Source: Phycisphaerae bacterium
GTDB lineage: Bacteria > Planctomycetota > Phycisphaerae > UBA1845 > Fen-1342
DNA: 39,800 nt
NCBI GenBank assembly: GCA_022072445.1
Contig: JAJVHV010000030.1
Span: forward strand, 108,922-148,721
Direction of reading: 5' to 3'
Position numbers and translations under genes: made by a program. Positions 1 to 39,800 of this stretch are shown here, piece by piece (the first letter of the stretch is position 1; each line of letters opens with the position of its first letter). The notes under the pieces are model-generated. The model did no database searches, was not told the DNA's origin, and saw only the letters and a list, made by a program, of their open reading frames with translations.

Positions 1-422
1 GTGAGGGAGGGGTTTCGCAGCGCACCAGGAGTGTCGCCCGTATTCGACGATCGCTCGCGCGGGGCCAGGAAACCGCTCGCTCACGCTCGCGGCTCGGTGT
101 GCGTCCGCGAAACGCGCACCCAGCCGAGCCCGCGTCGCGTCCCCAGCCGAGCCCCGACCGTGAGGGAGGCGGACGCTGTCGGACTCGGCGGAAGTTGGCG
201 CAGAGTCCGATGGCGAGGGCATCGGATCGGCGTGCTATGCGCTCGACGATCGCAACTGTTGATCGAACCCCTCCCTCACGGTCGGGGCTCGGCTGGGGAC
301 GCAACTCGGGGCTCGGCTGGGGACGCGACGCGGGCTCGGCTGGGGACGCAACTCGCGGCTCGGCTGGGGACGCAACGCGGGCTCGGCTAGGCGCGACTTC
401 GCGCGAAGGGCGCGACAGCAGG
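1..422. repeat. Cluster of inverted and tandem GC-rich repeats, no gene
   Basis: No convincing gene is visible here; the open frames consist of repeat translation. From 287 to about 395 the core GCTCGGCTGGGGACGC recurs five times at 23-24 bp steps (starts 287, 311, 334, 358, 381; the last copy is degenerate). The same sequence occurs in reverse complement at about 119-170, so 119-170 and 268-345 form an inverted repeat around a spacer of about 100 bp. A further partial inverted arm (GTGAGGGAGGGGTTT) begins at base 1. The block CCCCTCCCTCACGGTCGGGG next to the cores reappears in modified form in the array at 39180-39800, so both ends of the window carry one repeat family. Confidence 0.85.
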
Positions 423-1589
423 CTACGCGCGCAGGACTTCGACGATCTCAACGGCAACATCCGGATCATCCAACGTCACCGACGAACCACGCGACGCCAG
501 ATGTGACGCCTTGACGTAACCCAGCCCGATCCAGTCGCCGCGAAGCGGATGCCGCGCCAGCGACGTGACACGGCCGACCTCGGCGCCGTTGCTGCGCAAG
601 GCGAGCGGCGGGCCGGGCGACGTGGTCTGCGTGGTGGGGGGCGCGGTCTGCAGGGCGGGGCGCGCGGTCAGCAGGGCGGGGCGCGCGGTCAGCAGGGCGG
701 GGCGCGCGGTCAGCAGGGCGTTCGACACCGCCTCGGGACCGGCCGCAATGCGCAAGCGCACGAGCCGTCGGGCGGGCGAGCCGAGCGAGCGCATCCGTTC
801 GATGACTTCCTGCCCGAGGTAGCAGCCCTTGTCGAAACTGATGCCGCGCTCGATCTGACCGGTCTCGGCGGGGATGACGGTGTCGTCGAGGTCGGCGCCC
901 CAGGCCGGTATTCCCGCCTCGATCCGCAGGAGTTCGCGCGTGCGGAGGCCCGCGGGCACTGCCCCGGCGGCGGCGAGCCGCCGCCACCAGTCGGCGGCGT
1001 GTTCGCGCGGCATGACGAGCTCGAAAGCCGGCAGTCCGCAGAAATCGTGGCGCAGCAGCCAGGTTTGCACATCGCCCAAGGTCACCGACGCCAGCGCCGG
1101 CAGCGCGGCGAAATTCGTGACGCCGGCCGCTACGGCGACGTCGCGCGTCGCTGGGCCCGCGCAGCCGAGCCTGGCGAACGGCGCGCACTCATCGGCGAGC
1201 GTGACGCGTTCGGTGATGAGGAATTTTTCCAGGTGGCGGCGGGCGGCTTCGGCCGTGGAGCGGTCGAGGTCGAGCCAGAGCGCGTCGGGCCTGGCCAGCA
1301 CGTTGACGTCGAACTGCACGCGGCCGCGGACGTCGCAGGCGAACGCGTAGTTGCCCGCGCCATCGTCGAGGCTCTTGACCGCGTTGGTCAGCATGTTGTG
1401 CAGCCACGACCTGCGGTCTTCCCCACGGGCGCTGAGCAGCCCGCGGTCGCTGCGGTCGAACAGCACGCAACTGCTGCGGGCTCGCTGGTATTCGTCGGCT
1501 GCGGGTTCATAGGCCGCGTCCATCGCCACGCCGCGGAAGAGAATGCGCTCGTGCGCGGGGGACAGGTCGAGGAATGGCGACTCGGTCAT
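423..1589 (-). CDS. ygfZ: YgfZ/GcvT-like folate-binding protein with in-frame repeat
   Basis: A 388-residue member of the YgfZ/GcvT (aminomethyltransferase-fold) family. YgfZ proteins bind folate and assist maintenance of certain Fe-S enzymes. The family signature KGCYLGQE lies at residues 254-261 with its conserved cysteine, and the following segment to the C-terminus matches the usual beta-barrel. The start at 1589 (MTESPFLDL) is chosen because AGGA sits at a suitable distance upstream and the domain begins just after it; the frame is open further upstream but only through repeat-like sequence. Between the central domain and C-terminal barrel is a linker of about 35 residues built from a 7-residue unit (ALLTARP three times, then ALQTAPP), encoded by 21-bp tandem repeats at 640-720. 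Stand-alone YgfZ proteins normally lack this. The MFS gene lies upstream on the same strand, 112 bp away. Confidence 0.88.
   Translation of the reverse strand: MTESPFLDLSPAHERILFRGVAMDAAYEPAADEYQRARSSCVLFDRSDRGLLSARGEDRRSWLHNMLTNAVKSLDDGAGNYAFACDVRGRVQFDVNVLARPDALWLDLDRSTAEAARRHLEKFLITERVTLADECAPFARLGCAGPATRDVAVAAGVTNFAALPALASVTLGDVQTWLLRHDFCGLPAFELVMPREHAADWWRRLAAAGAVPAGLRTRELLRIEAGIPAWGADLDDTVIPAETGQIERGISFDKGCYLGQEVIERMRSLGSPARRLVRLRIAAGPEAVSNALLTARPALLTARPALLTARPALQTAPPTTQTTSPGPPLALRSNGAEVGRVTSLARHPLRGDWIGLGYVKASHLASRGSSVTLDDPDVAVEIVEVLRA
640..720. repeat. 21-bp tandem repeat inside ygfZ (four units)
   Basis: Four head-to-tail 21-bp units. The units at 661-681 and 682-702 are identical, the one at 703-720 is the same but cut short by 3 bp, and the one at 640-660 differs at a few bases. 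As 21 is a multiple of three, the array stays in frame and encodes the repeated ALLTARP linker of the YgfZ-like protein. Confidence 0.9.
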
Positions 1590-1605
1590 GCGTGTCCTCG
1601 CAGGC

Positions 1606-1690
1606 GGCGATCCTCTCGGCATGCTCACGCCTGACGGCGAGAGCACGCCACCGGGCGAGCGCATGCCACCGGAGCATGCACATAGTGTAG
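1606..1690. repeat. Dispersed GCATGC/CGCC repeat between ygfZ and MFS gene
   Basis: This short spacer holds several copies of a motif of the type GCATGCTCACGCCTGACGGC and GCGCATGCCACCGG. The same motif family fills 14784-14940. It falls between the stop codon of the MFS gene and the start of ygfZ, and translates as meaningless sequence upstream of the true ygfZ start. Confidence 0.55.
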
Positions 1691-1701
1691 TGCCGCTGGC
1701 G

Positions 1702-3111
1702 TCAGGTGGGCACGTCGGCACCGAGCGCGATCGGTGCGGGCTCAGCGGCGGCGGCGGGCGGCGGTGCGTCGGCGGCGCGTTCCGCCGACGGGGTGTGGCG
1801 CGCGGTAGCGGCGGCGCGGTCGGCGGCCGACTCGGCCGCCCGCGTCTGAAGCAGCGCGTGCAGCCGTCGCATCTGAATGCTCGCCCAACAAAACGCCGCG
1901 CTTGCCAGCAGCAGCGGCCAGACGAAGCTGTGCGTCAGCGTGTAGAGCAGCATCGCCAGGCCCTGGAAGAGGATACCGCGCAGGCCGACCAGCGACGTGT
2001 GGATGGCGACGTAATGCGGCACCAGCGCCGGCGAAGGCGCGAAGTGCACCGGACCGAGCATCCAGGCCAGATTGACGCCCGACATCATGACGCCATACCA
2101 CACGCTGATCAGCCCGATTTCGATCGGGTTGCGGGCCAGCAGCAGGCCGAGCGGATAGAGCACCAGGCCGGCGAAGGACGCGGCGCTGGTCCGCGCCACG
2201 CCAAAGCGGTCGGCGAACCAGCCGATCGGGATCGTCGTCAGGAGCATGGCGAGCTGAAAGACGACCTGCGTCGAATTGGCGACCTCCTGGTAGTTCATGC
2301 GGAGCTTCTCGGTCAACAGCACCGGCAGAAGCGCAAAGCAGATCATCCAGCCAACGCCGTAGGTCATGAACGCGGCCTCGTAGCGGAGGAAGGCGCGGTC
2401 GGCACGGAGGACCTGATTCATGTGCACGATGGGCGCCAGCAGATCGCGCAGGCGCGGCGGCTGCGGCGGGTTGGCGTGGGCAGCGGGCGGGGCGTGCGTG
2501 CGCGTGCGTTGCGCGAGCAGGATGAGCAGGGCGATGCCGGCGAGTTGAAGCACGGCGGCGGCGGGCATGTAGATGCGGAAGGCGTTCGCATCGGCGTGCA
2601 GCCAGGCTCCGACGGCGAAGCTGCCGATCATCGTGCCGGCCAGGCTGGCGCTGTTGATGACGCTCAGGGCGCGGCCGCGGCGCTGGTCTGGGTAAAGCCG
2701 CTTGAGGAGTTGGCCGAAGACCGGCGTCCAGCCCGAGTTGCCGCAGGCCGCGAGCAGGTAGAAGACCAGCAGCGTCCCGTAGTCGGCGGCAAGCGAAATC
2801 AGGCCGAGCGGCAGGAGCGCGAGGAGCCAGTAGGTCAGCAGGTAGCTGCGCGTCGAGCTGCGCGCCAGGTACGCGTTCCAGAAGATTGAGAAGATCGCCA
2901 GCGTCGAGGTGGCGACCGTGACGAAAAAGGTCTGCCAGTCGCCGGCGCCGAATCGCAGCCGCGCCAGCACCGGCAGAATCGCCGTGACGGCGGCGAGCGT
3001 GGACTGGATCAGAACGGTGGCGCCGGCCTGAGCGAGCAGGACGCGCGTGGTCGCGTTGCGCGCCGGTGGCGGCGCGTGGTGCGGATCGACATCACCTGAA
3101 TCGCGGAACAT
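1702..3111 (-). CDS. MFS-type membrane transporter
   Basis: A 469-residue integral membrane protein with about 11-12 hydrophobic segments and the overall pattern of a major facilitator superfamily permease: a hydrophobic N-terminal half, a loop rich in Pro/Ala/His at about residues 205-225, then a second set of helices. The segment IGWFADRFGVARTSA in the second half resembles the MFS loop motif (G-x-x-x-D-R). The C-terminal ~55 residues are Ala/Pro-rich and probably cytoplasmic. Substrate cannot be deduced. The start at 3111 (MFRDSGDV) has a GAGG very close to the ATG, so a slightly later start is possible. It may be co-transcribed with ygfZ downstream. Confidence 0.8.
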   Translation of the reverse strand: MFRDSGDVDPHHAPPPARNATTRVLLAQAGATVLIQSTLAAVTAILPVLARLRFGAGDWQTFFVTVATSTLAIFSIFWNAYLARSSTRSYLLTYWLLALLPLGLISLAADYGTLLVFYLLAACGNSGWTPVFGQLLKRLYPDQRRGRALSVINSASLAGTMIGSFAVGAWLHADANAFRIYMPAAAVLQLAGIALLILLAQRTRTHAPPAAHANPPQPPRLRDLLAPIVHMNQVLRADRAFLRYEAAFMTYGVGWMICFALLPVLLTEKLRMNYQEVANSTQVVFQLAMLLTTIPIGWFADRFGVARTSAASFAGLVLYPLGLLLARNPIEIGLISVWYGVMMSGVNLAWMLGPVHFAPSPALVPHYVAIHTSLVGLRGILFQGLAMLLYTLTHSFVWPLLLASAAFCWASIQMRRLHALLQTRAAESAADRAAATARHTPSAERAADAPPPAAAAEPAPIALGADVPT

Positions 3112-3213
3112 CCCTCACTCTGACGCACGACCGCGCGAGAAAGATCATTATATGCGCGATTCCGTCGTCGAGGCCGGCAGGGTTGAGGGATTCGGGGTTC
3201 AGCGTTCAGCGGC

Positions 3214-4509
3214 CTACGGGATCGGCGCCAGACGGATGTTGCGGAAGTGTATCTCCGCGCCCTCCGATTGCAGCGCGATCTTCCCGGGCGTTTCGAGCAC
3301 GTCCCACGCCTCGTTGAGCGTCTCGCCGTTGACGCGCAGCGTCACCTTTGCGTGATCGACGATGATCTCATATTCGTTCCATTCGCCGATCGGCCGCTCG
3401 GCCCCGTGCGTCTTGCGCGTGTTGCGGCCGTTGGTCCGCTCGGCGACGGTCTTCATCGGGAACTGCTCGATATTCCAGAAGTCGCCGGCGCTGCCGCTTT
3501 CGAGCTGCGCCTCGACCGAGCGCGGCCAGACCATGTCGGCGCCGATCAGGCGCAGCAGCACGCCGCTGTTGCCGGCCTGTTTCGTGACCGGGTTGAAGCG
3601 CCATTCCAGCTTGAGCACGAAATTCGTGTAGTCCTCGGTGGTGCGGATGTAGCCGATCGGCTGCCCCTTGCAGATCATCACGCCGTCCTTCACCGACCAC
3701 ACGTCCTCGAGCTTGCCGTTGTCCTGCAGAAACGCCGTCCAGCCGCTCATGTCTTTGCCGTTGAAGAGCTTCTTCTCGCTCGCCATCGCCGCCGAAAGGT
3801 CGCGAACGCGGATGTTGCGGAACAACAGCGCCCCGCCATGATCCTGCAAGGCGATGTGCCCCTTCGGCTGCACGCCAAACCCCTTGAACTCGCCGAACTT
3901 GCTCTTCTTGATCCGTTCGCTCCACTCCGGCTGATCGATTCGGCAGTCGACCACTTTCACGCCGTTCAGAAAGTGCTGCACGACGCCGTCCTTCACGCGG
4001 ACGCGGGCGTGGTTGTACTCGCCGACGGGCTTGAGCGTCTTGCCGGCGGCGGGAGCGGCGAGGTCGTAGAGCGCTCCGGAGGAGTTTGCGGCGGTCGCGG
4101 CGACGCCGTGGCCGGCGTCGTCGAGAATCTGATACTCGGGGCCGGTCTGCCAGGAGGCGTCGAGCGTCTCGGCGACGCGGTACATGATGCCGCTGTTGCC
4201 CTTTTCGCCGACCTTGAACTCCAGCTCCAGCTCGAAGTCGCCGTACTGCTCGCGCGTGATGATGTCGCCGCCGCCCTCGCCCGTGCATTTGAGCGCGTCG
4301 CCTTCGACGATCCATCCCTTCGCCGGGAGTTTGTCGCTCTTGTAGCCGCGCCAGGCGGCGAGGTTCTGCCCGTCGAAGAGCAGCTTCCAGCCGGCGATCT
4401 TCTCGGCGGGAGATAGCTTTCCGGTGCCGCTCGGAGCCGGCTGCGCCCAGACGGTCGCGGCGAACAGAACCAGCAAGGATGTTCGAATAGTGCATTGAGC
4501 GATGGACAT
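3214..4509 (-). CDS. Secreted protein with two DUF1080 (3-keto-disaccharide hydrolase) domains
   Basis: A 431-residue exported protein. Residues 1-24 form a signal peptide (MSIAQCTIRTSLLVLFAATVWA, cleavage likely before QPAPSG). Two tandem copies of the DUF1080 / 3-keto-disaccharide hydrolase fold follow, at about 38-238 and 245-430. Each opens with a LFDG/LFNGK...W motif, contains NSGI(M)YR or NSGVLLR, and ends with a (L)FRNIR strand. The family is a concanavalin-like sandwich, greatly expanded in Planctomycetota and linked to sugar processing; activity here is inferred from family only. The start at 4509 is supported by GGAGG eight bases upstream (4518-4522). An in-frame extension to 4677 has no ribosome binding site and would bury the signal peptide. 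Divergent from the giant dockerin gene at 4769. Confidence 0.9.
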   Translation of the reverse strand: MSIAQCTIRTSLLVLFAATVWAQPAPSGTGKLSPAEKIAGWKLLFDGQNLAAWRGYKSDKLPAKGWIVEGDALKCTGEGGGDIITREQYGDFELELEFKVGEKGNSGIMYRVAETLDASWQTGPEYQILDDAGHGVAATAANSSGALYDLAAPAAGKTLKPVGEYNHARVRVKDGVVQHFLNGVKVVDCRIDQPEWSERIKKSKFGEFKGFGVQPKGHIALQDHGGALLFRNIRVRDLSAAMASEKKLFNGKDMSGWTAFLQDNGKLEDVWSVKDGVMICKGQPIGYIRTTEDYTNFVLKLEWRFNPVTKQAGNSGVLLRLIGADMVWPRSVEAQLESGSAGDFWNIEQFPMKTVAERTNGRNTRKTHGAERPIGEWNEYEIIVDHAKVTLRVNGETLNEAWDVLETPGKIALQSEGAEIHFRNIRLAPIP

Positions 4510-4768
4510 GAGCCAATCCTCCGAGAGCGGGTCTATCACTTCGTACGGCCCGCCACTATACGACGAAATGGCGGCGCATGCCGCACCGGCGGTGCGAGTG
4601 GCCGCGGCGGGGCGGCGGGAGCGTGAGTTGCCCGCACCCGCGCAGGGAAGCGGCGGACTTTTCCAGCCCGGTTGCAAAAGCTGTGTTAGACTTCAATGAA
4701 GAGAATCCACGTTCTTCTGGTTCTCGGGCTTATTTCGGACGAACTACGTCACAATTAGGTGGCCCGTC
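4510..4768. other. Divergent intergenic region
   Basis: This 259-bp gap separates two divergently transcribed exported proteins and must hold both promoters. On the minus strand TATAGT (plus-strand ACTATA, 4555-4560) would serve as a -10 element for the DUF1080 gene, but I see no matching -35. On the plus strand TTGCAA at 4672-4677 is a possible -35 for the downstream gene, without a clear -10. AGGTGG before the ATG at 4769 is the likely ribosome binding site. Confidence 0.35.
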
Positions 4769-7700
4769 ATGCGCAAACTCACAACAAAGTTGGGGTCAAT
4801 CGTGCTCCTGGCGACGTGTGTGTGCGTGTCCAGCGGGCAGGATGTCGCCGTCAGCATCGCCGTCGCGCCGGGCGGGCAGGTCGATCCGAAGAGCCTGGTC
4901 GTGACCGAATCGGTCGTCGAGATCAGCTCGGGCGACAAGATCACGTGGAACTCGTCGAAGGCCGGCGGGACGTACAGCGGCGGCGAGCCGGCGAGCGTGC
5001 GCGTGACGGTGCCGGCCGGGCCGTTCGGCGGGGCGTTCAACTCGGGCGTGGTGGCGATCGGCACGGCGATCGTCTCGCCGGCGGCCGTCGTCGCGGCCCG
5101 CGGCACGACGACGATTTACACGGTCGAAGTTCTGGACGGTGCCGGCAAGGTGATTCGGACCACGGGTGCGGCCGGCCCGGTACCTGCGACGCAGAACGCA
5201 CCGGCGATCCACGTGCGCGACCCGGCGCGGCGCGACGGGGTCATGAAGATCCGCGGGTTGTTCGTGCCGGGCGAGGACACCGGGAATGACGGTCTGGCGT
5301 GCGTCCTGAGCGCCGATCATCTCGATGCGGCTTTGTCGCCATTCGACACCAGCGGCAATTGGGCGGGCTCGACGAAGCTGGCGACGGCGCCCGGCCGGGC
5401 GAATCTTCAGCTCGAGATCAACCAGGCGTTCAAGAACGCGGACGACGATGACGTCTCGGTGTTCTTCATCGAGGCGCACGCCGGCCACAAGGCCAGCGAG
5501 ACCGTGCCGATCGACGAGGTCGGCGTCGGGCTGAACCAGGACACGTTTCAGAAGGTCGGGCCGGAGCGGAAGCTCGACAAGGACCTGGTGCGCGACGACG
5601 ACCTGGACGAGTTCTTCCGCGGCGTACGCGGGTTGAAAGTCATCATCCTTGATTCGTGCCATGCCGCCGGTCTCTTCGACGGTCGTCTTGATCTACCGCT
5701 GCCCCGGTCGATCATCATCGGCAGCTCGCAGCGCAACGAGACGTCGCTCGGCAAACGCTTCGACGCCGTGAGCCACTGGCACGGCGTATTCGCGGCCTAT
5801 CTGATCAAAGGGCTGACCGGTGACGGTGCCGGCATCGCGCGGGCCGACGCCTCGTCGGACAAGTCGGTGACGGTCAAAGAGTGGTTCGACTACGCGACGC
5901 CGAAGTCGGCCGCGCTGGCCAAGACGCACGGTAAGGAGCAGCACGCGGTCATGGACGATCGTCGCGCGCCGGCGGGCGCAAAGGCGGCGGACGTTGTCGT
6001 GTTCAAATACACGCAGGGCAGCTTGTATTCCCATCCGGACAACCCGCCCGGGCCGATGCCGACGCCGGCGGGCACGTGCGGCTGCGGTCTGGATTTCGGC
6101 GACGCGCCGCCGCCATTCCCCACATTGCTGAGCTTCAACGGTGCGCGGCACGCGGATTCGAGCCAGGAGTGGCTGGGGCCGGCGGGTGTTGAGAGCTGTG
6201 AGGCGGTGAGCCACGAGAGCGACGCGGTCGATGCTCATGACGAAGACGGCCGCTCCAACGTGATTCTGCGCCCGCAAGTCTGGCACGTGCGCCCGTTCTG
6301 CGCCGATCTGGACAAGCACGATGACGGTGTCACGTTCTACCCGCTGACCTACGTCGCCGGGATGATCGGAAGCATGGATGTCACGGTTGGGGTCGCGGAC
6401 GCGTCGGGTGGCCGCTATTCGGGCGGAAATGCGGACCAATCGCTCTTCTTGAACGCCTGGATCGACTGGAACACGAACGGCATCTGGGAAGAGGGGTCGG
6501 AGCACGTCATCGACGGATTGGTCGTTACGCCGAGCGGCGACAGCACGACCGTCTCGGCGAGCTTTCCGGTTCCGCCGATCGGGCCGGGCGATCTTTGGGC
6601 GCGCGTGCGGCTGGACTATGGCGAGAATGTCGGGCGGAACGACCCTGTGCCGGATTTCGAATCGGACGAGTCGTTGCTTCTGACAAGAGGGCTGGCGCAG
6701 TATGGCGAAGTCGAGGATTACTTCCTCGGCACCGACTTCGGCAATCTGCCCGATCCGAGCATCACGCCACCGTGCCTCGACTCGCATCCGCCGTTCGTGC
6801 CGCCATTCTTCCCGTATCCGACCGATCTTTCGAGCGACGGCGCGCGGCATCTGAACATGGGCTGCGAGGGTCTGGGCTGGAACGCGAGCCGCGAGCCGGA
6901 CGCGGACCAGGCCGCGAGCGACCAGGACATGGCCCCGAATCTGTCGCCCTGCCTGACGCATGATCATCCGCCCTATGGCGAGCATCTGACGCAGATGATC
7001 GGCGACGACGGATTCAACGATGGCGCGGTGGACGAGATTACGCTGGTGGAGTGCATTCCGGCGGATTGCGGCCCGGGCAGCACGCTGCACGTGCGGCACC
7101 GCATCCGATTCCGGGTGACAAGCACGATTTCGTCGCGCGGTTTCGGCGAGGATGGGCGCTACGACGCGTCGGACCCGGCCAAGCGGCTCTATTTCAACGC
7201 CTGGGTCGACATGGACACCGACGGCATCTTCGACGAGACGTACGCGATGGTGGTCGATCCGGAGACGTTCGGCGCCGACGGCCGCTATACCCAGGGCGAG
7301 TCTTTTGACGACCTCGGCCTCGACGGCGCGCCCGGCACCGGCGATGAGGGCGAAGGCGACGAACTCTACTCCTATCGCGACATGAACGGCAACGGCGCAC
7401 CCGACGTGGGCGAGCCCGGTGAGCCGTTTGACGACACCGCCGGAATCGATAGCGCCCTGCTCATCACACCGGAATACGACTGCTTTGGCGACATCTGCGC
7501 TGGCCTGCTGAATGAGCCGGTGTGGCGCTTCCGGCTGGACTACGGCGAAGACGTTGCGACGCCGGCCGGCGAGGCGATGTTCGGCGAGGTGGAAGATTAC
7601 TATCGCGGTTTCTTCTTCCTCGAAGATTCAGACGGCGACGGCGTGCCCGACATCGACGACAACAGCCCATACCTGGGGAATCCCGGTCAGGCCGACAGCG

Positions 7701-9373
7701 ACGGCGACGGTGTGGGCGACGCCAGCGACATGGACAATGACAACGACGGTTTCGAAGACGCGCTCGAACTGGCGCTGGGCTCCGATCCGCTATCGTCCGC
7801 GTCGACGCCGGAGCACTTCAGCGTCTCCGGCTCGTGCGGCGACGACCTCGACAACGATGGCGACGGCGCCGGCGACGCGAACGACAGCGGCTGCGACTCC
7901 GATGGCGACGGACACGGCGATCTGTTCGACAACTGCCCGGGCGTGCCGAATCCGTCGCAGGCCGATAGCGACGGCGACGGCGTCGGCGATGACTGCGACA
8001 TCTGCCCCGGCTACGACGATCATGCCGACGCCGACCATGACGGCACGCCCGACGGCTGCGAGCAGACCGACGTGTGTGCGGACTGGTGGGCGCTGGGCGA
8101 GGGCGTCGACGGCCCGGTGTTCGCGGTGCTCGCGGTCGATGAGGATGGCGCCGGTCCGCAGCCGCCCGTCCTGTATGTTGGCGGTTCATTCGCGCAGGCG
8201 GGTGGCCTCGTCGCGAATGGCATTGCCCGCTGGGATGGGAAGAACTGGTCGACGCTCGACAGCGGCATGGCGGGCGGAAGCTTCGGCGCGCCCTACGTCT
8301 TCGCGCTGGCGCGCTTCGACGATGACGGCGACGGGCCGAATCCGCCGGCGCTCTATGCGGCCGGCGAGTTCACCTCGGCCGGCGGCGTCGGTGCCAATCG
8401 CATCGCCCGCTGGGATGGCGTGACCTGGTCGGCACTGGACCTCGGCCTGAATGCCGACGCACGCGCGCTGGCGATCTTCGACGACGGCGCCGGCGAGGCG
8501 CTGTACGTCGGCGGCGCGTTCTCTGCCGCGGGCAGCACCCCCGCACTTGCCATCGCACGCTGGAAGGAAGGAACATGGTCGGACGTCGGCGGCGGCGTCA
8601 CTGGCGGCGAACACGGCACGCTGGTCTTCGCGCTGCTTCCGGCGGCCAGCGGTTCGGTCCTCTACGCGGCGGGCGACTTTACGTTCGCCGGCGGAACCAG
8701 CGCCGGCCGCATCGCCGCCTGGGACGGTAGCGGCTGGACCGAACTTGACGGCGGGACGAACGAGCGCGTTTTCTGCCTTGCCAATCACGACGATGGAACT
8801 GGCACGCAGCTCTATGCCGGCGGTGCGTTCACCGTCGCGGGCGACGCGGCCGCCGGCGGCATGGCCCGCTGGAACGGTGCGGAGTGGTCGGCGCTGCCCG
8901 GCGGCGACGCAGACGACTGGGTGCTCTCGCTCGCCAGCATCAACGACGCGACGCCCGCGGCGCTGCACGTTGGCGGGCGATTCACGACGGTCGGTGGCGC
9001 GGCGATACCGTTTGCCGCCCGCTGGCGACAGGGTGCGTGGAGCGGCTTCGGCGGCGGCGTGAACGCCACCGTCCGCGCGCAGGCCGTCGCCGCCACAACG
9101 ACCCACGCATGGCTCTACCTCGGCGGCGATTTCACCGCCGCGGGCGCTCTCGACGCGTCGCGGGTTGCCCGCTGGGGCTGCAATATTGGTGACATGAACT
9201 GCGACGGGCGTGTCGATGGCTTCGACATCGATGGCTTCGTTCTGCTGCTCACCGAGCCAGGGGACTACGACGACCAGTATCCCGGCTGCGACAGCCGCCA
9301 GGGTGACGTGAACGGCGATGGTTCGGTGAACGGGTTCGACGTTGATCCGTTTGTCGAGCTGCTGACCGGTTGA
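4769..9373 (+). CDS. Giant secreted caspase-like / GEVED / TSP3 / propeller / dockerin protein
   Basis: A 1534-residue exported multidomain protein. Signal peptide at about 1-23. Residues ~150-400 resemble a caspase-like (peptidase C14) domain: EAHAGHK gives the candidate catalytic His240, and ILDSCHAAG matches the DSCxxG signature with Cys297. Two regions with GEVED-type endings follow (LDYGEN...GEVEDYFLG near 610-655 and LDYGED...GEVEDYYRG near 920-947), each preceded by FNAW(I/V)D. Residues ~950-1100 hold Asp-rich TSP3 calcium-binding repeats (DSDGDGVPD, DNCPGVPNPSQ). From ~1106 to 1470 about seven blades of the type LYVGGxFxxAGG...IARWxGxxW suggest a beta-propeller. A dockerin-like pair ([26 protein letters not shown]) ends the protein. 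AGGTGG precedes the ATG. Substrate is unknown; proteolytic activity is inferred from motifs only. Confidence 0.85.
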   Translation: MRKLTTKLGSIVLLATCVCVSSGQDVAVSIAVAPGGQVDPKSLVVTESVVEISSGDKITWNSSKAGGTYSGGEPASVRVTVPAGPFGGAFNSGVVAIGTAIVSPAAVVAARGTTTIYTVEVLDGAGKVIRTTGAAGPVPATQNAPAIHVRDPARRDGVMKIRGLFVPGEDTGNDGLACVLSADHLDAALSPFDTSGNWAGSTKLATAPGRANLQLEINQAFKNADDDDVSVFFIEAHAGHKASETVPIDEVGVGLNQDTFQKVGPERKLDKDLVRDDDLDEFFRGVRGLKVIILDSCHAAGLFDGRLDLPLPRSIIIGSSQRNETSLGKRFDAVSHWHGVFAAYLIKGLTGDGAGIARADASSDKSVTVKEWFDYATPKSAALAKTHGKEQHAVMDDRRAPAGAKAADVVVFKYTQGSLYSHPDNPPGPMPTPAGTCGCGLDFGDAPPPFPTLLSFNGARHADSSQEWLGPAGVESCEAVSHESDAVDAHDEDGRSNVILRPQVWHVRPFCADLDKHDDGVTFYPLTYVAGMIGSMDVTVGVADASGGRYSGGNADQSLFLNAWIDWNTNGIWEEGSEHVIDGLVVTPSGDSTTVSASFPVPPIGPGDLWARVRLDYGENVGRNDPVPDFESDESLLLTRGLAQYGEVEDYFLGTDFGNLPDPSITPPCLDSHPPFVPPFFPYPTDLSSDGARHLNMGCEGLGWNASREPDADQAASDQDMAPNLSPCLTHDHPPYGEHLTQMIGDDGFNDGAVDEITLVECIPADCGPGSTLHVRHRIRFRVTSTISSRGFGEDGRYDASDPAKRLYFNAWVDMDTDGIFDETYAMVVDPETFGADGRYTQGESFDDLGLDGAPGTGDEGEGDELYSYRDMNGNGAPDVGEPGEPFDDTAGIDSALLITPEYDCFGDICAGLLNEPVWRFRLDYGEDVATPAGEAMFGEVEDYYRGFFFLEDSDGDGVPDIDDNSPYLGNPGQADSDGDGVGDASDMDNDNDGFEDALELALGSDPLSSASTPEHFSVSGSCGDDLDNDGDGAGDANDSGCDSDGDGHGDLFDNCPGVPNPSQADSDGDGVGDDCDICPGYDDHADADHDGTPDGCEQTDVCADWWALGEGVDGPVFAVLAVDEDGAGPQPPVLYVGGSFAQAGGLVANGIARWDGKNWSTLDSGMAGGSFGAPYVFALARFDDDGDGPNPPALYAAGEFTSAGGVGANRIARWDGVTWSALDLGLNADARALAIFDDGAGEALYVGGAFSAAGSTPALAIARWKEGTWSDVGGGVTGGEHGTLVFALLPAASGSVLYAAGDFTFAGGTSAGRIAAWDGSGWTELDGGTNERVFCLANHDDGTGTQLYAGGAFTVAGDAAAGGMARWNGAEWSALPGGDADDWVLSLASINDATPAALHVGGRFTTVGGAAIPFAARWRQGAWSGFGGGVNATVRAQAVAATTTHAWLYLGGDFTAAGALDASRVARWGCNIGDMNCDGRVDGFDIDGFVLLLTEPGDYDDQYPGCDSRQGDVNGDGSVNGFDVDPFVELLTG

Positions 9374-9478
9374 ACTGCTTGCCGCGTACGCGATGTCCGC
9401 GCCGCGCCCGTCAGGCGAAGACGATTGCTCGCATTCGTTCGCGGATTTGTTCGACGGGCTCGCGGTCGAAGCGCGCGG

Positions 9479-9512
9479 AACGGGCGTTGCAACTCGCGTC
9501 GCAGCGCCCGTT
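9479..9512 (+). terminator. Candidate hairpin terminator between convergent genes
   Basis: A stem of 12 bp with one mismatch (AACGGGCGTTGC pairing with GCAGCGCCCGTT) and a 10-nt loop lies 106 bp after the stop codon of the giant protein, before the oppositely oriented gene at 9570. It is followed by TTTGG, so the U-tract is short. Likely a terminator or a boundary hairpin for the plus-strand gene. Confidence 0.4.
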
Positions 9513-9569
9513 TGGTGCTATCGCACGTTTGTGCCGGCCGCGAGTGCGTGCCGGCTTACGTGATCAGCG

Positions 9570-10694
9570 TCAGCACGAGCCGCCGCTCAGTGCCGCGACG
9601 AAGCCATCAACGTCGAAGCCGTTGACGCTGCCGTCGCCGTTCACGTCGCCGGCGCACGGCGAGCAGGGCGTTCCGCCGCCGGTCAGCAGATCGACCAGCG
9701 GGTCGATGTCGAAGCCGTTGATCGAGCCGTCGCAATTCGTGTCGCAGGGGATGCAGGCCACGGCCGGCTCGACGGCGACGTCGCCGGTCTCGTACTCGGG
9801 CAGGCCGGTTCCGCCATTGATGCCGCCGATGTTGCCGACGAAGACGCTCGGGCCACCGGGTGTGAATCTCCACAGCTCGGTGCGGAAGGTGGTGTTATTG
9901 AGCGCGCCGTGGTAGCCCTGGTTGGGCGCCAGCGTCGACCAATCGATGGTCGTTCCCTGGCTGAAGTTGGCGTCGAAGCCGATCGCGTGATCGAGCACCG
10001 GCGCGGTGCCGACAATGCGGTATTCGTTGTTGTTCACCAGGTCCATGTCGTACAGCGTGCCCGCCGAGCTGCAGCTCAGACCGACTTCGAGGAAGCCGTT
10101 GCTGCTCGCGTCCAGCGTCTTGACCAGCGTGGCGAAGCCCGTGACAAGGCTGATCTCGTAGATGCGCGTCGGGGCGGACGTGCTGAGGATGCCCAGGCCG
10201 TACATCTTGCCGTCGGCCGGGTTGTAGGCCAGGTCGGTGATGAAATAGCCGCCGCTCAGTCCACCGGCCCCGATGAACGTCGCCTGCCCGTTCAGCTTGT
10301 TGACCGAATAGAGCCCGCCGGCCGTCGTCTGCCGGAACGACCAGAGCTTTCCATCGGGCGTAAAATCGAGGCCGCCCATCAGTGTCCCGGCGACGCCCGA
10401 CCGTCCCAGCTCCGTAACCACCAACGGAGCCAGCGAGTCGAACGTGATCAGCGCGTCGCCCACGCCGCCGCGGTTGACCTCGGCCAGGTTGTCGTACGCG
10501 TAGATCGTCCGGCCGGCGCGCTGGCCGCCGCTCGGCGGAACGATGCTGTCCAGGTTCGTCGTGTCGTGCCGAAAGCCCGCTTCAGCGCAGGTCCCAACAC
10601 TGGGAATCGACGAGACCTCGTCCTTCTGGTCCGCGGCCAGAGCCAGCGGACCGAATGCGATTGTCGTTGCAACTACAAGTGTCCATCGGCGCAT
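9570..10694 (-). CDS. Secreted propeller-like protein with C-terminal dockerin
   Basis: A 374-residue exported protein. Signal peptide MRRWTLVVATTIAFGPLALA, then a repetitive beta-rich region (about 40-310) with motifs such as GGLDFTPDGKLW, ITDLAYNPADGKMYGL and YSVNKLNGQATFIG. This is the style of DUF4394-like or other beta-propeller surface proteins. The last ~60 residues are a dockerin-like pair ([18 protein letters not shown], then GDVNGDGSVNGFDVDGFV) with two CxxC-like cysteine pairs between. The start at 10694 is chosen for AGGAGA upstream and the signal peptide; the open frame extends to 10907 with no support. No catalytic motif was seen; a structural or binding role is likely. Its dockerin closely matches those of the proteins at 4769, 21843 and 36108. 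Confidence 0.82.
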   Translation of the reverse strand: MRRWTLVVATTIAFGPLALAADQKDEVSSIPSVGTCAEAGFRHDTTNLDSIVPPSGGQRAGRTIYAYDNLAEVNRGGVGDALITFDSLAPLVVTELGRSGVAGTLMGGLDFTPDGKLWSFRQTTAGGLYSVNKLNGQATFIGAGGLSGGYFITDLAYNPADGKMYGLGILSTSAPTRIYEISLVTGFATLVKTLDASSNGFLEVGLSCSSAGTLYDMDLVNNNEYRIVGTAPVLDHAIGFDANFSQGTTIDWSTLAPNQGYHGALNNTTFRTELWRFTPGGPSVFVGNIGGINGGTGLPEYETGDVAVEPAVACIPCDTNCDGSINGFDIDPLVDLLTGGGTPCSPCAGDVNGDGSVNGFDVDGFVAALSGGSC

Positions 10695-10817
10695 GCGTTT
10701 CTCCTGTGTGAGAGTGACTCCCCGGAGCGGAGTTTTGAAATGGGGACCGTTCGCGCCCGCCGAGTCGAAGCAGTCTTTCCCGCGAGACCGACTCGCATAT
10801 CTCCACCACCAACGTGG

Positions 10818-10847
10818 GTTGTAGCCGCAACCGCTTACGCCTGTCAA
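10818..10847 (-). promoter_or_regulatory. Candidate sigma-70 promoter for the dockerin gene
   Basis: On the minus strand a perfect -35 (TTGACA, plus coordinates 10842-10847) is followed 18 bp later by TACAAC (10818-10823), four of six matches to the -10 consensus. It lies about 124 nt upstream of the ATG at 10694, leaving a substantial 5' leader. Confidence 0.4.
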
Positions 10848-10925
10848 TGGAATTGTGGTGCGAATCCCGTCGGGTTGCCTGGGAGTGCGTCGCGTCGCGC
10901 CCGCCATCGCCGGCCGAGCCGGGCG

Positions 10926-12197
10926 CTACGCCGGTTCGGGTTGCCGCTCTTCCGCGGCGCGCGTGATCAGCATGCGGTTGATCCGCCGCGGCTCGGCGTC
11001 GACGATGCGGAACCGCAGATTCTCGTGCACGAACTCCTCGCCGGCCATGGGGATGCGCCCGAGGACGGCGAAGACGAACCCCCCCATCGACTCGTAGGCT
11101 GCGTCCTCCGGCAGCTCGATGCCCAGCTCCTGGCTGACCTCCGAAACCGGTACGCGCGCGTCGACTTCAACGGTCTCCGTGCTGATGCGGCGGATCATCT
11201 GCGGCTGAACGGGCTCATACTCGTCGGTGATCTCGCCCACCAGCTCTTCGATGATGTCCTCGATCGTCACCAGTCCGGCCGTGCCGCCGTACTCATCCAG
11301 CACGATCGCGATGTGGACCTTCGACTGCCGCAGCTCGCGGAGCAGGTCGCGCACGTTCTTGGACTCGGGCACGTATGGGACGCTGCGCATGATGCCGCGC
11401 AGATCGAACGGGTCGTCGTCGCGCATCCGCAACAAGTCCTTGGCGTAAACCACTCCCACGATGTGATCCAGCGAGTCGTCATACACCGGAATGCGCGAGT
11501 GGCCGCAGCGCACCACGGCCTGCCGAACTTCTTCAAACGAGCTGGCGACCGGCAAAGCGACGATCCGCGTCCGCGGCGTGACGATCTCGCCCACGGTGGT
11601 TTCGCGCAGCTCGAAGACCGATTCGATCATCTCGGCGTCTTCCTGATCGACGGCGCCGTGAATCTCGCCTTCGGAGACGGCGGTCAGAATCTCCTGCTCG
11701 TGGTGCTCCGGGTCGGCGGCGGCCGCGGCCGGCCGGCCGGACAAGTGCCGCGCCATCGAGTCAAAAAGGGCCGCCATCCGGGCGACCGGCCAGAGCGCGA
11801 TCACCAGCACGCGGAGCACGGGCAGGTGCCGCGCCAGGATCGGCTGGCCGGCGACGTTCGCCGCGGCGTTCGGGATGGCGATCGCGAAGATGAACAGCAG
11901 GGCCACGCAGGCGACGAATTGGACGGCGAACCAGCGCGCTCCGGCGAGCTGGGCCGTTGGCTGGAACGCGAGCTGAATCGTCGCCATCACACCCAGAATC
12001 GCGACGAAGCGCAGTACGCCGGCGACAACGAGGGCGTCGTTCTCGTGCCGGTCGAGCCAGTCGAACCAGAAGCGCTGTTGCTCGTCGGTGAGGCGGTCGG
12101 CCAGGCCGGAGCGCGTGTGGCTCCGCAGTGCGTATCCCACGGTCGAGAAGTAGAGGGTCGCGGCGAGCAGGACCAACGCCAGCAGGATGAACAACAT
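10926..12197 (-). CDS. CorC/HlyC-family membrane protein with CBS pair
   Basis: A 423-residue member of the CNNM/CorC/HlyC (DUF21-CBS) family, proposed to act in divalent cation (Mg/Co) transport or its regulation. The N-terminal ~160 residues contain three to four hydrophobic segments. A tandem CBS pair follows, beginning near VGEIVTPRTRIVALP and including GHSRIPVYDDSLDHIVGVVY and VLDEYGGTAGLVTIEDI. The C-terminal CorC_HlyC domain (~330-415) includes VPVSEVSQELGIELP and a late FRIVD strand. The TPR/DEYGG signatures are well conserved. GGAG lies just upstream of the ATG at 12197. The MnmE-like gene is 98 bp upstream on the same strand, so the two may be co-transcribed. A GC-rich inverted repeat (GCGCCCG/CGGGCGC, 10897-10926) overlaps the stop codon. 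Confidence 0.9.
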   Translation of the reverse strand: MLFILLALVLLAATLYFSTVGYALRSHTRSGLADRLTDEQQRFWFDWLDRHENDALVVAGVLRFVAILGVMATIQLAFQPTAQLAGARWFAVQFVACVALLFIFAIAIPNAAANVAGQPILARHLPVLRVLVIALWPVARMAALFDSMARHLSGRPAAAAADPEHHEQEILTAVSEGEIHGAVDQEDAEMIESVFELRETTVGEIVTPRTRIVALPVASSFEEVRQAVVRCGHSRIPVYDDSLDHIVGVVYAKDLLRMRDDDPFDLRGIMRSVPYVPESKNVRDLLRELRQSKVHIAIVLDEYGGTAGLVTIEDIIEELVGEITDEYEPVQPQMIRRISTETVEVDARVPVSEVSQELGIELPEDAAYESMGGFVFAVLGRIPMAGEEFVHENLRFRIVDAEPRRINRMLITRAAEERQPEPA

Positions 12198-12295
12198 GGT
12201 CTCCAGAAATCCGACGGGGAGCGCGCCGAAGGACGTGCCCGGCGTCCGCGAGTACTATATCGGGCCGCGCGGACTGAGGACAGTTGGAGCTAGTC

Positions 12296-13459
12296 CTATA
12301 ACTCATCGCCGATGCATGTGCCGATGGCGCCTCGACACGCCTCCAGATCGGTCGCGCGATGAGCCGAAAGAAGCGCATCGCGTTGGCGATCCGTAAAGCA
12401 TGAAACCATAGATAGTTGCGATGTCTCCAGGCCGAGCCCGTCTAGGAGCGCCGCCCGGAGTGGCGCAATTCCGTCTCCACTTATCGCCGACACATTCAGT
12501 CCGAAAATGCCCTCGGCTTCCAACGGATTCGTGACGGTGTCGCGCGCCAGATCGGACTTGTTCAGCAGCATGAGCACCATGGAAATGTCGGAGAACCGTC
12601 GTCGAAACGCGATTGCCGGGGCGATGTCCGCCTCCGCCAGACCTACAACGCCCACCACAAGGTCGGCGCCGGCGATCACACGGCGGGTTGCGGAGATTCC
12701 GGCCGACTCCAAGTCATCATCTGTCGATCGCAGGCCCGCCGTGTCGATCCACACGACCGGAAACCCGGTCAATTCGCCGCGGGCTTCGATCCAATCGCGC
12801 GTCGTTCCGGGTCGCTCACTGACCAGGCTCACCTCGCGGTCGGATAGCGCGTTCATCAGCGTGCTCTTGCCCGCGTTCGGCGGCCCGACCAGCGCGATGC
12901 GTATCGGACGTTGAAACCACGCCGCGATCGGCAGTCGGGCGGCGATCTGACCCGCGGCAGCGCGGACGGCGGGCAGGTCGTCGAGTTTGAGCAGGCGCGC
13001 GAGTTCAAGCGGCAGGTCGTGCGCCTGCCGGCGTAACCAGGCGACGCCCGCATCGGTCGTGAACCGGGGCAGCAGCTCGCAGGCTTCGCGCTCGATCGGA
13101 GTGGCGACCGGCCAGAGTTGCGGTGGTGTGTCGCGAGTTTGGAAGCCCGCGGCGGCGGCGAGTTCGAACCAGCGCGAGACGAGTCCGATGCCGCCGTGCA
13201 AGTGAACGCGAATGTCCCAGTTGGGCGTGATGGCGTGAACACTGACGAGTGCATCGTCGAGGGGCGAACCGTCCGCGTCACGAAGCGTCACGCGGCGGAC
13301 TTGGCCGGCGGCCCACTCGGTTGGGCTGCGCGGCACGGCATGGTGCGCGAGGAATGCGCCGACGCCTGGGCCGCACATCCGGACGACGCCGATCGCGGCA
13401 GGGCCGGCGGCGGTGAGACGTTGGATCGTGTCGCATGGAGTGCGAGACATGGCGGTCAT
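12296..13459 (-). CDS. mnmE: MnmE-like GTPase lacking the C-terminal CxGK motif
   Basis: A 387-residue homolog of MnmE/TrmE, the tRNA-modifying GTPase working with MnmG on U34. The N-terminus keeps the family opening (DTIQRLTAAGPAAIGVVRMCGP) in degenerate form and VHLHGG. The Ras-like domain is intact: G1 GPPNAGKST at 192-200, G2 TTRD at 219-222, G3 DTAG at 239-242, G4 NKSD at 300-303. Two parts of canonical MnmE (~450 residues) are missing: the PGEFTxRAFLNGKxDL segment of the folate/tRNA-binding domain, and the last ~50 residues ending in FCIGK with the essential cysteine. The CIGD near the end is not that motif; it lies where the helix before it should be. No continuation was found in other frames. 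Start could be 13459 or 13450; no strong ribosome binding site is seen at either. Confidence 0.78.
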   Translation of the reverse strand: MTAMSRTPCDTIQRLTAAGPAAIGVVRMCGPGVGAFLAHHAVPRSPTEWAAGQVRRVTLRDADGSPLDDALVSVHAITPNWDIRVHLHGGIGLVSRWFELAAAAGFQTRDTPPQLWPVATPIEREACELLPRFTTDAGVAWLRRQAHDLPLELARLLKLDDLPAVRAAAGQIAARLPIAAWFQRPIRIALVGPPNAGKSTLMNALSDREVSLVSERPGTTRDWIEARGELTGFPVVWIDTAGLRSTDDDLESAGISATRRVIAGADLVVGVVGLAEADIAPAIAFRRRFSDISMVLMLLNKSDLARDTVTNPLEAEGIFGLNVSAISGDGIAPLRAALLDGLGLETSQLSMVSCFTDRQRDALLSAHRATDLEACRGAIGTCIGDEL

Positions 13460-13608
13460 GATGGGAGTGTGGGAACAAAGAGACAAGGGAGCAGAGAAAC
13501 AAGGGGTCGAGGGGCCGAGGGTCCCAGGGGCCAAGATGAAGACGGTGAGTTTCACGCACGGGTTCGGAAGGTCGTTACTATCAGCGTAGGGACGAATATC
13601 GGGGCAGA

Positions 13609-13704
13609 GGGACACAGGGACGGAGGGACAGAGGGACACAGGGACGAAGGGACGGAGGGACACAGGGACACAGGGACGAAGGGACGAAGGGACGAAGGGA
13701 CATA
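13609..13704. repeat. Twelve-unit octamer array, GGGACRNA
   Basis: Twelve contiguous 8-bp units fit the pattern GGGAC(A/G)NA: variants GGGACACA, GGGACGAA, GGGACGGA, GGGACAGA and GGGACATA. The plus strand has a regular G-triplet every 8 bases. Degenerate units extend upstream (13589, 13601). The minus-strand translation of the array reads as Ser-Leu-Cys-Pro/Val-Pro repeats in front of the MnmE-like start, which is not considered coding. Confidence 0.92.
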
Positions 13705-13768
13705 GGCGCGCGAAGGGACATTCCGACGAAGGGAACCGAGGCGGCTGCGTGCGTTGTCGGCTGCGAGT

Positions 13769-13786
13769 GCAGCCGAGGGCGGCTGC
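13769..13786. repeat. GCAGCCG-AGGG-CGGCTGC palindrome
   Basis: Perfect 7-bp stem with a 4-nt loop, 22 bp upstream of the amidohydrolase start. It belongs to the dispersed hairpin family also seen at 20690-20779 and 34032-34478. Confidence 0.6.
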
Positions 13787-13808
13787 TCTCCATGATCGGT
13801 GAGAACGT

Positions 13809-14771
13809 ATGGCAGCAATTTCGGAAGCGAATCGACTCGGTCTGGACTACCGCCGGCCGCCCGCGGCGCGCGTCGATGTCCCCATCATCGACGTGCACAC
13901 GCACGTGCAGCTCGTCCAGCACGCACCCAAGTACTTCGAGGCCGCGCGGCTGTACGGCGTGCGGCGGACGCTGAGTATGACGCCGCTCGCGGAGGTGGAC
14001 GACATCCGCCGGGAGTTCGGCGAGCGGATCGAGTTCATAGCGATTCCGAACTGGCGGAAGTTTGAGAAGACGGCGACGTTTGCGCGGCAGTGGATGGACG
14101 ATCTGGAGGCGTTTCGGGCCCGCGGGGCGCGGCTGTGCAAGTTCTGGATGGCGCCGCGGATGCGCGAACGGCTTCGGCTGACGCTCGACGACGCGTGGGT
14201 GCGCGAGGTTGTGCGGCACGCCCACGGGCTTGGATACGACTTCATGGTGCACATCGCCGATCCGACGGTCTGGTGGTCGCGGCAGTATGCCGACACGGCC
14301 GTTTTCGGCACGAAGACGGACCAGTACGCGCAACTGCGGCATCTGCTGACGGATTTCGGCGACCGGCTGGTGATCGGGGCGCACATGGGCGGGTGCGTCG
14401 AGGAGCTGGACTTTCTGTCGGAGCTGCTGGAGCGCCACCCGAATTACGTGATCGACACCAGCGCGACGAAGTGGATCGTGCGGGAAGTGGCGCGGCAACC
14501 CGAGGCGGTGCGCGCGTTCGTGACGCACTATGCCTCGCGCGTCCTCTTCGGCAGCGATCTGGTCGTCGGCGACAAGTACGACTTCGACCACTACGCCAGC
14601 CGCTACTGGGCGCAGCGGATGATGTGGGAGTCGGACTATCGCGGCGAGAGCCCGATCGACGATCCCGACGCCTCGCAGCCGCCGCAACTGGCGGGCGTGG
14701 CGTTACCGGCGGACATTCTGGCGCAGGTCTACCACCACAACGCGGTGCGGCTGCTGGGGATTGACGTGTGA
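13809..14771 (+). CDS. Amidohydrolase-2 family metal-dependent hydrolase
   Basis: A 320-residue TIM-barrel amidohydrolase (amidohydrolase_2, the ACMSD/gamma-resorcylate decarboxylase-like branch). The metal-binding set is complete: His30-x-His32 in IIDVHTHVQ, His148 in DFMVHIADP, His192 in IGAHMGG, and Asp250 in VLFGSDL. The barrel is preceded by ~22 residues and no signal peptide, so the protein is cytoplasmic. Family members hydrolyse or decarboxylate small carbon ring or lactone substrates; the actual substrate is unknown. GGTGAGAACGT upstream of the ATG provides a plausible ribosome binding site. It appears monocistronic; repeat DNA flanks it on both sides (13609-13786 and 14784-14940). 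Confidence 0.88.
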   Translation: MAAISEANRLGLDYRRPPAARVDVPIIDVHTHVQLVQHAPKYFEAARLYGVRRTLSMTPLAEVDDIRREFGERIEFIAIPNWRKFEKTATFARQWMDDLEAFRARGARLCKFWMAPRMRERLRLTLDDAWVREVVRHAHGLGYDFMVHIADPTVWWSRQYADTAVFGTKTDQYAQLRHLLTDFGDRLVIGAHMGGCVEELDFLSELLERHPNYVIDTSATKWIVREVARQPEAVRAFVTHYASRVLFGSDLVVGDKYDFDHYASRYWAQRMMWESDYRGESPIDDPDASQPPQLAGVALPADILAQVYHHNAVRLLGIDV

Positions 14772-14783
14772 CGAGTTGGGGAG

Positions 14784-14940
14784 GTGGGATGCTCTCACCG
14801 TCCGGCGTGAGCATGCATGTTCTTGGGTGGCGTGTTCTCGCCGCCAGGCGTGAACATGCGGGGCGACGGCATGCTTACGCCTGGCGGCGAAAGCGTGCCA
14901 CGGGGCGAAAGCGTGCCACCAGGTGAAAGCGGGTCACCGG
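14784..14940. repeat. Dispersed GCATGC/GGCG repeat cluster
   Basis: The spacer between the amidohydrolase and glycosyltransferase stop codons holds multiple related copies in both orientations: GATGCTCTCACCGTCCGGCG, GTGTTCTCGCCGCCAGGCGT, GGCATGCTTACGCCTGGCGG and two copies of GGCGAAAGCGTGCCAC. The same family occurs at 1606-1690. It is probably a mobile or recombinogenic short repeat with no coding role. Confidence 0.65.
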
Positions 14941-14945
14941 CGAGG

Positions 14946-16118
14946 CTACCTGTACGCAATGACCGACCGGAAGACGCTCAGCGTCTCCGCGGCGCAGCGT
15001 CGCCAGGAGAATTTTCCGGCCTGTGCCAGGGCGGCCGTTCGACCGCGCGTCCGCCAATCGGCGTCGTTGAGGGCGCGTTGCATCGCCGCGCGCCACGCGC
15101 CGACGTTTTGCGGGTCGAGCAGCTCGCCAGCATCGCCGACAACCTCGGGCAGCGAGGCGACGCGTGAGACGATCACCGGCGCGCCGCAGGCCATGGCTTC
15201 CAGCGGAGGCAGGCCGAAACCCTCGTAGAGCGTCGGCCAGACGAATGCGGTGCACGCGGCGTAAAGGGCTGCGAGCTCGTCGTCGCGCATGTACCCGAGC
15301 ATGCGCACGTCGTCGGCAAGATGCCGCTCCGGGAGCCGTCGGCGGAGCTCCTCCTGCTTCCAGCCCCAGGCGCCGACGATGATGAGCGGCGCTGCGCGGC
15401 GCTCGGCGGCGGGAAGACCGGCATAGGCATCCAACAGGCCGATGACATTCTTGCGCGGTTCGAGCGTGCCGACGTACAAGAAGAACGGGCCGCGCAGGTC
15501 GAATCGCGCCCGAGCCGCGGCGACGGCGTCGCCGGGCGGTGGCTGAAAGGCGGCGCGTGGCGCCTGGTATGTGACGACAATCTTGTGCGGCGCGATCCCG
15601 AGACGCGCGACCATTTCGCGCTTGGTGAACTCGGACGCCGCGATGAAGTTCACGGTTTGGCGCGCGCCGGCGTCGAACTCGGCTTCGTACCAGCGGACGC
15701 GGTCGGCGGGGTGCCACTCGGGGTGTGCGATCACCGACAGGTCGTGGATGGTCGTGACGGTGGGCAGGCCGCAACGCATCGGGATGTGATTGGGTTCGTG
15801 ATAGAGCTGGTAACCCCGGGCACAAAGACGGAAGGCGGTGGCGTAGGCTCCCTGCATGATGCGGCGGAGCCACCACGGCTTGCGCGAGCCGCCCACGTCG
15901 CGTGGTTGGCGCGATCCGGGCGTCGGCTCGGGCGGCGCGGCGTGGCGCGTCCGCCAGTCGCGCCGCGCGAGGTAGGTGAAGAAAAACGGGTCGAGACGCG
16001 CCGCGGCGTCGACGTCGGCGGCGTGTGTGAGCAGTTGCGCGACGTAGTGCCCGACGCCGGTCAGCGTCTGACGCAGCGGCCGGTCGTTGAGGATGACGCG
16101 GATGGGTTCGGCGGACAT
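14946..16118 (-). CDS. Glycosyltransferase family 1/4 (GT-B fold)
   Basis: A 390-residue retaining GT-B glycosyltransferase of the GT4 (Glycos_transf_1) type. The N-terminal half has an [12 protein letters not shown] loop (acceptor and nucleotide-binding side) and [16 protein letters not shown], typical of mannosyltransferases of the MtfB/WbdB style. The C-terminal half contains [14 protein letters not shown] (N-terminus of the donor-binding domain) and [20 protein letters not shown], the conserved E-x7-E donor site. Such enzymes usually build surface polysaccharide or LPS from GDP-mannose or similar donors; substrate is inferred only. The start at 16118 lacks a clear Shine-Dalgarno sequence. 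No other polysaccharide gene is adjacent, although lpxB lies 2 kb away on the same strand. Confidence 0.88.
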
Positions 16119-16194
16119 GGTGCGGTTCTACACGGCCGTGGGCGGCGGTGCCACATGCGACGGCGGTAGCGAATGGCGAGTAGCGAGAAGCGGA

Positions 16195-16259
16195 GGGTGG
16201 GGGCAGGCATCCAGCCTGCCCGTTGCGAGCATGGGCGGGCAGGATGCCCGCCCCACCCC
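16195..16259. repeat. Imperfect palindromic element (GGGTGGGG...CCCCACCC)
   Basis: Two arms of about 26 bp (16195-16221 and 16233-16258) are inverted copies of each other with about four mismatches, around a short spacer. Each arm itself contains GCAGGCATCCAGCCTGCC or GGGCAGGATGCCCGCCC, a smaller internal palindrome. It lies between the glycosyltransferase start and the stop of the gene at 16287. Confidence 0.75.
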
Positions 16260-16286
16260 ACGATGCAGCAAACCTGATGAACGACA

Positions 16287-16862
16287 CTAGGGGTTCGAGC
16301 GGACGGGCACGGATGTCGGCCGGGTGGGCTTGCCGTCGCCCGCCGGTCGCGACGCGGCGACGCCGGCTTCGTGGACGATCTGTCCGCAGAGTACGCCGCC
16401 ATAGTCCTTGCCGAACCACGTGCCGCTGTAGAAGCCGCGGTGGATCATGACGCGTGCGGAATAGGACCCGAGCATCGGCAACCAGATTTCGTCGAGCGTG
16501 ATGATCGGCACGTCGTCGGCCCAGACGACGCGGACCGGCACGGGGATGTCGACGTCCTTGTCGGCGAACTGGATGCGGGCGGTGACGGCCCAACGATCCG
16601 CGTCGAGCTTACGGACGGCGGAGATGCTGTACTTCTCGGTGCGCGGCTCGCTGAGTTGAGCGCGGCCGGCGAGCCCCTCGCCGCTGGTCATCTGCCAGAT
16701 GCCGACCAGGGTCGCGCCGCTGAGGGCCTGCTCGAACTCGCGTTCGAGCGCGGCACGGTCGCGCGACGCGGGCCGCGTCGTGGCGGCTTGCGCGGGGTTG
16801 AGTGGCACCGGCACAGCGGGGCTGGCGGCCAGGCTGGCGGCCAGCAGGTAGAGCGAGAGCAT
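16287..16862 (-). CDS. Exported hypothetical protein
   Basis: A 191-residue protein that I do not recognise as a named family. It begins with a signal peptide (MLSLYLLAASLAASPAVPVP). After an Ala/Arg-rich stretch the mature part has GIWQMTSGEGLAGRAQLSEP, a series of beta strands (YSISAVRKLDADRWAVTARI), VVWADDVPIITLDEIWLP, and FYSGTWFGKDYGGVLCGQIV near residues 145-165. The last motif resembles the G-T-W...GG...G-x-I pattern of small planctomycetal secreted proteins. The start at 16862 is supported by GGAG upstream and the signal peptide; the open frame upstream to 16976 is not supported. A periplasmic or surface role is likely; function unknown. Confidence 0.7.
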   Translation of the reverse strand: MLSLYLLAASLAASPAVPVPLNPAQAATTRPASRDRAALEREFEQALSGATLVGIWQMTSGEGLAGRAQLSEPRTEKYSISAVRKLDADRWAVTARIQFADKDVDIPVPVRVVWADDVPIITLDEIWLPMLGSYSARVMIHRGFYSGTWFGKDYGGVLCGQIVHEAGVAASRPAGDGKPTRPTSVPVRSNP

Positions 16863-17045
16863 GGTGTCTCCGGATACGGCGCGACGGTCGTGGGGCGCGC
16901 GCGGAGATGATAGCGGTGCGGAATGGAGAATGCCCGGGTGCGGGCGCGGGGCCGCGCCCAGGCGCGCCGGTGTCATCCTCCGCTTGCTGACGCGCGCGGC
17001 TCTGGCGGGGGTGCGCGCGGGACTGGCTGAGGCGCGGCCCGCCGG

Positions 17046-17909
17046 TCAGTTGACAACGTCTTCGGCGATCATGGCGCGGACGATGTCGGTCTCGGTCAGG
17101 ATCCCGACCAGTTTGCGGCCGTCGACGACTGGCAGGCAGTGCACGCGGAACGAGAGCAGCGCCTCGATGGCCTCGCCCAGCCGCGCGGCGGAGGTGATGG
17201 TGTGCGGGTCGCGCGTCATGATCTCGGTCGCGGTTTGCGGACCGAGATAGAACTCGCCGCGCTCCTCGGCCCGGGCGTCGAACACGGTCGACTCGCCCAG
17301 GGCGCGGCGCGTGTCGCGGTCCGAGATGATGCCGACCAGCTCGTGCTCGACGACCACCGGCACGTGCCGAACGCGGCGGTCGCGGAAGACGCGCATGACC
17401 TCGGTCAGCGGGGTGCGCGGCTCGACACTCGTGACGTGGCTGGTCATGACTTTGCTGACGGGCTGATCGACGAATCGGCGGATGGGCGTGTTGCTGGCGC
17501 GTCCGGCCCGCAGCGCGGACAGCAGGTCGCTCTCGGTAACGATGCCGACCACGTGGTCGGCGCTCAGGACGGGCAGCGCGCCGATTTTCTGCTGGAGCAT
17601 CTGGGCCGCGGCGTGGCGCACGCTCTGCTCGGCCTGCACCGAGTGCACCGGCCGCGACATGATCTGGTCGACGCGGTCGGGTCCGACCACCACGCTGCCG
17701 TCGACGGTCGGGATCGTGCGGTCGTTGCTCAGGCGCCAGCCGGTCGCCAGCAGAATGTCGCGGTCGGAGACCATCCCCTCCAGCGCGCCGTCGCGGAGAA
17801 CCGGGAGGTGATGGACGTTGAACTCTTCCATCAGCGCGATGGCCTTGTCGAGCGAATCGCTGGGACCGACGGTGACAAAGTCGCGCGTCATGTAACTGGT
17901 GAGGCTCAT
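17046..17909 (-). CDS. Four-CBS-domain protein
   Basis: A 287-residue protein made of two tandem CBS pairs and nothing else recognisable. CBS 1 starts MTRDFVTVGPSDSLDKAIAL with HHLPVLRDGALEGMVSDRDI. CBS 2 has MSRPVHSVQAEQSVRHAA and IGALPVLSADHVVGIVTESDL. CBS 3 has VMTSHVTSVEPRTPLTEVMR and RHVPVVVEHELVGIISDRD. CBS 4 has IMTRDPHTITSAARLGEAIE and HCLPVVDGRKLVGILTETDI. CBS pairs bind adenosine nucleotides and sense energy state; stand-alone ones usually act as regulatory modules. The start at 17909 is strongly supported by AAGGAGG six bases upstream (17916-17922). No partner gene is obvious next to it, and its target is unknown. Confidence 0.92.
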   Translation of the reverse strand: MSLTSYMTRDFVTVGPSDSLDKAIALMEEFNVHHLPVLRDGALEGMVSDRDILLATGWRLSNDRTIPTVDGSVVVGPDRVDQIMSRPVHSVQAEQSVRHAAAQMLQQKIGALPVLSADHVVGIVTESDLLSALRAGRASNTPIRRFVDQPVSKVMTSHVTSVEPRTPLTEVMRVFRDRRVRHVPVVVEHELVGIISDRDTRRALGESTVFDARAEERGEFYLGPQTATEIMTRDPHTITSAARLGEAIEALLSFRVHCLPVVDGRKLVGILTETDIVRAMIAEDVVN

Positions 17910-17915
17910 GTCCGT

Positions 17916-17922
17916 CCTCCTT
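17916..17922 (-). promoter_or_regulatory. Strong ribosome binding site (AAGGAGG)
   Basis: Perfect Shine-Dalgarno on the minus strand, six bases before the ATG at 17909. It decides the start of the four-CBS gene against the longer open frame that extends to 18236. Confidence 0.85.
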
Positions 17923-18124
17923 GTCCGACTTCGACCGGCCAGGCGCGAGGTGCCGCATTGCGTGAGACGCACGCGTGAAGGAATTCGCAGCAAGGCCCGT
18001 TCCAGACGCGGCATGGTCGCTTTCGGCGCGCACCGGACGCATTCAGGCCGCGTTCTTACGGGACGCGGGCGGGCGAGGCGCGCGGCCGGGACGAAGAGTG
18101 TGTGAAGTCGCGCAGCGATTCGGA

Positions 18125-19282
18125 TCATGCCATTGCGAGGGACTCGGCGATGAGCCGGCAGACGTTCGCGCTGGCGTTTGAGGTCTCCAAGGGCGCGATG
18201 GTCCGTTCGATAGAACTGACGATGAAATTCCGCCACGCCGTGTCGTCAATCAGGCGGCCGACCAGGCGGGTCACGGTGTCCACGTCCGGCACGAACGGCA
18301 TGAACTCCGGCACGATGCGCGCCGCGGCCAGGATGTTGAGGAGCGAGAGGTGCGGCGTGGAGACCACCAGTCGGCCGAAGCGGCGGTAGAGCGGCCCGAG
18401 CGGGAGCTTGACGTTGTAGAGCACGACCATCGGCTTGAGATAGTGCGCGACGTGCAGCGTGGCGGTGCCCGAGGCGACCAAGACCAGGTCGGCTGCCGTG
18501 AGCAGGCTCGCGTTGTCATCCACGACCAACTCGGCCGGTATGCCGGCGTAATCGACGTGTCGCTCGATCTGCGCGCGGCTCTGCGGGGAGTGACACGAAA
18601 TCGCGGCTTGGACAGGGCGGCCTTCGGCGCGGAGCCGCCGGACGATATCAAGCTGGATCGGCAGCACTTCGTCGATGACGTGCGTGCGTGCGCCCGGCAG
18701 CAACGCGACGAGCGTGGCGCCGGAAGGCGGGCTGCCGCGCAGCGTGGCGACGCGCGCCGCGTCGGGGTGCTCATCGCGCAGGGCTTCGAAGAGGGGATGG
18801 CCGACGAAGGTGGCGCGGACTCCGTGCCGCGCGAAGTGCTCCTGCTCGAAGGGGAGGATGCAGGCGACGTGGTCGACGAGCCGGGCGAGCTGGCGGTTGC
18901 GGTACGGACGCGAAGCCCACGTCTGCGGGGCGATGTAGTAAAGCACGCGGCGGCGCAGTTTTTTCGCGGCGGCCGCGAGGGGGAGATGAAAGACGGACGA
19001 ATCGAGCAGGACCACCAGGTCGGGCGGCTGGCGGCGCCACGACGCCTCGACCACGCCGCGGACGGCGACTGCCCGGTGGGCACTGCGTGCGGCGCCGGCG
19101 AGCATGGCGGCGTGGGCGGTCAGGTCGCCGAGTGACTCGACTCCAGCATCGCGCATGCGCGGGCCAGTCAAGCCGTAGAAGTGGCAGTCGGGAAGCAGGC
19201 TGCGTGCGGCGCGCACGAGCGAAGCGGCGTGTACGTCGGCCGAGACTTCGGCCACGGAGACAAAGATTCGCCGCTGGCTCAT
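18125..19282 (-). CDS. lpxB: Lipid-A-disaccharide synthase
   Basis: A 385-residue LpxB homolog (GT19), which joins UDP-2,3-diacylglucosamine and lipid X to give the lipid A disaccharide on the inner face of the cytoplasmic membrane. Family landmarks are present in order: the N-terminal motif AEVSADVHAA (11-20), DLVVLLDSS in place of the usual D-A-P-D, LYYIAPQTWAS, FEQEHF, FVGHPLFEAL, LLPGART, ADLVLVASGTATLH and LSLLNILA. The usual GE(A/T)SGD opening is altered to AEVSAD, so this is a divergent copy. The length matches the family. It lies 39 bp downstream of lysC on the same strand, across a GC hairpin. Its presence indicates a diderm, lipid-A-making cell. Confidence 0.88.
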   Translation of the reverse strand: MSQRRIFVSVAEVSADVHAASLVRAARSLLPDCHFYGLTGPRMRDAGVESLGDLTAHAAMLAGAARSAHRAVAVRGVVEASWRRQPPDLVVLLDSSVFHLPLAAAAKKLRRRVLYYIAPQTWASRPYRNRQLARLVDHVACILPFEQEHFARHGVRATFVGHPLFEALRDEHPDAARVATLRGSPPSGATLVALLPGARTHVIDEVLPIQLDIVRRLRAEGRPVQAAISCHSPQSRAQIERHVDYAGIPAELVVDDNASLLTAADLVLVASGTATLHVAHYLKPMVVLYNVKLPLGPLYRRFGRLVVSTPHLSLLNILAAARIVPEFMPFVPDVDTVTRLVGRLIDDTAWRNFIVSSIERTIAPLETSNASANVCRLIAESLAMA

Positions 19283-19303
19283 GGCCGTGGGAGCACTCCG
19301 GTG

Positions 19304-19322
19304 GCGCCCGCCGTGCGGGCGC
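19304..19322. repeat. GC-rich hairpin between lysC and lpxB
   Basis: GCGCCCGC, loop CGT, GCGGGCGC: a perfect 8-bp stem abutting the lysC stop codon, in the 39-bp gap before lpxB. No U-tract follows on the minus strand. It could weaken read-through into lpxB, mark a processing site, or simply be one of the dispersed palindromes; the adjoining CATGGCCGTGGGAGCACTCC resembles planctomycetal short repeats. Confidence 0.6.
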
Positions 19323-20554
19323 TAGGTTGCCGCGGGTTCGCGGTCGAGCTCGAAGGCGGCGTGCACGGCCCGCAGGGCGCGCTCGCCGTCGGCGCTGCCG
19401 ACCAGCACGCTGATGACGATCTCGCTGGTCGAGACGTTGTGCACGCGGATGTTCTCCGCGGCCAGGGTGGAGAAGAGCCGCGCAGCGACACCGGCGTGCG
19501 AGCGCATGCCGACGCCGACGATGCTGACGCGGCTGAGCTGGTCGTCGACTTCGATCTGCGCGACGTCGAACTGCCGGCCGACGGCCTCGGCGGCGAGGCG
19601 TGCTTCGCGGAGGTCGTCGCCGGCGACGGTGAAGGCAAGCTGCACCACGTCGCCGCCGGCGGCTACGTTCTGGATGATGTCGTCGACCATGAGCTGGCGG
19701 GCGGCGATCTCCTCGAAGATGCGGGCGACCAGGCCGGGCCGGTTGGCGGCGTTGACCAGCGTGATGCGGCCGATGTCGCGTTTGAGCGTGCAGCCGCGCA
19801 CGACGACGTCTTCCATTCCCGGTGGCTGGCTCATGATCATGGTTCCCGGTGAATCGGTGAGGCTGCTGCGGACGTGAATGATGACGTTGAATTTCTTGCC
19901 GAACTCGATCGAGCGCGAGTGCATCACGCCGGCGCCGAGGCTGGCCAGCTCGAGCATTTCGTCGTACGAGATGGTGTCGATCTTGCGGGCCTGCGGCACC
20001 AGCCGCGGATCGGTCGTGTAGACCCCGTCGACGTCGGTGTAGACCTCGCACATCCGCGCCTGAAGGGCGGCCGCCAGCGCGACGGCGGTCGTATCGCTGC
20101 CGCCGCGGCCGAGCGTGGTGATGTTGAAATCGGCGTCAACGCCCTGGAAACCGGCGACGATGACGATGCGTCCGCGGCGGAGCTGGTCGTGCAGGCGGCC
20201 GGCGTCGATCGAGCGGATGCGGGCGCGGGTAAACGCGCTATCGGTCAGCATGCCGATTTGCGCCCCGGTCAGGCTGATGGCCTCGTAGCCGCCTTCCTGG
20301 ATCGCCATGGCCATCAATGCGATGCTGACCTGCTCGCCGGTGGAGAGCAGCATGTCGAGTTCGCGCTTGCTGGGTCGGTCGGTGATCTCGTAGGCCAGCC
20401 GGACCAGCTCGTCGGTCGTGTGGCCCATGGCCGAGACGACCAGCACGACCTGGTTGCCCTCCATCTTGGCGCGGATCGCGCGGCGCGCCGCGAGGTGTAT
20501 CTTCCGCGCGTCCGCCACGCTGGTGCCGCCGAACTTTTGAACGACGATCGACAT
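19322..20554 (-). CDS. lysC: Aspartokinase
   Basis: A 410-residue aspartate kinase, first step of the aspartate pathway to Lys, Thr, Met and diaminopimelate. The N-terminal signature VVQKFGGTSVAD is intact at 4-15. The catalytic amino-acid-kinase domain continues with VLVVSAMGHTTDELVRLA, STGEQVSIALMAMA, GFQGVDADFNITTLGRGGSD and EVYTDVDGVYTTDPR. Two C-terminal ACT domains follow (from about 265), the second ending near VHAAFEL, which fits a feedback-regulated class with a single catalytic domain. Length equals that of the Bacillus/Thermus-type alpha subunit. The internal methionine used in some species to make a separate beta subunit was not evaluated. The start at 20554 has no strong ribosome binding site. 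Confidence 0.94.
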   Translation of the reverse strand: MSIVVQKFGGTSVADARKIHLAARRAIRAKMEGNQVVLVVSAMGHTTDELVRLAYEITDRPSKRELDMLLSTGEQVSIALMAMAIQEGGYEAISLTGAQIGMLTDSAFTRARIRSIDAGRLHDQLRRGRIVIVAGFQGVDADFNITTLGRGGSDTTAVALAAALQARMCEVYTDVDGVYTTDPRLVPQARKIDTISYDEMLELASLGAGVMHSRSIEFGKKFNVIIHVRSSLTDSPGTMIMSQPPGMEDVVVRGCTLKRDIGRITLVNAANRPGLVARIFEEIAARQLMVDDIIQNVAAGGDVVQLAFTVAGDDLREARLAAEAVGRQFDVAQIEVDDQLSRVSIVGVGMRSHAGVAARLFSTLAAENIRVHNVSTSEIVISVLVGSADGERALRAVHAAFELDREPAAT

Positions 20555-20689
20555 GGCGAGGAGCGGTTCTACGCGGCGCGGCGGCGGGTTGTCAATTGAC
20601 GGTGGCGGGCGAATCGAATGGTGCTGATGCACCTGGAGAACGCGCGCCCCGCGTCACCGCATCCGCCCGGCAGGGCGATGCGGCGGGGC

Positions 20690-20779
20690 ACACAGGCGGG
20701 GGCGGCTGTGCAACATACCCAACGGCGGAGTGCAGGCGAGGGCGGCTGCTCTCCATGCAACACAGCCGGGGCGGCTGTG
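20690..20779. repeat. Three GGCGGCTG hairpins in the spacer after nitroreductase
   Basis: Three related palindromes sit in this spacer: CACAGGCG-GGGG-CGGCTGTG near 20690-20709 (one mismatch), GCAGGCG-AGGG-CGGCTGC near 20733-20749, and CACAGCCG-GGG-CGGCTGTG at 20761-20779 (perfect 8-bp stem). They match those near 13769 and 34032-34478. Confidence 0.75.
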
Positions 20780-20794
20780 CAACCCAGCCACGAG

Positions 20795-21391
20795 TCAGGC
20801 CGGATAGCCCCCTTCGAACACGAACTCGCGCACCGGTTTGCGGCCGGTGGGTGTTTCGCGTTCGCGTAGCTCCGGGGGAAGCGTGTTCGGGTCCCCCGGC
20901 CGCCCGATCGCGATCATGGCCTGCACGGCGTGGTTAGCCGGCAGGCGCAGCGTCTTCGGTGCCTTGGCCCAGTCGAAGCCGGCCATCCCGTGCACCACCA
21001 GGCCCATCGACGCGCCCTGGAGCGCCAGGTTTTCAAACGCGGCGCCGGTGTCGAACGTGTGCACGGGGTTGGGGTTGCCATTGCGCGTGAAGACCGTCTG
21101 CGATGCAACCACCACCAGCACGCCGGCGCCCGCACACCACACGCGGTTCGCCGGCAGCAGCAGATCCATGAACGCGTCGAAGTGCGGCGTTCCGCGCCGC
21201 GCGTAGAAAAATCGCCACTCCTGCTCGTTGTACGTCGAAGGCGCCCAGCGGGCCGCCTCGAACAGGCTCATCAGATCGGCCTCGCTGATCGCCTCGCCGC
21301 TCATGGCCCGCGGCGACCAGCGCTGGATGAAGAGCGGGTGAATCGGGTGATCGGGTTTTCGATGCGCCGCCGGGTCGGGAAGCTGGCTCAC
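20795..21391 (-). CDS. Nitroreductase-family protein (GTG start)
   Basis: A 198-residue nitroreductase-like FMN oxidoreductase. The N-terminus has HPLFIQRWSPRAMSG (family opening RxSxRxF-like), then FEAARWAPSTYNEQEWRF, the FMN-binding arginine/asparagine loop, and an ENLALQGASMGLVVHGMAGFD stretch typical of the family core; IAIGRPGD and a final (L)PPELRERE region close it. Such enzymes reduce quinones, flavins or nitroaromatics with NAD(P)H; substrate unknown. The start is a GTG at 21391, chosen because AGGAG lies eight bases upstream (21400-21404) and the conserved region begins a few residues later. The longer open frame to 21637 begins in unrelated sequence. It is divergent from the metalloprotease gene. 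Confidence 0.85.
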   Translation of the reverse strand: MSQLPDPAAHRKPDHPIHPLFIQRWSPRAMSGEAISEADLMSLFEAARWAPSTYNEQEWRFFYARRGTPHFDAFMDLLLPANRVWCAGAGVLVVVASQTVFTRNGNPNPVHTFDTGAAFENLALQGASMGLVVHGMAGFDWAKAPKTLRLPANHAVQAMIAIGRPGDPNTLPPELRERETPTGRKPVREFVFEGGYPA

Positions 21392-21842
21392 GTGGATGGC
21401 TCCTGGCAGACCGCGCCCGGCCGTTTCGCCCGGCGGCGGCTCGCGGCGGATTATAGCCGGTACGCGCGAGACATGATTCGCCGTGAAGCGTGGGAGGTGG
21501 CGATGGTGCCGCCCGGTAAAAGTCATGCCCGAGCGACTCGATCTCTCGAACAGGTGATGGCGTGACGCGCACGCACGCGGCGGTGGCGGTGATTTCACTT
21601 TGGTGTTGGACATAGCGTCACCAACCGCGTGCCGCATGATGCGTTCACGGTCGAAAGCGAACGGACATCGCTGGCAAACTCAGCAGTTCACTACACGTCG
21701 CAGTGGGAGATTTCGCTTGAAACGCGAAGTCAGCCGCGGCATACTTGTATGCACTTGGGCGCAGTTGCGGCGACACACGTCTCGGTGCCGGAAACGCTGG
21801 CGGCACTCATCGCCGCGAAACTCTGAACTGCTGGGATCAGCC
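21392..21842. other. Divergent intergenic region, 451 bp
   Basis: No gene is visible here. It separates the nitroreductase gene (minus) from the metalloprotease gene (plus). Frames that stay open contain no recognisable motif. Local base composition is slightly more AT-rich than the surrounding coding DNA around 21590-21760. A candidate plus-strand promoter is at 21717-21745. Confidence 0.5.
21717..21745 (+). promoter_or_regulatory. Candidate sigma-70 promoter for the metalloprotease gene
   Basis: TTGAAA at 21717-21722 and CATACT at 21740-21745 are separated by 17 bp, a near-consensus vegetative promoter. The distance to the ATG at 21843 is 97 nt. Confidence 0.4.
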
Positions 21843-24800
21843 ATGAAACGACAAATTGCAATCGGTCTGTTGTGCGCTGTCGTCGCTGTCGTGCAGTCGG
21901 CAGGGGGTGATGGAGTACCGGAGCCACTAGGCAATCCGCACTATGTTCAGCCGCGAGCGATGGCGCGGATTTCGCCGCAGGGCGTGCTGACGTCGCCGTG
22001 GTATCAGCTCGGCGAGGGCGGCGTGGCACAGACGGTGTGCAACACGCTTCTGGCGTTCGACAACTTCGAGCCCGACGGCCTCGTGCCGGGATTCCCGACC
22101 GAGTGCGTGCCGCCGGACTGCGGTATGGGGAGCAGCCGCTGGTGGTTCGGAACGACCTACCTCGCTGGCACGTTCAGCGTGAACGACATGGTGATCGGCT
22201 GTTCGGAAGCGGACGGGGCGGCGGCCGAGCGGATCGAGTTCGCCTGGGCCTGGGGGCCGTGCTGGTCGACCGGCGGCATCGCGCCATGCCAGATCGCGGT
22301 CTACACGCTGGAGGATTGGAGCGACTGCGCGCCGGGCAGTCCGGCGTCGTACGGCGGGACGTACAGCGGGATCGTCTATGACTTTGGCACGCTGACCTGC
22401 AACCCGGGATTCTACTACGCGGCCGACATTACCGACTTGTGCGACTTCGGGCTGTTTCATCAGATGCCAGTGGACGGCACCGGCAGCTACGCGTTCATCC
22501 TGGGATCGCTCTCCAGCAGCGGCGGATTCGTGCTGGCCGAGGGCGCCCAGATGATGCTCTGGGGCACGAAGGTGGTTGACTTTCAGGGCCCCAGGCAGCT
22601 CGACGACGACAACCCGCGCGACGGCGCTCACAATCTCGACGATGTCAGCGACGGCGGCGAGTGCTACGACTATGCGTTCGGCGTCTGCCCCGATCCGCTC
22701 GGGTCGATGGTGGCGTTCTATGCGCAAGCCGGGCGGGAGGCGTGCAGCGATACATGCGGAGAGCCACCCTGCTGTTCGTGCGACGTGAACTGCGATGGCA
22801 GTGTGAACGGCTTTGACGTGTTCTCGCTCGTCGACCTGCTGATTGGGAACGGCCTTCCGTGCTCGCCATGTGCAGGTGACGCGAACGGCGATGGATCCGT
22901 GAACGGATTTGACGTGTTTCCGTTCGTGGAGATGCTCGTCGGCGGTTCCCCGTGCGATGGTTGCCCGGGAGCCGACCGAGATGGCGACGGTGTTGCGGAC
23001 GACGACGATAATTGCCCACGGGACTTCAATCCGGGTCAGGAAGACGGCGATGGCGACGGCGTCGGCGACGTTTGCGATAATTGCCCGGCCGTGCCCAACG
23101 CGTCTCAGGCCGATGGGGACGGAGACGGCGTCGGTGATGCATGTGACAACTGTGTGAGCACGCCGAACACGAACCAGCTTGATTCTGATTCGGATACCGT
23201 CGGCGATGCGTGCGACAACTGCCCCGACGACCCCAACCCCGATCAGGCGGACACGGATGGGGACGGCGATGGTAACGTCTGCGACAACTGTCCGAATCAG
23301 GCGAATGCCGACCAGGCCGATATCGATGGTGACGGAACCGGTGACGTGTGTGACGACGATCGTGATAACGACGGCGTTCCGAACGATCTCGACAACTGCC
23401 CGGACGATCCGAATGCGGATCAGAAGGATCAGGACGGGGATGGCGAGGGCGACGTTTGTGACGACGACAAAGATGGCGACGGAGTCGGCAACGACGAGGA
23501 CAACTGTCCGGACACAACGAACGCCGATCAAGCCGATCAGGACGGTGACGGCACCGGAAATGTATGCGATGACGATCGGGATGGTGACGGCATCGTGAAT
23601 TCGGTGGACAATTGTCCGGACTTGCATAACGCGACCCAGATTGACACGGACGGCGACGGGCAGGGCAACCCATGTGACGACGATCGTGATGGCGATGGAG
23701 TGACGAACTCGTCAGACAATTGTCCTGACACTTCGAATCCAGGACAGGCGGACAGCGACAACGACGGTGAGGGCGACGCCTGCGATGCCGACTCCGACAT
23801 CGACGCCGACGCCGTTCCCGACCAGAGCGACAACTGTCCGACGACCCCCAATCCCCTTCAGGAAGACGCCGACGGGGACGGAGTCGGCGATGCATGCGAT
23901 ACCGGAAATGACACAGACGGAGACGGGATCGACGACGCGGACGACAATTGTCCGACCACGCCCAACGCCAATCAGTCAGACATGGATGGTGACGGCGTCG
24001 GGGACGCGTGCGACTACATCAATGACACCGATGGGGATGGGATTCCTGACTCGGCGGACAACTGTCCCATGGCCCACAACACCGACCAATACGACACCGA
24101 CCACGACGGCGAGGGCGACGCATGCGATCCGGACACCGACCACGATCGCCTTTCTGACAATCTCGAGCAGAGTATTGGAACGAGTCCACTGGACGATGAT
24201 ACAGACAGAGATGGGCTTTCCGATGGCGATGAATTCCTCGGGACCGAGGGGGGCCTGAACCTGCCAGCATTTGGGGTAAGCCCACTCCACAAGGACTTGT
24301 TCATTGAGTGCGACTGGTTGACGCGCGATCCCGCCGACCCGGATCGGAACAGGCCGTCGTTTGGAGCGATTGTCGCCCTCTTTCTCGAGTTCTACCACGC
24401 GCCGGTGACGAACCCGGATGGTGCAACCGGAATCTTGCTGCACTTCGACGCCGGCGACCCGTTCTACGGCTCGGGTGGTAACTTCATCGGCATCGATGCA
24501 CTTCTCGAAATCAACGGCGACGTCGATGGGGAGTTTCTTGGGTACAAGGCAGCACACTTTGCCCAGAACCGAGCTGGCTACTTCCACTACCTCATTTCTT
24601 GCGATAAGTATGCCATTGGCGGCGTGCAAACAGGCTCCACGGGACTTGCGGAGATTCTCGGTAACGACTTCGTCGCTTCGGTCGGCCAGTACCGTGAATC
24701 GCCGAATTTTCGAGATTGGTGGCTCGAGAATACGATCCTGCACGAGTTGGGACACAACCTTGGCCTGCGCCACGGCGGAAACGTGAACCTGCCGAACTGG

Positions 24801-25163
24801 AAACCCAACTACAACTCAGTAATGAACTACCGCTTCCAGCTCGCGGGTGTCGACGCTGATTGCGATGGCGTGGGAGACATCGCAATGGCATACTCCCAGG
24901 GGCTGAGGCCGCAACTTGACGAGAATGCCGTAATCGACGCTGACGGAGTGTGCGGCCCCGGAAGTCCGATTGACTGGAACTCCGACGGCCGCACCAATGA
25001 TCCGCCATATCGATGGGATCTGAATATTGACATCAACAGCGGGGCCGGGGATGGCCTCTTTCAGGTGCTCACCGACCACGATGACTGGGCCGCGGCCAGC
25101 CTCCTCGGTGTTTTGCATTTCGATCGGCCCAGCGAAGTGGTCATCTGCTCGCCGCTTCCGTAG
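21843..25163 (+). CDS. Secreted zinc metalloprotease with TSP3 spacer and internal dockerin
   Basis: A 1106-residue exported protein. Signal peptide MKRQIAIGLLCAVVAVVQSAGG, then an N-terminal beta-rich domain to about 310 that I do not recognise. A dockerin-like pair lies at about 315-370 (NCDGSVNGFDVFSLVDLL and GDGSVNGFDVFPFVEML). It is followed by 12 DNCP-type TSP3 repeats to about 770, a calcium-binding Asp-rich spacer ending in a TDHDRLSDNLEQS-type module. The C-terminus (~820-1106) is a metzincin-type zinc protease: HELGHNLGLRH (His967, Glu968, His971, His977) and a Met-turn SVMNY around Met994. Usually the dockerin sits at a terminus; here it is near the N-terminal third. The start at 21843 is chosen for the signal peptide; the frame is open from 21600. 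Substrate unknown. Confidence 0.88.
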   Translation: MKRQIAIGLLCAVVAVVQSAGGDGVPEPLGNPHYVQPRAMARISPQGVLTSPWYQLGEGGVAQTVCNTLLAFDNFEPDGLVPGFPTECVPPDCGMGSSRWWFGTTYLAGTFSVNDMVIGCSEADGAAAERIEFAWAWGPCWSTGGIAPCQIAVYTLEDWSDCAPGSPASYGGTYSGIVYDFGTLTCNPGFYYAADITDLCDFGLFHQMPVDGTGSYAFILGSLSSSGGFVLAEGAQMMLWGTKVVDFQGPRQLDDDNPRDGAHNLDDVSDGGECYDYAFGVCPDPLGSMVAFYAQAGREACSDTCGEPPCCSCDVNCDGSVNGFDVFSLVDLLIGNGLPCSPCAGDANGDGSVNGFDVFPFVEMLVGGSPCDGCPGADRDGDGVADDDDNCPRDFNPGQEDGDGDGVGDVCDNCPAVPNASQADGDGDGVGDACDNCVSTPNTNQLDSDSDTVGDACDNCPDDPNPDQADTDGDGDGNVCDNCPNQANADQADIDGDGTGDVCDDDRDNDGVPNDLDNCPDDPNADQKDQDGDGEGDVCDDDKDGDGVGNDEDNCPDTTNADQADQDGDGTGNVCDDDRDGDGIVNSVDNCPDLHNATQIDTDGDGQGNPCDDDRDGDGVTNSSDNCPDTSNPGQADSDNDGEGDACDADSDIDADAVPDQSDNCPTTPNPLQEDADGDGVGDACDTGNDTDGDGIDDADDNCPTTPNANQSDMDGDGVGDACDYINDTDGDGIPDSADNCPMAHNTDQYDTDHDGEGDACDPDTDHDRLSDNLEQSIGTSPLDDDTDRDGLSDGDEFLGTEGGLNLPAFGVSPLHKDLFIECDWLTRDPADPDRNRPSFGAIVALFLEFYHAPVTNPDGATGILLHFDAGDPFYGSGGNFIGIDALLEINGDVDGEFLGYKAAHFAQNRAGYFHYLISCDKYAIGGVQTGSTGLAEILGNDFVASVGQYRESPNFRDWWLENTILHELGHNLGLRHGGNVNLPNWKPNYNSVMNYRFQLAGVDADCDGVGDIAMAYSQGLRPQLDENAVIDADGVCGPGSPIDWNSDGRTNDPPYRWDLNIDINSGAGDGLFQVLTDHDDWAAASLLGVLHFDRPSEVVICSPLP

Positions 25164-25219
25164 TGCGCCGCAACGCTGACTCCCGTCGCCCGACACCGGT
25201 CCGCTTCTACCCGGCCGAG

Positions 25220-26056
25220 TCAGGTTCGTCGAAGTCCATCGGCACGCACGCCGATCCACAGCACGTCGCCCCAGCGCTCCAGCCGGCCGCGCACCTCAAC
25301 GCGCGTTCCGGGCGCCAGCGCGGATTCGCCGCCGACATGCGCGGCGTCGAGCGGCCCGCGCCCGTCGCTCATCAGTACGTACGCGGCGACTTCACCCGCC
25401 TCAGCCGCGCGCAGCACCGCGACGCGCGGGGTCGCGGCGGAAGCGGTGAGGTAGCCGAGCGTGCCAGTCACGCGGATTTCTCCCAAATCCAGCGGCGGCG
25501 GTGCCAGGCGGGCGCGCTCCGCGGGGTCGACGTCGGCCGCAGCCGGGGCATCAGGAGTTTCCGCCGCGCGAGGCGCGGCGCGTGATTCATCGGCCGTCGT
25601 CGCGCCGACCGCCGCCGTGCCGCGTGCCGCGTCGGTCGGCATGCCAGCGGTCGCCGTTCGGGCTGCGGCGCCGGGTGTCTCGAGCGTGAGCACGTGCAGG
25701 CCGTCGACGACCTGCAGTCGGCCGGCCAGCCGGACGGTCCGGCCGTCGAAGCTCTGCGGGAACTGGGCGGGGTCGCCGAGCACGAAGACCGTGCGGACCG
25801 GCTCGCGTTTCGATTTTCCGGCGACGCGCAGGTGCGGATAGGGCGATTGAAACGCCAGGCCCGTCAGCTCGACGCGGCTGTCGGCCGTCGTCGTCGGCTC
25901 GCCGGGACGGGTCGGCAGCGATCGCGGCGCCAGGATGATCGCCCCGACGATGTAGGCGAACATGATGGTCGGCAGGCCGACGATCAGCAGCCGCGCGGCG
26001 CGCGGCCCGCCCGTCGGTCGGTGCGGATACTCACGTTGGCCGAACTCGACACTCAT
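25220..26056 (-). CDS. Membrane-anchored hypothetical protein
   Basis: A 278-residue protein with one N-terminal transmembrane segment (ARLLIVGLPTIMFAYIVGAI, about 21-40) and a periplasmic remainder. Two similar beta-rich parts can be seen: one around RVELTGLAFQSPYPHLRV...GRTVRLAGRLQVVDGLHVLTL and one around GEIRVTGTLGYLTASA...GTRVEVRGRLERWGDVLWIG. Each ends in the strand pattern (V-x-L/V-x-G-R-L), reminiscent of an OB-fold. They are separated by an Ala/Pro/Glu-rich linker of about 50 residues. I do not recognise a named family. Start could be 26056 (MSVEFGQ) or 26068; no clear ribosome binding site. It is convergent with the metalloprotease gene and divergent from dedA. Confidence 0.65.
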   Translation of the reverse strand: MSVEFGQREYPHRPTGGPRAARLLIVGLPTIMFAYIVGAIILAPRSLPTRPGEPTTTADSRVELTGLAFQSPYPHLRVAGKSKREPVRTVFVLGDPAQFPQSFDGRTVRLAGRLQVVDGLHVLTLETPGAAARTATAGMPTDAARGTAAVGATTADESRAAPRAAETPDAPAAADVDPAERARLAPPPLDLGEIRVTGTLGYLTASAATPRVAVLRAAEAGEVAAYVLMSDGRGPLDAAHVGGESALAPGTRVEVRGRLERWGDVLWIGVRADGLRRT

Positions 26057-26074
26057 GGCTGGGAACATGATAGC

Positions 26075-26234
26075 GGGTTCAGGGTTGAGGGTTCAGGGTT
26101 CGGGGTTCAGGAGCAACATGACGTCTTCCGAGCACTGCGCCGCAACACACTCGCTGTGCTTCGTGCTCGGATGGCTTGCCCAGTCGAAATTGTCCCTGGG
26201 CCCCGAACCCTGAACTCTGAACCCCGAACCCTGA
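26075..26234. repeat. Nested inverted-repeat element with heptamer arms
   Basis: Outer left arm: five heptamers GGGTTCA/GGGTTGA/GGGTTCG at 26075-26109. Outer right arm: CCCCGAACCC plus TGAACTC/TGAACCC/CGAACCC heptamers at 26201-26234, the reverse complement family. Between them is an inner perfect inverted repeat TCCGAGCAC (26127-26135) and GTGCTCGGA (26163-26171) around 27 nt. It lies between two divergent gene starts. A short degenerate cousin of the heptamers occurs near 3181-3211. Confidence 0.8.
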
Positions 26235-26331
26235 CCGATTCGACCGCACCGACTTGCATTCGCGGCGTAATGACGCTTGAATCCGGGAACGCGCCGGTGT
26301 AGTCCTTTTTCGGCGGTGAAAAGAGTGTGGG

Positions 26332-27135
26332 ATGCGGATGGGCATCATCGGCGCGCTGCTTCTGGCGAGCTGGGACGCGACGATCTTGCAGTGGATGACG
26401 CACGCGTTTTACCCGGTGCTGCTGGGCATCCTGATCGTCGCCAGCCTGGGCCTGCCGATTCCCGAGGATGTGCCGCTGATCGCGGCGGGGGTCATTCTGC
26501 GCACGCAGGAGAACTACGCCGTCGCGACCTGGACAGGCACGATCGTCGTCGCATTGATCGGCATCATGAGCGGCGACCTGGTGCTCTACACGGCGGGGAA
26601 GATGTGGGGACGCGACGTTGTCCGGCACAGATTCGTGCGCTCGCTGATCACGCCTGACCGCTTCGACTGGATGGTCGGGAAGTTTCACCGCTACGGCGGC
26701 TGGATGTGCTTTTTCGGACGGTTCTTTATGGGCGTCCGGGCCGTGATGTGTATCACGGCGGGCGCGACGCGTTTTCCGTATTGGCGATTCTTTCTGGCTG
26801 ATTTCGCCGGCGCGCTCTTATCGGTACCGTTTTTCATCTGGCTGGGTTATCTGTTCGCCGGCATGATTCCGCTCCTGAAGCGCTACATGGCCGGGTTTCA
26901 GTGGGCGGCGGCGGGGCTGGTGGCGCTCGCTCTGATCGCCTACGCCGTCTGGGAATACCGCAAGTTTCGGCGGAACCGGCAGATCAATGCGCAATACACA
27001 GCGGTGCGCGGCGCGCCGCTGCCGGCGGGCGATCCGCCCGGCGGCTCCGATAAGCCTGGATCGGCGGCCCCACCGACAGGCGGCGTGCGGCCGTGGGCGG
27101 CGCCTACGCGATCCGTCGTCGCCGATGACCGATGA
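26332..27135 (+). CDS. DedA-family membrane protein
   Basis: A 267-residue DedA/SNARE-associated (VTT-fold) polytopic membrane protein. DedA proteins are implicated in lipid flipping and envelope homeostasis. The hydrophobic core contains IVASLGLPIPEDVPLIAAG (the family E-x-x-x-P/S reentrant loop), SGDLVLYTAGKMWG, and FFGRFFMGVRAVMCITAGAT followed by FPYWRFFLADFAGALLSVP, the conserved R-x(8-9)-G...F-P-x-W motif. After the last helix is a Pro/Gly/Ala-rich tail of about 45 residues, longer than in most DedA proteins. The stop overlaps the longest possible start of the following CpaE-like gene (ATGA at 27132). The start ATG at 26332 is followed by an in-frame ATG at 26338; either may be used. 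Confidence 0.92.
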   Translation: MRMGIIGALLLASWDATILQWMTHAFYPVLLGILIVASLGLPIPEDVPLIAAGVILRTQENYAVATWTGTIVVALIGIMSGDLVLYTAGKMWGRDVVRHRFVRSLITPDRFDWMVGKFHRYGGWMCFFGRFFMGVRAVMCITAGATRFPYWRFFLADFAGALLSVPFFIWLGYLFAGMIPLLKRYMAGFQWAAAGLVALALIAYAVWEYRKFRRNRQINAQYTAVRGAPLPAGDPPGGSDKPGSAAPPTGGVRPWAAPTRSVVADDR

Positions 27136-27200
27136 CCTCCGTTGTGCACGCTTCGGCGCGCGATTCGCGCGGGCCGGGGCGTCTCGGAGGAATTGGGCCC

Positions 27201-28391
27201 ATGGCGAGCGTGCTGCGGATCGGAATACTGGAGACGGCGGCGACCGACCGGCTCTTCGCCGAAGCATTCTCGGACGTTCCCGGAACGCGCGTGGTGGGAA
27301 CGTTCGCGAGCTGGGCGAAGATCCAGGAAGCGCTCTGCTTCGGATCTCTGGATGCGGTCGCGGTCTGCCTGGTCGGAACCGACGGTGAGTCCGGCTTGCA
27401 GACGATTCGGCGAATCGCTGAAGTGGCGCCGGCGGTGGGGATTATCGGCGTGGGGTCGGCGAGCGACCCGGAGATGATCATCAACGCGATGCGGGCGGGG
27501 TGCAGCCAGTTTGTGCGCTGGCCGGTGGAGCGCGACGATCTGCTGGACGCGGTGGAGCGCATCCGGGCGGTGCGGCTGCCGTCGGGCTCGCCGTCGAAGC
27601 GGATCGCGGTGATCGGCTCATCGGGCGGGGCGGGCGCGACGACGATCGCCTGCAACCTGGCGCTGGAGCTGGCGCACCTGACGGAGCGCAAGATCGCGCT
27701 GGTGGACATGAACCTCGAGTTCGGGGACGTGGCCTGCGCGTTCGACTGCAAGCCGAAGTACTCGATCTCGGACGTGTGCCGCGACGGCGTTGAGATCGAC
27801 CGGATGGTGATTGAGACCGCGATCAATGAGCTCCCGTGCAACGTGGCGCTGCTGACGCGGCCGGAAAAAGTCGAGGACGCCCGGGAGCTGATGCCGGACA
27901 ACATCGAGCAGATGCTGCGCGTGCTCGAGCAGATGTTTCCGTACGTGGTCTGCGATTTGCCGCGCTCGCTGAATCTGGCGACGGGTGCCGTGCTGAGCGA
28001 CGTGGATCGGCTGCTGATCGTGCTGCAACTGTCGGTGCCCTTCATCCGCAATGCGACGCGGATTTATGACGCACTGCTGAGCGCGGGGATCGCGGAAGAC
28101 CGCGTCGAGTTTGTCGTGAACCGCTATAGCGCGAATTTCGAGCGGATCACGACCGAGGAGGTCGAGCGGCACTTCAACCGTCCGATCTTCGCCCTGATTC
28201 CAAACGACTATCGCCGCGTGGTGGCTTCGCGCGACCTGGGGCACTCGCTGGCGGCCGACGCGCCGAAGAGCCCCGCCCGGCGGGCGATCCAGCAGATGGC
28301 GCGGCGGATCATCGATCATGCCGCCGAGCCCGTCGAAGAACCCGACGAGGGTGGGCTGATGGGGCTGTTCGGCAAGCGCCGCCCGAAGTAG
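27201..28391 (+). CDS. CpaE/TadZ-like MinD-superfamily ATPase
   Basis: A 396-residue protein with an N-terminal response-receiver-like domain (about 1-110: IGILETAATDRLF...VGIIGVGSASDPEMIINAMRAG) and a C-terminal MinD/ParA-type ATPase, the layout of CpaE/TadZ proteins that place Tad/Flp pilus machinery at a pole. The P-loop is IGSSGGAGATT: the signature deviant lysine of MinD is missing, as in many TadZ proteins. VDMNLEFGDVACAFDCKP (Walker A'), VVCDLPRSLNLATG (Walker B) and VLQLSVPFIRNATR follow; RRVVASRDLGHSLA is a typical CpaE ending. The start at 27201 has GGAGG ten bases upstream (27186-27190). Overlap of the upstream region with dedA suggests a two-gene operon. No other Tad component is present in the window. 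Confidence 0.88.
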   Translation: MASVLRIGILETAATDRLFAEAFSDVPGTRVVGTFASWAKIQEALCFGSLDAVAVCLVGTDGESGLQTIRRIAEVAPAVGIIGVGSASDPEMIINAMRAGCSQFVRWPVERDDLLDAVERIRAVRLPSGSPSKRIAVIGSSGGAGATTIACNLALELAHLTERKIALVDMNLEFGDVACAFDCKPKYSISDVCRDGVEIDRMVIETAINELPCNVALLTRPEKVEDARELMPDNIEQMLRVLEQMFPYVVCDLPRSLNLATGAVLSDVDRLLIVLQLSVPFIRNATRIYDALLSAGIAEDRVEFVVNRYSANFERITTEEVERHFNRPIFALIPNDYRRVVASRDLGHSLAADAPKSPARRAIQQMARRIIDHAAEPVEEPDEGGLMGLFGKRRPK

Positions 28392-28620
28392 GGGCGCGTG
28401 GCGGAGCCGACCAAGACGACGCCGCAGGCCGTGCGACTCCGTTCCCGTGGGCGGCACTGGCCGGCGCGCGTGGATCGATTATGATTCCGCTCGCGCGCCG
28501 CGGCCGCGAACCGCTGCCGCGGGCGGGCGTAGGTTTTGAGGAGGCATGGCCGGCGGCGGTTCGTAACGGCGCGGGGCAATGCCGATCGAAGGGTGAAACG
28601 CAGGCAGGAGTCGACGGGTC

Positions 28621-29427
28621 ATGGCCAAACCGAGAGTGGGTGTCGTGGGTGGGGGCGTCGTGGGCAGCGCCATGCTGAACTTGTGCGGCCCGGAGACGGT
28701 CGTTTATGACCCGGCCAAGCCCGAGTTCGCCGGTAACAAGGGCAAGATCAACACCTGCGACGTGGTGTTCGTGTCGGTGCCGACGCCGATGCGCGACGAC
28801 CGCAAGTGCGACACGTCGATCGTAGAGGAAGTGATCTCGTGGGTGGAGGCCCCGCTGATCATCATTCGCTCGACGGTGGCGCCGGGCACGACGGACCGCT
28901 TGTCCAAGAAGTATGGCCGCAACATCGTCTTTCAGCCCGAGTATCTGGGCGAGACGGTGGCGCACATGTTCGGGAACATGGCGGAGCGGCAGTTTGTCGT
29001 GCTGGGCGGGACGCCGGCGGCCCGCAGCCAGGCGGCGGACTTCTACAAGCACTACTATAACTCGATGGTCTACATCTACATGACCGACGCGCTGACGGCC
29101 GAGGTCTGCAAGTACATGGAGAACGCCTTTTACGCGGTGAAGGTCACGTTCGTGAACGAGTTCTACGACGTGGCGCAGGCCTTCGGGGTGGATTTCAACG
29201 AGCTGCGCGAGTGCTGGCTGGCCGACACGCGCATCAGCCGCGATCACACGTTTGTGTACCCGGACAACCGCGGCTTCGGCGGGAAGTGTCTGCCGAAGGA
29301 CTGCAACGCGATCGTGCAGGCCTGCCAGGAGCGCGGCTACGAGCCGAAGCTGATGCAGGCGATGCTGAAGGTGAACGACGAGATGGTGAAGAAGAGCAAG
29401 GCGGTGTTCCGGTCGCAGCAGCGGTAG
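28621..29427 (+). CDS. Short UDP-glucose/GDP-mannose dehydrogenase-family protein
   Basis: A 268-residue protein of the UGD/GMD family, which oxidises a sugar nucleotide to its uronic acid with NAD. The Rossmann motif VGVVGGGVVGSAM (6-18), STVAPGTT, FQPEYLGE, and the substrate-side motifs KYMENAFYAVKVTFVNEF and GFGGKCLPKD (the catalytic cysteine) are all present. Normal members are 400-450 residues; this one ends soon after the central helix and lacks the whole C-terminal UDP-binding domain. Its N-terminal domain is also compact. Such short forms occur in some genomes and phages. GGAG upstream supports the start; the 229-bp region before it has a TATGAT at 28480-28485, a weak promoter hint. 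Substrate and whether it works alone are unknown. Confidence 0.82.
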   Translation: MAKPRVGVVGGGVVGSAMLNLCGPETVVYDPAKPEFAGNKGKINTCDVVFVSVPTPMRDDRKCDTSIVEEVISWVEAPLIIIRSTVAPGTTDRLSKKYGRNIVFQPEYLGETVAHMFGNMAERQFVVLGGTPAARSQAADFYKHYYNSMVYIYMTDALTAEVCKYMENAFYAVKVTFVNEFYDVAQAFGVDFNELRECWLADTRISRDHTFVYPDNRGFGGKCLPKDCNAIVQACQERGYEPKLMQAMLKVNDEMVKKSKAVFRSQQR

Positions 29428-29500
29428 GGGGGCTGCGACCGCTGGGCAAATCGGCGTGGGAATGCGCCGGCGCGGTACGCGATCGGCGGGATTGCTGCGA

Positions 29501-30382
29501 TTAAGCCGGCGGATGACGCTCGTTGAGCCGGGCGATCGCGCGGTTGTGCGCTCGACCGAGCAGCAGTTGTGCGAGCACGGCTCCCGCGAGCGCCAACGCC
29601 ATGTCTTTCTGGGTGTCCCAGGCGTCACCCTGCAATCCGAGGAACGCGTCGGCAGCCTCGCCTGTGCTGATTGCGACCAGCCACTCGATCAACTCGTAGG
29701 CGGCGCTGATTCCCAGACAGACGCACGTGACTAATGTGAACAGCCAGCCACCGGAGTGCAAGGGTGTTCTGCGGAGCAGCAATTCGCGCGTCAGAACGGC
29801 AGGTACGAAGCCCTGCACGAGGTGTCCGAGGCGGTCGTAGTGGTTTCGGAACTGGTGCAGCGCGTCGCGGATCCAGTTGAAGAGCGGCACTTCGGCGTAG
29901 GTGTAGTGGCCACCGATGCACAGGATCGTCGCGTGGATCGCAATCAGCAGATAGGCGAGATTGGTCCAGCGGAAGCGGGCGGTGGCCAGCAGCAGGGGCA
30001 CGCCGATCAGCACGGGAGTCACTTCCAGCAACCAGGTGAATCCATCGCGCGGCCCGATCGCCGACCAGAGCAGGACGAGCAACACGACGCAGAGCAGGGC
30101 GAGGCGCGGCCGGTCCGCCTGATCCAGCGTACGCCCATCGGCTGCGCGCCAGCGCTCGACGCGTTTTGCAACGACGTAGCCGCAAACGCCGCCAAACATC
30201 CAACCGGCGAAGCCGATCTGGCACCAGTGCAGCCAGGCGCGGCTCCAGTAGTCGCTCGAGCCGATCGCCGTGATCAGCGCCTCAGCGACTCCGGCGACGA
30301 TGCCGACAACAATGCCCCACAGGACATAGGCACGCACGTTGATTGCATCGGCACCTGAACGACGCACGACGGCACCTTGCAC
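29501..30382 (-). CDS. YjdF/DUF2238-family membrane protein, GTG start
   Basis: A 293-residue polytopic membrane protein. The C-terminal two-thirds match DUF2238/YjdF: GGHYTYAEVPLFNWIRD (158-173), RNHYDRLGHLVQGFVPA (179-195), ISAAYELIEW (225-234) and GDAWDTQKDMALALAGA (252-268). The N-terminal ~90 residues add a further pair of hydrophobic segments (VLWGIVVGIVAGVAEALI and IGFAGWMFGGVCGYVV), absent from the E. coli protein. Function of the family is unknown. The GTG start at 30382 follows the stop of the small upstream gene by a single base (TAG, C, GTG), so translational coupling is likely. Confidence 0.85.
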   Translation of the reverse strand: MQGAVVRRSGADAINVRAYVLWGIVVGIVAGVAEALITAIGSSDYWSRAWLHWCQIGFAGWMFGGVCGYVVAKRVERWRAADGRTLDQADRPRLALLCVVLLVLLWSAIGPRDGFTWLLEVTPVLIGVPLLLATARFRWTNLAYLLIAIHATILCIGGHYTYAEVPLFNWIRDALHQFRNHYDRLGHLVQGFVPAVLTRELLLRRTPLHSGGWLFTLVTCVCLGISAAYELIEWLVAISTGEAADAFLGLQGDAWDTQKDMALALAGAVLAQLLLGRAHNRAIARLNERHPPA

Positions 30383-30383
30383 G

Positions 30384-30611
30384 CTATGGCCAGGTCGCCG
30401 GATCGATCGAGCGTAACGATTGAGCGACCGTCAGCAGTGCGTCAGCTTCTTCGGCTGTCAGCGTGCCTACCAGCCGCAGAACCGCGTCTGGGGAACCTTG
30501 AGCAGCAGACTCGGCCGGCAATACCGTGACACGAACACGAGTTCCGTCAGCTAACGGAAGCGGCGCGTCGAGATCGATCCAGTCGGCATGCGCGGTCCCC
30601 TCGATTTCCAT
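30384..30611 (-). CDS. Small antitoxin-like/DUF104-style protein
   Basis: A 75-residue acidic protein. The N-terminal part IEGTAHADWIDLDAPLPL...DGTRVRVTVLPAE follows the short strand pattern (IxLDxPLxLPDGxxVxVxV) of DUF104/AF2212-type antitoxin-like proteins, common in cyanobacteria and Planctomycetota. The C-terminal helix LTAEEADALLTVAQSLRSID may bind a partner. No PIN-domain or other toxin is adjacent; instead its stop codon is one base from the GTG of the YjdF-like gene. Assignment is by pattern only. Confidence 0.65.
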   Translation of the reverse strand: MEIEGTAHADWIDLDAPLPLADGTRVRVTVLPAESAAQGSPDAVLRLVGTLTAEEADALLTVAQSLRSIDPATWP

Positions 30612-30656
30612 GTTGTGCCTCCGCGCAACGTACGGACCGCAGATTGTACGAATCCC

Positions 30657-33860
<3,204 letters not shown>

Positions 33861-34071
33861 GGTTCGGGCGTCTCCAGGATTGTCGATCAAAACGCAGGAT
33901 TCTACGACAATTGGCGCGGAAAGCGCGAGTCGTTTTTCACGAGCGGGTGGTGCAGCCGAGGCGGTGGTGGCAACGGGAGCGTGGCCACGGAGCGCCGGCG
34001 GTACGTGGCCACGGAGCGCCGGCGCTACGGGGCACAGCCGGGGCGGCTGTGCTACATGACTTCCGCGCGGG
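33861..34071. repeat. Spacer with 24-bp direct repeat and a GGCTGTGC hairpin
   Basis: Between the acnA start and the small gene at 34072. At 33981-34004 and 34005-34028 lie two adjacent copies of a 24-bp unit beginning GTGGCCACGGAGCGCCGGCG (final base pairs differ by one). They are followed by GCACAGCCG-GGG-CGGCTGTGC (34032-34052), a perfect 9-bp stem. A related fragment, GTGCAGCCGAGGCGG, is near 33950. No gene is seen. Confidence 0.75.
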
Positions 34072-34248
34072 CTATTCGCCCTTGAGCAGCGTGATGATCT
34101 GGCCGGCGACGCCGTTGGCGATCGTGTTGAAGAACGATGTCGCCGCGCTCTGCGCGACAGCGTTGCGCGAGCAGGTGGCGCCGCTCAGCAGAGGGCACAG
34201 CGCCAGGGTGACAACCATGATCCAGCCGGTCGTTCGTCGCGAATTCAC
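34072..34248 (-). CDS. Tiny lipoprotein-like exported protein (GTG start)
   Basis: A 58-residue protein: basic N-terminus (NSRRTTGW), a hydrophobic segment [15 protein letters not shown], then Cys26 and a short mature part ending [12 protein letters not shown]. The signal is lipoprotein-like, but the residues before the cysteine (GAT-C) deviate from the classical L-A/S-G/A-C lipobox, so lipid attachment is uncertain. The GTG at 34248 has GGAGG seven bases upstream (34256-34260), a strong reason to prefer it over the longer open frame to 34449. It lies 249 bp downstream of the HELVH dockerin gene on the same strand. No family was recognised. Confidence 0.6.
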
Positions 34249-34255
34249 GCCTAAT

Positions 34256-34260
34256 CCTCC
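34256..34260 (-). promoter_or_regulatory. Ribosome binding site GGAGG that fixes a GTG start
   Basis: GGAGG on the minus strand, seven bases from GTG 34248. It identifies the 58-residue gene and excludes the longer frame. Confidence 0.75.
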
Positions 34261-34415
34261 AGGCATTCGGGCGACGGAACTGGCAGCGCCGCGCCCGCCG
34301 GAGACATTATCGTCGATTCCGATCGAGAACAAAAGCGCGGCGGGGCGGGTCGCAGGAGGCTCGGAATCCGGGTCACGTGTGCCGCGGGGGTTGTCACGGT
34401 GTGGAGCACTGACGC

Positions 34416-34478
34416 GCGTGGAGAGCAGCCGGCGGCGGCTGCTCTCCACGCTTTTCGCGCAGCCGGGGGCGGCTGCGC
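34416..34478. repeat. Two adjacent palindromes, 16-bp and 9-bp stems
   Basis: 34416-34431 and 34436-34451 form a perfect 16-bp stem with loop GCGG; TTTT follows on the plus strand. Immediately after, 34457-34465 and 34470-34478 form a perfect 9-bp stem with loop GGGG. Both belong to the GCAGCCG/CGGCTGC family. They lie just past the stop codon of the HELVH dockerin gene, which is on the minus strand, so the T-run is not placed to terminate that gene. Confidence 0.85.
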
Positions 34479-34497
34479 TACACGGGCGGCGCTGCGG

Positions 34498-36108
34498 TCA
34501 GCCGCCGAGCAGGCAGTCGACAAAACCGTCGATGTCGAAGCCGTCGGTAAAGCCGTCGCCGTTCGTGTCGCCGGCGCAGGGCGAGCAGGGTGTCCCGCCG
34601 CCGGAAAGCAGTGCGACGAGCGGGTCGACGTCGAAGCCGTTGATGGAACCGTCGCAGTTGACGTCGCAGGCGTGTTCGAGCGGGCAGGGGTCGCCGCTAT
34701 CGGGCAAGCCGTCGTTGTCGTCATCGTCGTCGCAGGCGTCGCCCTGACCGGCGTTGTCGGTGTCGAGCTGGTCGGGGTTGAAGATTTCGGGGCAGTTGTC
34801 GGCGCCGTCCGGGAGTCCGTCGCCGTCAAAGTCCTCGATGAGCGGCCAGGGGTCCTCGACGTCGGGGATTCCGTCGTTGTCGTCGTCGACATCCTGGGCG
34901 TTACCGATGCCATCGCCGTCGGTGTCGGCGTCGAGCAGGGTGAGTTCGATCAGGTCGAAACCGCCGGCGGGGTTGGGCGCGGGGTTGAAGAAGAGGTCGT
35001 TGAAGGGGAGCCAGTCGTGAGCCATGCAGCGCAGTTGCGTGACTTTCGGGCCGCCGACGCCCGGACCGTTGAACTGGTAGTGCAGGTCAAAGAAGCTCTG
35101 GGCTGGAAAGTCGGGGGTGGGGATGGTCTGTTCGACGCTTCCGGGCGAAATCTGGAAGGGGTCTTCCATCAGTTGGTATCCGGGCGGGGTGATACTGACG
35201 AGGCTCATCGAGATGATCTCGATGGGAACCTCGGTCAGGCCGTCGAAATCGAGGTCGCCTGCCGGCCCGTGACGCAGCACGCAGCCACCCTGCATGAGCA
35301 CCTGTCCGATGGGGTTTCCAAACTGATCGAAGAGGTCGACGCGGGCCATGCACATGGCGCTGCGCTCGCTATTGGGAGCATACGAGAGCTTGAGGTTTTC
35401 CTTGAGCTTCTTGATCAGGCGCTTGATCTCGTTGAAGAAGCCGGTGTCGTGGTCCTGAAACGGCAGGCTTCCGCCCGGCACGCCCAGCACGAGCATGCAG
35501 TAGAGCTTGGCGTGGACGAGCTCGTGCACGATCAGCTCGCGGATCGGATCGCCGTCGATGGTGGATGTGCGGAGCGAGTCCTTGCAGAAGATCTTGATTT
35601 TGACGACCTGCGTGCCGGAGGCGTTCTTCTTGTCGGAGGTGTAGGTGTACGCGGCGTTGCCGTCATAGATCTTGCCAGCTTCCTCCTTGAGCTGGTCGTT
35701 GGTCTTGCCGGTGCCGAGGCCGTCGGTGTCATCGACGTATTTCTCGATGAACTGCTCGCGCGTGACGACTTCGATCTCGACGTCGACGGGCTTCTCCTTG
35801 TCGTCGGGCACGTGGTCCCGGACTTGCGCGTCGATATCGGATGTGACGCCGGCGGTGGCGCCGATCACGTCGTTGATGATTCCCTGCAGGTCGTTGTAGA
35901 TGTCATTGGGGACCTGTCCCTCCGGGCAGGGGTTGGCGGCGGGGCCCTTGTTCACGGGCTTGAACACGGTCTGAGCCTGCGCCGCGGCGCACGCCAGCAG
36001 CGCGAGCGCGATGGCCCACTCCGGCCCAACGTGCCGACGCGCGCGTCGCGATTCCGCCCATCCCGGTGCCTGGAGGTTGCGTGCAGTGGTGGTTGTAGCG
36101 AATCTCAT
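34498..36108 (-). CDS. Exported HELVH protein with TSP3 repeats and C-terminal dockerin
   Basis: A 536-residue exported protein. A long basic N-region (RRARRH) precedes the hydrophobic signal [16 protein letters not shown] (30-45). A putative zinc site, HELVH, lies at 195-199 in [15 protein letters not shown], with HDTGFFNE at 220-227 as a possible third-ligand region; this looks like a zincin but no family was recognised. The middle region (~230-400) is beta-rich. Asp-rich TSP3 repeats ([31 protein letters not shown]) occupy ~420-495, and a dockerin-like pair ([36 protein letters not shown]) ends the chain. The start at 36108 is chosen for GGAG (GAGGAGAG) upstream; the frame extends to 36174. 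It is divergent from the sigma factor gene. Confidence 0.8.
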
Positions 36109-36329
36109 CGGATCTCTCCTCGCTCGGTTGAACGGGTCATCCCTGTCCAACGACGGATGTGGTCTTGACGGCAATCAGACCGGTCCCGACCGGCCTGCCC
36201 GAGTACAGACGACGCCAGGATACCAACGCTGACGCAAGCGGGCCTAACTCCTTGCGCTTGCGGGCTCCTACTGGTAAGGCGACAATCCGGCGGGAACACT
36301 GCAAACTCGTCGGGCTTTTCTTCGGTGAA
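36109..36329. promoter_or_regulatory. Divergent promoter region with an inverted repeat
   Basis: A 221-bp gap between the HELVH dockerin gene and the sigma factor gene. CGCAAGCG (36233-36240) and CGCTTGCG (36255-36262) form a perfect 8-bp inverted repeat spaced by 14 bp, 67 bp before the sigma factor ATG. GACCGGTCCCGACCGG (near 36178) is a short direct repeat. No consensus -35/-10 pair was found. Confidence 0.4.
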
Positions 36330-36917
36330 ATGGCGATTATGGCTCCCGACGCCTCATCACAGGACGTGGCCGCGCTGCTCGACGCCGTCGGAAGGGGCGA
36401 TTCTGCCGCGCTGGAGCGGTTATTTCCGGTCGTTTACGACGAGCTGCACCGGCTGGCGAGCGGGCTGATGCGGGGTGAACGGCCCGACCACACGCTTCAA
36501 CCCACGGAATTGGTGCACGAGGCATTTCTGCGGCTGGTCCGGCCTGGTGCCGACGGCAAGGGATTCGAAAACCGCCGGCACTTTGTCGCCACCGCCGCGG
36601 TCGCCATGCGGCGGATACTCATCAACCACGCGCGGGCACGTGACGCGCTGAAGCGCGGCGGCGGGCAACCGGCCGTGGCGCTGGAGGATGCAGCGGCGAT
36701 CTTCGAGAGCCGGGCGGTGGATCTGGTGGCGCTGGACGAACTGCTGGACGAACTCGCGCGGCTCGATCCGCTGCAGGCCCGGCTGGTCGAGCTGCGGTTC
36801 TTCGGCGGGATGTCGTTCGAGGAGTGCGCGGCGGTGCTGGGGGTTTCGGCGCGCACCATTTACTACGAGTGGGCCCATGCCCGCGCCTGGCTGCGCGGGC
36901 ACCTGGCCAGCGAGTGA
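36330..36917 (+). CDS. ECF-type RNA polymerase sigma factor (TIGR02999-like)
   Basis: A 195-residue sigma-70 family protein of the group called TIGR02999/Sigma70_ECF, greatly expanded in Planctomycetota and some Acidobacteriota. The signatures are LFPVVYDELHRLASGLMRGE, HTLQPTELVHEAFLRLV (region 2), RRHFVATAAVAMRRILINHARARDALKRGGG, and LDPLQARLVELRFFGGMSFEECAAVLGVSARTIYYEWAHARAWL (region 4 helix-turn-helix). Function: directs RNA polymerase to a small regulon. In this group it is typically cotranscribed with a Ser/Thr kinase, which begins three bases after its stop here. Start could be 36330 (MAIMAPD) or 36339; no strong ribosome binding site distinguishes them. Confidence 0.93.
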   Translation: MAIMAPDASSQDVAALLDAVGRGDSAALERLFPVVYDELHRLASGLMRGERPDHTLQPTELVHEAFLRLVRPGADGKGFENRRHFVATAAVAMRRILINHARARDALKRGGGQPAVALEDAAAIFESRAVDLVALDELLDELARLDPLQARLVELRFFGGMSFEECAAVLGVSARTIYYEWAHARAWLRGHLASE

Positions 36918-36920
36918 GCG

Positions 36921-39170
36921 ATGGACAAGGAGCGCTGGAGTCAGGTCAAGGCGCTCTTTCAGGCCGCGCTGGAGCGACCGCCGGAGCAGCGCGCCGCGTT
37001 TCTGTCGCGTGAATGCGCCGATGAAACGCTGCGCAACGAAGCCGACCGGCTACTGCGGCTGCACGACTCATCGCCCGAGTTTCTGGAGTCGCCGATCGGC
37101 TCGGCTGACGCGCCGCCCGGCGATCGGCTGATCGGCCAATCGCTGGGGGGATACGTGATTCGACGTCGTATCGGCGCCGGCGGCATGGGCGTCGTGTACG
37201 AGGCTCAGCAGGAGCAGCCGCGGCGACTCGCGGCAGTGAAGGTGATTCGCCCAGGAATCGCCTCGCCGCAGATGCTGCGGCGCTTCGAATACGAATCGGA
37301 AATCCTGGCCAGGCTCCAGCATCCGGGAATCGCGAACGTCTACGCCGCCGGGACGTTTGATCTGGGTGACGGCGCACAGCCTTGGTTCGCCATGGAACTG
37401 ATCCGGGGGCTGCCGCTGGATGCGTACGTCCTGGAGCGTGGGCTGCCGACCCGCAAGCGGCTCGAGCTCCTGCTGCTGGTTTGCGACGCCGTCCAGCACG
37501 CCCACCAGCAGGGAGTGGTGCATCGCGATCTCAAGGCGGCGAACATCCTCGTGACCGACGCCGCGCCAGACTCTCAGGGTCGATCTGCCGTTCCGCCGCT
37601 CCCCCAGCCGAAAATCCTCGATTTCGGTGTCGCCCGCGTCAGCGGCTGGGAAGCGCAGGCGACCATGCACACCAGCGCGGGCGAGCTGGTCGGCACACTC
37701 AGTCACATGAGCCCCGAGCAGCTCGCGGGCAAACCCGAAAACGTGGATGCGCGCAGCGACGTCTACGCGCTGGGCGTCATGACCTACGAACTGCTGACCG
37801 GTCGGCTACCGCACGACGGGAACAGCACGGCGGCGGAGCTGATCCGCGCCATCGAGCAGGACGCCCCCCGCCGAATGGGAGACATCGTCCCATCATTGCG
37901 CGGCGATCTGGACGTGATCGTCGCCAAGGCGCTCGAGAAGGACCGCGCCCGGCGCTACGCGTCCGCGTCGGAACTGGCGGCGGACATGCGGCGGTACCTG
38001 AATAATGAAACGGTGCTGGCCCGACCGCCCACCGCGTTCTACCAACTTCGCAAGTTCGCGCGTCGTAACCGCGGCCTGGTGAGTGGCGTGGCGGCGACGA
38101 TGGTCGCGCTGACGGCCGGCCTGGTGTTATACGCCCGCGAGGCGAACCGCGCGCGTCAGGAAGCCGCACGTTCCCGCTACGAGGCCGACAAGGCGACTGC
38201 GATCAACAACTTCATCACCAATGATTTCCTGATGAAGCTCTTGGCCGCGGCAAATGCGACCGATGGAGCAGAGCGGCTGCCCGTCGCAGAGCTGGTCGAC
38301 CGCGCCGCCGAGCAGGTCGGCGTCATGTTCGCCGAGCAGCCGCTGGAGGAGGCCGCCGTGCGCAACGAGGTCGGCACGATCTACTACAACCTGGGCGCCC
38401 TCGAACCCGCCGCGCGGCAGTTCACGCGCGCCTTGCAGCTCTGGGAAGCGCAGCTCGGCCCGGATCACGCCGACACGCTCAAGGCGGTCAACAACCTCGG
38501 TCAGTCGGCGGCGGCGCTGCGACAGACCGATGAAGCCGAGAAGCTCTATCGCCGGGCGCTGGACGGGCGGTTGCGCGTTCTGGGCGAGAATGACTTCTAC
38601 ACGCTTGCGTCGATGAACAACCTGGCGGAATTGCTTCGGGTGACGGACCGCGAGGATGAGGCGGAGGCCCTGCTGCGCCGGGCGCTGGCGGCGTCTCGAC
38701 GCGTTCTCGGCGAAACGCACAAGCACACGCTGATCACGATGGCCAACCTGGGCTCGCTGCTGCTCGATCGCGACGAAACGGATGAAGCCTTGAAACTGCA
38801 TCGACAGGTCTACGAATCAAGCCGCACGACGCTGGGCGAGGATCACGTGACCACGTTGATCGCCGGGACGCGGCTCGGACAGACGCTGCGCAAGGCCGGG
38901 GCTCTGGAAGAAGCCGAGAAGCTGCTGATCGACGTCGTCAGGATGTGCAAGCGGGCGCGCGGCGAGGACAACGGCGACACCATCACCGCGCGGCGCGGGC
39001 TGGCGCGCGTGTACATCGCCCAGGGCAAGCACGAACAGGCGGCCGCGCAGCTTGCCGCGGCCCTCGATGGCGCCCGGGCGCTGCCCAATCGCAACGACCG
39101 GCTCGAGCGATCGATTCAGCACGATCTCGCCGCGCTGCCGCAGACGCAGCCGGCGAGCGCCCCGCCGTAA
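36921..39170 (+). CDS. Membrane Ser/Thr protein kinase with TPR domain
   Basis: A 749-residue Hanks-type kinase. Residues 1-60 form a short helical region common in planctomycetal kinases (ERWSQVKALFQAALERPPEQRAAFL). The kinase domain spans about 75-365: GAGGMGVVYEA (glycine loop, 85-95), AVKVI with Lys107, HRDLKAANIL with Asp203, DFGVAR with Asp234, and MSPEQLAG in the activation region. A transmembrane helix lies around 386-405 (LVSGVAATMVALTAGLVLYA). The C-terminal half (~430-735) consists of about seven TPR-like repeats of the kinesin-light-chain style (NNLGQ...A, LYRRALDGRLRVLGENDFYT, NLGSLLLDRDETDEALKLHR), probably extracytoplasmic, for protein binding. It begins three bases after the sigma factor stop, so the two genes form an operon. 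Confidence 0.95.
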   Translation: MDKERWSQVKALFQAALERPPEQRAAFLSRECADETLRNEADRLLRLHDSSPEFLESPIGSADAPPGDRLIGQSLGGYVIRRRIGAGGMGVVYEAQQEQPRRLAAVKVIRPGIASPQMLRRFEYESEILARLQHPGIANVYAAGTFDLGDGAQPWFAMELIRGLPLDAYVLERGLPTRKRLELLLLVCDAVQHAHQQGVVHRDLKAANILVTDAAPDSQGRSAVPPLPQPKILDFGVARVSGWEAQATMHTSAGELVGTLSHMSPEQLAGKPENVDARSDVYALGVMTYELLTGRLPHDGNSTAAELIRAIEQDAPRRMGDIVPSLRGDLDVIVAKALEKDRARRYASASELAADMRRYLNNETVLARPPTAFYQLRKFARRNRGLVSGVAATMVALTAGLVLYAREANRARQEAARSRYEADKATAINNFITNDFLMKLLAAANATDGAERLPVAELVDRAAEQVGVMFAEQPLEEAAVRNEVGTIYYNLGALEPAARQFTRALQLWEAQLGPDHADTLKAVNNLGQSAAALRQTDEAEKLYRRALDGRLRVLGENDFYTLASMNNLAELLRVTDREDEAEALLRRALAASRRVLGETHKHTLITMANLGSLLLDRDETDEALKLHRQVYESSRTTLGEDHVTTLIAGTRLGQTLRKAGALEEAEKLLIDVVRMCKRARGEDNGDTITARRGLARVYIAQGKHEQAAAQLAAALDGARALPNRNDRLERSIQHDLAALPQTQPASAPP

Positions 39171-39189
39171 CGCGGCGAGCTCGCAGCGT

Positions 39190-39800
39190 GCGTGTTGGGG
39201 TTCGGCTGGGAACGATTGGTCGCGCGACGGCCATCGCGCGTGGTCGAACCCCTCCATTCAGGCTCGCTCCTCGCTCGCCTTCATGGTCGGGGTTCGGCTG
39301 GGAACGATTGTTCGCGCGACGGCCATCGCGCGTGGTCGAACCCCTCCATTCAGGCTCGCTCCTCGCTCGCCTTCATGGTCGGGGCTCGGCTGGGAACGAT
39401 CGTTCGCGCGACGGCCATCGCGCGTGGTCGAACCCCTCCCTTACGGTCGGGGTTCGGCTGGGAACGATCGTTCGCGCGACGGCCATCGTGCGTGGTCGAA
39501 CCCCTCCATTCAGGCTCGCTCCTCGCTCGCCTTCATGGTCGGGGCTCGGCTGGGAACGATCGTTCGCGCGACGGCCATCGTGCGTGGTCGAACCCCTCCA
39601 TTCAGGCTCGCTCCTCGCTCGCCTTCATGGTCGGGGTTCGGCTGGGAACGATTGTTCGCGCGACGGCCATCGCGCGTGGTCGAACCCCTCCATTCAGGCT
39701 CGCTCCTCGCTCGCCTTCATGGTCGGGGCTCGGCTGGGAACGATCGTTCGCGCGACGGCCATCGTGCGTGGTCGAACCCCTCCATTCAGGCTCGCTCCTC
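39190..39800. repeat. 92-bp tandem repeat array running off the window
   Basis: The core GGCTGGGAACGAT(T/C) begins at 39204, 39296, 39388, 39456, 39548, 39640 and 39732, giving five 92-bp units and one of 68 bp; the last is cut by the window end. Each unit includes a perfect 7-bp hairpin CGCGCGA-CGGCCA-TCGCGCG and CGAACCCC pairing with GGGGTTCG or its G-to-C variant across the unit boundary. The 68-bp unit has lost the ATTCAGGCTCGCTCCTCGCT segment and reads CCTCCCTTACGGTCGG there, close to the unit at the window's left end. No gene was found in it. Confidence 0.95.

Follow-up and report, generated by a model that had tools for sequence, protein, structure and literature searches.

An open reading frame (ORF) at 4769–9373 (+) of the window, the 39,800-nucleotide stretch of planctomycete DNA analyzed here, raises the question of whether a caspase-like peptidase can be built into a protein that is sent out of the cell and held at its surface. 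The initial annotation had read this ORF as a fusion of a caspase-like domain with GEVED-like, TSP3, propeller, and dockerin modules.

Module layout of the 1534-residue protein

The ORF is a single uninterrupted frame, and its translation gives a probably exported multi-domain protein of 1534 amino acids. On the opposite strand, the one minus frame that was translated over 4769–9373 is broken by stops, and Pfam matched none of the three long minus-strand ORFs that lie beneath the gene in other frames (E ≤ 0.01). A signal-like N-terminus (residues about 1–23; 4769–4837) and a caspase-like domain (residues about 158–414; 5240–6010) are followed, all on the plus strand, by two GEVED domains, one at residues 561–653 (6449–6727; GEVEDY at residue 646) and one at residues about 790–945, with limits set by eye (7136–7603; GEVEDY at residue 939). 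PF20009 matched these two stretches with an E value of 3.5e-16 and 60.2 bits, which passes the Pfam cut-off of 24.4. The definition of GEVED comes from a study of fibrillar adhesins (PMC10952558). TSP3-type calcium repeats occupy residues about 953–1103 (7625–8077) and include seven DxDxDG motifs (residues 953–1087), with matches to TSP_3 (PF02412, E = 3.7e-5, 23.7 bits) and TSP3_bac (PF18884, E = 5.6e-5, 23.3 bits) just below the cut-off of 25. A Rax2/DUF5122-type beta-propeller then spans residues about 1110–1470, with limits set by eye (8096–9178); it carries (V/A)GGxF motifs at residues 1137, 1247, 1350, and 1401, and its PF12768 match over residues 1195–1328 (E = 3.8e-7, 30.2 bits) just passes the cut-off of 28.8. 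The protein ends in a dockerin-like tail (residues 1471–1534; 9179–9370), which was delimited by alignment with two other modules of the window and contains two Dx[DN]xDG calcium loops, an EF-hand pair. Dockerin_1 (PF00404) gave no match in the protein at E ≤ 1. The proposed fusion was thus borne out by Pfam for both GEVED domains and the propeller, whereas TSP3 stayed just under the cut-off and the dockerin had no match. The view that the fused modules are extracellular or adhesive was supported.

The N-terminus was evaluated using a home-made rule of hydropathy and charge. The best 10-residue mean hydropathy is 3.08 and is preceded by a charge of +3. As judged from the sequence, this basic n-region and hydrophobic core make export of the protein likely, as the annotation had also held.

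The caspase-like domain and its active site

With residues 150–400 as the query, 61 genomes were searched, 26 of them other members of the same family, and these 26 gave no match at E ≤ 0.01; therefore, there is no close ortholog among them to show selection on the catalytic dyad. A class search with the domain gave matches in 11 of 397 genomes, including the own genome, and the relatives found were distant only. One class-search locus (L010) was dropped because it matched an oxidoreductase-like ORF by chance. A phylum search seeded with distant relatives hit 99 of the 392 genomes covered at E ≤ 1e-10, again including the own genome, and a scan of named genomes yielded 39 loci with a caspase-like domain, from Planctomycetota, Zipacnadia, WS1, archaea, Spirochaetota, Hydrogenedentota, Saprospiraceae, Clostridia-type bacteria, and Coriobacteriaceae/Atopobiaceae. 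Scanning genome contigs with the domain alone produced 60 pattern matches, none of which was confirmed. The resulting alignment holds 90 domain rows including the 1534-residue protein, with four own-genome loci and L010 left out; three genes are doubled in the locus set (L003/L049, L004/L046, and L012/L045), and these duplicates were removed for the final residue counts. Nine of ten relatives scanned with Pfam exceeded the C14 cut-off.

Twelve of the phylum-search relatives (L018–L023, L025, L026, L029, and L032–L034) form a distinct subgroup in which ACHG and AD(A/T/V)CH replace SGHG and LDSCH. A small caspase-like relative of the same class (L007, 1417–2169 (−) and downstream) has a signal-like start and a C-terminus that resembles a PEP-CTERM anchor.

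Residues about 158–414 form, close to certainly, a caspase-like (clan CD) domain. Peptidase_C14 (PF00656) gave no match at E ≤ 1 in the protein and none in its genome, and NCBIfam gave only a weak caspase match over residues 268–352 (E = 0.18, 11.3 bits against a cut-off of 140). The assignment therefore rests on the relatives and on the fold. A profile built from the domains of 35 relatives, with the 1534-residue protein left out, scored that protein at 79.3 bits (E = 3.4e-23), with a mild circularity in that these relatives had originally been found via an alignment containing the protein. As a control, 1000 shuffles of the full-length protein gave no match at E ≤ 10 and 1000 shuffles of the domain gave three, of which the best scored 7.0 bits. 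In addition, the AlphaFold model of the domain, made from a 36-row alignment, had a mean pLDDT of 78.3 and a pTM of 0.81. Foldseek placed metacaspase 9 first for this model (E = 8.8e-10), followed by MALT1, GPI transamidase, legumain, and GSU0716. In the VIA fold comparison, metacaspase 4 came first (Z = 21.3, rmsd 3.0, 223 aligned residues) and legumain-type chains were tied with it (Z = 20.4, rmsd 3.2, 217 aligned residues); GPI transamidase was again among the matches. Gingipain (C25) was absent from the 50 matches listed by Foldseek and the 50 listed by VIA. When the 36-row profile was compared with solved chains at E ≤ 0.01, metacaspases (from 6.9e-24), GSU0716 (5.8e-16), and MALT1 (from 1.1e-4) were found, together with weak matches of short ends to calcium-binding proteins; the protein's single sequence found metacaspase-4 alone, at E = 0.14. 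The fold is thus that of clan CD, and by sequence the metacaspase side is favored. The structure predicted over the region first marked as caspase-like is accordingly a caspase-like one nearest to metacaspases, with legumain tied.

The initial annotation had named His240 and Cys297 as the candidate dyad. Cys297 (codon TGC, 5657–5659 (+); motif LDSC) held, but the putative catalytic His lies three residues away, at His237 (codon CAC, 5477–5479 (+); motif EAHAG). Both His237 and Cys297 stand at invariant columns in an alignment with nine relatives and likewise in one with three. In the full alignment, both columns are lettered in 81 of the 90 rows, duplicates and the 1534-residue protein included, and all of these have His and Cys; without the duplicates and the protein itself, 77 rows (73 loci) are lettered at both columns, again all with His and Cys. 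Counted singly, with duplicates out, position 237 is His in 81/81 and position 297 is Cys in 78/78 other lettered rows. By contrast, position 240 is His in 0/80, and His240 was rejected. Distant relatives thus keep the His and the Cys of the putative dyad His237/Cys297. His237 is followed by Ala and only then by Gly (HAG vs. HG). The same one-residue insertion was found in two relatives, L031 and L035, which read SGHAGN and LDACHSGG and have signal-like starts.

The substrate pocket of TbMCA2 is reported to consist of Cys92, Asp95, Ser156, and Asp211, and its calcium site of Asp173, Asp189, Asp190, and Asp220 (PMC4357240). These residues were mapped onto the 1534-residue protein by eye, from printed alignments and the residue list. 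Two pocket residues are retained, Cys178 and Asp295 (TbMCA2 Asp211), the latter two residues before Cys297. The position of TbMCA2 Asp95 is occupied by Ser181, whereas 61 of the 67 other lettered rows have Asp, and that of Ser156 by Glu235, where none of 81 other rows has Glu and the residue is mainly Ala or Ser. The dyad would argue for an enzyme and the pocket for a changed or lost specificity. Taken together, the differences of the active site from the known kind are small variations.

The metacaspase calcium site could be matched by eye to Asp258, Asp276, Asp277, and Asp304. Among the lettered rows of the relatives, Asp is present at these positions in 36/69, 26/75, 34/73, and 7/75, respectively. 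The calcium-site aspartates are thus not general among relatives, which makes calcium switching a guess. Activation by calcium, which had been suggested from TSP3 and the dockerin, is possible; the aspartates of the catalytic domain are a more direct argument for it than TSP3 or the tail, yet they are not general in relatives.

Export among relatives and the C-terminal tail

Export had been thought exceptional for this class, on the view that most bacterial caspase-like enzymes are cytoplasmic. By the same loose, home-made rule, which was applied to the relatives anywhere upstream of the domain, a signal-like start was seen in 37 of the 41 caspase-like ORFs from named loci and in 25 of the 31 from the other loci, with L004/L046 and L012/L045 counted in both sets. 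An upstream stop was required, so that one 5′-cut ORF on named loci and ten on other loci were omitted. In comparison, 64 of 240 other ORFs of at least 300 aa had such starts within their first 200 residues; the gene status of these control ORFs was unchecked, which lowers their rate. Moreover, modules of exported-protein type lay above the Pfam cut-offs in five of the ten relatives scanned (L046, L047, L049, L050, and L053) and below them in L048 and L052.

According to a 2012 survey of prokaryotic caspase homologs, 529 of 671 sequences had no localization information, and the other 142 comprised 98 membrane, 30 extracellular, 7 membrane and extracellular, and 7 intracellular proteins (PMC3501461). 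Its membrane types mostly had one N-terminal helix, maybe a signal peptide, and roles at the surface or against neighboring cells were proposed (PMC3501461). The cytoplasmic view finds no backing in these figures, with 7 intracellular proteins among 142 localized (PMC3501461). The signal-like starts and modules of the relatives, together with the survey, indicate that export is not as unusual as first supposed. The claim of a novel surface-displayed protease is likewise weakened, since relatives carry the same kinds of modules, for example C14, GEVED, and dockerin in L046. Because similarly built exported caspase-like proteins occur in other microbes, the 1534-residue protein is a new example of a known thing. 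Judged by titles and opening lines of abstracts, no caspase–dockerin fusion was described in the papers listed and none dealt with secreted bacterial caspase-like C14 peptidases.

The annotation had also held that the enzyme is docked by its dockerin. Three double EF-hand modules lie in the window, at 9179–9370 (+), 9573–9767 (−), and 22770–22958. The ORF at 9570–10907 (−), which faces the caspase-like gene, combines DUF4394 with a Dockerin_1 tail above the cut-off (24.7 vs. 22.9). In the ORF at 21600–25163 (+), the dockerin-like module lies mid-protein and narrowly misses the Pfam cut-off (22.4 bits vs. 22.9). This ORF also has eleven TSP3 stretches and, in the direction of its C-terminal end, a weak match to M12-type metallopeptidases that shows HELGHNLGLRH.

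Such tails are frequent in the own genome: 240–244 candidates came up initially and 150 of them were scored, all 150 matching at E ≤ 0.001 and 144 at 1e-15, so that both counts are lower bounds. Cohesin (PF00963) gave no match at E ≤ 1 in the own genome, which is 96.74% complete; it exceeded the cut-off in 12 of the 41 genomes covered by the relatives search. A weak cohesin-like part follows the caspase domain in L049 (E = 0.0057). The 137-residue piece of L049 holding this part had two own-genome matches, which by position fell in its Ig-like part, not in the cohesin-like one. A diverged cohesin may exist in the own genome. With at least 144 like tails and no cohesin found, docking via cohesin is unsupported, and the sequences suggest a widely shared C-terminal tag for retention or sorting that is not special to the caspase-like enzyme.

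In eight other same-family genomes, tail matches at 1e-15 numbered 0, 1, 7, 0, 4, 0, 0, and 0. Three genomes with none at this level (G001, G004, and G006) had 89, at least 148, and at least 106 tails at E ≤ 0.001. Twenty own tails taken down the ranking were compared with eight from each of these three genomes; tails of this kind are those of the window and of L086–L129. Mean identity within a genome was 0.63 (own), 0.63, 0.70, and 0.73, and between genomes 0.44–0.51, a difference that is probably understated because the relatives' tails had been chosen as best matches to the own tail. The variable core mostly reads NGFD(I/V)D, (S/T)V(S/G)DI(N/G), DF(D/N)DID, or WRDID, by genome. A stop follows within five codons of the tail in 15 of 20 own sequences, the other five stretches ending too early, and in 23 of 24 from the relatives. 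Each of the four same-family genomes thus seems to have its own tail 'dialect', which looks like a homogenized, genome-specific tag. No description of genome-specific tails was found among the papers listed or in passages of PMC6461901, which is no proof of absence from print.

Proposed function and comparison with known systems

With modest confidence, we regard the 1534-residue protein as an exported, surface-held caspase-like cysteine peptidase of the metacaspase type, whose activity and substrate we infer. The signal-like N-terminus would take the protein out of the cytoplasm, the GEVED, TSP3, and propeller modules would serve as a stalk and offer surfaces for binding, and the double EF-hand at the C-terminus, common to many proteins of the organism, would probably act as a tag for retention or sorting. 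In the catalytic domain the dyad would consist of His237 and Cys297, and extracellular calcium might switch the enzyme on at Asp258, Asp276, Asp277, and Asp304, as aligned by eye. The enzyme may then cleave extracellular proteins, perhaps after basic residues; its targets could be the cell's own surface proteins, or proteins of neighbors or food.

The main alternative is that a surface adhesin has retained an inactive or barely active caspase fold as a module for binding. The altered pocket (Ser181 and Glu235), the extra residue after His, and the lack of close orthologs among the genomes searched would fit such a module, and dyad loss is common in the phylum, with Cys–His conservation given as 64% in Planctomycetes (PMC3501461). 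However, His, Cys, and the Asp two before Cys are all retained, and L031 and L035 share the insertion while keeping SGHAGN and LDACHSGG; we consider a dead fold unlikely.

An improbable reading is that cohesin–dockerin contact docks the protease into an extracellular complex for protein degradation. One hypothetical complex of this sort is the 'planctosome', a model in which M12B and M14 peptidases of freshwater Planctomycetes are joined with dockerins, TSP3, and cohesins (PMC6461901). The double EF-hand tail, the ORF at 21600–25163 with its dockerin-like module, TSP3, and weak M12-type match, the cohesins in 12 of 41 relatives' genomes, and the weak cohesin-like part of L049 speak for it. Against it, the own genome has no PF00963 match at E ≤ 1, the matches to the L049 piece fall in its Ig-like part, and at least 144 tails of one kind are ill-suited to a single selective dock.

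We assign little probability to a legumain-like (C13) enzyme that processes or joins surface proteins. It draws on the VIA tie (Z = 20.4 vs. 21.3), on GPI transamidase among the fold matches, and on a weak, sub-cut-off C13 match in L053 (E = 0.0022) that lies beside a strong C14 match; yet the profile at E ≤ 0.01 finds only metacaspases, GSU0716, MALT1, and calcium-binding proteins matched by short ends, and the 1534-residue protein has no Pfam C13 match at E ≤ 1. A long shot, in our judgment, is a calcium-switched clan CD peptidase whose changed pocket (Glu235 and Ser181) would serve to mature the cell's own tail-bearing surface proteins, each genome with its specific tail dialect. That the caspase likeness arose by chance in an unrelated domain is very unlikely: the silent Pfam Peptidase_C14 model at E ≤ 1 and the single-sequence result of E = 0.14 for metacaspase-4 are outweighed by the profile E value of 3.4e-23 against shuffles and by the Foldseek and VIA fold matches.

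If active, the exported metacaspase-type peptidase favored here would add a divergent surface enzyme to the little-studied exported bacterial caspase homologs, and the altered pocket makes its specificity directly testable. The collected set, in which most complete ORFs have signal-like starts by a loose rule, argues against a mainly cytoplasmic view of bacterial caspase homologs. The tail, which differs by genome and recurs about 90–150 times or more per genome in the four sampled, poses the sharper question of how planctomycete surface proteins are held or sorted.

Compared with metacaspases and orthocaspases (C14 subfamily B), the protein shares the clan CD fold, the aligned His and Cys, the Asp two before Cys, and acidic residues for which a match to the calcium site can be drawn. 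Unlike them, it is missed by the Pfam C14 model, carries its domain inside a 1534-residue modular protein, and has a one-residue insertion after His as well as Ser181 and Glu235 in the substrate pocket. With type I dockerin (PF00404) it shares two C-terminal Dx[DN]xDG loops, but its tail lacks a Pfam match, occurs in at least 144 places, and has no cohesin found in the genome. L049 (Planctomycetota, RA.bin145, JAKLEZ010000062.1; the same gene as L003) resembles it in the signal-like N-terminus, the C14 domain, and, by eye, the propeller-like repeats, for which the DUF5122 match is weak; it differs in that the propeller precedes the caspase domain and in its Ig-like and weak cohesin-like parts and canonical motifs. 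L046 (Sedimentisphaerales, JAFGDN010000064.1; the same gene as L004) has canonical SGHG and LDACHSGG, 29% identity to the protein in the domain, and P-domain, galactose-binding-like, Ig-like, and carboxypeptidase-regulatory-like modules in place of TSP3 and the propeller; nevertheless, it likewise joins a signal-like N-terminus to C14, GEVED, and a C-terminal Dockerin_1, all three domains above their cut-offs.
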